A DNA stretch of 53,475 nucleotides from Deltaproteobacteria bacterium (GTDB lineage Bacteria; Myxococcota_A; Polyangia; JAAYKL01), in contig JAFGQN010000022.1 of NCBI GenBank assembly GCA_016935665.1, positions 1-53,475 on the forward strand, written 5' to 3'. The stretch's first letter is position 1; each line of letters opens with the position of its first letter. Below are positions 1 to 53,475 of this stretch, piece after piece. A model generated the notes under the pieces. That model had not been told where the DNA came from. It made no database searches and was given only the letters and a program-made list of their open reading frames with translations. A program made the position numbers and the translations under genes.

Positions 1-44
1 ATCCCCGGCCGAAAACTGGTTGCGGCGGCAGATAAACTACCGCC

Positions 45-515
45 CTACAATTTTTTTCTATCAATTTCGACTTTGCGATTGCCCTGTTTGTCCAGGGCGA
101 AAAATTTGGGATTCATGCTTTGTCGCTCTTCCAGGGATTGCGGTTTTTCTTTATGTGATTGCTTCAGCACAGCGTCCATTTCCATGAAAGTGTGTCCATT
201 TTTTCTCATTTCATCTGCGATTTCTTTTTCCTGCCTGGCTATATCTTCAAAAATCAGTTTTTCAAAAGCATTAGGCCGTATGTTTTCATGTGACACAGGC
301 AGGTAAAGCTTCAGCACTGCAATTTCGGGCATGGTGCCGTCTTTTTGAAAGTAGACATCCGGGCGCCGCACTGGTTGTGAGTGATTGCTTTTATACAGCC
401 ACACGCCTTTCCAGTTTGAAGCGTTCGCGGTGAGGAGTGCTTTTACCGGATTGCACAGGCAATACACAATTTTACTTTGTATATCATCAGGCGATTCCAG
501 CGGAATCACACTGGT
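45..515 (-). pseudogene. REP/IS200-type (Y1) transposase, C-terminal remnant
   Basis: The minus-strand frame carries the C-terminal half of a REP-associated/IS200-like transposase. A CNPVKALL motif is followed by a WKGVWLY-type segment, an RPDVYF segment, MPEIAVLKL and a basic tail, matching the layout of the large deltaproteobacterial members of that family (family knowledge). The N-terminal catalytic HUH/Tyr part is absent. Residues further upstream in the open frame (positions ~529-683) are antisense to a cbiZ remnant, so the true transposase similarity starts near 510-515. I infer a gene truncated at its 5' side by a deletion or recombination with the cobalamin locus. It cannot be an active transposase. 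Confidence 0.6.
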
Positions 516-528
516 TTTTTTTAGAGAC

Positions 529-1056
529 ACTGAAGTGGTGGTGGTCGCGACAGGTGGCGTGGAAACCAACGGCGGCCGTGCAGGTGACCCGGCAACGGTG
601 TATGAGTGCAATGGGAAATTCGAGCGCATCACCGGCGACTCGCCAACCCCCGGAACCATTAACACCATGATTTTTGTCAGCAAAGAGCTAACTAAAAGGC
701 GCGCTGGTCCGTTCTATCATTACTGCCACCGAAGCGAAGACTGCAGCGCTCCAGGAATGAAGTGTGCCGTCGCGATATTCAAATGGTCTGGCCACAGGTA
801 CGGGGACCGATCAGATTGGCGTGGCATGTCTGCTGGGCACCGGTCATCCCCTCCGTTCCTCAGGAAAGCATAGCAAGCTGGGCGAGCTGATTGGCGCCGC
901 GGTACGGGAGGCCATAAAGGAAACGCTTGTTCGGCAAAACGGACTGTCTCCGGAGAATCGATGTGATATGTCGGTTCATCTGCAACGTTTCGGCGGGTCT
1001 CTTTCGCAGCTGAAAGACGACATCGCCAGCGATTTAAATGAGCACGACGCTGAACT
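529..1056 (+). pseudogene. cbiZ: Adenosylcobinamide amidohydrolase (CbiZ), broken and 5'-truncated
   Basis: CbiZ cleaves the aminopropanol arm of (adenosyl)cobinamide during salvage of incomplete corrinoids. From 529 one frame reads VVVVATGGVETNGGRAGDPA, a CbiZ-like glycine-rich segment. At the A-run 694-697 the frame must shift by one base; the next frame continues GALVRSIITATEAKTAALQE, meets an in-frame TGA at 758-760, then resumes with SRYSNGLATGTGTDQIGVA and SGKHSKLGELIGAAVREA, the conserved CbiZ C-terminal half. The N-terminal part is missing at the junction with the transposase remnant. One frameshift plus one stop make it non-functional unless these are sequence errors. No intact cobalamin genes are nearby. 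Confidence 0.75.
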
Positions 1057-1185
1057 ACTGTGGTGGTCACCGGACGTGGCGCAACAGAAAAGCTAATTGA
1101 TTTGGCAGATTTGGTGACGGAGATGAAAGAAATAAAGCACCCGTATAAATCAGGGATAAGAGCGCAGCGGGGTGTTGAGTTCTGA
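1057..1185 (+). pseudogene. Corrinoid adenosyltransferase (CobA/CobO/BtuR) C-terminal tail remnant
   Basis: After a further one-base shift at the TGTGGTGG stretch (1059-1066), the frame reads [18 protein letters not shown], then [19 protein letters not shown] and VEF before a TGA at 1183-1185. The TGRxA, ADLVTEM, IKHPY and GIxAQxGxE motifs are the hallmark end of ATP:corrinoid adenosyltransferases, which attach the adenosyl group to cobalamin precursors (family knowledge). The P-loop N-terminal part is absent and the tail is joined to CbiZ sequence. I infer an internal deletion between neighbouring cbiZ and cobA genes. A natural CbiZ-CobA fusion is possible but would need the missing ~130 residues. 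Confidence 0.7.
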
Positions 1186-1194
1186 CAGGTTCGA

Positions 1195-2889
1195 TTAAAG
1201 CTCCCGGGGATAGCTCCATGCCATGATGCCGCCTTCCATTACTTTCACATTGGTATATCCGGCATGTTGTATGATCAGCGCCGCTTCATACCCTCGCAAT
1301 GAAATTTTACAAAAGCAGATAATTTCAGCATCTTTGTTGTCCGGTAATTCATTCAGCCGCTGGCGCAATGCGCCAAGGGGGATAAGCACTTCTCCTATAC
1401 CCAGACGCATCTGTTCGTATTCATCCGGCCCGCGGGCGTCGAGTAAAAATGGGGCATCTTTGCAGGAGACTCTTTCCTTAACATACTCAGCCGTCACGCC
1501 TTTCATATGACCATCCAGTTTGTTCTGCATAATGTGCGCAGATGCAATGAAATGATCGATGGCCAGCGAAAATGGCGGTGCATACGGCAAATCGGCAACA
1601 GCAATATCATCCACTGTCATGCCGCCCATAATCGCCATTGCGGCAGTGGCAATCTGTTTGCTTACGTCGCCGGGGCCGATGCTCTGATATCCCAAAATCT
1701 TCCTGCTGTTTTTATCTGCAACCATTTTGCTGACCAACAGTTTGCCCTGCATAAAACCGGGCTTGTCAGGGCTGGCATTAACAATTGTTTCCACGTCATG
1801 ACCGGCCTGCCTTGCGGTTATCTCGTCCATGCCGGTGGCGCCGGCCGCATAATCAAACACCTGACAGATACCTGTCTGAATCGTTCCTTTGAATTCCGCA
1901 TGGTTTCCATTGACGCAATTTTCCGCGGCAACCCGTCCCTGCAGATTCGCCAAATCACCAAAGGGCGCATGTACCCGCTTGCCGGTCAACATATGCAGGG
2001 ATTCAACGCAATCCCCGGCGGCATAAATATCAGCGTCACTGGTTTGCATATATTTATCAACCACAATTCCTCCCGCCTCACCAATTTTCAATCCGGCCTT
2101 TTTCGCCAGCGCCACATTGGGCGTCACACCAATGGCCACAACGGCCAGCTCACACGGCAACTCGGTGCCATTTTGCAGCTTCACACCGGATAACCTGCCA
2201 TCGAGGCCCAAAAACGCACTGACCCCGTTTTCCCGAATCACATGCACTTTTTTGCTTTGCAAATGATTGGCCACCAGCCTGGACAAATCCGATGAAAGGA
2301 AAGTTAAAATCTCCGGCAGCATTTCAACGATAGTTACTTCAATATCTGCCAGATGCAGCGCTTCGCAGGTTTCAATGCCAATCAACCCGCCCCCCACCAC
2401 AACGGCCCGTCTTATCTTTTTTTCATCCCGAATTTTACGCAGATAATCCGCATCCTGAATGGAAACAAGCGTTGATACGCCGTCAAGATCAATACCTTCA
2501 ATTGGCGGTTTCTTTGCCGTCGCCCCGGTGCAGACAATCAGTTTGTCGTAATCCACCCACTGTATATCTCCGGAATCCAGATGCTGACATTTGACGCACT
2601 TCCTCTCGCGGTCGATTTCAATGGCTTCGGTACGGGTATACGCAATAACATCCTTCGCCTTCTTGAAAAAACCCGGATCTCTCGTCACCCCAGTGGGAGT
2701 CGCCAACAGCATATTCCTGTCATCAAAAAAGCCGCCGACATAATATGGATAACCGCAGGAAGCCATGGAAAGGTCCGCCGACTTTTGAATCAATGTAATT
2801 TCCGCGCTCATATTAAGACGCCGCGCTTTCGCCGCTGCCTTGGGACCCGCAGCAGACCCGCCTATTACAACTATCTTCTGATTTTGCAT
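1195..2889 (-). CDS. CoA-disulfide reductase-like flavoprotein with C-terminal rhodanese domain
   Basis: This 564-residue protein is a pyridine nucleotide-disulfide oxidoreductase of the CoADR/NADH oxidase/persulfide reductase branch. An N-terminal FAD-binding GGSAAG lies at residues 10-15. The single redox Cys sits in ASCGYPYY (Cys45), as in CoADR-type enzymes that use CoA or a CoA persulfide. A second, NAD-binding glycine motif (VVVGGGLIGIE) lies near 165-175 and a dimerisation domain follows. The last ~100 residues form a rhodanese-like domain with a CFCKISLRGYEAA active loop. CoADR-Rhd fusions reduce CoA-persulfides or polysulfides with NAD(P)H; the exact substrate here is inferred. It ends only 9 bases from the cobA remnant and is transcribed away from the gene at 3386. 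Confidence 0.85.
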   Translation of the reverse strand: MQNQKIVVIGGSAAGPKAAAKARRLNMSAEITLIQKSADLSMASCGYPYYVGGFFDDRNMLLATPTGVTRDPGFFKKAKDVIAYTRTEAIEIDRERKCVKCQHLDSGDIQWVDYDKLIVCTGATAKKPPIEGIDLDGVSTLVSIQDADYLRKIRDEKKIRRAVVVGGGLIGIETCEALHLADIEVTIVEMLPEILTFLSSDLSRLVANHLQSKKVHVIRENGVSAFLGLDGRLSGVKLQNGTELPCELAVVAIGVTPNVALAKKAGLKIGEAGGIVVDKYMQTSDADIYAAGDCVESLHMLTGKRVHAPFGDLANLQGRVAAENCVNGNHAEFKGTIQTGICQVFDYAAGATGMDEITARQAGHDVETIVNASPDKPGFMQGKLLVSKMVADKNSRKILGYQSIGPGDVSKQIATAAMAIMGGMTVDDIAVADLPYAPPFSLAIDHFIASAHIMQNKLDGHMKGVTAEYVKERVSCKDAPFLLDARGPDEYEQMRLGIGEVLIPLGALRQRLNELPDNKDAEIICFCKISLRGYEAALIIQHAGYTNVKVMEGGIMAWSYPREL

Positions 2890-3385
2890 TCTATTTGCTT
2901 CCTTTGTTTCAGGTTCACAATTACTGGTGTATGTTCTGTGTCCTTAACAACAAATGCGTAAAAGACGTTCCGAATTAAGCAAGGTGCATACCACATGAAA
3001 AACAGCGAAAATCCGTGGAAAAAAGAGTATAAAAAACACCACACTTGCAACAATATGTTTCACATTGGTGCAGATTGCCGCATCATTTTCTTAAAAACGA
3101 TATAAATTTGATTCAACCTATTTTCGCACCAGAAAACCATCTCTGCGGCCCATAGTGCAGCGGATTTGCCGGTACCCACTCCGGACTGTACATACGTTGC
3201 TCGCAGCACGTGCCGTTTGCTCTCCCAATTGAAAAAGACTGTAATTCAATCTAATCAGTATTGTCATAATTGTCATACTGTTCACTGAGTGTGAAACATT
3301 TATTTTCGACAACGATAAATCATTGTACGAATGTCGCATTTTTTTAATGATTCCCTTGTCACATGTCTTGAAAGGATTCGCGCCA
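2890..3385. other. Divergent intergenic region, ~500 bases, no gene recognised
   Basis: This region separates the divergent CoADR-like and 3386-5101 genes. I see no convincing reading frame. It holds a near-perfect inverted repeat (CAATATG, 3 bases, CACATTG) at 3051-3067 and two direct copies of ATTGTCATA near 3260-3281. Either could be a regulator site, but neither matches an operator I can name. The size suggests two separate promoters. Confidence 0.4.
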
Positions 3386-5101
3386 ATGGAATGCCGTAAA
3401 AACGAGAATATCCACGATGTCTATTTCGAAACGATCGTGACAGTACTAGGTGTGGTGTATGCTCACCGGAAAACACCCGACGGAGGTGACCTGTATTTGA
3501 CCCCCCATGGAATGAACCATGCCAAACAGCTTGAGGTCAATAACTGGCGCACCCCAAATTGGTTTGCAGAAAAACGCGAGCGGCTGGAAGGAACCAGCAC
3601 GGTCTATCGCGTACCCACCAAACCAGTTGATGGTAAATCGATTGATTTGGTTGTAAAGAACTGTCGCGTGGGCGAAGATGTGCCTGGTGATACACAGACG
3701 CTGCTCTCAATCCTGAATGCCGAATTCAACAGCCCCTGGGAGGAATTCAGTTTGACGACGGAACTTCGCGAGGGAAAGTATGGCGACCCGCAAATATCTA
3801 TACATACGCAGGATCCGCTTGCGATTTATATTCCTTCGGAAACCATGCAACTCTGGCAAAGTGGCAGATCCCGGGACCGACTAAAACGAGTCACTGCACG
3901 TCATCCCGGTATCGAAATTGATATACTGCGGCAATACCAGCTTATCTATGGCTGGATTCCCGGAAACGATTTGGTGGAATGTCTGCACCTGACAAATGCA
4001 TCTGACGATGAGCTGCAACAAATCGCCGTTCGGTTGACTCATAAAAGCATTGATGCAATGGCGATTAAAGGTTTCGAGGTCGCAGATATGAAACCTTCCC
4101 ATATTATCATTGATGAGGCCGATGTGACGACGCTTCTTTCATTTGATGTCACCGGTAGCGATGGCGTCGCCTTTCTCGAAAAGCTCATCGATGATGGTCA
4201 ATACAGCATCGTGGATTATGAGTTGCTGGCGCGCACGTCCGAGTATAACGGGGAGGTAAATGGCAGGCGGCGTCAGACATATCTCGATGTACAGCGCGAC
4301 AGGTTTAAAATCGCATCATTGCCATCGTTTCTAAAATCAACAACAATTATGGATGTACCATATATTTATGGACACTGCGAAAGCACCAATGGCTGTCTGT
4401 GGGTCGTGGGCCGAAATGGTCAACTCTTTGATTACTTCTTACCGGAGCGATGGCGCTGCACCACTGCATGGATGCTGTCTGAAGATTCAGATATTTTTTA
4501 TACGCTAACCAAAGATCATATTCATCTGGTATGGAAAATATCACGAGTGGGCGAGCGGCCTGTGCCAAAGCCGCATCACTCCCGTGCAAAAGAGATTGTG
4601 GGCTTCGGGTTCAACAGTCCGTTTGAAGAGTTTGCCATTGCTCATGACCTTGCAAAAAAGGGTGTTGGGGTGGTATATGTGCGGGCCATTTATCGCACAG
4701 GCAGTCTTAATGTAGATGCAACCGAGGATTACAGCCGCTACCAAAGTCATGAAAAGCTGCTTTCGCCGGACGGCGAGCCGGTACTTCAAAACAGCTACAA
4801 CTACATTACATTGCGCGGGTATTTTAATGGGCCGGATGACTGGGTGGCCAAAAATCACTGCGCCCTGTGTCGTCCGGTGAATTTGTCAAAAGCAGTCCAT
4901 TCCGGATTGATAACGCAAAGCGAAGCCACGGCGTATGTGGATAGAATGCTTAACGCGTTATATCGTTCAGGCTATGACGGTTCGTTTTTGTCAATAGATG
5001 ACTACCTGATTGCGGTAACCCTCGAAAACACATTGCTGAAAACCGACAGTGGCGATGTGGATGTTCGTATTTGCAACTTCGAACGAATACAGCGTCGATA
5101 A
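3386..5101 (+). CDS. Unrecognised protein with two kinase-like halves
   Basis: This is a 571-residue cytoplasmic-looking protein with no signal peptide. The ATG at 3386 is preferred over earlier starts because a GAAAGGA ribosome site lies 9 bases upstream. I do not recognise a named family. Two segments resemble each other: residues 89-130 (VVKNCRVGED ... FNSPWEEF ... ELREG) and 382-426 (VWKISRVGER ... FNSPFEEF ... DLAKKG). Each looks like a protein-kinase N-lobe (beta-3 Lys, then a helix with Glu). After the first, DMKPSHIII (residues 234-242) resembles the kinase catalytic loop DLKPxN with His for Asn, and VDYELLxRT follows at ~277. It may be a divergent kinase or pseudokinase; the catalytic HRD His is not evident. 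Substrate unknown. Confidence 0.6.
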   Translation: MECRKNENIHDVYFETIVTVLGVVYAHRKTPDGGDLYLTPHGMNHAKQLEVNNWRTPNWFAEKRERLEGTSTVYRVPTKPVDGKSIDLVVKNCRVGEDVPGDTQTLLSILNAEFNSPWEEFSLTTELREGKYGDPQISIHTQDPLAIYIPSETMQLWQSGRSRDRLKRVTARHPGIEIDILRQYQLIYGWIPGNDLVECLHLTNASDDELQQIAVRLTHKSIDAMAIKGFEVADMKPSHIIIDEADVTTLLSFDVTGSDGVAFLEKLIDDGQYSIVDYELLARTSEYNGEVNGRRRQTYLDVQRDRFKIASLPSFLKSTTIMDVPYIYGHCESTNGCLWVVGRNGQLFDYFLPERWRCTTAWMLSEDSDIFYTLTKDHIHLVWKISRVGERPVPKPHHSRAKEIVGFGFNSPFEEFAIAHDLAKKGVGVVYVRAIYRTGSLNVDATEDYSRYQSHEKLLSPDGEPVLQNSYNYITLRGYFNGPDDWVAKNHCALCRPVNLSKAVHSGLITQSEATAYVDRMLNALYRSGYDGSFLSIDDYLIAVTLENTLLKTDSGDVDVRICNFERIQRR

Positions 5102-5288
5102 TAAATAAATCGACACCGATATGACATAGCCACAAATTTTTTTATCTGAAATCTTCACGGTTGGCAAAGTTGTTTTCATAATCCCTGCATGGCATTTCCT
5201 TTCGTTACGAGAACAACAACACAATGTTTGTGGGCAGGGCATGAAAACGATGTGAAGATTATCCGAAGTTTCCAACAGGAGGGGCTCC

Positions 5289-7202
5289 ATGAACAAAAAC
5301 GTTAGCAGTGAACAGTATACGGATGTTTTGAAGCGCAAGATGAGTGATGCCAGCTTTGACAAGCTTACCGCACTGAAGAATCAAAAATTAATGGCGTTCG
5401 TTGGCTTTTTTGCAGACCATTGCGACCCAAAAAGTATTTATGTGTGCAACGACAGTGCGGAAGATGTGAACTATGTCCGCCAAAAAGCGATTGCCCTTGG
5501 TGAAGAGGAGGTTTTGGCGCAGTCGGAACAAACCATTCACTGGGATGGGTATGGAGATCAGGCGCGCGATAAAGAAAACACTCGATTTTTGGTATATAAA
5601 GAGAATTTTCCCAAAATGAAGGCGCTCAATTCCATTGAGTACGAAGCGGGATACGCCGAAATAATGTCTATCTCTAAAGGAATTATGAAAGGCAAGGATG
5701 TCGTGGTGCAGTTTTTTTCCGAAGGCCCCACAGAGAGTCCCTTTACCATTCCCTGCATCCAATTCACCGATAGCTGGTACGTGGCCCACTCTGAGTTTAT
5801 TTTGTATCGTTCGGCGTATACCCACTTTTTAAAAATGAAAGATGCCGAAAAAGACAATTTTTACAGATTTATTCATTCCGCGGGCGAACTCGACAATCGC
5901 GGCTGTTCCGTTAATCTCGACAAACGCCGTATTTACATGGATACACAAAACAACATTGTTTACTCCATGAACGATCAATATGCGGGGAATTCGATTGGTT
6001 TAAAAAAACATTCGATGCGGCTTGCCATTAATCAGTCGGGAAAAGAGGGTTGGCTTTGCGAGCATATGTTCGTAATGGCGGCTGTCGATGATGAAAAAAA
6101 ACGTAAAACTTATTTTTGCGGGGCATATCCGTCCGCCTGCGGCAAGACGTCAACGGCAATGATTCCCGGTGAAAAAATAGTCGGCGACGATATCGCGTAT
6201 TTCAGAAATATTAACGGCGAGTTTCGCGCGGTGAATGTGGAGTTTGGCATGTTTGGCATTATCAAGGATGTGAACGCCAAGGATGACCCCGTGATTTTTG
6301 AGAATCTGATGAAAAACCAGGAAGTGATTTTCTCCAACATATTGGTGGGACCCGATCAAAAGCCCTACTGGCTTGGCATGGGTGTGAATGCGCCGTCAAA
6401 AGGTCGCAATCATTTTGGTCAGTGGAAAAAAGGTGTGACTGACGACAAAGGAAATGAAGTCGGGCTTGCACACGGCAATGCCCGTTATACCATGCGACTG
6501 GACTATCTCGACAACATCGACAGGGAAGGTTTCGAGGCGAAGGATGGCGTGAAGGTGGAAGGCATTCTGTACGGCGGTCGCGATAGCGATACCACGGTTC
6601 CGGTGGAGGAATCGCCCAACTGGAAAGACGGTATTCTGCTGAAGGCGGCAACGCTCGAATCAGAAACCACCAGCGCGACGCTGGGCGCCGAAGGTGTTCG
6701 CAAGCCAAGCCCCATGGCCAATCTGGATTTTATTTCATATCCGCTGGGCACATATACGCTCAACAATATTGAGTTTGGTGAGAGCGTTTCGAATGCACCC
6801 AAGGTGTTCAGCAACAACTACTTTATGAGAAATCCCGCTGGCGATTTCATGACCAGCAAACTTGCCAAGAAGGTATGGCTGCATTGGGCGGAGGGAAGAA
6901 TCCACGGAGAGTATGATGCCATCGATACGCCTACCGGAAAGATTCCACTGTATGCGGATTTGAAAGCATTGTTTAAAAAGCATCTGAATGAAGAATTTTC
7001 AGAGGCCGACTATACATACCTGTTTACTTTTCGCTGTGGCAAGTGGGTGGAGAAACTGGAGAGGACAAAGGCTTTCTATCAGAAAATGGATGCAGAAGCG
7101 CCCAGGGAGCTGTTTGATTACTGGGATGCAGCCATAACAAGAATAAAGGCAGCGCAGGAAAAATACGGCAATGAAATAAAACCTGGTGATTTTAAGGGAT
7201 AA
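5289..7202 (+). CDS. pckG: Phosphoenolpyruvate carboxykinase (GTP)
   Basis: PEP carboxykinase (GTP) interconverts oxaloacetate + GTP and PEP + GDP + CO2, linking the TCA cycle with gluconeogenesis or, in anaerobes, CO2 fixation onto PEP. At 637 residues it has the normal length for the GTP class. The P-loop GAYPSACGKTST lies at ~277-288. Downstream come the GDDIAYF metal-binding and FGMFGIIKDVN segments and a conserved RNHFGQWKKG region. The ATG at 5289 has a strong AGGAGG site just upstream (5278-5283). It stands alone on the plus strand and is convergent with the MBL-fold gene. A perfect 14-bp palindrome (7228-7241) lies between the two ends. Confidence 0.95.
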   Translation: MNKNVSSEQYTDVLKRKMSDASFDKLTALKNQKLMAFVGFFADHCDPKSIYVCNDSAEDVNYVRQKAIALGEEEVLAQSEQTIHWDGYGDQARDKENTRFLVYKENFPKMKALNSIEYEAGYAEIMSISKGIMKGKDVVVQFFSEGPTESPFTIPCIQFTDSWYVAHSEFILYRSAYTHFLKMKDAEKDNFYRFIHSAGELDNRGCSVNLDKRRIYMDTQNNIVYSMNDQYAGNSIGLKKHSMRLAINQSGKEGWLCEHMFVMAAVDDEKKRKTYFCGAYPSACGKTSTAMIPGEKIVGDDIAYFRNINGEFRAVNVEFGMFGIIKDVNAKDDPVIFENLMKNQEVIFSNILVGPDQKPYWLGMGVNAPSKGRNHFGQWKKGVTDDKGNEVGLAHGNARYTMRLDYLDNIDREGFEAKDGVKVEGILYGGRDSDTTVPVEESPNWKDGILLKAATLESETTSATLGAEGVRKPSPMANLDFISYPLGTYTLNNIEFGESVSNAPKVFSNNYFMRNPAGDFMTSKLAKKVWLHWAEGRIHGEYDAIDTPTGKIPLYADLKALFKKHLNEEFSEADYTYLFTFRCGKWVEKLERTKAFYQKMDAEAPRELFDYWDAAITRIKAAQEKYGNEIKPGDFKG

Positions 7203-7238
7203 CTCCCGGATTCCGCTTTTAAAGGCGTGACAAGCTTG

Positions 7239-8120
7239 TCATTGTAAAAGGAGCTTCACGTTCTTGCCGTTACCGGTCACCGGGAATCGAAAAACGCTGC
7301 CAGCCAAACACGGTTTTATGCTGGATGGGAACTCGTGCTCCAGTTTTTCAATTGCAGCCTGCCCTGTGCAGTGACAGGGGATGAGGATGTCCGGATTGAG
7401 AAGGCGAAGGTCTTTCACGGTTTTTTCCATCCGTTGTTTCGATGCGTTTACCAGATGAAAGCCCCCGATTACCGCGTGTAAATGACTCTCCCCACTGATT
7501 TCGAGTGCATATCTTAATGTGTTGATAATTCCGGCATGGCAGCAACCGGCAACGACCACCAGACCGCATTCAGTGCGCAGCCACAACGCCATGTCATCTT
7601 CTATTAAATCCGGATGAGACCCGGTTTCATTCACAAAGAAGGGGCCTCCGGTATCTTCATAGTTGGTTTGGCGCGGTATTTTTCCGGTTACCCCCATGTT
7701 ATCGGCGATGAGAGTTGGTGACGTCGTCCAGGTTGTGTCCACCGGATGCCATATCATTGCCTCGTGGGAAATCTGAGTCATAGCGATGGACCTGGCGACA
7801 TTGTCGGAAACGGAATATCTTGGAATGGACACATCGGGATGGGCAAACAATCTGGCGCTTTGAGCCATTGAAAGGGCATACGGCAACCCGCCCGTATGGT
7901 CATAGTGACCATGGCTTAATACGATCGTGTCGGTTTTGCTTATATCAATGTTGAGTCTATGAACGTTTTCCTTGAACGCCGGTCCCTGTCCGGTATCAAA
8001 CAGCACTGTCTGTTCGTTGGATTCAATCCACAGGGAAAATCCATGTTCGCTGATCAGATTTGGATTTGCAGTATTGTCCACAACCACGGTAAGGCGGATT
8101 TCATTTGTTGTTTTTGTCAT
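7239..8120 (-). CDS. MBL-fold metallo-hydrolase (dihydropterin/RFA-P synthase-like branch)
   Basis: This 293-residue metallo-beta-lactamase-fold enzyme carries the metal motif SHGHYDHTGG (residues 69-78), a later GCCHAG segment and GGFHL, giving the usual two-metal His/Asp set. The arrangement resembles the archaeal-type MBL proteins annotated as 7,8-dihydropterin-6-methyl-aminobenzene-phosphate synthase, a label that is weak for function in bacteria (family knowledge). It starts 25 bases after the VKOR-DsbA gene ends and is the last gene of the minus-strand operon that begins at the NifX-like gene. No signal peptide is seen, so it should act in the cytoplasm. Confidence 0.8.
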   Translation of the reverse strand: MTKTTNEIRLTVVVDNTANPNLISEHGFSLWIESNEQTVLFDTGQGPAFKENVHRLNIDISKTDTIVLSHGHYDHTGGLPYALSMAQSARLFAHPDVSIPRYSVSDNVARSIAMTQISHEAMIWHPVDTTWTTSPTLIADNMGVTGKIPRQTNYEDTGGPFFVNETGSHPDLIEDDMALWLRTECGLVVVAGCCHAGIINTLRYALEISGESHLHAVIGGFHLVNASKQRMEKTVKDLRLLNPDILIPCHCTGQAAIEKLEHEFPSSIKPCLAGSVFRFPVTGNGKNVKLLLQ

Positions 8121-8144
8121 TGATACACTTTCTATGGCAAAGAT

Positions 8145-9347
8145 TTATCGATGAGCCATGGGGGAATGAAGCATCTTCTCAAATTCTTCTTCCGGGATTT
8201 TTCCCATAAACTTTTTATTGTTGATAATAAAAGTTGGCGTGCCGCTCAGTTTCTGCTTCATGCTTTCTTCAACGTCGGCCCTGATGCGTTTTGTAACCCC
8301 ATCCGTTTCAAGACACTTTTTAAATTCCGAGCGATTCAATCCCAGCCGTACGGCAATCTCCATGGGGTTGACGTCTTTGGTATTGATGCTTTTCTGAATG
8401 GAAAAGAGTGCATCGTTCATTTCCCAAAACATGCCCTGCAGGGCGGCACATTCCGCAGCCTTTGCAAACTCGCACGCACGTTTGTGAAATGGCCGATGCA
8501 GCTCCGGATGACACGCCATATCCAGTGGCAGGTGACGGTGCACCAATCTGATTTTTTTGGGGAACCTGGCAACCCACAAGCGCACATTTTTGTGGGCAGT
8601 GCGACAGTAGGGACATTCGTAGTCTGAAAATTCCACTACGGTAACCATCGGGTTCGTTGCGCCGATCCAGTTGTGACCGTTTTCGGTACCAGACTTCAGC
8701 GGAGGAATCTCTGACCATCCGGGTGTGTGCCAATATGTGGGCATGAATACAAACAACACGCCCAGTATACCAATAGCGGCAGTGACCAGTCCGAAAAACA
8801 GAACAGGTCTCAAGAACAGTGCGTGCAGGTCATCCCCAATCAGTTGCCCAACTGGGACGTGGATCTTTCGCCATCCAACAAGGGTCGTTGCCAGCAGTAA
8901 AAGATTGATGGCGTAGGATGCCATGCAAAACAGACATAGCGAATCGATACGCGTGTGGGAGATATACGCCAGCGCTGCGGAAGCAGCCACGGAAAAAGTG
9001 GCCAGCAAAAACAAAATGCCCATGCCAAAGGTGGAATGAAGCCGCTTGCTGTGCAGCGCCCACGCGGCAAAAAAGCCCATCACTATATACCCGACAATTC
9101 CCCAGACAGACACCGGCAGTCCCCAAAATACCGAATATGGCGAAAATGCAACCGTTTCGCAATTGACGCCTTCGCTGACCGCACAAATGGAGTGATATTC
9201 CGGGTCGGTATGAACAGATACATGGATTTGTGTCAGTTTAACGGATACAAAAATTCCCAGAAGGCAAAAAAGCAAAACAAACCACATGGGCCAGCCTGGA
9301 AAGGCGGTTTGATTTTGATTGCCGTATGTTTGACAATTCAAAGTCAT
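8145..9347 (-). CDS. VKOR-DsbA fusion: membrane quinone-linked disulfide-generating protein
   Basis: This 400-residue protein joins a vitamin K epoxide reductase domain to a DsbA-like thioredoxin domain. The VKOR part has loop cysteines Cys55 and Cys63, the invariant Ser/Trp region, about five membrane helices and the CLFC active pair (138-141). The C-terminal domain carries SDYECPYCRT with the CPYC pair at 245-248. Such fusions oxidise periplasmic thiols and pass electrons to quinone. The start at 9347 has a TAGGAGT ribosome site, and only 16 bases separate it from the upstream ferredoxin gene. It is unusual to find this in a NifX/ferredoxin operon; it may supply disulfides under the same sigma-54 control. 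Confidence 0.88.
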   Translation of the reverse strand: MTLNCQTYGNQNQTAFPGWPMWFVLLFCLLGIFVSVKLTQIHVSVHTDPEYHSICAVSEGVNCETVAFSPYSVFWGLPVSVWGIVGYIVMGFFAAWALHSKRLHSTFGMGILFLLATFSVAASAALAYISHTRIDSLCLFCMASYAINLLLLATTLVGWRKIHVPVGQLIGDDLHALFLRPVLFFGLVTAAIGILGVLFVFMPTYWHTPGWSEIPPLKSGTENGHNWIGATNPMVTVVEFSDYECPYCRTAHKNVRLWVARFPKKIRLVHRHLPLDMACHPELHRPFHKRACEFAKAAECAALQGMFWEMNDALFSIQKSINTKDVNPMEIAVRLGLNRSEFKKCLETDGVTKRIRADVEESMKQKLSGTPTFIINNKKFMGKIPEEEFEKMLHSPMAHR

Positions 9348-9363
9348 TCAAGACTCCTAAAAT

Positions 9364-9753
9364 TTACACGCCGGTCAGCAGGGAAATCGCGCCACCGGGG
9401 CATTCGTTTACGCAAAGACCGCATCCGGTGCATTTATCTTTATCAACAACTGCAATGCCGTTTCCATTCATATGAATGGCCTGACGCCGGCACGACAACT
9501 CGCACAGGGCGCATCCGGTACATTTTTTCGCATCAATGACCGCAATGGTGCGAAGAGACATTTTTGCCGTCATGGGGACTTCGGTAAATACGGACTGCTC
9601 AAACCAATCGTTGCCACCGGGCGCACTCTCCGCGTCATACCATTTTCTCATGCCGCGCCGGTTTGAAGTTTGTCTGCCAGGGCCACTGATTCTTTTTCGC
9701 CAACCACCTCGGCGGCGGCCAGGTCTTCTCCAACATGCGAACTGAAAACGCAT
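9364..9753 (-). CDS. Two-cluster 4Fe-4S ferredoxin-type protein, N-terminal region frame-disturbed
   Basis: The C-terminal ~60 residues hold two CxxCxxC-type cluster motifs (CTGCALCELSC and CTGCGLCVNEC), typical of an 8Fe-8S ferredoxin. The N-terminal ~34 residues in this frame are an unlikely Arg/Gly/Trp-rich stretch. An overlapping frame from ~9735 to a TGA at 9648-9650 reads HVGEDLAAAEVVGEKESVA, then LADKLQTGAA, a far more protein-like sequence. The ATG at 9753 has an AAGGAAAGG site 9 bases upstream, so translation should begin there. Either two compensating indels scramble residues ~6-34, or the ferredoxin starts at 9651 (ATGA overlap with the other frame; 95 residues, beginning MRKWYDAESAPGG). 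It is third in the NifX-like operon. Confidence 0.7.
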   Translation of the reverse strand: MRFQFACWRRPGRRRGGWRKRISGPGRQTSNRRGMRKWYDAESAPGGNDWFEQSVFTEVPMTAKMSLRTIAVIDAKKCTGCALCELSCRRQAIHMNGNGIAVVDKDKCTGCGLCVNECPGGAISLLTGV

Positions 9754-9805
9754 CTGCTCAATCCTTTCCTTATAACTGCAACACTTAATATCCTAAAAAG
9801 CCATG

Positions 9806-9853
9806 TCGAAATCCCCCCCTTGCCCCTTTTTTAAAGGGAGTTTGGGGGGATCT
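9806..9853. repeat. GC-rich inverted repeat, REP/MITE-like hairpin
   Basis: ATCCCCCC (9811-9818) pairs with GGGGGGAT (9844-9851). Between them TTGCCCCTTT and AAAGGGAG extend the stem, giving a long imperfect hairpin with a T/A loop. Runs of this form are widespread intergenic repeats in many bacteria. It lies between the ferredoxin and DUF5320-like genes inside one operon, so it may also stabilise mRNA or attenuate transcription. Confidence 0.6.
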
Positions 9854-9892
9854 CTACAACACCGCCCCTCTGTTCCAGCAGTTATTGCAACG

Positions 9893-10255
9893 TCACTTAT
9901 TATCCTCAGTCCTTTTAAGCTCGGCGATGCGGTTTTGCAGTGCAATCAGTGTCTGCTCCAGCTGGGCAGCTTGATTTTGCAGCACTGAAAGGTCCCTTTC
10001 CGGACTCATCGTCGCCCCCAGGGCAGCCGATGAGTCCGGAACATTGGGGATCCGATTCCATCGCGGCCCACCAAAGAAACCGGCACCTGTCTGGCCTCTG
10101 CGGTACCCCCTGCCACACCTTCTGCCAAATCCACCACCCCCTCGTCCCATAGGGGCGCTTGCATACCCGGGCACTTCATAACCCGCGCAAAAACCGGCCA
10201 TTCTACCCGTCATTGGTCCCTGACCATTTGGTCCTGTTCGATCTCCCTGTGGCAT
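9893..10255 (-). CDS. DUF5320-like small Gly/Arg-rich protein
   Basis: This 120-residue protein opens with MPQGDRTGPNGQGPMTGR, the typical start of the DUF5320 family found beside NifX/ORP-type proteins in anaerobes (family knowledge). A GRGGGGFGRRCGRGYRR stretch follows, and the last ~40 residues form a coiled-coil-like helix (DLSVLQNQAAQLEQTLIALQ). An earlier in-frame start exists at 10282, but AGGAGG sits directly before the 10255 ATG, so I chose that. It is translated just after the NifX-like gene. No function is established for the family; a role as scaffold or metal-cluster accessory is inference from its constant neighbours. Confidence 0.75.
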   Translation of the reverse strand: MPQGDRTGPNGQGPMTGRMAGFCAGYEVPGYASAPMGRGGGGFGRRCGRGYRRGQTGAGFFGGPRWNRIPNVPDSSAALGATMSPERDLSVLQNQAAQLEQTLIALQNRIAELKRTEDNK

Positions 10256-10285
10256 AATCCACCTCCTGTGTTTTTCAAACATGGT

Positions 10286-10678
10286 TTATTCGCGAAACCG
10301 CCACTGCCGTCTTTGTCGGCGATGGCGATTCCGATACTGTCTTCCTGGGCATCCAGGCATTAAAAAATTTCGTTCAGTTAAGGTGCCGTTAAATACCGCA
10401 TAAATAACGTCATCCAGCTGCCCGCATGTGTTGGGCAGCAGCGTCATTCCAGATGCGGTCACCATTGCTTCCATGGTCCACGACACTGCGCCGCATACCA
10501 GAATGTCCGCTCTGGTAGAAACGATTCGCCTGACCTTTGCACAGAGTTCCAAATCGGATATACTCACCACCCTTCGCTGATACGTACCTTCCCCATTGCG
10601 TTTCACAATCACAAACTGTGTTGCCACATCGAGCAACGGCGCAATTCGCGCTTCATCTGTGGAAAACACGACCTCCAT
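10286..10678 (-). CDS. NifX/NifB-like (MTH1175/orange-protein type) metal-cluster binding protein
   Basis: This 130-residue single-domain protein belongs to the dinitrogenase iron-molybdenum cofactor family. It shows FSTDEARIAPLLDVA near the start, DILVCGAVSW in the middle and ICG-like NTCGQLDDVI near the end. It ends in a basic Arg-rich tail, which is common in this family. Relatives such as ORP of Desulfovibrio bind Mo/Cu or Fe-S clusters. It is the first gene of the operon and its ATG lies only ~15 bases past the -12 element of a sigma-54 promoter. No ribosome site precedes that ATG, so the start is less sure than the function. Confidence 0.78.
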   Translation of the reverse strand: MEVVFSTDEARIAPLLDVATQFVIVKRNGEGTYQRRVVSISDLELCAKVRRIVSTRADILVCGAVSWTMEAMVTASGMTLLPNTCGQLDDVIYAVFNGTLTERNFLMPGCPGRQYRNRHRRQRRQWRFRE

Positions 10679-10692
10679 GCGATGATGCTGTA

Positions 10693-10708
10693 TGCATTTA
10701 ATGTGCCA
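10693..10708 (-). promoter_or_regulatory. Sigma-54 (-24/-12) promoter of the NifX-like operon
   Basis: On the minus strand the sequence is TGGCACATTAAATGCA. It keeps the GG and GC dinucleotides at the exact spacing of the TGGCAC-N5-TTGCA consensus, with one mismatch in the -12 box. Transcription would start near 10682, giving an almost leaderless message for the gene at 10678. The divergent activator gene supports this call. Confidence 0.75.
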
Positions 10709-10760
10709 ATGACGATAGAGACAGATAAATGACGCGTTATCAGTATGTTAGAGCATCAAT

Positions 10761-10820
10761 AGTGCAATACTGCCCAATGCAGTTATTGCAGATTGCAATG
10801 GTACAATTTGCAAAGTGCAC
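10761..10820. promoter_or_regulatory. Cluster of TGCA-type repeats, probable activator binding sites (UAS)
   Basis: The perfect inverted repeat ATTGCA-GAT-TGCAAT lies at 10785-10799. Related half sites flank it: GTGCAATACTGC (10762-10773), AATGCAGTTATTGCA (10776-10790) and TTTGCAAAGTGCAC (10807-10820). They sit about 75-125 bases upstream of the sigma-54 promoter, the usual place for an enhancer-binding activator, and just before the start of the activator gene itself. Autoregulation is a reasonable inference. Confidence 0.6.
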
Positions 10821-10857
10821 GACTAAGTGTTACACAATGAAACAGGAGCGCGTTAAA

Positions 10858-12258
10858 ATGAGCAACCGTCATTCCCAGTTTCCTTCATCGAATTCCCACA
10901 AAACGTTTCAGTTGTCCCGGCACCGGGATTCCATTCTGGATTCCATTAACGAGGGCGTGTTCACCGTGGATTTGAACCGTCGCGTTACTTCTTTTAATCG
11001 CGCCGCCGAAGAGATTACCGGGATTTCCCGCAAAGATGCCATTGGACAGCGTTGCAGCGAGGTTTTTCGAGCCAATATCTGCCAGGACGCCTGTGTCATG
11101 AAAACCGTATTGCAAAACGGAAAATCCGCAGTCAACGCCTCGGTGTTTGTAGTCAACGCGTGGGGAGAGAGCATTCCTATTCGGGTATCTGCAGCGGTGC
11201 TGCACGATGTGGAAGGCAAAGTGATTGGCGGCGTTGAAACATTTCAAGACTGCCGGCAGCTTGAGGAACTGCGCAAAAAGCTGTCGAAACAACATAGCTT
11301 TGCCGACATTATTGGCAAGAGTGAGGCCATTCAACGCCTGTTCAATATTTTACCTCAAATTTCAAACAGCGACAGCACTGTACTGATTCACGGCGCCAGC
11401 GGTACAGGAAAGGAGCTGGTGGCCCGCGCGATTCACACATTGTCACCAAGAAAACCAAACCCGTTTGTTGCAGTCAATTGCGGCGCCCTGCCCGATACGT
11501 TGCTGGAATCGGAGTTGTTCGGGTATAAAAAGGGTGCTTTCACCGGCGCCGACAGAGATAAACCAGGTCGGTTTTTCATGGCGCAGGGGGGCACTCTTTT
11601 TCTGGATGAAATTGGTGACATTTCACCGGCCATGCAGGTGCGACTGCTTCGCGTGCTTCAGGAAAAAACATTTGAACCGCTCGGCGCTGTCAACTCCGAG
11701 CAGACCGATGCGCGAATTATCACTGCAACCAACAAAGACCTGCGTGCCCTGGTTCGCAAGGGATTATTTCGCGAAGACCTGTATTATCGCATCCATGTGA
11801 TTCAAATTGATGTACCACCATTAAATGATCGGCGTGAGGATATTCCACTGCTGGTGGATCACTTTATAAGCAGCTACAATATGATTCAGGACGGGCAGAT
11901 AACCGGCATATCCAAAGACGCACTGTCCATTCTCATGCAGCATGATTTTCCAGGGAATGTTCGGGAATTGCAAAACATCATTGAACATGCTTTTGTACTG
12001 TGCAGCCAGGGCAGGATTGAACCCCATCATTTCCCCCCCGATGTGTTGCAACAGCAATCGGATGTGTCGCAACCTTTTGAAGGAAATATGAACTTAAAAA
12101 AAATGGAACGGTCCATCATTCAAGCTGCACTTCAGAAACATCGTGGCAACCGCGCGCTGGCGGCCAAAGAATTGGGAGTGAATCCAAGCACATTGTTTCG
12201 CAAGCTGCAAAAACAGAACATAAATATTCCAAACACTGACGGTCGAGGCAGACGCTAA
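10858..12258 (+). CDS. Sigma-54-dependent activator (PAS - AAA+ - Fis)
   Basis: This 466-residue enhancer-binding protein has an N-terminal PAS domain (~20-140), then a sigma-54 AAA+ domain with Walker A GASGTGKE and GAFTGAD, the loop that contacts sigma-54. It ends in a Fis-type helix-turn-helix (RALAAKELGVNPSTLFRKL). The PAS domain holds NICQDACVMK with two cysteines three residues apart, which could bind a cofactor or sense redox state; this is inference. The ATG at 10858 has a CAGGAG site and follows the TGCA repeats. It is divergent from the NifX-like operon and resembles the arrangement of the ORP locus of Desulfovibrio, where such a regulator controls the neighbouring operon (established knowledge). 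Confidence 0.9.
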   Translation: MSNRHSQFPSSNSHKTFQLSRHRDSILDSINEGVFTVDLNRRVTSFNRAAEEITGISRKDAIGQRCSEVFRANICQDACVMKTVLQNGKSAVNASVFVVNAWGESIPIRVSAAVLHDVEGKVIGGVETFQDCRQLEELRKKLSKQHSFADIIGKSEAIQRLFNILPQISNSDSTVLIHGASGTGKELVARAIHTLSPRKPNPFVAVNCGALPDTLLESELFGYKKGAFTGADRDKPGRFFMAQGGTLFLDEIGDISPAMQVRLLRVLQEKTFEPLGAVNSEQTDARIITATNKDLRALVRKGLFREDLYYRIHVIQIDVPPLNDRREDIPLLVDHFISSYNMIQDGQITGISKDALSILMQHDFPGNVRELQNIIEHAFVLCSQGRIEPHHFPPDVLQQQSDVSQPFEGNMNLKKMERSIIQAALQKHRGNRALAAKELGVNPSTLFRKLQKQNINIPNTDGRGRR

Positions 12259-12341
12259 AGCATCAGACCAACAGGCAGATAGTTGGTTTCGCTGGAGGCG
12301 GCGCAAACAGCTTGCGATACGCGCGCCAAAACAACTTCGAT

Positions 12342-13214
12342 TCAGGTGATTTGTGATTTAGCAATTTCGGATAAAATAATCGCGAAAGAGTTCAGCGGAA
12401 CACCAGCATCGGCACAGATGACCTTGCATTTTGCTTTAAATAGAAAAAAGATATTTTGTGAGGCATCGTTAAGTGTCTCATAGTTCCCCTGTCCCTTGGC
12501 GATTATCAGATCTGAATGCTTAAATATCCGTTTAAAATCAATGCTGCAATCAGACAGCCAGGTTCCCGGTGTATCCGATCCATTTGAAACAGTGTTGAAC
12601 TGGCCTTTTATACCGGCACGTTCCGCATCATCCATTGTGGCATCATTAATAACAGCATCACCTCTCACCGCTACAGTCAGCTTCTGTTTGCCAATCAAAT
12701 CCAGCAAAGGAATATCAAATACTATCTCTCCGGCGTTATCAGCAAGAAACAAAATGCGTTGTGCATTTTGAACACGTTGTTCCAGATGGCCAATGGCACT
12801 TTCATCGACTGGTGTATCCAGCGCGGTTTGAAAGATGTGCGAGATATTTATCTCATGGGCTGTTTTGGCGCCGAGATCAATGGCATTGCCGGCAATGGCA
12901 AAACGCACGGCAGTTGCAAACGGGTTATCAGACTTTGCCACGCAGTCCCTGATCTTCGGAAGATGTTTCAACGCATCCTTTGTGGATTGGCGTTTATGCT
13001 GTTCAAAGGGGTCTGGATTCTCAATCCGTTTTTTTATCAATCTGTGAATGTCCCTGGCCATCACTGGCGGCGGTTCACTCCAATTGAGCGACTGAAGCAT
13101 TTTCAACACATCGTTCATCAACAATACTGTACGCGCTTCATCGAGTCCGACAGTACGGGCAGCCTCCAGTGCGTGTCGAGTAAAACAGGGAATGCAATCC
13201 ACGTTTGTTTTCAT
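12342..13214 (-). CDS. DUF89 / ARMT1-like damage-control phosphatase-type protein
   Basis: This 290-residue protein opens with MKTNVDCIPCFTRHALEA, a CxxC-bearing start typical of bacterial/archaeal DUF89. The family signature residues are visible: LADNAGEIVFD, AVRGDAVINDAT and IIAKGQGNYETL, the last two supplying the metal and substrate-binding Asp/Asn/Lys set. DUF89 proteins are metal-dependent phosphatases proposed to remove harmful phosphorylated metabolites. Its substrate is unknown. It converges on the sigma-54 regulator gene with an 84-base gap. Members often sit near ORP/NifX genes in anaerobes, so a link with that operon is possible. Confidence 0.85.
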   Translation of the reverse strand: MKTNVDCIPCFTRHALEAARTVGLDEARTVLLMNDVLKMLQSLNWSEPPPVMARDIHRLIKKRIENPDPFEQHKRQSTKDALKHLPKIRDCVAKSDNPFATAVRFAIAGNAIDLGAKTAHEINISHIFQTALDTPVDESAIGHLEQRVQNAQRILFLADNAGEIVFDIPLLDLIGKQKLTVAVRGDAVINDATMDDAERAGIKGQFNTVSNGSDTPGTWLSDCSIDFKRIFKHSDLIIAKGQGNYETLNDASQNIFFLFKAKCKVICADAGVPLNSFAIILSEIAKSQIT

Positions 13215-13272
13215 AGTCAGCCTTTTTTGTCTGGTTTTAATATAATGAATTCATAAATAGTGAAGAGCTAAG

Positions 13273-13302
13273 CAATATGCATATCATTTTCAATGCATAT
13301 TG
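13273..13302. promoter_or_regulatory. Perfect inverted repeat upstream of metal-uptake operon; Fur/Zur-family-like operator
   Basis: CAATATGCAT and ATGCATATTG form a perfect 10-bp inverted repeat around a 10-base spacer. The core, read on the minus strand as TGAAAATGATAT, resembles a Fur-type half site. It lies ~145 bases before the first gene of the metal operon and ~60 bases before the DUF89 gene. Zinc or iron control is inference from the operon content. Confidence 0.5.
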
Positions 13303-13447
13303 GTCTCAATCTTTGTGTTATTCGTTTTCTCCAAAAATGGCAATATTCAACTACCAACATAACCAGACACAAACCGTTGTAATACACATTTCATATTTTT
13401 ATGAATAGTTATTGATAAAAAAAACAGTTTCAGTAATAAGAAAAACA

Positions 13448-13912
13448 ATGAAGGCACTGATACAAAAGCATTTAGTCACTCTTCATTTCGTTTATACGAG
13501 ACTGCTGACTGTTTGCCTTGTTACTGGTACTTTTCTGCCGTTTATTCACCTTGCCAGCGCCCGTCACGCTCACCATTTTGCTTTTAATGAAGGTGAGTTT
13601 TACGATGTCATTCCTAAAAATAAACATGTTGAACAAGATGCTTCTTTAACGACTATTTCAGTCGAAAATTATCTCGGCAGAATTTTAACCGGGTCGGCAT
13701 CGATTGCAGATGTAACGGATAGTCAGGTCGACTTCAGGTATTGTTTATCGGCCAATGGTCTTCTGGTCAATCAAACAAATATACGACTGGAACAACTTGC
13801 GCCCATTACATGTGGTCCTTGCGAATTTTTACATCATGCGCGGGACGATCATTTCAAATCTGGTTCCATTTTACAGTTTGCCCCCAAGCAATCCCCTCCT
13901 GTTTCCTCGTAA
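13448..13912 (+). CDS. Small exported protein of unknown function, first gene of metal-uptake operon
   Basis: This 154-residue protein has a basic start, a hydrophobic segment (residues ~17-35) and an SAR/HA cleavage-like site, so it is probably exported. After the signal come His-rich residues (RHAHHFAF) and a later CGPCEFLHHARDDH, giving a CxxC plus several His/Asp that could bind a metal. I know no family for it. The ATG at 13448 is chosen over a TTG at 13412 because it leaves a normal signal peptide; the ribosome site is weak. It lies behind the inverted repeat and before the porin-like, binding-protein and permease genes, so a metal-chaperone role is plausible but unproven. Confidence 0.55.
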   Translation: MKALIQKHLVTLHFVYTRLLTVCLVTGTFLPFIHLASARHAHHFAFNEGEFYDVIPKNKHVEQDASLTTISVENYLGRILTGSASIADVTDSQVDFRYCLSANGLLVNQTNIRLEQLAPITCGPCEFLHHARDDHFKSGSILQFAPKQSPPVSS

Positions 13913-14180
13913 TACATCACATTATAGCCATTTGGTTTAAATGCTGCTGTTGTTTAAAGAGTTTGGGTTTGTACCGGGTTTTCAAGGGGATGCCTGACAC
14001 AATTTTAGGCGAACAGTTCTCTTAAACGACATACGGTTGCGTTTGAAACGGTTGTTGTTGGAAAGATCGATTCGATGTCGATTTTGCGATGCATTTATGC
14101 TGCGCAATGCCTTGATGTATCTTTCCCTTTTTATTGGAATGTCTTGCTGTTGGACGACATTCGTGGAGAAGAGATTTTAT

Positions 14181-15617
14181 ATGTGGAATACATCCAATCA
14201 ATGGGTCACATTAATAGTTATTGGAATTATTTGTGGTTTCAGCTCCGGTACGTTGGCTTTGCAAACGAAAACTGAAAAGGAACCATATAAGGAACACAGC
14301 GATATTGCGGATACGCACGATGAAAAATTTGAAACGGAAAATTTTGCACTTCGTGCAGATGTTCTGCAATTGCAGGAACGATTGCAGAAACTGGAACAAA
14401 AAAATGAAAATGCCGAACTGGAAGCGATAATTGAAGCCGCTCAAAACGAGGCAGAAGCACAGCCATCGCAAGAGGCCCCGGAGGACAGAAATTTTCTCTG
14501 GGGGGCACTTGCACTACAGAAATTGAATCCGGAAATAAGTGTCAGCGCAGATATACTGGCGACGATGTTTGTGGACAAAAACCATCATTTTTACAACGAC
14601 ATTGGGGAACGCTCCGGCTTTTCGTTGCGCGAGGTTTCTTTGCACGTTCAACATACGCTTGATCCTTTTTCATCATTTAAGGGCGCTATTGCTTTTATAC
14701 CAGGGACGCATCCGGAAGTGGAAGTTGAGGAAATGTATATTACATGGTTTGGCCTCATTCCTTCTGTTTCGGTATCGGTTGGACGTTTCAGACAAAATCT
14801 TGGAATTTTGAATCGCTGGCATGGGCACGATCTTGACCAGACGTCCTATCCGCTTGCTTTAAGTCTGGTGCTGGGGGACGAAGGACTTGCACAGACAGGT
14901 GTGATGATAAAGTGGTTTATGCCGGCCATGTGGGCTCACGCCAATGAGTTGGTGCTGGAGATAACGAACGCCGAAAATGACACATTACTCGCTGGAGAAT
15001 TTTTCAGTGTGCCTTCTATTTTAGGCCATTTGAAAAACTACTGGGACGTAACGGATAATACATATATTGAACTGGGACTGTCCGGCTTATGGGGAATGAA
15101 CAATAAAAGGGGCTATTTCAGGGAAACCTCCAACAAGTTGAAAAATGATGCATGGCGCCAAACCTTTGTTGGCAGCGTTGATTTAACTCTGCAATGGACA
15201 CCGCTGCAAAAGGCCAAATATCGATCCTTTACATGGCGTTCTGAAGCGTATGTCGTTCACCGAGAAATGAGTCGTGACCCAAACCTGTTGCAAACTGGAG
15301 AATCGGACACTGACGGCAAACGGTATTCCTTTGGCGCATACTCCTATGTCGATTTTCGAGCCAGTGAGCAGATTTATATGGGAATTCGTGGGGATATCGC
15401 TCTACCCACTGTTCGTTCCAAAACATCCTTTGCTTATGACATTGTTCCATACATTACATTCTGGCAAAGCGAGTTTGTTTACATGAGGATAGAGTATGCA
15501 CATCAATCCAATGTGCCCGCCAGCAGCGCAAATGGTGTTCTGGTAAACTGTACCGACAACAAAGTAATGCTCCAAATCGATTTTGCAGCGGGCCCACACA
15601 AACACGAAAAATATTAA
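14181..15617 (+). CDS. Outer-membrane porin-like protein with periplasmic coiled coil
   Basis: This 478-residue protein has a clear signal peptide (residues ~1-26, ending SSGTLA), then a charged coiled coil (~50-100; repeated Leu/Glu heptads). A long region rich in aromatic residues follows, with alternating strands typical of an outer-membrane beta-barrel; the last residues are less canonical. The ATG at 14181 has GGAGAAGAG upstream; an in-frame opening back to 14037 lacks a good start. Proteins of this shape are found beside zinc-type ABC transporters and are thought to carry the metal across the outer membrane (family knowledge, loosely). The binding-protein gene follows after 25 bases. 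Confidence 0.65.
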   Translation: MWNTSNQWVTLIVIGIICGFSSGTLALQTKTEKEPYKEHSDIADTHDEKFETENFALRADVLQLQERLQKLEQKNENAELEAIIEAAQNEAEAQPSQEAPEDRNFLWGALALQKLNPEISVSADILATMFVDKNHHFYNDIGERSGFSLREVSLHVQHTLDPFSSFKGAIAFIPGTHPEVEVEEMYITWFGLIPSVSVSVGRFRQNLGILNRWHGHDLDQTSYPLALSLVLGDEGLAQTGVMIKWFMPAMWAHANELVLEITNAENDTLLAGEFFSVPSILGHLKNYWDVTDNTYIELGLSGLWGMNNKRGYFRETSNKLKNDAWRQTFVGSVDLTLQWTPLQKAKYRSFTWRSEAYVVHREMSRDPNLLQTGESDTDGKRYSFGAYSYVDFRASEQIYMGIRGDIALPTVRSKTSFAYDIVPYITFWQSEFVYMRIEYAHQSNVPASSANGVLVNCTDNKVMLQIDFAAGPHKHEKY

Positions 15618-15642
15618 TTGTAAATGACAGGGAGATTTTCAA

Positions 15643-16716
15643 ATGACACACATAATAAAAATCAGGACAGCGTTTAGTCGCGTTTTAGCAATTTCTCTTT
15701 TAACTCTGTTATGCATTCCTCATTCCGCACAGGCCAAACAGTCGCAGAGTCAGATCAACGTTGTGGTCACTCAAACAGCCTTCAAATCGATTGCCAAATC
15801 AGTGGGGGGAGACAAGGTGACGGTGAGCGCGATAGTTAAAGGGAATCAAGATCCGCATATTGTTCGGCCCAAACCTTCTTTGGCCACAAAACTAAAAGAG
15901 GCGGACCTTTTTGTTGCGACTGGGCTCGATTTGGAGTTGTGGGCACCACCGCTGGTGGATATGTCCAATAACCCCAATATCCGAAGTGGCCAAAACGGGT
16001 ACGTGTCGGCCAGTGCGGGAATTCATATCAGCGAAAAGCCCTCCACCGTCAGCCGCGCAGAGGGTGACGTTCACGTTTATGGAAACCCCCATATTCACAC
16101 AAGTCCGCTAAACGGAAAAGTAATTGCTGAAAATATTTGTACTGGCCTGTGTAAGGTCGCGCCAAACGATTGCAGCTTCTTTAAAAATAATTTGAAAAAA
16201 TTCAAAAGTGACGTTGATATTCGCATGTTCGGAAAACCATTGGTGGACATGCTTGGCGCTAAAACCCTTACTCGACTGGCAGAGCAGAGAAAACTGTACT
16301 CCTTCCTCGAAGGAAAAGAATACAAGGGAAGCAGGCTCATCGATTTATTGGGCGGATGGATGAAAAAAGCAATGCCGCTTCGCCATTTGAAAATTGTTAC
16401 ATTTCACAAAAACTGGGGATATTTCACGACTGTTTTTGGTATCGAAGTCGTGGGCTACATGGAACCCAAACCAGGAATTCCACCAAGTCCCGGGCATGTG
16501 TCGTCGTTAATTGAAAAGATGAAGAAGGAAAATATTAAAGTAATGCTGGCGGCAAATTACTTTGATACCGGAAAGGTGCGCGGTGTTGCCCAAAAGGTTT
16601 CTGCAGAGGCGGTGATTACCGCTTTGAGCCCCGAAGGTGAACCGCATATGAATACATTTTTCGATCAGTTCGACATATGGATTGATAAGTTACTCGCTGC
16701 ATCGAAAAAGGAATAG
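15643..16716 (+). CDS. Metal (Zn/Mn) ABC transporter substrate-binding protein, ZnuA/TroA family
   Basis: This 357-residue exported protein has a signal peptide ending near AQA (~31). The cluster A-I metal-binding fold is recognised from QDPHIVRPKPS with the first metal His, an ADLFVATGLDLE region, and GNPHIHTSPLNG with the second. A His ligand and acidic ligand near the C terminus are expected; PEGEPHMNTFF is in the right place. There is no long His-rich loop between strands, which is more usual for Mn- or Fe-type members, so the metal is not certain. The ribosome site AGGGAGA lies 8-9 bases before the ATG. The permease gene follows directly. Confidence 0.88.
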   Translation: MTHIIKIRTAFSRVLAISLLTLLCIPHSAQAKQSQSQINVVVTQTAFKSIAKSVGGDKVTVSAIVKGNQDPHIVRPKPSLATKLKEADLFVATGLDLELWAPPLVDMSNNPNIRSGQNGYVSASAGIHISEKPSTVSRAEGDVHVYGNPHIHTSPLNGKVIAENICTGLCKVAPNDCSFFKNNLKKFKSDVDIRMFGKPLVDMLGAKTLTRLAEQRKLYSFLEGKEYKGSRLIDLLGGWMKKAMPLRHLKIVTFHKNWGYFTTVFGIEVVGYMEPKPGIPPSPGHVSSLIEKMKKENIKVMLAANYFDTGKVRGVAQKVSAEAVITALSPEGEPHMNTFFDQFDIWIDKLLAASKKE

Positions 16717-16730
16717 TGGGGATAGAACTC

Positions 16731-18038
16731 ATGAATATTCTTGAAATCATGGCCGCACCTTTTGCGGAATGTATGGTGCTGGTCGCCATTCATACATACC
16801 TTGGCATTCACGTATTGAAGCGTCGGGTAATTTTTGTGGACTTGGCACTTGCGCAAACAGCTGCCCTTGGAACGACGATGGGATTTATGTTTGGCATTAT
16901 GCCTGAATCCGGTTCGTCTCTTCTGTTCTCTATTGTATTTGCAACTATTGGCGCAGCAATATTCGCTCTTACCAGAATGAAAAATGATGTGGTTCCTCAA
17001 GAAGCGATTATCGGTCTATTTTATGCGGTATGCGCAGCTCTGGCAATATTGGTGATTCAGAAAACAAGCGGCGCCGAACATATCGATGACATTTTAGTGG
17101 GCAGTATTCTTTGGGCCAGGTGGGATGATGTGGGAATCGCTGCTGTTGCCTACTTCGCGGTGGGGGTGGTTCATTTCTTATTTCGCAAACAGTTTATGCT
17201 GATTTCAGAGTCTCCAAAAAAGGCGTATGAAGCCGGATTAAACATTCAATTCTGGGATTTTATTTTTTACCTGACATTTGGTTTCGTGATTTCGTTTTCT
17301 GTTCGCATCGCTGGTGTGTTGCTGGTATTTGTGTTTTTGGTGGCGCCTGCCATCATGGCGTTTCTATTGACACCAAAATTGAAATATCAACTTATTATCG
17401 GCTGGGCAACAGGAACTTTGGTTACTGTTATGGGGTTGACCGTATCTTATTATGTAGACCTCCCCAGTGGGCCCACAGTCATTGCATTGTACGGCTTTGT
17501 TTTGGTACTGCAGGGCGTTGGCCTTTATATTGTAAGGGCGCCTGCCAAAATAGCAGCAGCTCGAAATGTTGTGTTATGCGTCGGCGCAACAATACTTTTG
17601 TCGTTAGGGGTGTATTATTTGGGAATCTGGCTTTCCAACGGCGAAGAGACTGAAAATACACGTTTGGCAGAAGCGGCTGTTAGTTTAAGAACAGAAAATC
17701 TCAAAGTAGAACATGAAAGAATAAACGCAGTTGAAAAACACATCACCGAGTTGGATCCATGGCTGACAAAATATTTGTCTCAAGAACAGATGTCAGCATA
17801 TGCATATTGCGCAGACTCTCTTGAAAGGCTGGAATACATCAATACATTGCCTTTAAAATCGACACAAAGGGCAGCATTGGTCATTTCCTTTCTGGCGGAT
17901 TCCGACACACCCGTTTTCTTTAGAATGCAGGCATTGGAGATAGTTAAGTCACTTTCCAGGAACAATTTCGAGTACGATATAGACAGTTGCGACAATATCG
18001 AAGCGATTGAAAAAATGAAAAAGGCATTATTGCAGTAA
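16731..18038 (+). CDS. Metal ABC transporter permease (ZnuB-like) with long C-terminal extension
   Basis: This ~435-residue integral membrane protein of the ABC-3 family shows eight or nine hydrophobic helices over residues ~1-300. It has the ALAQTAALG-type start, the HFLFRKQFM coupling-helix region and SFSVRIAGVLLVFVFLVAPA. Normal ZnuB is ~260-290 residues; here ~130 more follow a final helix (~285-300) and form a charged helical domain. The ATG at 16731 is preferred to a GTG at 16716 because GGGGAT lies before it. No ATP-binding protein gene is found upstream or downstream in the operon, so the ATPase must be encoded elsewhere. Confidence 0.85.
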   Translation: MNILEIMAAPFAECMVLVAIHTYLGIHVLKRRVIFVDLALAQTAALGTTMGFMFGIMPESGSSLLFSIVFATIGAAIFALTRMKNDVVPQEAIIGLFYAVCAALAILVIQKTSGAEHIDDILVGSILWARWDDVGIAAVAYFAVGVVHFLFRKQFMLISESPKKAYEAGLNIQFWDFIFYLTFGFVISFSVRIAGVLLVFVFLVAPAIMAFLLTPKLKYQLIIGWATGTLVTVMGLTVSYYVDLPSGPTVIALYGFVLVLQGVGLYIVRAPAKIAAARNVVLCVGATILLSLGVYYLGIWLSNGEETENTRLAEAAVSLRTENLKVEHERINAVEKHITELDPWLTKYLSQEQMSAYAYCADSLERLEYINTLPLKSTQRAALVISFLADSDTPVFFRMQALEIVKSLSRNNFEYDIDSCDNIEAIEKMKKALLQ

Positions 18039-18082
18039 AGCGTTTCACACGAGGAGTGATTTACTTTTTTGGGGAAAACAAC

Positions 18083-18505
18083 ATGATTTCTGCAAACAAT
18101 AAATGGTTTTCGATTCTGTGGTTGGCGGGGTTTTTAAATACTGCGTGCGTCCAAACAACACAATATTTGTACAGTGACGCAGGCGATGTACAATTGAAAA
18201 AGTCTCAAAAACACGATTTTGCTTATGTACGCATAAGAAGCGACAGCACTAAACAGTTGCTGATTATTTATGGCAAATTAACACACCCGCACGATGGTTG
18301 CCAGTCCGATGCACAGGTTGTTCTCACGTGTTTGGATCGCGACGGAAAAACTGTTTTTGAAAAACGATTAAACATGCGACACCAAAGCAATCATCAAAGA
18401 GGATGGTTCGGGGCCGGATTTCGAGGTCAAATCGAGTTATCAAAGGTATCGGGTACGCGGTTATCTCTTTCAATTGAAGATGTCGCCTGTAGCTGTCATC
18501 GGTAA
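18083..18505 (+). CDS. Small exported, possible lipoprotein, last gene of metal-uptake operon
   Basis: This 140-residue protein starts with a hydrophobic segment followed by LNTACVQTT, a weak lipobox with Cys21. The mature part has no family I recognise. It contains DGCQSD and ends with VACSCHR, so it holds several cysteines and a His. The ATG at 18083 is preferred over a GTG at 18056, which would place a hydrophobic stretch in front of the signal. It begins 45 bases after the permease and is probably cotranscribed. A metal-binding or assembly role would fit but is only inferred from position. Confidence 0.5.
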   Translation: MISANNKWFSILWLAGFLNTACVQTTQYLYSDAGDVQLKKSQKHDFAYVRIRSDSTKQLLIIYGKLTHPHDGCQSDAQVVLTCLDRDGKTVFEKRLNMRHQSNHQRGWFGAGFRGQIELSKVSGTRLSLSIEDVACSCHR

Positions 18506-18700
18506 CTCATTAACTCTCAGATACCTGTTTGCCTGCGATAGTGAACCTCGCACAATATTTCCAATTGGCTTCTTTTTCTGTGACAGAAATGCCCGACACC
18601 ATTCGCTTTTTCACAAAGTAAAAAAAAGTTCTCTTTAGCGACACCATATATCGCCTCGTTGTATCCTGGTTGTGCACCAACAAAAGACGGAGAGCTGCAA

Positions 18701-19666
18701 ATGAATACAGTGACACAAACAGAGAGACTTCGACATTTTCCCATAACCTTTCTGGCCATTCCCCTGGGGTTTGCCGGCTATACCCTGGCACTGCAAAAGG
18801 GCGCAGAATTGCTGAGCCTGCCGAAATCGGTGAGCACGGTGCACCTCTGGATAACGATTGGCATTTTTGCCGTAACACTGGGCGGGTATCTTTTAAAATT
18901 GAGCCAATATCCCAAAGAGGTGGCCAGTGATTTCAATCACCCCATCAAAGTGAACTTTTTTCCCCTTTTGGCCAAGGTGCTACTGGTGATGTCGGTTATA
19001 TTTCTATCGAGGGATATGGCCGTCTCAAAAGCGCTGTGGTTAGCTGGCACGGTATTACAGCTGGCCGCATCGCTTTTGATCGTCACTCAGTGGGTGAATC
19101 AAAACCACTTCAAACTGGACCATCTTACGCCCGCCTGGTTTATTCCCATAGTCGGAAATTTAATCGTTCCTATTGCAGGTGTTGAACATGGTTACATGGA
19201 AATTTCGTGGTTCTTCTTTGCTATCGGGCTTGTGTTCTGGGTGGCCATGTTCACCGTAGTGCTCAATCGCATGATTTTTCATCATCCCATAATGGAAAAA
19301 TTGATGCCCACCATGTTTATTTTGTTCGCGCCTCCCGCCATTGCTTTTATCGCATATTTTAAACTGACAGGTGAGGTGGACGGATTTGCACGGATCCTTT
19401 ACTACGTGGCGACATTCTTATTCATGTTGATTCTGCTGCAGGTAAAACAGCTGATAAAAATTCGCTATTTCTTATCCTGGTGGGCCTATTCATTCCCATT
19501 GGCGGCAAAAGCGTTGGCCAGTATTCTGATGGCTCATCAGACACACAATGTCTTTGTTCGGACATTAGCCCAGATAGAGGTTGTGCTACTGGCGGGAATT
19601 ATCCTGATGCTGGTACTGCGCACAGTGCTTGCAATTGCCCGCAAAGGAATCTGTGTTGCCGACTGA
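18701..19666 (+). CDS. TDT/SLAC1-family anion transporter (TehA-like)
   Basis: This 321-residue protein has about ten hydrophobic helices and the TDT-family start HFPITFLAIPLGFAGYTLA. Family members are anion channels (TehA tellurite resistance, plant SLAC1) or C4-dicarboxylate carriers. It has WFIPIVGNLIVPIAG and WFFFAIGLVFW, which match the repeat in that family. The substrate cannot be told from sequence. A GGAGAG site lies 8 bases before the ATG at 18701; upstream in-frame residues read poorly and are excluded. It converges with the peroxiredoxin gene 11 bases later. Confidence 0.82.
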   Translation: MNTVTQTERLRHFPITFLAIPLGFAGYTLALQKGAELLSLPKSVSTVHLWITIGIFAVTLGGYLLKLSQYPKEVASDFNHPIKVNFFPLLAKVLLVMSVIFLSRDMAVSKALWLAGTVLQLAASLLIVTQWVNQNHFKLDHLTPAWFIPIVGNLIVPIAGVEHGYMEISWFFFAIGLVFWVAMFTVVLNRMIFHHPIMEKLMPTMFILFAPPAIAFIAYFKLTGEVDGFARILYYVATFLFMLILLQVKQLIKIRYFLSWWAYSFPLAAKALASILMAHQTHNVFVRTLAQIEVVLLAGIILMLVLRTVLAIARKGICVAD

Positions 19667-19677
19667 TGTGCAACCCT

Positions 19678-20391
19678 TTACTTTTTCAGCACTTTTTTCA
19701 ACACAGTATCCTTGTCAATTTTCTTTGTGCAGAAAAACCAGTCCTGACACTGCATGTCTTCTTTACCCTCCATGCGATTTTTTGCTGTGCCGCAGGAACC
19801 GGCGGGCGAGATGATCACGTCGTCCCCGGGGCGCCAGTCGGCAGGGGTGGCAATATTGAATTCATCCGCTGTCTTCAGGGCAATCAAAGCACGATACAGT
19901 TCATCGAAATTGCGCCCCAAACTGAGAGGATAGTAAATAATTGTGCGAACGATCCCTTTGGGGTCAATAAAGAAGACCGCACGTACCGCTTTGGTCGTGG
20001 CCTCGCCTGGCTGAATCATGCCATATTTTGTGGCGACTTCCATGGTGATGTCTTCAATCAAGGGAAATTTGACTTCTACATTCTTCATTCCTTTGTATTC
20101 AATTTTCTCATTGATGGTGCGAAGCCAGGCAATGTGGCTGTACAGCCCATCTACGGATAGCCCCACCAGTTTGCAGCCGGCTTCTGAAAACTTGTCTTCC
20201 ATGGATGCAAAGGTAATGAATTCCGAAGTACACACCGGCGTAAAATCAGCGGGATGGCTGAAGAGAATCACCCAGCTGCCTTCGTAATCTGCGGGGAAGT
20301 TAAGATCTCCCTGGGTGGTAACAGCTTTAAATTCGGGGGCCTTGTCCCCAATCCGGGGCATGGATACATGTGTTCTTTCAGTGTTTTCCAC
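19678..20391 (-). CDS. Peroxiredoxin, Prx6-like with C-terminal cysteine pair
   Basis: This 237-residue AhpC/TSA-family thiol peroxidase reduces H2O2 and organic peroxides. The peroxidatic Cys lies in SHPADFTPVCTSEF. A second conserved pair, CQDWFFC, is near the C terminus, as in archaeal and anaerobe Prx6-type enzymes that resolve through extra cysteines (established family knowledge). The length is normal for that group. The start is a GTG at 20391, with AAGGAG 7 bases upstream; no ATG fits the N-terminal family sequence. It stands alone, and no rubredoxin or reductase gene is adjacent. Confidence 0.93.
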   Translation of the reverse strand: MENTERTHVSMPRIGDKAPEFKAVTTQGDLNFPADYEGSWVILFSHPADFTPVCTSEFITFASMEDKFSEAGCKLVGLSVDGLYSHIAWLRTINEKIEYKGMKNVEVKFPLIEDITMEVATKYGMIQPGEATTKAVRAVFFIDPKGIVRTIIYYPLSLGRNFDELYRALIALKTADEFNIATPADWRPGDDVIISPAGSCGTAKNRMEGKEDMQCQDWFFCTKKIDKDTVLKKVLKK

Positions 20392-20551
20392 GTTGTAACT
20401 CCTTTGAATGTTTACATGTTTTGGCAGAAATGCCGTCGTCTGATAGACTCAATGTAGTAATAAAAAGATGAAAGTCACCTTTGAAACTCACAAAATTATG
20501 ATTTTTTTTCCATTCGTTTTCATCGCCCAAAAGACAAAAATAATGGAAAGT

Positions 20552-20959
20552 TCACAGACCGCGTTCAGCTCGGATGCGATTTATGATTTTAAAGGCTTCC
20601 TCTTTGGAATACACCACATGCAGGTCCTTTGACACCGCGCGCGCTTTTCCACGCCAAATGCGACTCATGCCATAAGCCAGATTGTCTTTAACAACCATAA
20701 CAACAGTTGTATCCGGCCGCTGCTCCAGCACTTTTCGCACTCTTGCAGCCATCTCGCGAACATCGTCTGCTGTAACTCTGCAGACATCCGCATCCCGAAT
20801 GTCGTTTACAATGAATTTGGCGTCTCTATATTCAGGGTCCGACGTTCGCTCCCTGCTGGAATCCATAAGCACTTTCAGAGTAACAGCGCCGGCATACGTC
20901 GTGTAGACGATGGCGCCGTTGTCAATTGGGGTGATTCTGTATGATTTTTCTTCCGTCAT
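20552..20959 (-). CDS. SpoIIAA/STAS-like small protein of unknown function
   Basis: This is a soluble ~135-residue protein beginning MTEEKSYRI. An earlier ATG at 21025 would add 22 residues that look random. It has an alternating strand-helix pattern with KFIVNDIRDADV and TTVVMVVKDNLAYGMSRIW. This resembles the SpoIIAA-like/STAS fold seen in small proteins that report on membrane or signalling states, but the match is only by pattern. No ribosome site is obvious at either start. It is transcribed divergently from the metallophosphoesterase-like gene and has no operon partner. Confidence 0.5.
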   Translation of the reverse strand: MTEEKSYRITPIDNGAIVYTTYAGAVTLKVLMDSSRERTSDPEYRDAKFIVNDIRDADVCRVTADDVREMAARVRKVLEQRPDTTVVMVVKDNLAYGMSRIWRGKARAVSKDLHVVYSKEEAFKIINRIRAERGL

Positions 20960-21025
20960 GCACTGTGAAGAACGGCCAGTCTCGATTTTAAAGAAGGAAA
21001 ACAACGGATTCCGGTGCAACGACAT

Positions 21026-21386
21026 GGCTGTATGGAAAAGATCGCGTAGCCACCTTGCAAAACAGTGTTTTTCTAAACTGGAATTGTCCCGGAACCCAAC
21101 GAAAATTTTCTCTTAAAGGTGCTTTTCCATCCCAAATGTCTCGCAAAATGGGGTCGACATTTACAATAAACTCTCATGTGCCCCTTCTCCCGGCGAGGTG
21201 AAAAAGTCCTGCCGCGCCCATTCGAACCATTGCCACATCCCATTGCAAAAAAAATGCAACCGAAACAGATTCTGCTGCATTACTGATGTGACACGTTACA
21301 CAATCGCGAATTTTTTTTACATTGGATGCAAATCATCTCTTTGTAAAAAGACAACTAAACCCAACTATTTTTTGAAAGGAAACAAC
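21026..21386. other. Intergenic region between divergent genes, no gene recognised
   Basis: About 360 bases separate the STAS-like gene and the metallophosphoesterase-like gene. The open frame that runs from 21198 into the latter is Cys/His-rich and reads like non-coding sequence. An AT-rich stretch (21307-21318) may hold a promoter. A GAAAGGA at 21374-21380 is the ribosome site of the next gene. Nothing else stands out. Confidence 0.4.
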
Positions 21387-22316
21387 GTGACACCATTTTC
21401 TCAAAAGCGTATTGCTTTCGTACGCACAACGATTGCGCTTTTTACATTCACCTCTTTTGCGGCTGGTCACTCTGCATCGGCAATTGAAAAACTGTTTTTT
21501 GTAAGTGACGCTTTCCAGGGGGCTGGTTCAAGCATCACCCAGCAGAGCATAGCGGACTCCAAAGCAGTGGCAAACAAGGTTGAAGAACGAATTCAGGAAG
21601 CCTATAACAACTACGGATGGAATTCCCATATTATCACTACAGAACTCAACAACGCCAGTGGTTCACTGGCACAGTACGAAAATGTGATTGATGAAGTATG
21701 GAGTCCCCTTTTGTCGTACGTGCACGCTGTGCCCGGAAATCACGATTACAACACCTATAACGCCTCCGGTTTTTATTCATATTTTGATAATTCAGAAACC
21801 TATCACTCATTTAAAATCGAAACGGGCGCCAAAGACTGGAACATTATTGGCATCGATAGCAACTGGGACAAACTAAGTTTCAATCAATGGCAGAAGCAGC
21901 TTTCGTGGTTGGAAAGTGAAGTACAGAAAGAAGCATGCACGATTGTTTATTTTCACCATCCCCGCTGGAGTTCCGGTGATCATGGCAACAATTCTCAAAT
22001 GCAGGATGTGTGGGAAATTCTAACGCGAAACAATGTTGAACTGGCGCTATCCGGTCACGATCACAATTTTGAGATTTTTGACGGAATGGACGAATTCGGC
22101 AACAGGGATAACATGGGCACAATCCAGATTGTTGCCGGGATTGGCGGTGCAGACGTTGATTCCAGAGATATGGGGACCATCAAACCAAACAGTTATCAAA
22201 TAATTGAAAAACGCCATGGTTTTATCGAATTCATATTGCACGACGGCTTGGTTGTGACTGGCGCTTACGACGAAGAAGGCCATGCGTTTGGCATGTATGT
22301 TAATATCTGTCATTGA
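21387..22316 (+). CDS. Exported metallophosphoesterase-fold protein with degenerate metal motifs
   Basis: This 309-residue protein starts at a GTG (21387) with GAAAGGA upstream, giving a clean signal peptide ending SASA. The C-terminal two-thirds match purple-acid-phosphatase-like calcineurin domains: VPGNHDYNT, FHHPRWSSGDHG and LSGHDHNFE are intact. The N-terminal metal motifs are not. The expected GDxxY before GSLAQYENV reads TELNNAS, and the expected first Asp-x-His motif is SDAFQ. Without these the di-metal site should be incomplete, so it may be inactive, a one-metal enzyme or a binding protein. It stands alone, followed by a minus-strand terminator. Confidence 0.75.
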   Translation: MTPFSQKRIAFVRTTIALFTFTSFAAGHSASAIEKLFFVSDAFQGAGSSITQQSIADSKAVANKVEERIQEAYNNYGWNSHIITTELNNASGSLAQYENVIDEVWSPLLSYVHAVPGNHDYNTYNASGFYSYFDNSETYHSFKIETGAKDWNIIGIDSNWDKLSFNQWQKQLSWLESEVQKEACTIVYFHHPRWSSGDHGNNSQMQDVWEILTRNNVELALSGHDHNFEIFDGMDEFGNRDNMGTIQIVAGIGGADVDSRDMGTIKPNSYQIIEKRHGFIEFILHDGLVVTGAYDEEGHAFGMYVNICH

Positions 22317-22365
22317 CTTTTGTGATTTGTGTTCGTGGACGACCTATATATCGATGATTTAAAAC

Positions 22366-22396
22366 GACAAAAAACGGCGCCATCAAAATGGCGTCC
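22366..22396 (-). terminator. Rho-independent terminator for the Spy-like gene
   Basis: On the minus strand a GC-rich stem (GACGCCAT pairing with ATGGCGCC, one G-T pair, 4-base loop at 22384-22387) is followed by a run of T (22369-22374). It lies 12 bases after the stop codon at 22408. In the plus direction the A-run precedes the stem, so it is less likely to stop the phosphoesterase transcript. Confidence 0.7.
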
Positions 22397-22407
22397 TCCG
22401 TGGTCTG

Positions 22408-22687
22408 TTACAGTCTGGGAAATGTTTCGTCGAAGCTGGCATCCACCTTAGATCGATTTTCATCCATGAGCGCAAATATTTTCATCTCCTGCTCCGCTGT
22501 CAAATCCAGTTCTCCAAGTGGAAGTGGATGAAATATGAGTCTCTTGCTTCTGTCTCTTGCGCCGTGCAGTGGTGGCGAAGGAGGCCCCATCCTTCCCGTT
22601 GGTAATGTGGTCACACGATGCCGGCCCCCCCAAAAAAGCGACTGGGACAAACGTGCCCAGCAGGATGACCGCGTTAACGAGATACAC
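22408..22687 (-). pseudogene. Spy/CpxP-like small exported protein, frameshifted
   Basis: From a GTG at 22687 one frame gives a good export signal, MYLVNAVILLGTFVPVAFLG. At the run TTTTTTGGGGGGG (22624-22636 on the plus strand, as C7A6) the meaningful reading moves to the next frame. That frame ends with ELDLTAEQEMKIFALMDE and DASFDETFPRL. LTxEQ followed by a helix is the signature of Spy/CpxP-type periplasmic chaperone or metal-sensor proteins (family knowledge). Joined, it would be ~93 residues, shorter than most members. The homopolymer makes a sequence error or slippage both possible. A terminator follows, which supports a real gene. Confidence 0.45.
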
Positions 22688-22852
22688 TTTTAAATCTTAA
22701 CCAGTGGACATTGACAGTATTTTTTATTGCCCGGGATAACTGCATGCCCCGGCAGACATGGGAGCCCGCACAAATCGACCTCCAGGCTTGCAAACTGGCA
22801 TTTGATTACTACATTAGCAGCCGTGCATTAAATAACAACTGGTCCAAATAAA

Positions 22853-23825
22853 ATGGTCCCTAAAAAAACCACAATTTTACAAAACGAAATGATAGCACCA
22901 CTTCTGTTTCTGTTGGGTACGGCCGCGCTGTTGGCGGCGTCCACCAACATTGCCAAGCTGTCATCCAATATGGGGTTTCACCCGGTTACCCTGCTTGTAT
23001 GGTCCATCGTTGGCGCCACCATTGTGCTCACCGCACTTTCGGCCATCCAGCGGCAGCTTCCACGATTAACACCTCATCTGGCTGAATACTTCATCGTATC
23101 TGCCATCATTGGTGTGGCAGCGCCCAATCTGATTCTATTTGCCGCGGTGCCCAAAGTGGGCGTCAGTTTTGTTTCGCTATCTCTGGCGTTTCCGCCTTTG
23201 TTCACGTACATCGGTGCAGTGGCGTTAAAGATGGAAACGGTTTCTCTCATCCGCTCTTTGGGCGTTGCGCTGGCGTTGGCGGGTGCTGTATTTCTGGCAA
23301 CGCTGCAATTGTCTGCCCCCGATGCCCCCGTATCGTGGATTGTCGCCACTCTGTTCGTTCCCGTCATCCTGGCGGCCGGCAACATCTATCGTTCCAGGCG
23401 CTGGCCCAAAGGCGTTAAACCCAGTGCACTGGTCCCGGGGACACTAATGGTTTCCAGTCTGTCACTGCTTCTTGCAGGGGCGTTCACAGAACTGCCGCTG
23501 CATGTACCGGCAACCCTTACACCATGGCTGTTGATTTGTGTGCAAACGGCTATTTTGGCTGTGCAATATCTGTTGTTCTTTCAATTGCAAAAGCGCGGTG
23601 GGCCAGTGGCCAGTCTATCTCAGTTTACTGGGGTCTGTAGCCGCAGTCATGGCCGTCCCCGCAGCTATCCTGCTGTTAAACGAGCCGCCGCTGGATGGAA
23701 TATTTATCGGCGCTATTTTCATTGCACTTGGTATTTACCTGGTTACCCGCGGCGCTGCGCAGCAACACCGTTCAAAAACGTCGGACGCTCAATTGCCGCC
23801 CATTGAAGCCGAGTCACATCGATAA
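22853..23825 (+). pseudogene. EamA/DMT-family transporter broken by a 7-bp duplication
   Basis: The first frame (22853 on) encodes eight hydrophobic helices typical of the drug/metabolite transporter superfamily, up to LQKRGGPV at ~23606. After that the frame is nonsense, while the neighbouring frame gives YLSLLGSVAAVMAVPAAI, then LLLNEPPLDG and FIGAIFIALGIYLVTRG, the last two EamA helices. The sequence GGCCAGT is present twice in tandem (23601-23614). Removing one copy restores the whole protein (~321 residues) without any other change. The gene is therefore off as sequenced. The substrate of such transporters cannot be told. Confidence 0.8.
23601..23614. repeat. 7-bp tandem duplication that breaks the EamA gene
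   Basis: Two adjacent copies of GGCCAGT. Seven bases shift the frame by one. With a single copy the reading is GGPVYLSLLGSV, exactly the expected helix start. This looks like a recent slipped-strand event and could revert. Confidence 0.85.
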
Positions 23826-23883
23826 CGCTTAAACCCACAATGAAACGATTCAGGTCGGCTCATGCACATCCTGTAGCGCCAGG

Positions 23884-24579
23884 CTATGCGGCCGTACTCT
23901 TCTTTTCATACTGCAAAGCCGATGGCGATTGACATCCCACAATGGCCGGCGCCTCATGGATGAGTTCATCGTTCTCAAGAGCGGCCACCATAAACAGAGC
24001 AAAATCAATGCGCCGTGTCAAATCGCTTTTCAGTGCGGGGTCTCCCACATGACGCCGCCAGATGGGCAACCCCTGGCTTTCGCCCTCTTCCAGATTGCTG
24101 CCGCGCACCACTGTCCAACGCGTGCTGCTTTTAAAAATCCGATTACACGCCTCCACCTGATCATCCAGCTCCACCATTCGAATCAAACGTGCGATACTGC
24201 CAAACAGTTTTACAAAAGTTTTAAACCGCCAGGAGTACACATCCTTGCCGTCTTTGGTAATGTGCCACCCGCACGAAAAAATAAGCCGCGCATTTGACGG
24301 CGCATAATCCATCACCGCCTGCGCCGTACCCGATGAATACTGCTGAATGCCCCAGGGTGCCAAAACCGTTAGCACGCCGTCGCATCCGTCCACGGCTTTG
24401 CGAATCACTTCCCTATCATTGGTGGCTCCCGGAATTACAGTTATTTTGTCAGCGAAGCGGACAAGCTTTTGCACACTCTGTTCACGGCAAACGCCCACCA
24501 CTTCATATCCGCGGTCCAGACAATGCTGCACCATATACTGCCCCAACTTGCCGGACGCCCCGACAATACATACTTTCAT
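23884..24579 (-). CDS. NAD(P)-binding, NmrA/SDR-like epimerase-type protein
   Basis: This 231-residue protein starts MKVCIVGASGKLGQYM, a Rossmann GxSGxxG motif at residues 7-13. GVCREQSVQKL follows in the position that selects NADP over NAD. It is an atypical short-chain dehydrogenase related to NmrA and to flavin reductase/epimerase proteins. No YxxxK catalytic pair is evident, so it may bind a dinucleotide as a sensor or reduce an unknown substrate. The ATG at 24579 has AGGAGAGG upstream; a longer frame to 24702 is discarded. It lies 106 bases after the giant CHAT gene on the same strand and may share its transcript. Confidence 0.75.
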   Translation of the reverse strand: MKVCIVGASGKLGQYMVQHCLDRGYEVVGVCREQSVQKLVRFADKITVIPGATNDREVIRKAVDGCDGVLTVLAPWGIQQYSSGTAQAVMDYAPSNARLIFSCGWHITKDGKDVYSWRFKTFVKLFGSIARLIRMVELDDQVEACNRIFKSSTRWTVVRGSNLEEGESQGLPIWRRHVGDPALKSDLTRRIDFALFMVAALENDELIHEAPAIVGCQSPSALQYEKKSTAA

Positions 24580-24685
24580 TTTCCCTCTCCTGTATCTCTT
24601 CCAAAACAAACGACTCCCCAAAACAACAATCCCGGACTGCGCAAATGTAACCAGTGATATGAAGACTGACAACCAATGGAGGCAT

Positions 24686-27600
24686 CTATGTCCATTTCGC
24701 AACGACGGTGGTGACTTCCTTGAGGCGCTCCTTTATTTTGCTGTCGGCGACGCCCTCCAGCCGTTTGAGGCTTTGAAGCAGGGAATCCTTTTCGCGCTGG
24801 GTAACGCCACTACCGCCGGTAAGGGCAAGGGTGTATGCTTCCAATGCGGTTTGGGCGGAACCGCGGCCGGTAACCGCGTAACGAACCAGCGCGGCATTGG
24901 CGGCGCTTCCCGGCGCCCATTTATCGTGAGCGCCCGCAGCGCTCTGTTCGATTTGATTCAGTTCGAGTGGGTCAATCTCCTTGCCCAGCAGCAGCTGCAA
25001 CTGTATTTTATTGTCCAGGGGATAGTACAGATTACTCGGTTTTAATTTTGCAGCTTTAGTGTAGGCCTTGAGCGCCTCAGCTAAAAATTTCGAACGTTTC
25101 TCAGTATCATCTCTACAGTCAGCCATCCGTCGCAGGGTAGCGCCTTCCAAACAATAGCGTTCGGACGACGGACGGATATGACACAGTTCCCTGATACGAT
25201 CGAGTGAACGTTTAAACAGGGCATCCACCTCTTTTCTTTCAGATTTGTTTTCGAGTTTTCTGTATAGCTCGGCCGCCTGTTTGGCTTCCAGGTTGGCCAG
25301 CTGTTCCACCGCTTTTAACGGGGTATTCGACAAAGTGAGTGCCTGTTTATACCATTTTATGGCCTTTTCCAAAGCGCCCAATTCACTGTAGGCATCGGCA
25401 ATGACAGTGAGCAACTCTCCGTTCTCACGCCACTCAACGGAATCGGTCTCAAGCTCTGTTTCGGTCAATCGCTTCAGCTCATTTAAGATGTACGCTTTCT
25501 GCTCCGGTTTCGGGTCGCGACTGCGGCTCACAAAGTCTGATACATAGTCGACGAGTTCATCCACGGCCACAAACCGCTGTTCTCTGTCTTCACTGCCACT
25601 TTCCAAACCGTCATACGGGAGAACGAAACCCGGGTAACCGTACACCTGATAGGCACCCCAGGTAACGTCATTTCCGGTACATTGACTATAGGTCTTTTGA
25701 CGTGCACCGCGAACCGCCCGCATCAGGTTCTCGCCCTTCAGCATGGCGGAATAAAAGTTCTCAGCGAATTCGCCGGCGGCCTTGTCTCCCACAGCCCATC
25801 CGGCCACCACCACCACTTTAACGCCCATTTCGATAAGGCGTTTGGAAACACTCGCCGCGAGGTGCCCCGGATATTTGAGATGACTGAATTTTCCAAGGTG
25901 ACAGCAATTGAGAAAAACAATGGACGGCACGGCAGTCATATTTTCGAATTCGGCAGCGCCTAAAAATCGATTGCCGGCCAGCACCACACCCGTCTTTTTA
26001 GCGTCCAGACCATCGAAGGCCCCATGGGCTGCCACGTGCACAATGTCGTATTCTCCCTGATACAGGGATTCAAAACAATCATCGGCATCCCGTCCGATGA
26101 CTCGATTGACATCCAAACCGCGCAGGTGCAACAGGTTGGCCACCTTTTCCGCTTCCGCTTTGGCGGAAGGCAATGGCGGATTCACCATGGCGGGCTCTCC
26201 AATCACCAGCGCACGTCGACTGGCCGAACGACGGGGATTGGCGCGGCTCTCCACGCTCACATAATTGCGCAGTATGCCCACCCGCACACCAATTGGACGC
26301 TGTCCGTCCCTGCCGGGGTCCAGCAGTTCCCAGGGAATCTGCGCCGTTTGGGGATGCAGCTGGAGCACCAAATCCGGTGACGCTTCGGCGCCCTCCAGCA
26401 TGTCGTAGGGCAAAAGGTAGTTAAACAGGGTTCGCGCCACATCGCGGTCTGCCTGCATCGCTCGTTCCAGCAGGCCATCCACATGCGCCCATTGAATCTC
26501 GCGAACCGTGGGTTCCACCCGCGCCATCTCAGTGGTTAACTCATATTCCAGATTATTGTGTGCATCTTTGTTGATGCGGATGCGGCGATGCCACCCGGAG
26601 CCATATGGTGTACGGGGCCGAAACTTCAAAGCGCCGGATCGGTGCTGCAGTTTGGGCAAGGCGGTAACGGGATATTCGCTGCTCTTTGAAATGCGAAGAG
26701 CAGCCCTCGTGGCCTCGATGGCTTTATCCTGGAACAACTCTGAAATTTCTATTGTTGAAAGGCACACCCTGGCGCCCAAACCTTCTGCTCGCAACCGGGC
26801 ATTGGTATACTGTGCGGCTTCCACATACGCGCGCAGCGAATCCTCCACCGACAGGCGCGTTGCGCCGAAGGTGCCAATCAGCACGCCACTCACCCCCAGC
26901 TCGCACGGGTCATCTCCGGTCTGTGGCAAATTGGCCAAAGCGTATTCCATCATAGCATGACGCAGCGATTCCTCCAGGCTGGTACGTGTCAGTGTGCCCA
27001 CCTGTCCCAAACCGGATACCACCACACCTTGCAATTCGCGTTTCTTTTCGTAAATACGCACCGTTCCCAAACGCCCCACATAGCGATCCAGTCGATGATC
27101 CCGAGCCATGGCGCCATCCAGCCCCTGATTCAACGTGGCCTCCACGCTTACCAGCGGATCTCCTTCGTAATGCCCCACCAGTACCGGGAAAGTGCATTCT
27201 CTAACGTCGCCATTGAACACCACCAGCGAAATAGGCTGCGTTGTGGCGAGGGGCGATGTGGGCGGTTTTCCCATCAGAGTGGAGATGACATCATCGGTAC
27301 TGGGGAAATACCTGGGGTGCGCATCTTCGTTTTCAATGCGTATTTCCCGCAGTTCTTCATGTTCACCGCGGAACGCAACGGGCATTTTTTTAGAGAGTCT
27401 GGCGGTGGTGCCCTGCGAAAGCAATTCCATGTATCCGTCAAAACTCTCTTCATGGTTGGCGATTTGACCGTGTTCCGCTGCCACATAATACGTGCAAACA
27501 CCGTCAAGCCGTCCGAAATCCCAAAGAACCGTTCCATCGCCATGGCTGGAATAACGAAAATGAACTTCCCCGTTTTTTGAAACGACCATCTCTGCGGGGG

Positions 27601-29827
27601 TATCCGCTGCATGACCGGCCACGTACACCATGTGCTCCATGTCCACCGCACTTCTGTCGAGCTTCGCTCTGAAGAGTTGAGCCTTTTCCAACGTATCGCC
27701 TTTGGGCAAACAGTTTGTAATGGGCGCCCACCGCGTTGCATCCAGCAGATTGGTGTCTCCTTTAAAAGGCAGCAATTCTATCATTCCCGGAAATTCGCGC
27801 ACGACGCCGGTGAGTTCATCCAGATTATGACGGATGGCCACCACTGCCAGCTGTTTCATCAACGCGTGTTTTTTTGTGAGTACCTGCGCCGGCACAAATG
27901 ATCCCTGATTGGGTGTGCCCATCATCAGCAGACGTCCACCGCGTTCGGTGAGTTGTTTCCACAGTTCCGGTCTGTCCATAATGAGTGTCCGTGCCACCAG
28001 TCCCCCCATGGAATGGGCGATCAGTCGAATGGGACGGTTATGCCGCTTCAGTTCCGCTTCGATTTCGATGGCCAGCAACCGGGCGGATTCCATCATGGGC
28101 TTCCGCCAGTCATAGGGAAACGGGCGAACGTTGTAATGAGGCGTCAGACGGTGAAACAGCTTTTCATAGGCCATGTCCACCAGTGCTTCGGCGGCAACAT
28201 CCGGTTTGTCTATCTGCAGCGGCGCCATGCCTTTCCACGCCAATTCAAAAATGGAAATCCAGTGTCGCTCCCCATCCACCGCCAGGTGCGACCCCATGAT
28301 GCCGGGAATCAGGAATACGGTGGGCAGGTTTTCCCGATATAATACGGGTTTGATAGACCGAACCGGCGCCGTGCCGCGAAGTCCTCCGTAGGGTTCTGCT
28401 GCCGACAGGGGCCGAAATCCAGTCTCATTGCCATCCACCAGCCAATCCACAATCCGACTTCGGGTTTCGGGTTCCTTGAAGTACGAGAAATGGTTGGCTC
28501 TGGGCGCCCGATAATAAAAGCCACGGGCTTTTTTGCGGGGGACGCCGCGAAACATGGACTTGCTGTCCACCACAAAATCATTGTCTTCGTGGTAGTACAA
28601 ATCAGAGAAAAAGCTCTTCACCCGATCAAAAAAACCACCCCCTTCCACGTCTCCGGCAATGACAGCCAAATCTTTGCCCCGAGGCGTGGCCACATTGAGA
28701 AACGGAATAAAACCGTGTGCATTCTCACTCCCTTCCAGGGGGGGCATCATCGCCTGGATGCCCGGTAATGCGTCCGCTCTGGTTCGGGTGGCCACAATCG
28801 CCATGGCAATGGCTTTAATGAATTCGAACCAGAGGGCGTTTGGCCCCATTAGCTTTCCTGCCACGGAGAGAATGACATTCAGGTATTTGTCGAGCCGGTC
28901 TGAGGCCAGCAGTGTTCCTGCCGCAGGCGCCGCCACTCGGGCGAAACGCTCCACTTCGAAATCACCACGCACGTTGGCCAACAGCGCCAGTTCTTCGCGA
29001 ATGTGCGCATACTGCTCACCTTTGAAGTACGCGTCAACATGACGGTTTTCCCACGGATAACGGCAAAGCAGGTCTCCCACCAAACCACCGCGCGAGTGGC
29101 TCAGCAGGTGCACTTTGGCGCCACTTTGAATCGCCTCTGCCAAATGGATGGCATTGAGCGCGGGGCTGCAGGTCACCGTATGCTGCTCCAATGCGAACAT
29201 GTTTTCGATTTTGTAGGCATTTATCATACGGTCCCAATCACGGGATTCAAACAGATTCGCGAAACCACCACGGGTACTGCTGAACGTGCCGTGGATGAGC
29301 ACCAGAATGGGATTGTCGGTTTTGATTTTACCATCCTGCCTGTCGGTCAGTTCTCCTTTGGCGTTCAGGCGATACAGGCCCGGATTGGGAATGTGCTTTT
29401 CCTCGATATTCCGGATAATCTTTGGAAAAGCAAAATCCATCGCCGCTTCTGCCGCTTTTAAACCGATGCGTTTGACCGCTTCCAGAGCTATCTCCTGCCC
29501 CCCTCTGTACCCGCTGATGGTCCTGCGGGTGGGAATCGCAAACCATCCGTCGTCACCTGGCGATCGCTGCGCAACTTCACAGTTCGAAACGATGTCTTCG
29601 GCGCGAACGAGCTCGACGATGCCGTCTTCCCAGGTTAGTTCAAAAACATCGTTCGGGGAACAATACAGTTCATGTTCTTCTTCAACGCCCCTGGAACGCG
29701 CCATTCGCACATCGGTGCTGTCCATTACCTGTGCACCCAGAATATTCGCAAAATCTCCCAGACCACTGTCACTGCCTGAGATTTCGCGCGCACTGCCGGG
29801 AAGCCTGAGTTTAATCCGGTCTGTCAT
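24686..29827 (-). CDS. Giant protein: two alpha/beta-hydrolases, CHAT (caspase-like) protease and TPRs
   Basis: This 1713-residue soluble protein has no signal peptide. Residues ~170-465 form an alpha/beta-hydrolase with LIHGTFSS (177-184) and nucleophile elbow SHSRGG (Ser245). Residues ~495-800 are a second, LCAT/PGAP1-like hydrolase with PGIMGS (508-513) and AHSMGG (Ser606). Residues ~860-1050 are a mixed alpha/beta region with SGLGQVG, possibly macro-like. Residues ~1150-1405 are a CHAT domain with the catalytic pair HVAAHGAF (His1268) and LNCCH (Cys1309, by alignment to NxC). The last ~240 residues are TPR-like helices (LEKAIKWYKQAL). CHAT proteases are relatives of separase and caspases and act in bacterial signalling and defence. 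The start has GAAAGG upstream. It is divergent from the small protein at 30221. Confidence 0.88.
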   Translation of the reverse strand: MTDRIKLRLPGSAREISGSDSGLGDFANILGAQVMDSTDVRMARSRGVEEEHELYCSPNDVFELTWEDGIVELVRAEDIVSNCEVAQRSPGDDGWFAIPTRRTISGYRGGQEIALEAVKRIGLKAAEAAMDFAFPKIIRNIEEKHIPNPGLYRLNAKGELTDRQDGKIKTDNPILVLIHGTFSSTRGGFANLFESRDWDRMINAYKIENMFALEQHTVTCSPALNAIHLAEAIQSGAKVHLLSHSRGGLVGDLLCRYPWENRHVDAYFKGEQYAHIREELALLANVRGDFEVERFARVAAPAAGTLLASDRLDKYLNVILSVAGKLMGPNALWFEFIKAIAMAIVATRTRADALPGIQAMMPPLEGSENAHGFIPFLNVATPRGKDLAVIAGDVEGGGFFDRVKSFFSDLYYHEDNDFVVDSKSMFRGVPRKKARGFYYRAPRANHFSYFKEPETRSRIVDWLVDGNETGFRPLSAAEPYGGLRGTAPVRSIKPVLYRENLPTVFLIPGIMGSHLAVDGERHWISIFELAWKGMAPLQIDKPDVAAEALVDMAYEKLFHRLTPHYNVRPFPYDWRKPMMESARLLAIEIEAELKRHNRPIRLIAHSMGGLVARTLIMDRPELWKQLTERGGRLLMMGTPNQGSFVPAQVLTKKHALMKQLAVVAIRHNLDELTGVVREFPGMIELLPFKGDTNLLDATRWAPITNCLPKGDTLEKAQLFRAKLDRSAVDMEHMVYVAGHAADTPAEMVVSKNGEVHFRYSSHGDGTVLWDFGRLDGVCTYYVAAEHGQIANHEESFDGYMELLSQGTTARLSKKMPVAFRGEHEELREIRIENEDAHPRYFPSTDDVISTLMGKPPTSPLATTQPISLVVFNGDVRECTFPVLVGHYEGDPLVSVEATLNQGLDGAMARDHRLDRYVGRLGTVRIYEKKRELQGVVVSGLGQVGTLTRTSLEESLRHAMMEYALANLPQTGDDPCELGVSGVLIGTFGATRLSVEDSLRAYVEAAQYTNARLRAEGLGARVCLSTIEISELFQDKAIEATRAALRISKSSEYPVTALPKLQHRSGALKFRPRTPYGSGWHRRIRINKDAHNNLEYELTTEMARVEPTVREIQWAHVDGLLERAMQADRDVARTLFNYLLPYDMLEGAEASPDLVLQLHPQTAQIPWELLDPGRDGQRPIGVRVGILRNYVSVESRANPRRSASRRALVIGEPAMVNPPLPSAKAEAEKVANLLHLRGLDVNRVIGRDADDCFESLYQGEYDIVHVAAHGAFDGLDAKKTGVVLAGNRFLGAAEFENMTAVPSIVFLNCCHLGKFSHLKYPGHLAASVSKRLIEMGVKVVVVAGWAVGDKAAGEFAENFYSAMLKGENLMRAVRGARQKTYSQCTGNDVTWGAYQVYGYPGFVLPYDGLESGSEDREQRFVAVDELVDYVSDFVSRSRDPKPEQKAYILNELKRLTETELETDSVEWRENGELLTVIADAYSELGALEKAIKWYKQALTLSNTPLKAVEQLANLEAKQAAELYRKLENKSERKEVDALFKRSLDRIRELCHIRPSSERYCLEGATLRRMADCRDDTEKRSKFLAEALKAYTKAAKLKPSNLYYPLDNKIQLQLLLGKEIDPLELNQIEQSAAGAHDKWAPGSAANAALVRYAVTGRGSAQTALEAYTLALTGGSGVTQREKDSLLQSLKRLEGVADSKIKERLKEVTTVVAKWT

Positions 29828-30220
29828 AAAACGCCTTTCACAAGAAACGGGTTCAACGGATATGACCTTCCATTTGTTGAACCATTTCAGTCACCTGAGT
29901 TTTGCAGCATCGCGATTGATTCCTGATTTTCACTGTTTACGATAATGGGGTCCGCTGCAAAATAAAAGCCCAATCTACACAGCGGATGCAATTGACACAG
30001 CCTCAGGGATAGCTCCATCCGTGCAGAAGTGCCATCACTGCAAGTCCAGGCAGCAATCCAGGGCGGCCTGTCATTTGGGGCGATGGAAAAATAAAATTAT
30101 AATATTCCGCATTTTTTCATTTCTTAAACTTGCATCGCCTCTTTTTCGTCCCAAATTTTAGAAATCATCAAAAAAACAGGGGACGGCGTACATTCCGTCC
30201 CGCACATGGGGGGGTAAAAA
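29828..30220. other. Divergent intergenic region between CHAT protein and small protein, ~390 bases
   Basis: This region holds no gene that I can support. It must contain both promoters. Beyond the hairpin listed at 30180-30201 and a GGGGGGG ribosome-site run just before 30221, nothing stands out. The shared promoter region suggests possible coregulation of the CHAT protein and the small protein. Confidence 0.4.
30180..30201 (+). promoter_or_regulatory. Perfect hairpin upstream of the small gene
   Basis: GGGACGG (30180-30186) and CCGTCCC (30195-30201) form a perfect 7-bp stem with an 8-base loop, ending 19 bases before the ATG at 30221. It could be an operator or an mRNA structure that shields the ribosome site. 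No T-run follows, so it is not a terminator. Confidence 0.4.
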
Positions 30221-30595
30221 ATGACAACACAACGTGCGGCGCAAATCCTGGTTGACGCAACGAAGGAGAAGCTGGGCAGAGCGCTTCTGGCCACAGACAT
30301 TTGGGTCAAAGGAGAACGAGAATCCCTGGCGGGTCACAACCCACAACCGGAGGCCACGCGGTTATTCGATGAGCTGAACGATTTCATTGAATCCAATTTA
30401 AAGAAAAGCAATTTTCCCAAACTGAATCGCTACTTCCTTATCGAACTGGAAGACGACAACACTGTTGTAATCGTAAATCACGGCAAAGTACTTCAGGGCA
30501 TGCTGGTCAGTCTGCGCAACGCCAATATGGGCAGCGTGGTTTCCGTGGCGATCCCCCATCTGATTAAAACATGGAAATCCGCCTCTTTTGGATAA
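30221..30595 (+). CDS. Small soluble protein of unknown function, possibly roadblock/LC7-like
   Basis: This 124-residue protein starts MTTQRAAQILVDATKEKLG with a G-run ribosome site 6 bases upstream. The first half is helical. The second reads YFLIELEDDNTVVIVNHGKV, then LQGMLVSLRNANMGSVVSVA, a strand-strand-helix pattern that resembles roadblock/LC7 domains, but no signature motif proves it. It has no transmembrane segment. It shares its upstream region with the giant CHAT protein and is transcribed the other way, so it may be a regulator or partner of that protein; this is inference from position alone. Confidence 0.55.
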   Translation: MTTQRAAQILVDATKEKLGRALLATDIWVKGERESLAGHNPQPEATRLFDELNDFIESNLKKSNFPKLNRYFLIELEDDNTVVIVNHGKVLQGMLVSLRNANMGSVVSVAIPHLIKTWKSASFG

Positions 30596-30600
30596 ACATA

Positions 30601-30660
30601 AGGGGAAGTTTTAAACGCCTCTCCCCCGGTCCCTCTCCAGCGGAGGAAAGGGGAAATCTA
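30601..30660. repeat. GC-rich intergenic repeat-like sequence at a convergent end
   Basis: A CTCTCCCCC block, CCCTCTCC, a short AGC loop, GGAGG and AAAGGGGA follow in order, giving an imperfect stem of the kind seen in REP-like intergenic repeats. It lies between the stop codons of the small protein and the phosphohexomutase and may serve as a shared transcription end. Confidence 0.4.
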
Positions 30661-30674
30661 TTTGGATTTTGGTT

Positions 30675-32159
30675 TTAAATCATTTGTTGCAGGATTTTCA
30701 TGCACTGTGTGTTGAGGGTTTTGGCGCGGTTGTCTGTGGCGGCTTCGGTGTAGCATCTGAATTCGGGGGCGTTGCCGGAGGGACGCAGGTGGACCACTTC
30801 CTGATTTTCAAAAGTGATGCGAATGCCATCGGTGCGATCGATGGTGGCCACTTTCCCGCATAGCGCTCCAAATTTCTTTTCAATGGCGATGCTATCGGAC
30901 GTCCCGTCTCCCGTACTGAATTTTTCGAGGATGGCTCGGCTGTTTTCCAATGGAAAATCCGTGATTCGGTCACTGGATGTAAAGCGCTGGGGAAGCGACG
31001 CGCACAGGGCACTGATGGAACAATTTTCCATGCGCGCCAGCAGAATGATGGACAGCTGCAGTATTACCGCATCGCGAGTGGGCAGCGCGGCAAGTGCACG
31101 GCCAAACCGACGCAGTGTACTGTTTGTTAAAAAACCACCATTGGCTTCATATCCAATCGCCATCTGTGCGCCATCTTTCACGGCCTCGTTCATGGCGGCG
31201 ATCACGAAAGGCGAGCCTATTCTCGTGCGTTGAACCTTCACAAAAAAACCGCTTTTTTCTACTGCGGAATTGCAGCTGACCGGTGTACTGACCGAATCGG
31301 CGCCCAAATATCTGGCGGATAGAATCCCAGCCACGTCGCCACGAATCCACGTGCCATTTTCATCGGAAATCAGGGGTCTGTCGCTGTCGCCATCTGTGGA
31401 TACGATGGTAAAGTACTCTTCATTGCAGCACCATTCTTTGGCCAGCGCCACATCTTCAGCTCGAATGGCCTCGGTGTCCACGGGAATAAACGTTTCAGAG
31501 CGTCCAAGCGCCGTCACCGTCGCACCCAACCCCTTGTAAATATCCACCAGAATATCCCGGCCCACCGCAGAATGCTGATATACGCCAATAGTTGTCCCCG
31601 AAAGGGCATCTTTGGGAAAGAAGTCCAGATACCTCGAAACATATGCCGCTTTGGCACTGTCATCGACGGTCGGCATCACAAATGGCGCAACAAAACCGCC
31701 ATCGTCGTTGAATAGACTGTCGTCCAACGCCACCTGTTGCGCGCGAATCCCATCTTCATCTGATTTTAAAATTTCACCTGAAGGTGTGTTGAACTTGATG
31801 CCGTTGCGATTCGCCGGAATGTGACTGCCGGTAACCATGATAGCGGGAATTCCATCGGCGATTCCTTTGAGCGCCACCGCAGGAGACGGGATTTTACCGC
31901 AATTGATGGGCGTATATCCACAATCCGCAACCGCTCTGCCCACGGCGGCCATGATCTGATCGGTACTGGGCCGAAAATCACCGGCAATGGCCACGCTGGC
32001 GCCCCCTGCAATATCTCCTTTGGAATCCAGATACTGCAGGAAGCCTTTTGTGTACGTGTAGCAAACCCGGTCCGTCATTTGAACCGCCAACCCACGCGCG
32101 CCACTGGTGCCAAACTTGACGCCACTTTCTTCCATTAAATCCTCTATTCGCAATGACAT
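30675..32159 (-). CDS. Phosphomannomutase/phosphoglucomutase-family enzyme
   Basis: This 494-residue alpha-D-phosphohexomutase moves phosphate between C1 and C6 of hexose phosphates. The family markers are FGTSGARG at the N terminus, the phosphoserine loop TGSHIPANRNG (Ser112; many members have TASHNP), the Mg-binding STDGDSDRP, and a C-terminal RPSGNAPEFR phosphate-binding loop. Mannose-type or glucose-type preference cannot be told. The ATG at 32159 follows GGGAG. It is a single gene with 120 bases to the next. It could feed GDP-mannose to the glycosyltransferase/GH130 genes at 44.6-49.4 kb, an inference only. Confidence 0.9.
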   Translation of the reverse strand: MSLRIEDLMEESGVKFGTSGARGLAVQMTDRVCYTYTKGFLQYLDSKGDIAGGASVAIAGDFRPSTDQIMAAVGRAVADCGYTPINCGKIPSPAVALKGIADGIPAIMVTGSHIPANRNGIKFNTPSGEILKSDEDGIRAQQVALDDSLFNDDGGFVAPFVMPTVDDSAKAAYVSRYLDFFPKDALSGTTIGVYQHSAVGRDILVDIYKGLGATVTALGRSETFIPVDTEAIRAEDVALAKEWCCNEEYFTIVSTDGDSDRPLISDENGTWIRGDVAGILSARYLGADSVSTPVSCNSAVEKSGFFVKVQRTRIGSPFVIAAMNEAVKDGAQMAIGYEANGGFLTNSTLRRFGRALAALPTRDAVILQLSIILLARMENCSISALCASLPQRFTSSDRITDFPLENSRAILEKFSTGDGTSDSIAIEKKFGALCGKVATIDRTDGIRITFENQEVVHLRPSGNAPEFRCYTEAATDNRAKTLNTQCMKILQQMI

Positions 32160-32280
32160 ATCACTCCCTTTTCTCGATTGGATTTTAGCCGCAGAGTTTG
32201 CCCCACACAACGCAGTTGGTCAAGTAACCTTCGGGGCAATCATTCCAATGTGCGATATTTGAGAGAGGAGGCGTTTTTCA

Positions 32281-32985
32281 TTACTTCAATTGTCCATCGA
32301 TTTTCAGAAATATTTTCACTTCGTCTTTGATTAGATTATCCGGCATTCCGGGGAATGAAATTCCAAAATCCTGGCGGTTGATAACCACTTCGGCTGCCAT
32401 GGACACGCTGTTTCGTCCCACGTTGATTTTGGCGGGGATGGCGATGGGCTTTGTTACTCCCCGAAGTGTCAGCTTTCCTTTCACCGTATGCGTGGCATCC
32501 CCTGTGCCGCCGCCGGTCACACTCGTGGACACGAAGGTACCGCTTTGGAACTTCTCCACATCAAAAAAATCTGCACTTTTAAGATGGGCATCCAGTTTCT
32601 CCTCATCGGTTCGAACGGACGACATATCAATTTTAACGTCGACCTTTGCGGTTGTTGGATCGCCATCTTTAAACGACACCGCCCCGGAAAATGCATTGAA
32701 GCTGCCTTCGTGGCTGCCCACCAGTTTTTTACCCAGAAATGCAATTGTGGTGTTCTCTGGCGATAGCTTCAACGTGCCGGAAGGCGACGGTTTATGGCTT
32801 TCTGATTCCGCGTTCACTTTTACCGTTTCAGTTGTCTGCGCTTCATTGGATACGGTGTCTTTGCCGCCCGGTGAACATCCTGAACCCCCCATAAACAACG
32901 CCATTGTACTCAGTATCAATGCGATTGTTCCCATGCCGGTCGATGGCGCACCTGTTCTAAAACCATTAATTGCTGATGTTTTCAT
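32281..32985 (-). CDS. YceI-like lipoprotein
   Basis: This 234-residue protein has a lipoprotein signal with lipobox GGSGC (Cys31). A Ser/Thr-rich spacer of ~35 residues and one YceI domain of ~170 residues follow, starting LSPENTTIAFLGKKLVGSHEG. YceI proteins are lipocalin-like barrels that bind isoprenoid or polyunsaturated lipids. Usually they are periplasmic; here the protein is membrane-anchored. The ATG at 32985 has GAAAGGATG at the expected spacing and lies only 2 bases after the stop of a broken upstream frame, suggesting translational coupling. Confidence 0.88.
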   Translation of the reverse strand: MKTSAINGFRTGAPSTGMGTIALILSTMALFMGGSGCSPGGKDTVSNEAQTTETVKVNAESESHKPSPSGTLKLSPENTTIAFLGKKLVGSHEGSFNAFSGAVSFKDGDPTTAKVDVKIDMSSVRTDEEKLDAHLKSADFFDVEKFQSGTFVSTSVTGGGTGDATHTVKGKLTLRGVTKPIAIPAKINVGRNSVSMAAEVVINRQDFGISFPGMPDNLIKDEVKIFLKIDGQLK

Positions 32986-32987
32986 TT

Positions 32988-33234
32988 TCAACATCCTTTC
33001 CATTTAACAAATGAGTGATCCCCAATGTTCTTTTTTATTCGTCGTGGTTGCAGGGGGACTTCCATTAAAAGCACGCTCCCTTTGTGTAGCGCCTTCAGTT
33101 TAATACTCGAAACGTCGGTAATGCTTACGCCATCGCACCGCTCCAGCGTCACACCGGCGACGTCTGTGATATGTATTAAGCCAACCGTAATTGACGTGAC
33201 CGCGACTGCCTGATTTATGAATCGTCCACTTCAT
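32988..33234 (-). pseudogene. Broken short reading frame upstream of the yceI gene
   Basis: An ATG at 33234 has a strong ribosome site (GAGGGAGA, 8 bases upstream). Its own frame gives a short, highly basic and unlikely product. About ten codons in, the neighbouring frame becomes protein-like: AVAVTSITVGLIHITDVAGV, TLERCDGVSITDVSSIKL and KALHKGSVLLMEVPLQPRR, ending with TGA at 32988-32990, two bases before the YceI start. I infer a ~80-residue beta-strand-rich protein interrupted by a one-base shift, or an uncertain start. No family is recognised. Confidence 0.35.
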
Positions 33235-33344
33235 AACCGTGGTCTCCCTCGTTCGTTCGAGCATCTGATTTGGGCTTTTTTCAAATCCCATAAACAGGTT
33301 ATGCACTACTCACCCAAACGCCAGTATGAGTATCCGATAAAAGC

Positions 33345-34244
33345 TTATGAATTTCCGGGATGCTGATCTTTTCGAAATTGAGAGGGGGGCATTCCGGTGT
33401 GTTTTTTAAAGAACGCACTGAAATTAGCAGGTTCGCCAAATCCCAGGGCAACGCTTATTTGCTTGGCGGATAGCGATGAAAACGCCAGCAACCTTCTGGA
33501 TTCAACAACGAGTCGCGACTGTATATACTCTTTTACCGTTTTGCCAATCAGCTGCTTTATTGTGCGATTTAAATGATCCGGCGAAATTCCCAGCGCATTG
33601 GCAAAGGACATTGCATCGTGCCATTCGCTGTATTTTGAATCCACCAACGATTTGAATCGACGCAGCAATTCCTGAGCGGAACCCGTCAATCGGGCATCTT
33701 CGTCAATGCCTGGCACATAGCTGTTGGCATGAATCAGAAACAATTTTAATACGGCCCCTATCGCCTGCTCCCTAAACTTTATGTCTGTATTTTCAATCGC
33801 CAGAATCTGCTCGCAAAACGCACTCAATGTGTCCAACTGTTCAAGGGACAACACCAACGGCGGGGACTCGCCGTAGTCGTGAAACAGATGCAAATCCTCC
33901 AAAAAGGAAAGTTCAATATTATTATCCCGTAAAAACTCGATGGAAAAGAGGAGCACATAGCCATATGTACATTCATCCTCCACCAGATGATGCACCTGGC
34001 CTGGACTGACAAAAAACAGCTGGTTCGACTGGATTGAATACGCATTGTAGTCGATGGTGTGCGTGCCGCGTCCGCGCTTGATGAGCAACACCGTGTAAAA
34101 ATTATGTCGGTGCGGCACGTCGGCGTTTCCACCCACTTCGGCAAAATGATCTTCTGTTCGAAAAGCACGAAATGTGAGCGCTTCGTTATGGCGATGCACC
34201 GTCGGGTATTCTTTTATCTGTTGGTGTGTTTTGATTTCACTCAT
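33345..34244 (-). CDS. AraC-family transcriptional regulator with cupin sensor domain
   Basis: This 299-residue regulator has an N-terminal cupin-like ligand domain (PHRHNFYTVLLIKRG, then LFFVSPGQVHHL). A C-terminal double helix-turn-helix of AraC type follows (SLSAKQISVALGFGEPANFS, ending FFKKHTGMPPSQFR). The ligand is unknown; a neighbouring flavodoxin-like reductase on the same strand could be a target. The start at 34244 (MSEIKTHQQI) is preferred over a GTG/ATG further upstream because the cupin strands begin soon after; no clear ribosome site is present. The 110-base gap before the YceI-associated frame holds nothing I can name. Confidence 0.88.
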   Translation of the reverse strand: MSEIKTHQQIKEYPTVHRHNEALTFRAFRTEDHFAEVGGNADVPHRHNFYTVLLIKRGRGTHTIDYNAYSIQSNQLFFVSPGQVHHLVEDECTYGYVLLFSIEFLRDNNIELSFLEDLHLFHDYGESPPLVLSLEQLDTLSAFCEQILAIENTDIKFREQAIGAVLKLFLIHANSYVPGIDEDARLTGSAQELLRRFKSLVDSKYSEWHDAMSFANALGISPDHLNRTIKQLIGKTVKEYIQSRLVVESRRLLAFSSLSAKQISVALGFGEPANFSAFFKKHTGMPPSQFRKDQHPGNS

Positions 34245-34395
34245 TTTCGCGACAGTACAACTTGTGAACATGCACATCTGTCTGTGCGTCAAATTTAGGA
34301 CCGAACCGCCAAATATCAAGATTCCTGTGTGCATTCACCTCAATTCCAAATGGCTGACGATGCGCGCAACCCAATGGACTATGAAAACCCGGTCA

Positions 34396-34986
34396 TCATT
34401 TTCCGGCGTGTCTGGCCACATTGATTCCCAGATTGATAGCCGTCTCAATGCCAACAGCATCCGATTCCAGCCCTTCGGGAATTCCGCTCCACAGATTCGC
34501 GCCAAAATGACTCGTGGGCGCGGCATCGGACACAACGACCATGCCATGAATCAGCGCGGCATGAATAACATCCATGGCGGCCAATTCCTGTCCACCGTGG
34601 CGGGAGCGGCCAACTGTCAGTGCACCGGCCACTTTGTTGGCGAAAAGAAATCCGTTGCGTCGAAACATCACTGTTCTATCCAAAAACGTTTTCAACTGCC
34701 CGGTAATGCCGCCAAAATACACCGGCGACGCAAAGATAAATCCCGAAACCGACGCATCCGCCAGTATGGGTATCAACTGCTCTGTGAAATCGTCTTTTTG
34801 ACTGCAGTTTAATTCTTTTTTGCAGGTGCTGCAGTCGATGCATCCAGCAATTTTGTATTGACACAATTCAATCAATTCAGTCTCAAAGCCTGCGTTTGCA
34901 CAGGCTTCAAGCGCCTTTTGCAATGCAAACAACGTGGTGCTTTTTTTGCCATTCGGACTGCCGCAAATACCAATAATTTTGCTCAT
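34396..34986 (-). CDS. Flavodoxin-like NADPH-dependent FMN reductase
   Basis: This 196-residue flavin-binding protein opens with IIGICGSPNGKKSTT, the phosphate-binding loop for FMN. SPVYFGGITGQLKTFLDR follows, the classic flavin contact of the iron-sulfur flavoprotein/NADPH:FMN reductase family. It has several cysteines (CIDCSTCKKELNC) between helix and strand, in the same place as the cluster motif of iron-sulfur flavoproteins of anaerobes, so it may bind a 4Fe-4S cluster. Product range: quinones, azo dyes, FMN or an electron shuttle. It is upstream of the AraC gene on the same strand. Confidence 0.85.
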   Translation of the reverse strand: MSKIIGICGSPNGKKSTTLFALQKALEACANAGFETELIELCQYKIAGCIDCSTCKKELNCSQKDDFTEQLIPILADASVSGFIFASPVYFGGITGQLKTFLDRTVMFRRNGFLFANKVAGALTVGRSRHGGQELAAMDVIHAALIHGMVVVSDAAPTSHFGANLWSGIPEGLESDAVGIETAINLGINVARHAGK

Positions 34987-35090
34987 TTCAAAACCTCAAT
35001 TCCAACGCTGACAACTTGTTTATGTTGCTCGATTATCTCTCGCCCGCATCCTTGCAGAACCGGCGGATAATGGCAACTATCGTCGAAAAT

Positions 35091-35861
35091 TTATTTGGTT
35101 GCAGCAGGTGTTTCGATACCCAGCATGCGCAGCAGACCATCGAGAATGGTCCAGGGGCTGGGGGGGCAGCCGGGGATGTAAAGGTCTACGGGCAGCAAGT
35201 CTGAAATGCCGTTATGCACTTCCGAATGACCGCGAAATGGGCCGCCGCTGATGGCGCAGGCGCCAACGGCAATCACAATTTTGGGCGAGGGCACCGCATC
35301 CAGTGTTTTGTGCAGTGCCAGCTTCATGTTTTCAGATACGGGACCGGTCACCAGAATGCCATCCGCGTGCCTTGGCGATGCCACAAATTGAATGCCAAAG
35401 CGTCCCAGGTCGAAACTGAGCGTTCCAAGCACGTTGGTGTCCGCCTCGCATGCATTGCACCCGGCCGCGCTGACCTGGCGCAACTTAAGAGACCGTCTGA
35501 AAACCCGATTGGCCGTTTCCACCAGCGCGGTGCGGTCCACTTCTCCGTCGCGCACGATGAGTCCTTTACGTCGATTTGTTCCAAGGCGATAGTCGCGGCT
35601 GAACGTCAGCGAATCGGCCGGACACACCTCTTCACAACGACCACAGAACAGACAGCGTCCCATATCGAGTTGAAGCTTATCATCTTTTCTGACAATGGCG
35701 TCGGTGGGGCACACTTTCTGGCAAATGCTGCAATCGGCGATACATGTGTCGTGTGCAATAACAGGAAGTCCACGATACAAAGGCGGCAATGTGGGTGCTT
35801 CCTTTGGAAAACGGTGAGTGCGATATCCCTGCCTGAATCTGGCGATGAGAGAGCGATGCAT
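35091..35861 (-). CDS. Hydrogenase-4-like small subunit fused to a 2x4Fe-4S ferredoxin (HyfH-HyfI type)
   Basis: This 256-residue cytoplasmic-side electron-transfer subunit has in residues ~40-95 two 4Fe-4S motifs (CIADCSICQKVC and CLFCGRCEEVC). The C-terminal part is the NuoB/HyfI small subunit, keeping the proximal-cluster cysteines CNACEAD, VGACAIS and PGCPPSPW. Separate HyfH and HyfI genes are usual in E. coli hydrogenase 4; the fusion is a difference. It is the last gene of the six-gene operon, 12 bases after the large subunit. Electrons would enter here from an unknown donor. Confidence 0.88.
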   Translation of the reverse strand: MHRSLIARFRQGYRTHRFPKEAPTLPPLYRGLPVIAHDTCIADCSICQKVCPTDAIVRKDDKLQLDMGRCLFCGRCEEVCPADSLTFSRDYRLGTNRRKGLIVRDGEVDRTALVETANRVFRRSLKLRQVSAAGCNACEADTNVLGTLSFDLGRFGIQFVASPRHADGILVTGPVSENMKLALHKTLDAVPSPKIVIAVGACAISGGPFRGHSEVHNGISDLLPVDLYIPGCPPSPWTILDGLLRMLGIETPAATK

Positions 35862-35873
35862 GGCGTCCGTCCT

Positions 35874-37406
35874 TTACAAGTCGTGTCCACAGTAGGACAG
35901 GTTGAAGCTTTTGTTGCACAGAGGGAAATCCGAAATCTGTTCATCCCGAAGCGACATGGCGAGGGCAAACCAATTGTGGAACGAGGGGTCGACCACCTTG
36001 TAAACGGCAAACCGCCCTTCCCTGTTGGTAATGGCCGCGTGACACACAACGCCGCGCCATCCTTCGGTCAGTGAAACCACCAGCGTGTCCTTTTCCGGAA
36101 TATCTTTGCCCATAAGGTCAACGTCGGTACGAGTGGCGCCTGCGGGCATTTCGTTCAGAGTGGCGTCAATAAATGCTCTCGAATTCACCATTTCCTGCCA
36201 TCGGGTATGGGCGCGGGCATACACATCGCCACTTTCCGCCATCGCCACCGGCATTTGTCTATCAAGGTATGCGCCAAAGGGAAAATGGGCGCGGGCATCC
36301 ATATCAATGCCACAGGCTCTGGCTGCCGGGCCCACCCAGCCCAACGCGATGCCGTCTTCTTTTTTAACCACACCTGTGTTTTCAAATCTGGCCATCACCG
36401 ACGGTGTCGCCCACAATAGATCACAGGAAATGCGCGTTTCCTTAAAAATAGTTGCCAGACGCTTTTTCAATTCCGTAATCGTTGCATCGGACACATCGAA
36501 CATCACGCCACCTGGGCATACCAGATTGCGTCCAAAACGATTGCCACAGATAAGACCTGTCATATTCAGATAATCACCGCGCAAACGACCGTTAAATGAC
36601 AGCGTGGGCAGGTAACCAATATCCCCGGCCAGCGCGCCAAGATCGCCCGTGTGATTGGCCAACCGCTCCAGCTCCAGGGCACAGGCGGCGATGGCCAGGG
36701 CTCTTTTCGGCATCTCTTTGCCCAATAGCGCCCCCATTAACTGAGAATAGGCAAAGCCATGGGCGATGGAACTATCCCCAGCCAACGTTTCCATAAAAAA
36801 AGGCGTGCGTTTATCCGGGCCACCCACCAGCGCTTTTTCAATACCACGATGCTGATACCCCAGTTCAATTTCCAGATGGAACACCGTCTCGCCATGGCAC
36901 TGAAACCGAAAATGTCCCGGCTCGATGATTCCGGCATGGACAGGCCCCACCGCCACTTCGTGAATTTCTTTTCCCTTCACCGAATAATAATCGGTGACGC
37001 CCGCCACAACAGTTTTTCCGCCGGACAGAATATTTTTTCCATTTACAGCCTGCTGCATGAAGCGAATGGGTTTCAGCCATGGGTGCCCCTCTGGTGTGAT
37101 GGCCCACTGCTCGGCCAGTTCGCGCTCAAACCAGTGCAGCTGGGGAACCTCAGGTGTCAAAGAGGGATACGCATCTGTCACCTCTGTGCGATGCACTGAA
37201 ATACATCCGGTTGTGGCGGTGCCAATAATGGCGTAAATGCAGACCCCATTTTGAACGGTCATTGCGGGTGCACCAAAAAAGGCCAGCACCACGCCACCAT
37301 TTTGAACGTTGTTTAGAATTACGTTTTTGAACGCATCCATGTTGAGCAGCGGCAGGTCGGACAGCTTGATGCGCGCCACATTGCGATATTGTGTTGCGTC
37401 ACTCAC
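35874..37406 (-). CDS. Hydrogenase-like large subunit (NuoCD/HyfG type) lacking NiFe ligands
   Basis: This 510-residue protein has a NuoC-like N-terminal domain (~1-120) and a NuoD/HyfG-like large-subunit domain. In true hydrogenases two CxxC motifs bind nickel-iron. Here the L1 position reads LAGDSSIAHGFAYS (residues 208-221) after the conserved GYQHRGIEKAL, and the L2 position reads VVDPSFHNWFALAM (from ~471). None of the four cysteines is present. It therefore cannot hold a NiFe centre. This is the mark of the energy-converting-hydrogenase-related (Ehr) complexes, which link complex I to group-4 hydrogenases. The start overlaps the previous gene by 4 bases (ATGA). Its substrate is unknown. 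Confidence 0.9.
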   Translation of the reverse strand: MSDATQYRNVARIKLSDLPLLNMDAFKNVILNNVQNGGVVLAFFGAPAMTVQNGVCIYAIIGTATTGCISVHRTEVTDAYPSLTPEVPQLHWFERELAEQWAITPEGHPWLKPIRFMQQAVNGKNILSGGKTVVAGVTDYYSVKGKEIHEVAVGPVHAGIIEPGHFRFQCHGETVFHLEIELGYQHRGIEKALVGGPDKRTPFFMETLAGDSSIAHGFAYSQLMGALLGKEMPKRALAIAACALELERLANHTGDLGALAGDIGYLPTLSFNGRLRGDYLNMTGLICGNRFGRNLVCPGGVMFDVSDATITELKKRLATIFKETRISCDLLWATPSVMARFENTGVVKKEDGIALGWVGPAARACGIDMDARAHFPFGAYLDRQMPVAMAESGDVYARAHTRWQEMVNSRAFIDATLNEMPAGATRTDVDLMGKDIPEKDTLVVSLTEGWRGVVCHAAITNREGRFAVYKVVDPSFHNWFALAMSLRDEQISDFPLCNKSFNLSYCGHDL

Positions 37407-38875
37407 AGGGCACCTCTCGTAATCAGTTCTGCGGCGCTGTGCAATAGCGCATCTAATTGTTCAGGAATAAAAACACCCATCATCAACGCGGCGATTCCAA
37501 GGAATGCCGGCGGCACCAGCGACCAGGGATGCAGTTTTTTTGCAGGCTGTTCACTCTGCGGTGCGCCAAAAGTCATTCTGGAAAATGTGGCTGCCATGCC
37601 AATGAACACCAGCAGCAGAAAAAAGAGATACAACCCGGCGGTCACAAATCGCTCCTGACGCACGGCTTCCTGCAGAATACTGAACTCGCTCAGGAATGTG
37701 CCAAAAGGCGGTGACCCGGTAATGGCCAGAAATCCGCCAAACCACAGAACCGCCACAACCGGTGCGGTTTGCTTTAAGGCGCGGACACCGTCGATGCGTT
37801 TGGTGGCATACACCGCCAGAATATTACCGGCGGTCATGAACAGCATGGCTTTTACAAAAGAATGATTCACCGCATGGAGCAGAGAACCGAACATTCCCCC
37901 CTGAGCCAGACCAGTGCCCAGAATAATAATCCCCATGTGCTCCACGCTGGAATATGCCAGAAGTCGCTTGTAATCGGGCTGTCGCAAAATAAAAATGGCG
38001 GCAATTCCCATGGAAAACAGACCAAAGAAAATGAGTATATGCTGACCAAAGTCGCCCATTCCCGCTGCGTTCAGAATTTGTAAAACGCGGAGAATTCCAA
38101 CAAAGGCACAGTTGAGCAGCGCACCGGACAGCAACGCCGACACGGCAGATGGCGCCTCGCTGTGCGCATCGGGAAGCCATGTATGCAAAGGCGCCAATCC
38201 CATTTTGGAGCCATAGCCCACCAGTATGAAAATGAATACCAGCTTTAACCAGCGGGGGTCCAGACGCGTTGCATGGGTCACAAGAGACTCCACCGTCAAC
38301 TCGCTGGTCACCCCACCCGCGGCCAGGGCCAGGGAGAAAATACCCAGCAACGCCACGGCAATGCCCACGGAGCAAAGCAGAATATATTTCCACGCAGCTT
38401 CCAGAGAGCGCGTGCCCTGATGATAATAAATCAGCGGTGTACTGGCCAGAGTGGTGGCTTCGATGGCAACCCATTGCAGTCCCAACCGGTGACTCAGTAT
38501 CACGGTGGTCATGCTGGCGAGAAAAACGAGCATGCAACCGGTGAATACGGATTCAGGCTGCAATCGGGGAACGCTCTCGTTGGCGGCAGTGTCCGATTTG
38601 CCACCATGGCTGTTTTCAAAGGAGCCAATGGCATACAGTGTGGCTGCAGTGAACAGCAGACTGGTCAGCGGCAAAAAGATGCGACTCAACGCATCCATCG
38701 CAAGCCAGCTGTCTTTGACCGTGTCTACATCACTTTGAAAGGCAAGCATAAACGACAAAAAGAGATGCGTCGCCGCCGCGAGAAACCACAACGTGCGTCG
38801 CACGCGGTTCGCGGTAATAAAATAACTGAGCGCACCGGCAGCAAACGGAATACAAATGAGAAGCCAGAGCATCAT
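37403..38875 (-). CDS. HyfF/NuoN-like proton-translocating membrane subunit
   Basis: This 490-residue membrane protein has about 14 helices and the proton_antipo_M core: KYILLCSVGIAVALLG with the helix-5 type segment, KMGLAPLHTWLPDAHSEAPS in the channel region and LLAYSSVEHMGIIILG. The conserved Lys/His/Glu set for proton movement is visible. It is one of two antiporter-like subunits in the operon. It overlaps both neighbours by 4 bases, so all are cotranslated. It is expected to pump or let in ions when the soluble arm is reduced. Confidence 0.9.
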   Translation of the reverse strand: MMLWLLICIPFAAGALSYFITANRVRRTLWFLAAATHLFLSFMLAFQSDVDTVKDSWLAMDALSRIFLPLTSLLFTAATLYAIGSFENSHGGKSDTAANESVPRLQPESVFTGCMLVFLASMTTVILSHRLGLQWVAIEATTLASTPLIYYHQGTRSLEAAWKYILLCSVGIAVALLGIFSLALAAGGVTSELTVESLVTHATRLDPRWLKLVFIFILVGYGSKMGLAPLHTWLPDAHSEAPSAVSALLSGALLNCAFVGILRVLQILNAAGMGDFGQHILIFFGLFSMGIAAIFILRQPDYKRLLAYSSVEHMGIIILGTGLAQGGMFGSLLHAVNHSFVKAMLFMTAGNILAVYATKRIDGVRALKQTAPVVAVLWFGGFLAITGSPPFGTFLSEFSILQEAVRQERFVTAGLYLFFLLLVFIGMAATFSRMTFGAPQSEQPAKKLHPWSLVPPAFLGIAALMMGVFIPEQLDALLHSAAELITRGAL

Positions 38876-39561
38876 TGCGCACTCTCCATATCTTCTGAAT
38901 CATTGTGTTCAGGGGCAATCTCGTCCAGCAGTGTGTTAAATCGATGGGTATCGGTGTGGTCAAACGCTTTATCGATGCGAAAAATCATGATTCCCATCAG
39001 AAAAACACCCACGAAAATATCAAGCATTACGCCCATTTCCACAATGAACGGGAATTCGTGACCTATCCCAAGACCGGTAGCAAATACACCGTTTTCAAGC
39101 ACGAGATACCCAATGGTCTGGGTAATCGCTTTTTTACGGGTAACAATCAGAAACATGCCGCAAAAAATCAGAAACAGGGCCGTCGAGAACAGCGCCGGTG
39201 GAATGGCACGCACTGTCGAGGTCAGCGAGAGATTCCATGCCACATATGTGGAGAAGCCAAGCAACAGCACGCCAATAAACAGCGACGTGCCAAATCCCAC
39301 ATACGGTTCGATTTCAAGTTTGGCCCTTGAACGGTGCAGCACGAACGTGAGCAGCCAGGGAAGTACAATTCCCTTTAGCAACATACTGGAAATGGCAATC
39401 GTCCAGGTGCTGCTGTTCAGATGTTCCTCATTGTGCAGTAAAAAAGCGATGCCCAGTAAAAAGCCCTGTGCAATGACCACACGGATGGAAATGCGAATTC
39501 GGCTGGAACCAAATAAAAAAAGCGATGAGAGCGCCAGTAAAATGGAAATGGTATTTATCAT
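38872..39561 (-). CDS. HyfE-like membrane subunit
   Basis: This 229-residue protein has about seven hydrophobic helices. Its features match HyfE, a subunit found in hydrogenase 4 and Ehr-type complexes and related to NuoK/MrpC at its C-terminal half: ALFLIFCGMFLIVTRKKAITQTIGYLVLENG style residues and VGVFLMGIMIFRI. It lies between the HyfF and HyfC genes with overlap on one side and a 2-base gap on the other. The C-terminal ~35 residues are hydrophilic and acidic. Confidence 0.82.
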   Translation of the reverse strand: MINTISILLALSSLFLFGSSRIRISIRVVIAQGFLLGIAFLLHNEEHLNSSTWTIAISSMLLKGIVLPWLLTFVLHRSRAKLEIEPYVGFGTSLFIGVLLLGFSTYVAWNLSLTSTVRAIPPALFSTALFLIFCGMFLIVTRKKAITQTIGYLVLENGVFATGLGIGHEFPFIVEMGVMLDIFVGVFLMGIMIFRIDKAFDHTDTHRFNTLLDEIAPEHNDSEDMESAQ

Positions 39562-39563
39562 TG

Positions 39564-40478
39564 TTAACCTGCCAGTGTCATAATTAAAGCGGTCGCCACC
39601 AGTGCCGTGGTCCCCACCAGAACTTTGGGAATCTGCCGCAGGCGGACACGGCCCATGATGGATTCAATGACACCCACCGCAACAGCTATAAGCAACACGA
39701 TACCTACAAAGATACCTGCCTGCGCGGATGCTCCCGCACTCAGCGTGGGCACGAGCAGGTTGGCAATAAGCGCGCTGAAAATCCACAGTTTGATACCAGA
39801 CGCATAGGTGACAATCCCCATCAGCGGTCCCCCCGTATCGAGCACCATCACTTCATGAATCATGGTGAGTTCCAGATGGGTGTTGGGATCGTCTACGGGA
39901 ATACGGGAGTTTTCGGTGAGCAGCAACATCATCCACGCCGCCACCAACAGCACTACCGCCGCTGTGGCTGGACTCAATACGTCGAATTGGATTTCACGCA
40001 CCATTCCCGACAGAGACATTTCACCGGTATGGATGGCCAGCAGCAACGCCCCCAGCATAAACGTAGGTTCGCCCATGGCGGCAAACTGTACTTCGCGACT
40101 GGCGCCCATCCCCTCGAAGGCCGAACCGGTATCAAGGGCCGAAAGCACAGTAAAGAATCTGGAAACACCCAGCAGATACGCCAGAAGTATGAAATCGCCC
40201 TGGAATGACAAAGGCGCGGCAATGGGGCCAAAGGGCACCATCAGCAACGCCAGCAGCACAGACACCAGCACAAATACGGGTCCGAGCTGAAACATCAGCG
40301 ACGTGGTATTGCCATACACCATGCCCTTTTTCATCAGTTTGGCTATATCAAAATACGTTTGCAGCAGTGGCGAGCCTTTTCGCCCCGCAAACATGGCCTT
40401 GACGCGGTTTATCACACCAAAAAGCAATGGGGATAACAGCAACGCACTGAGAATCATCATAACATTGTTTGCATTCAT
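39564..40478 (-). CDS. HyfC/NuoH-like membrane anchor subunit
   Basis: This 304-residue membrane protein of the NuoH/HyfC/HycD family joins the soluble arm to the membrane arm. It shows the start SALLLSPLLFGVINRVKAMF, the loop RKGSPLLQTYFDIAKLMKKG and the acidic cytoplasmic loop NTHLELTMIHEVMVLD, typical of the family. The start at 40478 is preferred over one at 40511, since a GGGGA site and the stop of the upstream gene (40480) come right before it. Confidence 0.9.
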   Translation of the reverse strand: MNANNVMMILSALLLSPLLFGVINRVKAMFAGRKGSPLLQTYFDIAKLMKKGMVYGNTTSLMFQLGPVFVLVSVLLALLMVPFGPIAAPLSFQGDFILLAYLLGVSRFFTVLSALDTGSAFEGMGASREVQFAAMGEPTFMLGALLLAIHTGEMSLSGMVREIQFDVLSPATAAVVLLVAAWMMLLLTENSRIPVDDPNTHLELTMIHEVMVLDTGGPLMGIVTYASGIKLWIFSALIANLLVPTLSAGASAQAGIFVGIVLLIAVAVGVIESIMGRVRLRQIPKVLVGTTALVATALIMTLAG

Positions 40479-40479
40479 C

Positions 40480-42465
40480 TTAGTTCCCCGCTGTAAACAG
40501 CAGCAGCGCAATAAGCGTTACCGCCACATAAATCACGTAAATGTGTACATGGCCATGCTGCAAAAATCGAAACAGCAGCAGTGTTTTGGCAATCAACCTG
40601 AAAAGGGGCGCATAAAACGCTTCTTTCACGCGATCTTCAATTTTCGTTTCAAAACGGCCTGACTTTGGGAAGTATCCTTCCGGCTTTTGCAGTGCCCAGC
40701 GAATGTGAACCAGCGGTTTAAACAGCAACACCAAAGGCGCACTGAATGAAGAAGGTGTGTACTGCATACTCACTGCGGGTTTCGCATATCCGCAATCCCA
40801 GACCGGGCTGCGGGCAACTTCGCATTTTTTGCGCCCAGTGAGGATGCGGTAAAAAAACGCGAGTATCACAAATGCAACAAGAAAAGCCCCGGAAACATAA
40901 CTGATATTGATTAACGATGGCAAAATATCGCTGTCCAGCGCCATCAGGGATGCGGCATCACCGGTTAAAACCGTTTGTGCATCACTTACCAGCGGCAACA
41001 GCAAAGGGGACGCGATGCCTGTTCCCAAAGCGAAAATCCCCAGTAACAGCAACGGAAACTTCATGGTCCACCCGGGATCGTGCGGCGTTTTTTTTAGGGC
41101 TGTCCGGGGTTCTCCAAGAAACACCATTCCGCCCACTTTGGTAAATGCCGCCAGCGCCAGGCCACCAATGAGCGCCAGAGATGTTAGCAGAACGGCGGCC
41201 AGCAGGATGGAAGACACGTCTTTGGTCATGGCGCTTTTGATGCCTGAAAAATATATCAGAAATTCGCTGACAAAGCCGTTGAAGGGTGGCAACGCCGAAG
41301 CGGCCATTGCGCCTGCAAAAAACAGCACCGCTGTAAACGGCATTTTCTTTAAGAGGCCCCCCATATGATGCATCTCTTTGGTATCGGTCTCATGGACCAC
41401 CGCCCCCACAGTGAGAAACAACAGGCCTTTAAACATGGAATGGTTAAGCACATGAAGCAGTGCGCCACCAAATCCCAGCGCGGTGACTTGGGGATTATGC
41501 CACGCACTGCCCAGTATTCCGGTACCAAGACCAATACAGATAATACCGATATTCTCCACCGACGAGTAGGCGAGCATCCGTTTAATATCGTGCGAAGAAA
41601 GTGCCGACACAATGCCCACCACACCAGCCGCTACCCCCAGCGCCAGCAGAATCCATCCGAATGTTGCTTCAAACTCGCCAAGAAATGACAACGAACGCAT
41701 TAACCCGTAAATGCCCATCTTAATCATCACGCCGGACATCAATGCCGACACATGACTGGGCGCTGCCGGATGTGCTTCAGGCAACCAGATATGCAGCGGA
41801 AAAATGCCTGCTTTTGAGCCAAATCCCACCACCGCAAGCAGAAACAGCACCAGTCTCATTGACGACGACAGCTCGCCCCCGGCCAGCATTGCCTGGAAAT
41901 CGAAACTGCCCGCGTGATGCCCCAGAATGGAAAAGAACGCCAGCAGCGCCATCACCCCGATGTGGGTGGCAATCATGTAGGTCCATCCGGCCTGACGCAC
42001 ACTGGGAAGATGATCGTCGAAAACCACCAGAAAAAATGATGAAATCGCCATCACTTCCCAAACAATTAAAAAGAGAATGGCGTTTTTTGCGCACAGCAGC
42101 AGCAGCATGGATACTACCAGCGTATTTAGAAAAAAGTAGTGACCACCGCCTCCCTTGCGATGCGCCAGATAACCGATACCGTAGATGGCACAAAGGGGCG
42201 AAAGCAAAAGAATGGGCAGCGCAAAAAACGCCGATAGTCTGTCGAGTCCCAGATGAAACTCGCCCAAAGGAAGTGTCCAGGCCAACCGGATGAATTCCGT
42301 ATCGGCGCCAAGCGCTGTTTCGATAACTGGCATTGCCACCAGCGCACTTCCTGCGACCGTTAATACTGTGGCCGATATTTTCGCGGCTTTCTCGTGTTTA
42401 AAAAACACCAGTGCCAACAGACCGCCCAGCGCGATAACGCCGCAGCCAACAAGAAATGTCCACAT
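40480..42465 (-). CDS. HyfB/NuoL-like large antiporter subunit, first gene of the Ehr operon
   Basis: This 661-residue membrane protein has ~15 helices, the proton_antipo_N and M domains (FLIVWEVMAISSFFLVVF, KAGIFPLHIWLPEAHPAAPS, MLAYSSVENIGIICIGLG) and a C-terminal soluble-helix region. It is the HyfB/HycC type, homologous to NuoL and Mrp antiporters. It is the first gene of the operon, so the promoter must lie in the 533-base gap before it. Five further genes follow without meaningful gaps. No hydrogenase maturation (hyp) or ion-specific subunit genes are in the window. Confidence 0.9.
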   Translation of the reverse strand: MWTFLVGCGVIALGGLLALVFFKHEKAAKISATVLTVAGSALVAMPVIETALGADTEFIRLAWTLPLGEFHLGLDRLSAFFALPILLLSPLCAIYGIGYLAHRKGGGGHYFFLNTLVVSMLLLLCAKNAILFLIVWEVMAISSFFLVVFDDHLPSVRQAGWTYMIATHIGVMALLAFFSILGHHAGSFDFQAMLAGGELSSSMRLVLFLLAVVGFGSKAGIFPLHIWLPEAHPAAPSHVSALMSGVMIKMGIYGLMRSLSFLGEFEATFGWILLALGVAAGVVGIVSALSSHDIKRMLAYSSVENIGIICIGLGTGILGSAWHNPQVTALGFGGALLHVLNHSMFKGLLFLTVGAVVHETDTKEMHHMGGLLKKMPFTAVLFFAGAMAASALPPFNGFVSEFLIYFSGIKSAMTKDVSSILLAAVLLTSLALIGGLALAAFTKVGGMVFLGEPRTALKKTPHDPGWTMKFPLLLLGIFALGTGIASPLLLPLVSDAQTVLTGDAASLMALDSDILPSLINISYVSGAFLVAFVILAFFYRILTGRKKCEVARSPVWDCGYAKPAVSMQYTPSSFSAPLVLLFKPLVHIRWALQKPEGYFPKSGRFETKIEDRVKEAFYAPLFRLIAKTLLLFRFLQHGHVHIYVIYVAVTLIALLLFTAGN

Positions 42466-42998
42466 TATCCAAATCCTTTACGTTTTCAGATGACCGAAAC
42501 TGAACTTTGAGGTGTCCGATTCGAATGAATCCATGGGCCTATCTAAAATGCGCGTATTGGTTGTTCGAATCCAACCGGTATTCGACGCCACGCCAACTAT
42601 CACTTTTAGAAACTCGCAGCACGCAGCTCGTGTCAAGATGACAAACTCATTACTGAAAAAACGAAGCGTTCGCTCCATTTACGGCCGCGTAATAGGACTT
42701 TTTTTTTTAATTGTCCAATCATTTTAAAAACGCCATCGAGAAAAAAAAATGAGTTTCACCTGAACTGCAAATGCATCCCGCTTTATAGTGTCCCCCACTC
42801 ACGCGGCCCTCATTCTCACTATGGGGGGCGCATCGATACTCGTGACGACAAATGAATGCTCACAGCGTTTGTATCTCAATGCAAAGTATATGAAGTATAT
42901 GTTTAAATCGCCTAAAAAAAGGTTCTCATTTGATGCTGTTGAGGTAGTATCCCGCTGAACTGAATTGACTCTGTCCCATTGAAAGAAAAGAGAGCCCC
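42466..42998. other. Long divergent intergenic region, no gene recognised
   Basis: This stretch separates the Ehr operon and the carbonic-anhydrase-like gene. It holds a T-arm-like stretch (GGTTGTTCGAATCC at ~42558-42572), but I could not build a tRNA around it. A long T-run (42700-42708) and AT-rich sequence near 42880-42920 probably contain promoters. No sigma-54 box or strong operator was seen. Confidence 0.4.
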
Positions 42999-44411
42999 AT
43001 GAAAACAGCCCATGACTTTTTTCACAACTATCTGGCACAGAATATTGCGGATTCGGATGTTCTGCAGCGTATGCGAAATGTGATTGCCGAGTTTTCGGTC
43101 AGAGCCCCGAAAATCATTGTCATGAAATGCATTGATGGCCGTGTGCACGGCAGCGCCGCCAAAGGATATCCCCCCACCACTGTCGTATTCGGAAGAACCG
43201 ATGGCAATAAGGTTTCGCTGGCCCGCAGTAATTTCTGGTACTGGAACCGTATTGACCGTGTGGTGAAAAGCGCCTATTTCAACACACCGCAAACGCCGGC
43301 CGTGTTTATCGCCTTTATGCACCATTCCAAAAGCGGCCTGGGCTGTGCCTCCCATAAATCCAACGATGCCGAAGCGCTCAAATCCATTGAGATGCAAATG
43401 CAGGAGGTGCGTAAACAGTATTCCGAAAACGAATTATTCGTTCTCGGTGGCGACACGGAAACGGACGATATGACCGAAGCGCTGATCTTCATGGACGGCA
43501 CACGCCTGGACAGCGCACATATCATCGAATACTGCAATCTGAAGCGACCTGCCGATGTCTTTCACAAGGCATTCATTTCGCAGAAGATTGATGATATCGC
43601 GACCTGTCGTAATCTGGGACACGAAACACCGGCCCAGTTGCTGGAAGGCGAGAATCCAAAATTCTTCGCAAATCTTGATGTCTGTCTGAATATGCAAAAT
43701 TATCTGCTGCGCACAGTGACCACAGCCATTCGTAAAGAACGCGGCGAACTCTACCGCATAGTGCGTCCCGATGTACTCGACCTTATTTTCAATACCATTG
43801 AGCACATCAATATTCCGGTAAATCTCCTGGGCCCCATCATCTATCAAATGGTATGGAATATCGCCTATTCCCTCAATCACACGCACTTACTAAGCACCAT
43901 AACAAACGAGGAACGCATGGCGCAGCTGGATCATGCCGAAGAACTGGCGTGTTATGGCGATGGATTCGAAACCCTGCCCCGCAACAAATCGGTACTTGTA
44001 AAAACCGGTCGCGGGGACGATATGGATGCGCTGAATGTGGCCAAAGCGGTGCTGGAAAAAAATCGCGTCCGTTATCATCAGGACCATAAATTGCTGGTAC
44101 ACGTAAATGTGGAAGTCACCGGCCAAATGATGCACTGGGAGGACTTCAACGATATGGTGGGTTCGCGTATTCTCACCATGCAACGCAATGTAAGCGAGGT
44201 GTTTGGTCAGGATGTGGCCATGCTGACGTCATACTCGTATCGGGACGAAAAACGGTTTTATCCCATTAAAATCTCCCGTGAGGATGAGCGACTGGTGTAT
44301 CCCAACGATGTGATCGCACCCATTAACTCCATCGCCAAATTCAGCAATCTGTTGCTCAAGGCCGAAGAAGCGTTGTATCGCATGCAATTCATTAAAGACC
44401 TCAATCCTTAA
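42999..44411 (+). CDS. CsoSCA-like (carboxysomal-type beta) carbonic anhydrase protein
   Basis: This 470-residue cytoplasmic protein has KCIDGRVHG (Cys44, Asp46, Arg48), the beta-carbonic-anhydrase Cys-x-Asp-x-Arg motif with the catalytic Asp/Arg dyad. HHSKSGLGC (His108/109 and Cys116) gives the remaining zinc ligands with the wide spacing seen in carboxysome-shell carbonic anhydrase rather than in classical beta enzymes. The rest is a long C-terminal domain with no motif I can name. No carboxysome shell or Rubisco genes are in the window. It is divergent from the Ehr operon. Carbonic anhydrases interconvert CO2 and bicarbonate; that function here is inferred from the motif. Confidence 0.6.
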   Translation: MKTAHDFFHNYLAQNIADSDVLQRMRNVIAEFSVRAPKIIVMKCIDGRVHGSAAKGYPPTTVVFGRTDGNKVSLARSNFWYWNRIDRVVKSAYFNTPQTPAVFIAFMHHSKSGLGCASHKSNDAEALKSIEMQMQEVRKQYSENELFVLGGDTETDDMTEALIFMDGTRLDSAHIIEYCNLKRPADVFHKAFISQKIDDIATCRNLGHETPAQLLEGENPKFFANLDVCLNMQNYLLRTVTTAIRKERGELYRIVRPDVLDLIFNTIEHINIPVNLLGPIIYQMVWNIAYSLNHTHLLSTITNEERMAQLDHAEELACYGDGFETLPRNKSVLVKTGRGDDMDALNVAKAVLEKNRVRYHQDHKLLVHVNVEVTGQMMHWEDFNDMVGSRILTMQRNVSEVFGQDVAMLTSYSYRDEKRFYPIKISREDERLVYPNDVIAPINSIAKFSNLLLKAEEALYRMQFIKDLNP

Positions 44412-44629
44412 TAACTCGCTGGTCACCATATCTTTTTTTAATAACTGAAATCATCACGCATCACTCTGCCTGCTCACGATGACATATCTCTAAAACGTCA
44501 GAGTTGGTAAGAGGGTGAAAATTATGTGGTTTTAATTCACATTACTACATGCACATACATGAAATTGCGTATATACTTTGTGCTCCTTACACATATCAAA
44601 TTGCATCGTTTCTGAAGGAGGTTAGCAGC

Positions 44630-46918
44630 ATGGATCAGATTCGCCGAAATCTGCAACAGGCAAGGGGGGTAGGCTTTTTGGGCAACTTTCTCCCCAGGGA
44701 ATGCGGCATCGCCACATTTACCCACGATTTGAGCGCCGCCATTGCCAAACAGGTCGAACCACAACCGGTAATTGTCGCGGCGATGAATGATATTCCCGAA
44801 GGGTATCAGTATTCGGTTCCCGTCACATTCGAATTGCGCCAGGGATATCCCCAGGACTATATCAGCGCAGCCGACTACTTCAATATCAGCAACATCGATG
44901 TGGTATCGGTGCAGCATGAGTACGGTATATACGGAGGAGACTGGGGCAGTCACGTTCTGGCGTTCATGAAAAAGCTAAAAAAGCCGTCGGTGGTTACATG
45001 TCACACCGTTTTTGAAAATCCCCGGCCAATCCCCCGGGAAATTTTGCGGGAAATCGCCGGTTATGCCGGCAAACTGGTGGTGATGAGTGAACGCGCCGTG
45101 CATTTTCTGACGTCTGCGTATCATATCCCAAAGGACAAAATCGCATGTATTCCCCACGGCATTCACGATATGCCATTTATCGATCCCAGTTATTTTAAAG
45201 ATAAATTCAACACTGAGGGCAAACGCGTACTGCTCACGTTTGGTCTGCTGCGCCGTGAAAAAGGTATTGAATATGTTATCAGGGCGTTGCCTAAAGTGGT
45301 GGCCAGGCATCCCAACACGGCGTACATCGTTTTAGGGGCCACTCATCCCGCGGTTGTGCGCAAGGAAGGCGAAGCGTATCGTCTCGGGCTTCAACGACTG
45401 GCCCGGGAACTGGGTGTTGAAAAACACGTGCATTTCCATCCGCAGTTTGTCGATCTGGATGGGCTGCTGGAGTACATCGGCGCTGCGGACATTTTTGTGA
45501 CGCCCTACCTGCATCTGGAGCAAATTACCAGTGGCGCCCTGGCCTACGCCATGGGTACCGGCAAGGCAGTCGTATCCACGCCGTACTGGCACGCTGAAGA
45601 ACTGCTGGCGGACAACCGGGGCATTCTGGTTCCTCCCAAAGACGATACCGCGCTGGCCAACGCTATCATTGGGCTTCTTGGCGACGAAACAAAACTGGCC
45701 GCCATGCGCAAACGGGCGTACCTCCATTGCCGCGATATGGTGTGGTCCGCTGTTGCCGGGAAGTATATTCAGCTGTTTGAAGAACTGCGCTGCCAGGCGC
45801 CTTCCCAAAAAGGCCGTCACTCCGTTGTCCCGGCCGCCATCTCTGCAACACAGCTGCCCACACCGTCTGTGGACCACCTGCTTCGCATGTGCGACGACAC
45901 CGGTCCGGCTCGATATGCACGTTATTCTATTCCGGACTGGCAGTATGGGTACCACCTGGATGACACCTGTGGCACTCTGGTCGCCGCAATCTCCCATTTC
46001 AAGGCGTACCATGATGAACGTTGTCTCCCCATGGTGGAACGCTGCATGGGACTGCTGCAAACGCTGGTCAGCGGCGGCGGATTTCACCACATTAAAGCTG
46101 GCCTGACCTATGATCGTCAACCCATGAAAACAGCCCGGGAACAGGACGCCGCCAAAGTGCTGTGGGCGCTGGGACACGTGATGGCGCATGGTCCCGATCA
46201 CTACTTTGGATTTGCAGTGGATTTGTTCAATCAAATTCTACCGTCCAAAGCCTGCACCTCCGCCGCGGCGGCGGCTTACGTGGTTTTGGGAACAGCAGAG
46301 TATTTAAACGTTTCTCCTGGGGCCACTTTCGTCAGACGCGCATTTGTAAAACACTTTGGCGTGCTGAACAACGCGCTGCTGGACACAAACTGGATATCCA
46401 AATGGGGCGATGCAGACTGGCCGCTGGGAATACAGGCATACGCCAAAGCGCTTGCGTTGTCAGAAGGAGAGTCTGGAATGCTGCCCGCAATGATAAACGA
46501 ACTGAATCATAGAACCCGAAATGGCACTGTCTTTCTAACGCCCGGGGAAAATGCGCAACAGGAGGAGATGTCCGTCACCGCCGGCGCGTATATTGCGGCA
46601 CTTTCAAACTGTTACAACATATTGGCCGACGATCGCCTGCTTCCCCCTGTTCGCGCCGCCATGGACTGGTATCTGGGAGCCAACCGCCACTCTCTCTCCC
46701 TGTACGACTTTACCACTCGTGGATGTCACGACGCGCTGAATGCCTCGGGTTTAAATAAAAACCAGAGTACACAGGCCACGGTCCATTTCCTGCGTGGCCT
46801 GCTTTCCATCCACCAGGTGGACAGTCTGCGTGCGATTCAAAAGAAAAAAACGGACTCCAGCAAGGATCTCGATGCAACGGTGCTGGATGACGCTGCCAGC
46901 GCAGAAGAGGTCGCATGA
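44630..46918 (+). CDS. GT4-type glycosyltransferase fused to a helical glycosidase-like domain
   Basis: This 762-residue protein has in residues ~10-400 a GT-B retaining glycosyltransferase: GVGFLGNFLPRECGIATFTH at the N terminus, TFGLLRREKGIEYVIRALPK and VLGATHP, and a nucleotide-sugar region with YLHLEQITSGALAYAMG. Residues ~440-740 are alpha-helical and resemble six-hairpin glycosidase-like proteins. The ATG at 44630 has a perfect AAGGAGG site 8 bases upstream; earlier in-frame residues are non-coding. It overlaps the first GH130 gene by 4 bases. Together with two GH130 genes it suggests synthesis and turnover of a mannose-containing glycan; the exact sugar is unknown. Confidence 0.85.
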   Translation: MDQIRRNLQQARGVGFLGNFLPRECGIATFTHDLSAAIAKQVEPQPVIVAAMNDIPEGYQYSVPVTFELRQGYPQDYISAADYFNISNIDVVSVQHEYGIYGGDWGSHVLAFMKKLKKPSVVTCHTVFENPRPIPREILREIAGYAGKLVVMSERAVHFLTSAYHIPKDKIACIPHGIHDMPFIDPSYFKDKFNTEGKRVLLTFGLLRREKGIEYVIRALPKVVARHPNTAYIVLGATHPAVVRKEGEAYRLGLQRLARELGVEKHVHFHPQFVDLDGLLEYIGAADIFVTPYLHLEQITSGALAYAMGTGKAVVSTPYWHAEELLADNRGILVPPKDDTALANAIIGLLGDETKLAAMRKRAYLHCRDMVWSAVAGKYIQLFEELRCQAPSQKGRHSVVPAAISATQLPTPSVDHLLRMCDDTGPARYARYSIPDWQYGYHLDDTCGTLVAAISHFKAYHDERCLPMVERCMGLLQTLVSGGGFHHIKAGLTYDRQPMKTAREQDAAKVLWALGHVMAHGPDHYFGFAVDLFNQILPSKACTSAAAAAYVVLGTAEYLNVSPGATFVRRAFVKHFGVLNNALLDTNWISKWGDADWPLGIQAYAKALALSEGESGMLPAMINELNHRTRNGTVFLTPGENAQQEEMSVTAGAYIAALSNCYNILADDRLLPPVRAAMDWYLGANRHSLSLYDFTTRGCHDALNASGLNKNQSTQATVHFLRGLLSIHQVDSLRAIQKKKTDSSKDLDATVLDDAASAEEVA

Positions 46919-48390
46919 ATGAATCGCCGCTAGTCACCCGAACAGACATAAAACTGGAACCGGATCCCACCCGTGTGCTGATTCGGCCATTCATCCCCAC
47001 CGATGAAGGACGGGTCACCAAAATTCTGGCGCGTATTGCATCTCAAAGCGATGGAGAAGTGGCCGAACATCTGGAAAAAATCCGTGCGGATTTCGCCAGT
47101 CGGCATATCGAAGTGGAAAACACTTTTTTAACTCGATATGAAGCCATCAAGCACCTCAACTTCACTGATGCGGAACCATCTCTCACGCGCAAACTGCTCA
47201 TCGGCTCTTACTTCACCAGTGAATATTCTCTGGAATCCGCTGCGCTGTTCAACCCATCCATGGTGCCACATCCAGACCAGACGAATCTGCCGGCGGGAAG
47301 TGTTCGCTTTGTCATGAGTCTGCGCGCCGTGGGCGAAGGGCACATTTCTTCGGTGGCATTTCGAAGCGGAGTAATCGACAAGAATAGCCAGATATCACTG
47401 GAGTCATCCACCGACTTCGTGGACAATCCCGAATTCATTGTGGATAGGGTATTTACCAAAAAAGACTTCTTCGACAAGCTGGCCGAAGAAGGATATGTCA
47501 ACGACTACTCAGACCTGATTTCGTTGCTTTTGGACGATGAGTTCAGTTTACAGGAACTCCAGACGGCGGTGTCCAGGGTCCACCATCAGCAACCAAGATT
47601 GGTACAGAGCCATCGCATCACTCAGGAACAAATGATGGGGTTGGCGTATTCGAACTACGACGTGAGATTCGATTCCGACATACCGCTGGAAGGCAGAGTT
47701 CTATTCCCAAGCGCCCCAAGCGAGAAAAACGGAATTGAAGACGCCCGGTTCGTTCGTTTTACAGAGGATGATGGCAAAACAAAGTACTTTGGCACCGCCA
47801 CCGCATGGGACGGCAAAACCATCATGCCACAACTCATCGCCACAGATAATTTTCAGAAATTCAAAATGCGGACCCTCAATGGCGAAGGCGCCGAAAACAA
47901 AGGGATGGCGCTCTTTCCGCGCAGAATAAATGGCAAGTACGCCATGATTTCACGGCAGGACAATGAGAACATATTTCTGATGTATTCCGATCGTCTGCAA
48001 TTCTGGCGCGATGCCAAAATGATCATGAAACCCGCCTATCCCTGGGAGTACTATCAAATTGGCAACTCCGGTTCACCCATAGAGACCGACGCCGGATGGC
48101 TACTGTTTACCCACGGTGTGGGCGCCATGCGTCGTTATGCCATCGGTGCTGCACTTCTGGATAAAAGCGATCCGTCCAAAGTCATCGGTCGAACCCGCGA
48201 ACCCATCCTGGTTCCCATCGATAACGAAAGAGAGGGCTATGTCCCCAATGTCGTCTACTCCTGCGGCGCCATGCGCCACGGCGACAGTATTGTGATGCCC
48301 TATGCCATGGCAGACCAGGCTACTCGTGTGGCCATCATCCGATTGCCCGAACTGTTGTCGTGTTTATCCAAAGGAAACAAAGCATGTTGA
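46915..48390 (+). CDS. GH130-family beta-mannoside phosphorylase/hydrolase, long form
   Basis: This 491-residue protein has a ~140-residue N-terminal helical extension and then the GH130 five-bladed beta-propeller. The family markers are NGIEDARF (catalytic-loop Asp region), GMALFPRRINGKYAMISRQD and GYVPNVVYSCG. GH130 enzymes phosphorolyse or hydrolyse beta-1,4- or beta-1,2-mannosides. The start ATG overlaps the stop of the glycosyltransferase gene (ATGA), and the second GH130 gene begins inside its last codons, so all three are translated together. Phosphorylase versus hydrolase cannot be decided by eye. Confidence 0.88.
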   Translation: MNESPLVTRTDIKLEPDPTRVLIRPFIPTDEGRVTKILARIASQSDGEVAEHLEKIRADFASRHIEVENTFLTRYEAIKHLNFTDAEPSLTRKLLIGSYFTSEYSLESAALFNPSMVPHPDQTNLPAGSVRFVMSLRAVGEGHISSVAFRSGVIDKNSQISLESSTDFVDNPEFIVDRVFTKKDFFDKLAEEGYVNDYSDLISLLLDDEFSLQELQTAVSRVHHQQPRLVQSHRITQEQMMGLAYSNYDVRFDSDIPLEGRVLFPSAPSEKNGIEDARFVRFTEDDGKTKYFGTATAWDGKTIMPQLIATDNFQKFKMRTLNGEGAENKGMALFPRRINGKYAMISRQDNENIFLMYSDRLQFWRDAKMIMKPAYPWEYYQIGNSGSPIETDAGWLLFTHGVGAMRRYAIGAALLDKSDPSKVIGRTREPILVPIDNEREGYVPNVVYSCGAMRHGDSIVMPYAMADQATRVAIIRLPELLSCLSKGNKAC

Positions 48391-49442
48391 AATATCCACA
48401 CAATCCCATCATCACCCCCGGAATGATTACGCCATCCGCTGCCGGACTGGAAGTAAAAGGCGCTCTCAACCCGGGCGTCACAATATTTGAAAACGAAATT
48501 GTACTGCTGCTCAGAGTGGCGGAAGCTGGTATCTGCGACAGTGGCGCCGTACGTGTCCCCAGATACGCCTTCAATGACAATAACACTAAAGGAACACTGG
48601 ACGTCCTGTCGTTCAACCGAAATGACGCGGCGCTGACGTTGAAAGACAACCGGGCTGTGATTTACAAAGGTAAGGAATACGTTTCCACGTTAAGTCACCT
48701 GAGACTGGCTCGAAGCACCGACGGTATTCATTTCAATATTGATACGCATCCATTCCGCGTCCCCGGGCATCCGTCCGAAGAGTACGGTGTGGAAGATGCC
48801 CGAATAACAAAAATAGATAATGAGTACTACATTAATTACACTGCGGTCTCCAAAGACAGTTACGGAACAGCGCTCATTAAAACCACAGACTTTCAAACCG
48901 TCAGGTATCTGGGAATGCCGTTTTGTGTGCCCAACAAGGATGTGTGCATTTTTCCAGAGCGTATCAATGGGAAGTACTATGCGCTGCATCGGCCGTACAA
49001 TCACGACTTTGGAAAAAGTTCCATCTGGATTGCCAGTTCTTATGACCTCATTCACTGGGGCGATCACCAATGCCTCATTCGCCCCGGCGCAAATGAATGG
49101 GAAGAGGAAAAAATCGGAGGTGGCGCGCCGCCCATTAAAACCTCAAAAGGCTGGCTGGAAATATATCACGGCAAAAGCATAAAAAACGGCGCCGACTACT
49201 ACAGTCTGCTCATGCTGCTGCTGGATTTGGACGACCCCAGGCGGGTTGTTTACAGAGGTGAAGTGCCCGTGCTGCACCCCTCCGAACCCTACGAAACCCA
49301 CGGTTTTGTTCCAAACGTGGTATTTCTCAACGGCATGGTTCTGCGCAATGCATCAGAACTGCTGCTCTATTACAGCGCCTGCGATGAAACCACCTGCCTC
49401 GCCACCTGCGCCCTCGATGAACTGCTTCGCCTGGCGCCCTGA
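48384..49442 (+). CDS. GH130-family beta-mannoside phosphorylase/hydrolase, short form
   Basis: This 352-residue protein is a single GH130 propeller. It shows KYPHNPIITPGMITPSAAG at the start, GVEDARITKI with the conserved Asp, CIFPERINGKYYALHRP and GGGAPPIKTSKGWL, all typical of the family. It is clearly a paralogue of the upstream gene but lacks the N-terminal extension. The ATG at 48384 has AAAGGA upstream and overlaps the previous gene by 7 bases. It ends 13 bases before the alkaline phosphatase gene on the other strand. Confidence 0.9.
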   Translation: MLKYPHNPIITPGMITPSAAGLEVKGALNPGVTIFENEIVLLLRVAEAGICDSGAVRVPRYAFNDNNTKGTLDVLSFNRNDAALTLKDNRAVIYKGKEYVSTLSHLRLARSTDGIHFNIDTHPFRVPGHPSEEYGVEDARITKIDNEYYINYTAVSKDSYGTALIKTTDFQTVRYLGMPFCVPNKDVCIFPERINGKYYALHRPYNHDFGKSSIWIASSYDLIHWGDHQCLIRPGANEWEEEKIGGGAPPIKTSKGWLEIYHGKSIKNGADYYSLLMLLLDLDDPRRVVYRGEVPVLHPSEPYETHGFVPNVVFLNGMVLRNASELLLYYSACDETTCLATCALDELLRLAP

Positions 49443-49454
49443 CGCGACTGCGTC

Positions 49455-51368
49455 TTAATCTGCTTTTTTCGATTCGTCCAATCCCAGAAAATGGGCCATC
49501 ACATGGTAGATATGCGTGTTGTCAATGATAGGATATTCCGGATAGTTCAGATATTCATACGGCGCAAACAAAGGCGCAGGCCCACCGGCGATACCGGCGC
49601 CAATGGCATAAATACTCACCAATTCATTCGTATGACCACTGATACCGTATGAGACACGGGGTTCATCTGCCGATGCATCGGGCAGTTCTCCAACGCCCAG
49701 GGGATTGGTGGGGCTGTGGGTGATGTATCCGTTGGCGTGATCGGCGGTGACAATAATGAGCGTGTTATCCATGGTTACAGAATCACCTTCTTCATTGACC
49801 CAATCCACAGCTGCTTTCACGGCGCTGTTGAAATCCCACATGGTGCCCAGCATCCGTGGATAATCATGGTTGTGATTGGCCCAGTCAATGGCGCCCCCCT
49901 CCACCATTAAAAAGAATCCGTCGTCACCATTGGCCAGCACCGTTGTGGCCGCGCGTGTGACATCCGCCAGCGACGGGGTCTCCATGGTGCTCATGGTAAA
50001 CGACGGCGAAGCCGGCTGATGGACCGGCTCCGGATGTTCAAACGACTGCCCGCCAAACAGTCCAAACAGAGGCGTCTGACGAATGACGGCCGCTTCTGCC
50101 GCCGCCATCAGTGTATCGGTGCCGTTGACCTTAGCCTTTCGCTCAGCAAAAGAAACCATCGTCGTGTTTTGTAACCACAGATACTCCGCTTCACTTAAAA
50201 ATCCGTAGCTGCCGTAAAACACCGGATGCCCCGCCGAAATCACCACATCCGGCACTGTCTGAAAGATGATTTCCCTGGCGATGTTCATATAATCGCCCCG
50301 GTATGTATTGTGCGAAACAAACGCTGCCGGAGTGGCATGGCTAAACGGAACAGTGCTAACAACCCCCATTTTCATTCCCGCCCGTTTCGCCTGCTCGGCT
50401 ATGGTGGTGATGGCGCCATCTTCCACATCCCCCGATTGCCATGAAAGATTCCCTTCATCGGTTTTGCATCCAGTGGCCATGGCTGTGGCTGCCGCCGCCG
50501 AATCCGTCACCGCATAATCGATGCTGCCGCTGTAATCCGGATTGGGCCAATTGGAAATGGCATCGACAAAATATGCCTTCGCTATATCGTCCCCTCTTAA
50601 AATGGATGCACCGCCCAGAGCAGGGTCGTAGCCCATGGTGGGCGCCACTGAACCTGGAGAATACAGAGGCATGTCCGCATTCCACGCGTGCAGATTATAT
50701 GTATTTATATCCCACGTGGTAACCTGGTTGGCGTACGGGAATTCATGAAATGAGAGCGCCTTGTCCACTCCGGCAATGTAGCGACTCAACGCCGTTTCAC
50801 AGGGTTGTCCCATGCCGTCCCCGATAAACAGAATCACGTGGCGGGGACCATCGTAGGAAATCGTTGGGGGAAAGGGTCGCGATTCACTGCTGGAATCGCC
50901 CGGCGTATCGGTATCATCGGCAGTATCCGAATCCGTCCCCGTATCTGTCGGTGACGCGGTGTCTTCGGTGGATGTCTCTGAATCAACGCCGGAATTCATG
51001 CAATCGACAATCGTCAGCTCAAAGGTTTCCACACTCCTTCCGCACGAGGCTTCCACATAAAGATTAAACGTCACAACACCGGGCACATCAAAGTTGACAT
51101 AGCTCCAAACACCATCTTCTCCTTCCACTGACGCCAAATCCCCCTGCGTTGCCAAAATCACAAACGTCACATCATCAGCGCCATTGGTCATTTCAATCCG
51201 AATGGGGACCGACTCTCCCATGCAGACAGACAGCTTTTCCGGTCCCACGAATGCCACCTCCAGCAGCGGGCAATCCATATCAGTGCTCCGAATGCCTGAA
51301 AATGTACATCCCGAAACAAAGCCCAGGCACCATAGCAACAACACGACGTTCAATCTGAAAAAAGTCAT
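49455..51368 (-). CDS. Exported alkaline phosphatase, lipoprotein with N-terminal extra domain and linker
   Basis: This 637-residue protein has a lipoprotein signal with FVSGC (Cys21). Residues ~30-123 form an Ig-like or beta-sandwich domain with two Cys. A Thr/Asp/Ser-rich linker (~128-165) follows, and then a PhoA-type alkaline phosphatase: FIGDGMG (metal-binding Asp183), VTDSAAAATAMATG with nucleophile Ser290, and VTADHANGYI near the end. It releases phosphate from monoesters outside the inner membrane. Linkers of this composition are typical of myxobacterial and related surface proteins. The ATG at 51368 is chosen because the longer frame upstream is not protein-like. The CreD-like gene lies upstream on the same strand. 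Confidence 0.92.
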   Translation of the reverse strand: MTFFRLNVVLLLWCLGFVSGCTFSGIRSTDMDCPLLEVAFVGPEKLSVCMGESVPIRIEMTNGADDVTFVILATQGDLASVEGEDGVWSYVNFDVPGVVTFNLYVEASCGRSVETFELTIVDCMNSGVDSETSTEDTASPTDTGTDSDTADDTDTPGDSSSESRPFPPTISYDGPRHVILFIGDGMGQPCETALSRYIAGVDKALSFHEFPYANQVTTWDINTYNLHAWNADMPLYSPGSVAPTMGYDPALGGASILRGDDIAKAYFVDAISNWPNPDYSGSIDYAVTDSAAAATAMATGCKTDEGNLSWQSGDVEDGAITTIAEQAKRAGMKMGVVSTVPFSHATPAAFVSHNTYRGDYMNIAREIIFQTVPDVVISAGHPVFYGSYGFLSEAEYLWLQNTTMVSFAERKAKVNGTDTLMAAAEAAVIRQTPLFGLFGGQSFEHPEPVHQPASPSFTMSTMETPSLADVTRAATTVLANGDDGFFLMVEGGAIDWANHNHDYPRMLGTMWDFNSAVKAAVDWVNEEGDSVTMDNTLIIVTADHANGYITHSPTNPLGVGELPDASADEPRVSYGISGHTNELVSIYAIGAGIAGGPAPLFAPYEYLNYPEYPIIDNTHIYHVMAHFLGLDESKKAD

Positions 51369-51558
51369 TTTACTGGTACGTCCTTTCCCTGACACAATAA
51401 CACGGGCAATTTTAAAACGCATTCTGAAACAATTCTGCAATCGCCCAAAAAACAATATCGTCATATTGGGGGGGTGTGGCAAATCAGAAACCGTTTTTTT
51501 ACAGAATAACCAAAAAAACAAATTGAAAAACGAAGGAAATGGTATGGGAATGCGGCCG

Positions 51559-52812
51559 TCAGGATTCCAGTTTGGATTCCGGTTTCGTTTTCGCGCCAAA
51601 CACTTCTTCCCAGTTCAATTTACCCGTAAGTTGCATCATTACCGCCAGAGTCAACACCGCAAACGTGGCGCCAATCATGCCGCTTATTCCCTTAAAGAAA
51701 AACGTGAATGAAAATATCACCAGGTATATCAACTGAGCCACCGGGGCAATCCCAAACGCAAACGTCTTTGGCGTGAAGAGCCGCAAATATGAGGCGGTTA
51801 AAATCAGCGACACCACCGACGCGATGGCAAATGCCATATAAATATTCATATGATCGCTGTAATACGAAAAAATTAAATGAAACGAGAAAAACGACGTGGC
51901 CAAAAAGAAATAATGCATGGGATGGAGGGGAATCCTCTTCAGGATAGCGATAACCATTACAATAAAAAAGAAAAACAGCAGCGGTATTGGCGCAAAAAAC
52001 GTTACACGTGACAAAATTTCTCCAGGATTGAGCCGATTGGGAATCACCACTCCAATATCTTTTCCGGTCACCGCATTTTTCAGATTCCACTTCAGATCAT
52101 ATCCCTTGTCGGTTTTGACTTTCGATGTGGGAGACAGGGTTTCGGCCACAAAGTCGTAGTCATTAAAATCAGTGTGCACTGTCAACTGCAACAGGCGAAT
52201 CTGACTCACCGAGTCGTATTCCGGCGTCACCAGATAGCGCATCTCCTCCATGCCAGTGGTCCGGTATGATATGGACAACTTCAGCTCCTTTGGGGCCGAT
52301 GCGATTTCCACCGACGCGTTTTTCAACAGTGGCGAAATATCTTTTTGCACCCTGTCATCAATCGCTATTCGCACGTCGCGATAAATGGCATTGCTGTTGC
52401 CCAAAGAGGAATAGAGCTGCAGCGTTTTCCCCTGAAATTCATCGGGAATTGTAAACACATATTCCGCCTTGAAACTGGCTTTGTACGTGGGAAACCAAAG
52501 CGTCCCCTTCTTGCGCCTATCCAAATCCAAATCAATATCCACGTGTTGAGACTTCAGTTCTATTTCCGTGATTTTTTTTTCGTACACGGTTCGTTGTTTG
52601 CCGTCAACTTCCTCTATCCGGGGCACCATCAGCTCATGCTGCAAAGTGGGCGTCTTAATGGTCAGTGCATCCCCATACAACGAGCGCACCTCCTGCTTCA
52701 GCTCCGATGAAGAATCACTGGTTCGTTTAAGATTCACGGCCCCCAGAATCATCCACGAAAAAAAGGTGCACATAAAAATAAAAATTATCGCAATCAGCCG
52801 TTTTACTGTCAT
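51559..52812 (-). CDS. CreD-like inner-membrane protein
   Basis: This 417-residue protein has an N-terminal membrane anchor (~6-26), then a large periplasmic region with FVAETLSPTSKVKTDKGYD. Six or seven C-terminal helices include RIPLHPMHYFFLATSFFSFH, the signature of the CreD (cell envelope integrity) family. CreD is usually controlled by CreBC and affects envelope stability and beta-lactam or colicin response; no CreBC genes are here. The ATG at 52812 has AAGGAG 8 bases upstream and overlaps by one base the stop of a short upstream frame (TGATG), so the two may be translationally coupled. Confidence 0.88.
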   Translation of the reverse strand: MTVKRLIAIIFIFMCTFFSWMILGAVNLKRTSDSSSELKQEVRSLYGDALTIKTPTLQHELMVPRIEEVDGKQRTVYEKKITEIELKSQHVDIDLDLDRRKKGTLWFPTYKASFKAEYVFTIPDEFQGKTLQLYSSLGNSNAIYRDVRIAIDDRVQKDISPLLKNASVEIASAPKELKLSISYRTTGMEEMRYLVTPEYDSVSQIRLLQLTVHTDFNDYDFVAETLSPTSKVKTDKGYDLKWNLKNAVTGKDIGVVIPNRLNPGEILSRVTFFAPIPLLFFFFIVMVIAILKRIPLHPMHYFFLATSFFSFHLIFSYYSDHMNIYMAFAIASVVSLILTASYLRLFTPKTFAFGIAPVAQLIYLVIFSFTFFFKGISGMIGATFAVLTLAVMMQLTGKLNWEEVFGAKTKPESKLES

Positions 52813-52937
52813 CACTGTTTCTCCTTTGCATTTTTGGGCGCTGTTGTGTGCCTCTCCGCAAACGAAATAAATTGTGCATCAATTCCCTTTTTCGCGCAAA
52901 AAACCAGGATACCGATAACGCCCAGCCCCTGCAGCAT
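52812..52937 (-). CDS. Very small membrane-like protein or remnant, overlapping creD start
   Basis: An ATG at 52937 opens a 41-codon frame: MLQGLGVIGILVFCAKKG, then IDAQFISFAERHTTAPK and a charged end. The start has one short hydrophobic stretch. Its TGA overlaps the creD ATG by one base, the typical form of a coupled gene pair. The ribosome site (GGAGG) is very close to the ATG. The frame reads plausibly upstream for a few codons too, so it may instead be the tail of a lost membrane protein. Confidence 0.35.
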   Translation of the reverse strand: MLQGLGVIGILVFCAKKGIDAQFISFAERHTTAPKNAKEKQ

Positions 52938-53255
52938 GACCTCCGTACAGGAAAGGTTCGATCCCAGCCCTGGTCGCGTCGATCACAACCCCACCTGCCA
53001 TCGGCCATTATTTTGCAATAAAACACAATACCCTCAGTCACCAATACCAAAGGCTTAGAACCCACCTACATTCCAAATCAGACATAATTCAGGTTTTATA
53101 AGTGGAATCAATGCCTTGCCCAGGTTATCTTCAAAAGAAAAATAAACCAGGGACTGGTTCCTTGATACGTTCACCAATGAACAGCCCGATTTGGAGACCA
53201 CGTCTGATAAACTGAGTTAGCGGAACACAGGTACATATGAAACTGTATAACATTA
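52938..53255. other. Region without recognised gene
   Basis: About 320 bases with no convincing coding frame on either strand. The longest minus-strand frames lack a ribosome site and a family. It separates the creD-linked frame from a possible small lipoprotein. Confidence 0.35.
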
Positions 53256-53384
53256 ATGTCACTGTTGATTTTGTTGACAGGATGTGCGTTGGGTAAACAA
53301 CATCAAGACATAGATCCATCAATTAATGCGAATCAATTTGAGGAGCAGAAGAAAAATCGCGTAACAATGAAAGATAGGTCGTGA
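53256..53384 (+). CDS. Possible small lipoprotein
   Basis: This 42-codon frame begins MSLLILLTGCALGKQH. LLTGC is a good lipobox with the Cys at position 10, and a charged tail follows (NQFEEQKKNRVTMKDRS). The signal is short and lacks positive charges before the hydrophobic part, and no clear ribosome site is present. A start further upstream in another frame cannot be joined without a shift. It may be a real small lipoprotein, an entericidin-like protein, or chance. Confidence 0.3.
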   Translation: MSLLILLTGCALGKQHQDIDPSINANQFEEQKKNRVTMKDRS

Positions 53385-53400
53385 GCGAAGCGCAGCGACC
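53377..53400. repeat. Short hairpin at the end of the small lipoprotein frame
   Basis: GGTCG (53377-53381) pairs with CGACC (53396-53400), and inside GCG pairs with CGC across an AAG loop. No T-run follows, so it is not a canonical terminator. The same GAGCGAAGCGCAGCGA-like string is seen as a dispersed motif in other bacteria. Confidence 0.35.
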
Positions 53401-53475
53401 TTATCGTATGGTTGAACAAGCCCTCCTTTATATTGGGAAATAAATTACAGACGGTGTGTTGGTGTTTTGGATGAA

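Follow-up and report, generated by a model that had tools for sequence, protein, structure and literature searches.

A conserved bacterial protein family joining two lipase-like hydrolases, a CHAT protease and a TPR-S region in one chain

The window analysed here, a stretch of 53,475 nucleotides from a Deltaproteobacteria bacterium (contig JAFGQN010000022.1), encodes a single 1713-residue protein composed of five modules in the order hydrolase 1, hydrolase 2, aminopeptidase-N/macro-like domain, CHAT protease and TPR-S region, and on sequence evidence this catalytically intact protease-lipase fusion is a real, conserved family. We propose that it acts as a zymogen-like cytosolic effector of conflict or cell death, in which sensing by the TPR-S and macro-like parts would lead through the CHAT protease and cleavage at arginines to the freeing or activation of the lipases, a reading on which our confidence is evenly balanced. 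Judged by the genomic context of relatives, a role in conflict or cell death fits best; the window copy is itself a lone gene with a putative activity.

The gene lies at 24686..29827 on the minus strand, as do all of its features given below, and forms a single open frame with an ATG start, preceded by an AAAGG-type motif about 10 nt 5' of that start; the same 1713-codon frame is also seen in the source genome. A Pfam search of the protein with family cut-offs applied, AlphaFold models and fold matches agree with the first-pass annotation that two lipase-like hydrolases, a CHAT domain and TPRs share one protein, although that list of four parts was incomplete in having missed the aminopeptidase-N/macro-like domain (~865-1053). 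The AlphaFold models drew on 65 homologous rows for residues 1-850 and 63 for residues 851-1713, with mean pLDDT of 89 and 87, respectively. No transmembrane segment was predicted in the 1713-residue protein by a simple hydropathy scan, NCBIfam contains no model specific to it, and PADLOC returned only weak similarities, to BovA (across the CHAT part) and PbeC; RNA families were absent from the window.

A single-sequence scan of genome contigs retrieved no relatives, and a profile of hydrolase 1 did, at no fewer than 544 places in public genomes. The best 80 of these at least 544 relatives, together with the window copy, make up the 81 sequences compared in detail. On uncut contigs the order of N-terminal segment, hydrolase 1, hydrolase 2, macro-like domain, CHAT and TPR holds in nearly all of the best 80, the weaker HMMs missing the N-terminal segment or the TPR in some of these loci; the gene in one record from a cyanobacterium (L067) seems to be split or to carry a frameshift. 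On a tree of the best 80 and the window copy, members come from at least nine named phyla, and the window copy forms a group together with G204 and a record from Lyngbya. Relatives are found throughout the phylum sample, as well as on plasmids of Alpha- and Gammaproteobacteria; no copy was found in 13 other genomes of the same order or in phage records, and E. coli, probed with the DNA of the Buttiauxella copy only, gave no match. The first-pass annotation did not know the architecture as a described system, and in a search limited to open-access papers without their supplements we likewise found none describing the five-part fusion, although a listing of the family may exist elsewhere.

The chain begins with a beta-rich N-terminal segment (residues 1-150; 29378..29827), delimited from the AlphaFold model and conservation and containing the conserved R46 and R108. 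Hydrolase 1 (DUF7379; residues 160-470; 28418..29350), assigned by Pfam, alignment and AlphaFold, carries the triad S245-D417-H446, with the nucleophile Ser245 codon at 29093..29095 and a DUF7379 match over residues 175-258 (E 8.7e-27, 94.7 bits, cut-off 33). Its probable identity as an alpha/beta-hydrolase rests on Pfam, the order of the triad, a profile match to hydrolase 2 over a short stretch and weak sequence matches to lipases. Hydrolase 2 (residues 498-812; 27392..28336), assigned by Pfam, fold match and alignment, is LPLA2/LCAT-like with the triad S606-D764-H786, the nucleophile Ser606 codon lying at 28010..28012; the LCAT match covers residues 565-721 (E 4e-12, 46.5 bits, cut-off 21), and the model aligns to lysosomal phospholipase A2 (LPLA2) with Z 28.0 over 291 residues at 2.6 Å, matching also the type VI phospholipase effector Tle4 (Z 25.4) and LCAT. 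Hydrolase 2 as a recent internal duplicate of hydrolase 1 was considered and rejected: only 56 columns align in a profile comparison, so the two share a superfamily and are not recent duplicates.

The first-pass annotation correctly named Ser245, Ser606, His1268 and Cys1309, which are kept in homologues, and the addition of D417/H446 and D764/H786 completes both triads. S245, D417 and H446 are present in 81 of 81 sequences, a conservation that is partly selected for because the 80 loci were picked by hydrolase-1 similarity (the other modules were not selected for), and D764 and H786 are also kept in 81 of 81. Ser606, however, is found in only 74, its loss in the other seven relatives representing about six changes on the tree, so, as far as conservation can tell, the family seems unable to do without hydrolase 1 but partly able to do without hydrolase 2. 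Loss of catalytic residues in homologues, which the first-pass annotation had regarded as evidence against its proposal, is thus seen in neither hydrolase 1 nor CHAT and is limited to this serine in 7/81. The Ser-less copies (L051, L048, L053, L059, L094, L108 and L086) have Gly, Ala or Cys in its place and retain the Asp and His.

The aminopeptidase-M17-N/macro-like domain (residues 865-1053; 26669..27235) is placed by fold matches, with Z 16.8 to the LAP N-domain and 15.8 to macroH2A1.1, and by the sequence of relatives, since Peptidase_M17_N (PF02789) lies above cut-off in one of them (L040); as modelled, it is no closer to a macrodomain that binds ligand than to the N-domain of an aminopeptidase. 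The CHAT protease domain (PF12770; residues 1129-1397; 25637..26443), supported by Pfam (E 1.9e-29, 103.5 bits, cut-off 24), fold and alignment, contains the dyad H1268-C1309 (codons at 26024..26026 and 25901..25903, from the alignment), which is kept in all 78 relatives whose sequence reaches that region, and the top structural matches of its model are separase and Csx29 (Z 20-21). W1344 and D1348 are invariant in the CHAT of relatives, the two residues belonging to a W-x-V-x-D pattern that CHAT domains elsewhere commonly have as well. The TPR-S region (residues 1421-1710; 24698..25567) is defined by Pfam (PF20308 over residues 1487-1606, E 3.9e-7, 31.0 bits, cut-off 27.6), AlphaFold and a fold like that of the ASK1 regulatory region, the match to the ASK1 central regulatory region reaching Z 21.2 over 241 aligned residues at 2.7 Å. 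A sensing role for NAD-derived signals has reportedly been predicted for TPR-S, as has its presence in ASK kinases.

Three arginines stand out in the family as conserved positions in poorly conserved surroundings. In an exploratory, post hoc analysis, isolated conservation was scored at all 1713 positions as the conservation of a position minus that of its surroundings, and R46, R820 and R108 ranked 1, 2 and 4 (first, second and fifth when unweighted); the chance of Arg at three of the top four positions is ~0.001 by a hypergeometric estimate, likewise post hoc. The Arg46 codon (29690..29692) encodes Arg in 81/81, followed mostly by Gly, Ala or Ser; the Arg108 codon (29504..29506) in 78/81, followed by Gly in 71; and the Arg820 codon (27368..27370) in 77/81, followed mostly by Gly, Ser or Ala. 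Separate realignment of both regions gave Arg in 81/81, 77/81 and 77/81 for R46, R820 and R108. In the N-terminal segment, the model is of low confidence around both R46 (block pLDDT 63 for residues 41-50) and R108 (70 for 101-110); R820 lies in a variable, weakly conserved linker from hydrolase 2 to the macro-like domain (residues 812-864; 27236..27394; block pLDDT 88, 74 and 65 over 811-840). Separase, the closest fold to the CHAT part, cuts after Arg. From their sequence setting, R46, R108 and R820 look like candidate Arg-specific cleavage sites bracketing the hydrolases; they could instead be structural. R1070, another isolated Arg (74/81) between the macro-like domain and CHAT, is not followed by a consistently small residue.

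Genes next to the relatives were called with an in-house codon-usage model and then searched with Pfam, and most of the resulting evidence comes from relatives at ~30% identity to the window protein. Caspases (Peptidase_C14) occur at 23 of the 81 loci, always on the same strand and at most two genes away, filling 24/179 adjoining same-strand slots versus 0/343 other slots (p 2e-12, kinship ignored), and TIR domains at 17 of the 81, with 22/179 versus 6/343 (p 1e-6, kinship again ignored). Because these loci are related, they do not count as independent (Hydrogenophaga alone accounts for eight of those with a caspase), and parsimony on the tree gives 9 changes for caspase presence and 10 for TIR presence. 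The GHG and D-x-C-H-S-G motifs are found in 24/24 neighbour caspases, two of which read DTCHSG. Most relatives have no caspase or TIR neighbour. Other neighbours include nSTAND1 and SIR2 near the Ensifer copy, a TIR-Roc-COR-LRR protein at L120 with TIR also in the next gene, a Tle1-like phospholipase gene adjoining the closest relative among the best 80 of at least 544, and type I restriction and Fic genes adjoining the Azotobacter copy. As separate observations, a further CHAT protein, apparently carrying a signal peptide, is encoded directly upstream of the Lyngbya copy (L042:7757-9370), and two cyanobacterial loci (L053:7560-9437 and L059:16967-18901) encode, two genes past lipase-CHAT, a caspase fused to an apparent further alpha/beta-hydrolase (HSWG nucleophile elbow).

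A Pfam scan of ten neighbours of the gene in the window returned ordinary metabolic genes, including phosphoglucomutase, YceI and NmrA-like ones, which were for that reason rejected as functional partners. Among these ten, no TIR gene, no adjoining caspase or other partner gene, no cas gene (Cas7-11 included) and no vWA, MoxR or VMAP gene was found. The NmrA-like NAD(P)-binding protein is encoded directly downstream on the same strand (23884-24702, minus), where the listed TTG start is probably too early, and a 124-aa ORF (30221-30595, plus) diverges from the lipase-CHAT gene. Across the 8.2 Mb source genome there are 16 caspase (Peptidase_C14), 3 CHAT and 8 TIR matches, the caspases being over cut-off, so partners could act in trans. 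The role in defence or self-killing that the first-pass annotation had proposed thus draws support from relatives, with their caspase, TIR, nSTAND1, Roc-COR-LRR, murein-hydrolase and Tle1-like neighbours, but none from the metabolic surroundings of the window copy, and its description of a 'self-contained' device is doubtful because many relatives sit within apparent multi-gene operons.

In the mechanism we propose, a signal would be received by the TPR-S region, with the macro-like domain perhaps taking part. This signal may be a ligand that binds there, a nucleotide that TIR or SIR2 enzymes derive from NAD, or a partner protein, for instance a STAND ATPase. The signal at TPR-S would switch on the CHAT protease, and either CHAT or, at loci that also encode a partner caspase, that caspase would then cleave after R46 and R108, before the hydrolases, and after R820, behind them. 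Cleavage would remove the N-terminal segment and free both lipases, which might then attack membrane phospholipid, so that the cell is killed or arrested. We infer the order of these events, the cleavage at arginines, the phospholipid substrate and an outcome in cell death or phage defence.

Within this effector reading, the question is whether the chain cuts itself. A widespread, so far uncharacterised family of self-processing pro-lipases, with sensor, Arg-specific CHAT and two lipases in one chain and release of the lipases by three cuts at its own arginines, seems to us possible rather than probable. That the CHAT domain of the same conflict effector targets other proteins, the lipases being an independent, allosterically gated arm and the arginines structural, is on the unlikely side, and it draws on the TPR-CHAT proteases Csx29 and separase, both of which cleave separate substrates. 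It also gains from the pTM of 0.90 for the model of residues 1-850, by which a single rigid body seems to comprise both hydrolases and the N-terminal segment, and from the near-invariant Gly after R108, which resembles a structural turn; R820 and R46, however, stand alone in poorly conserved stretches, unlike the core of a fold.

Two further readings were weighed against our proposed effector. The protein would be a housekeeping or stress-linked enzyme of lipid remodelling, whose protease and TPR govern turnover or localisation and kill nothing, if the metabolic neighbours in the window were a guide, and so would the Paracoccus yeei copies, which are set among sugar-catabolism genes and adjoin an SBP_bac_3 membrane protein; but with caspase, TIR and murein-hydrolase neighbours enriched, copies on plasmids, a spread over at least nine phyla and a patchy presence (0/13 other genomes of the order), we judge this improbable. 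The Paracoccus neighbour is a conserved protein of ~1090 aa with likely membrane segments, directly upstream at L036, L037 and L038, and spans two frames at L038. Quite improbable, too, is a lysis module, in which membrane opening by the lipases would give leaderless, endolysin-like murein hydrolases encoded alongside access to the wall; the result would be lysis of the cell or of its kin, not a block on phage. Amidase_2-like genes at 10/81 loci, GH108 adjoining the Rhizobium CHAT copy and an M15 gene with LysM at another locus, all lacking an evident signal peptide on visual inspection, would fit such a module; eight of the ten amidase loci, however, belong to one genus, Hydrogenophaga, and most loci are without a murein hydrolase.

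Several known systems share parts of this design. The type III-E CRISPR TPR-CHAT protein (Csx29, Craspase) and separase have the same clan CD core, His-Cys dyad and helical-repeat region, but they are without lipases, and the TPR is N-terminal in Csx29 and C-terminal in the window protein. LPLA2/LCAT and Tle4 share the fold and the Ser-Asp-His triad of hydrolase 2, yet they are secreted or injected, whereas the window protein is fused to a protease and has no predicted membrane segment. In Thoeris II/IV, TIR-made nucleotides activate macro-domain and caspase-like effectors (PMC12847820); the likeness lies in the macro-like fold, the caspase-like protease and the TIR genes beside some relatives, and the difference in the window copy having no TIR neighbour and in the effector, which here consists of two lipases fused to CHAT and TPR-S. 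In the VMAP/vWA-MoxR conflict systems, the gene for a caspase-superfamily peptidase invariably has an alpha/beta-hydrolase gene as its neighbour (Kaur, 2020, PMC7159879), whereas the window protein fuses protease, hydrolases and TPR-S. Protease cleavage activates a second effector in the Hachiman/AVAST nuclease-protease pairs and in canu (PMC12799240), but there the effector is a nuclease on a separate gene and here it would be two lipases in cis. One bacterial protein joins a metacaspase, an amidase and a GDSL lipase (Asplund-Samuelsson, 2012, PMC3501461), a single rare case from other protease and lipase families, in contrast to the constant five-domain family described here.

Protease-gated killing is a theme common to bacterial and animal immunity. 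In the cases known to us, the target of the protease is a pore or nuclease on another chain; in this family one conserved polypeptide, found in at least nine phyla, unites the protease with a sensor and two lipases and has predicted cut sites. If true, a self-processing pro-lipase would be a one-protein analogue of the protease-to-gasdermin step, and the ASK1-like TPR, together with caspase, TIR and NLR-like neighbours, would offer a link to the bacterial origin of animal cell-death parts.

The modules also occur elsewhere in rearranged form, as hydrolase 2 with trypsin and as hydrolase 2 with M17N and CHAT; at L041:7740-10469 a trypsin-like peptidase replaces CHAT as the fusion partner of hydrolase 2. 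A lipase-free copy consisting of macro-like domain, CHAT and TPR-S is adjoined by TIR-nSTAND1 genes and a GH108 muramidase, and in the source genome (G000) contig C49 carries, at ~920-2524 (L131, L135), TIR and CHAT in one 1128-aa frame.
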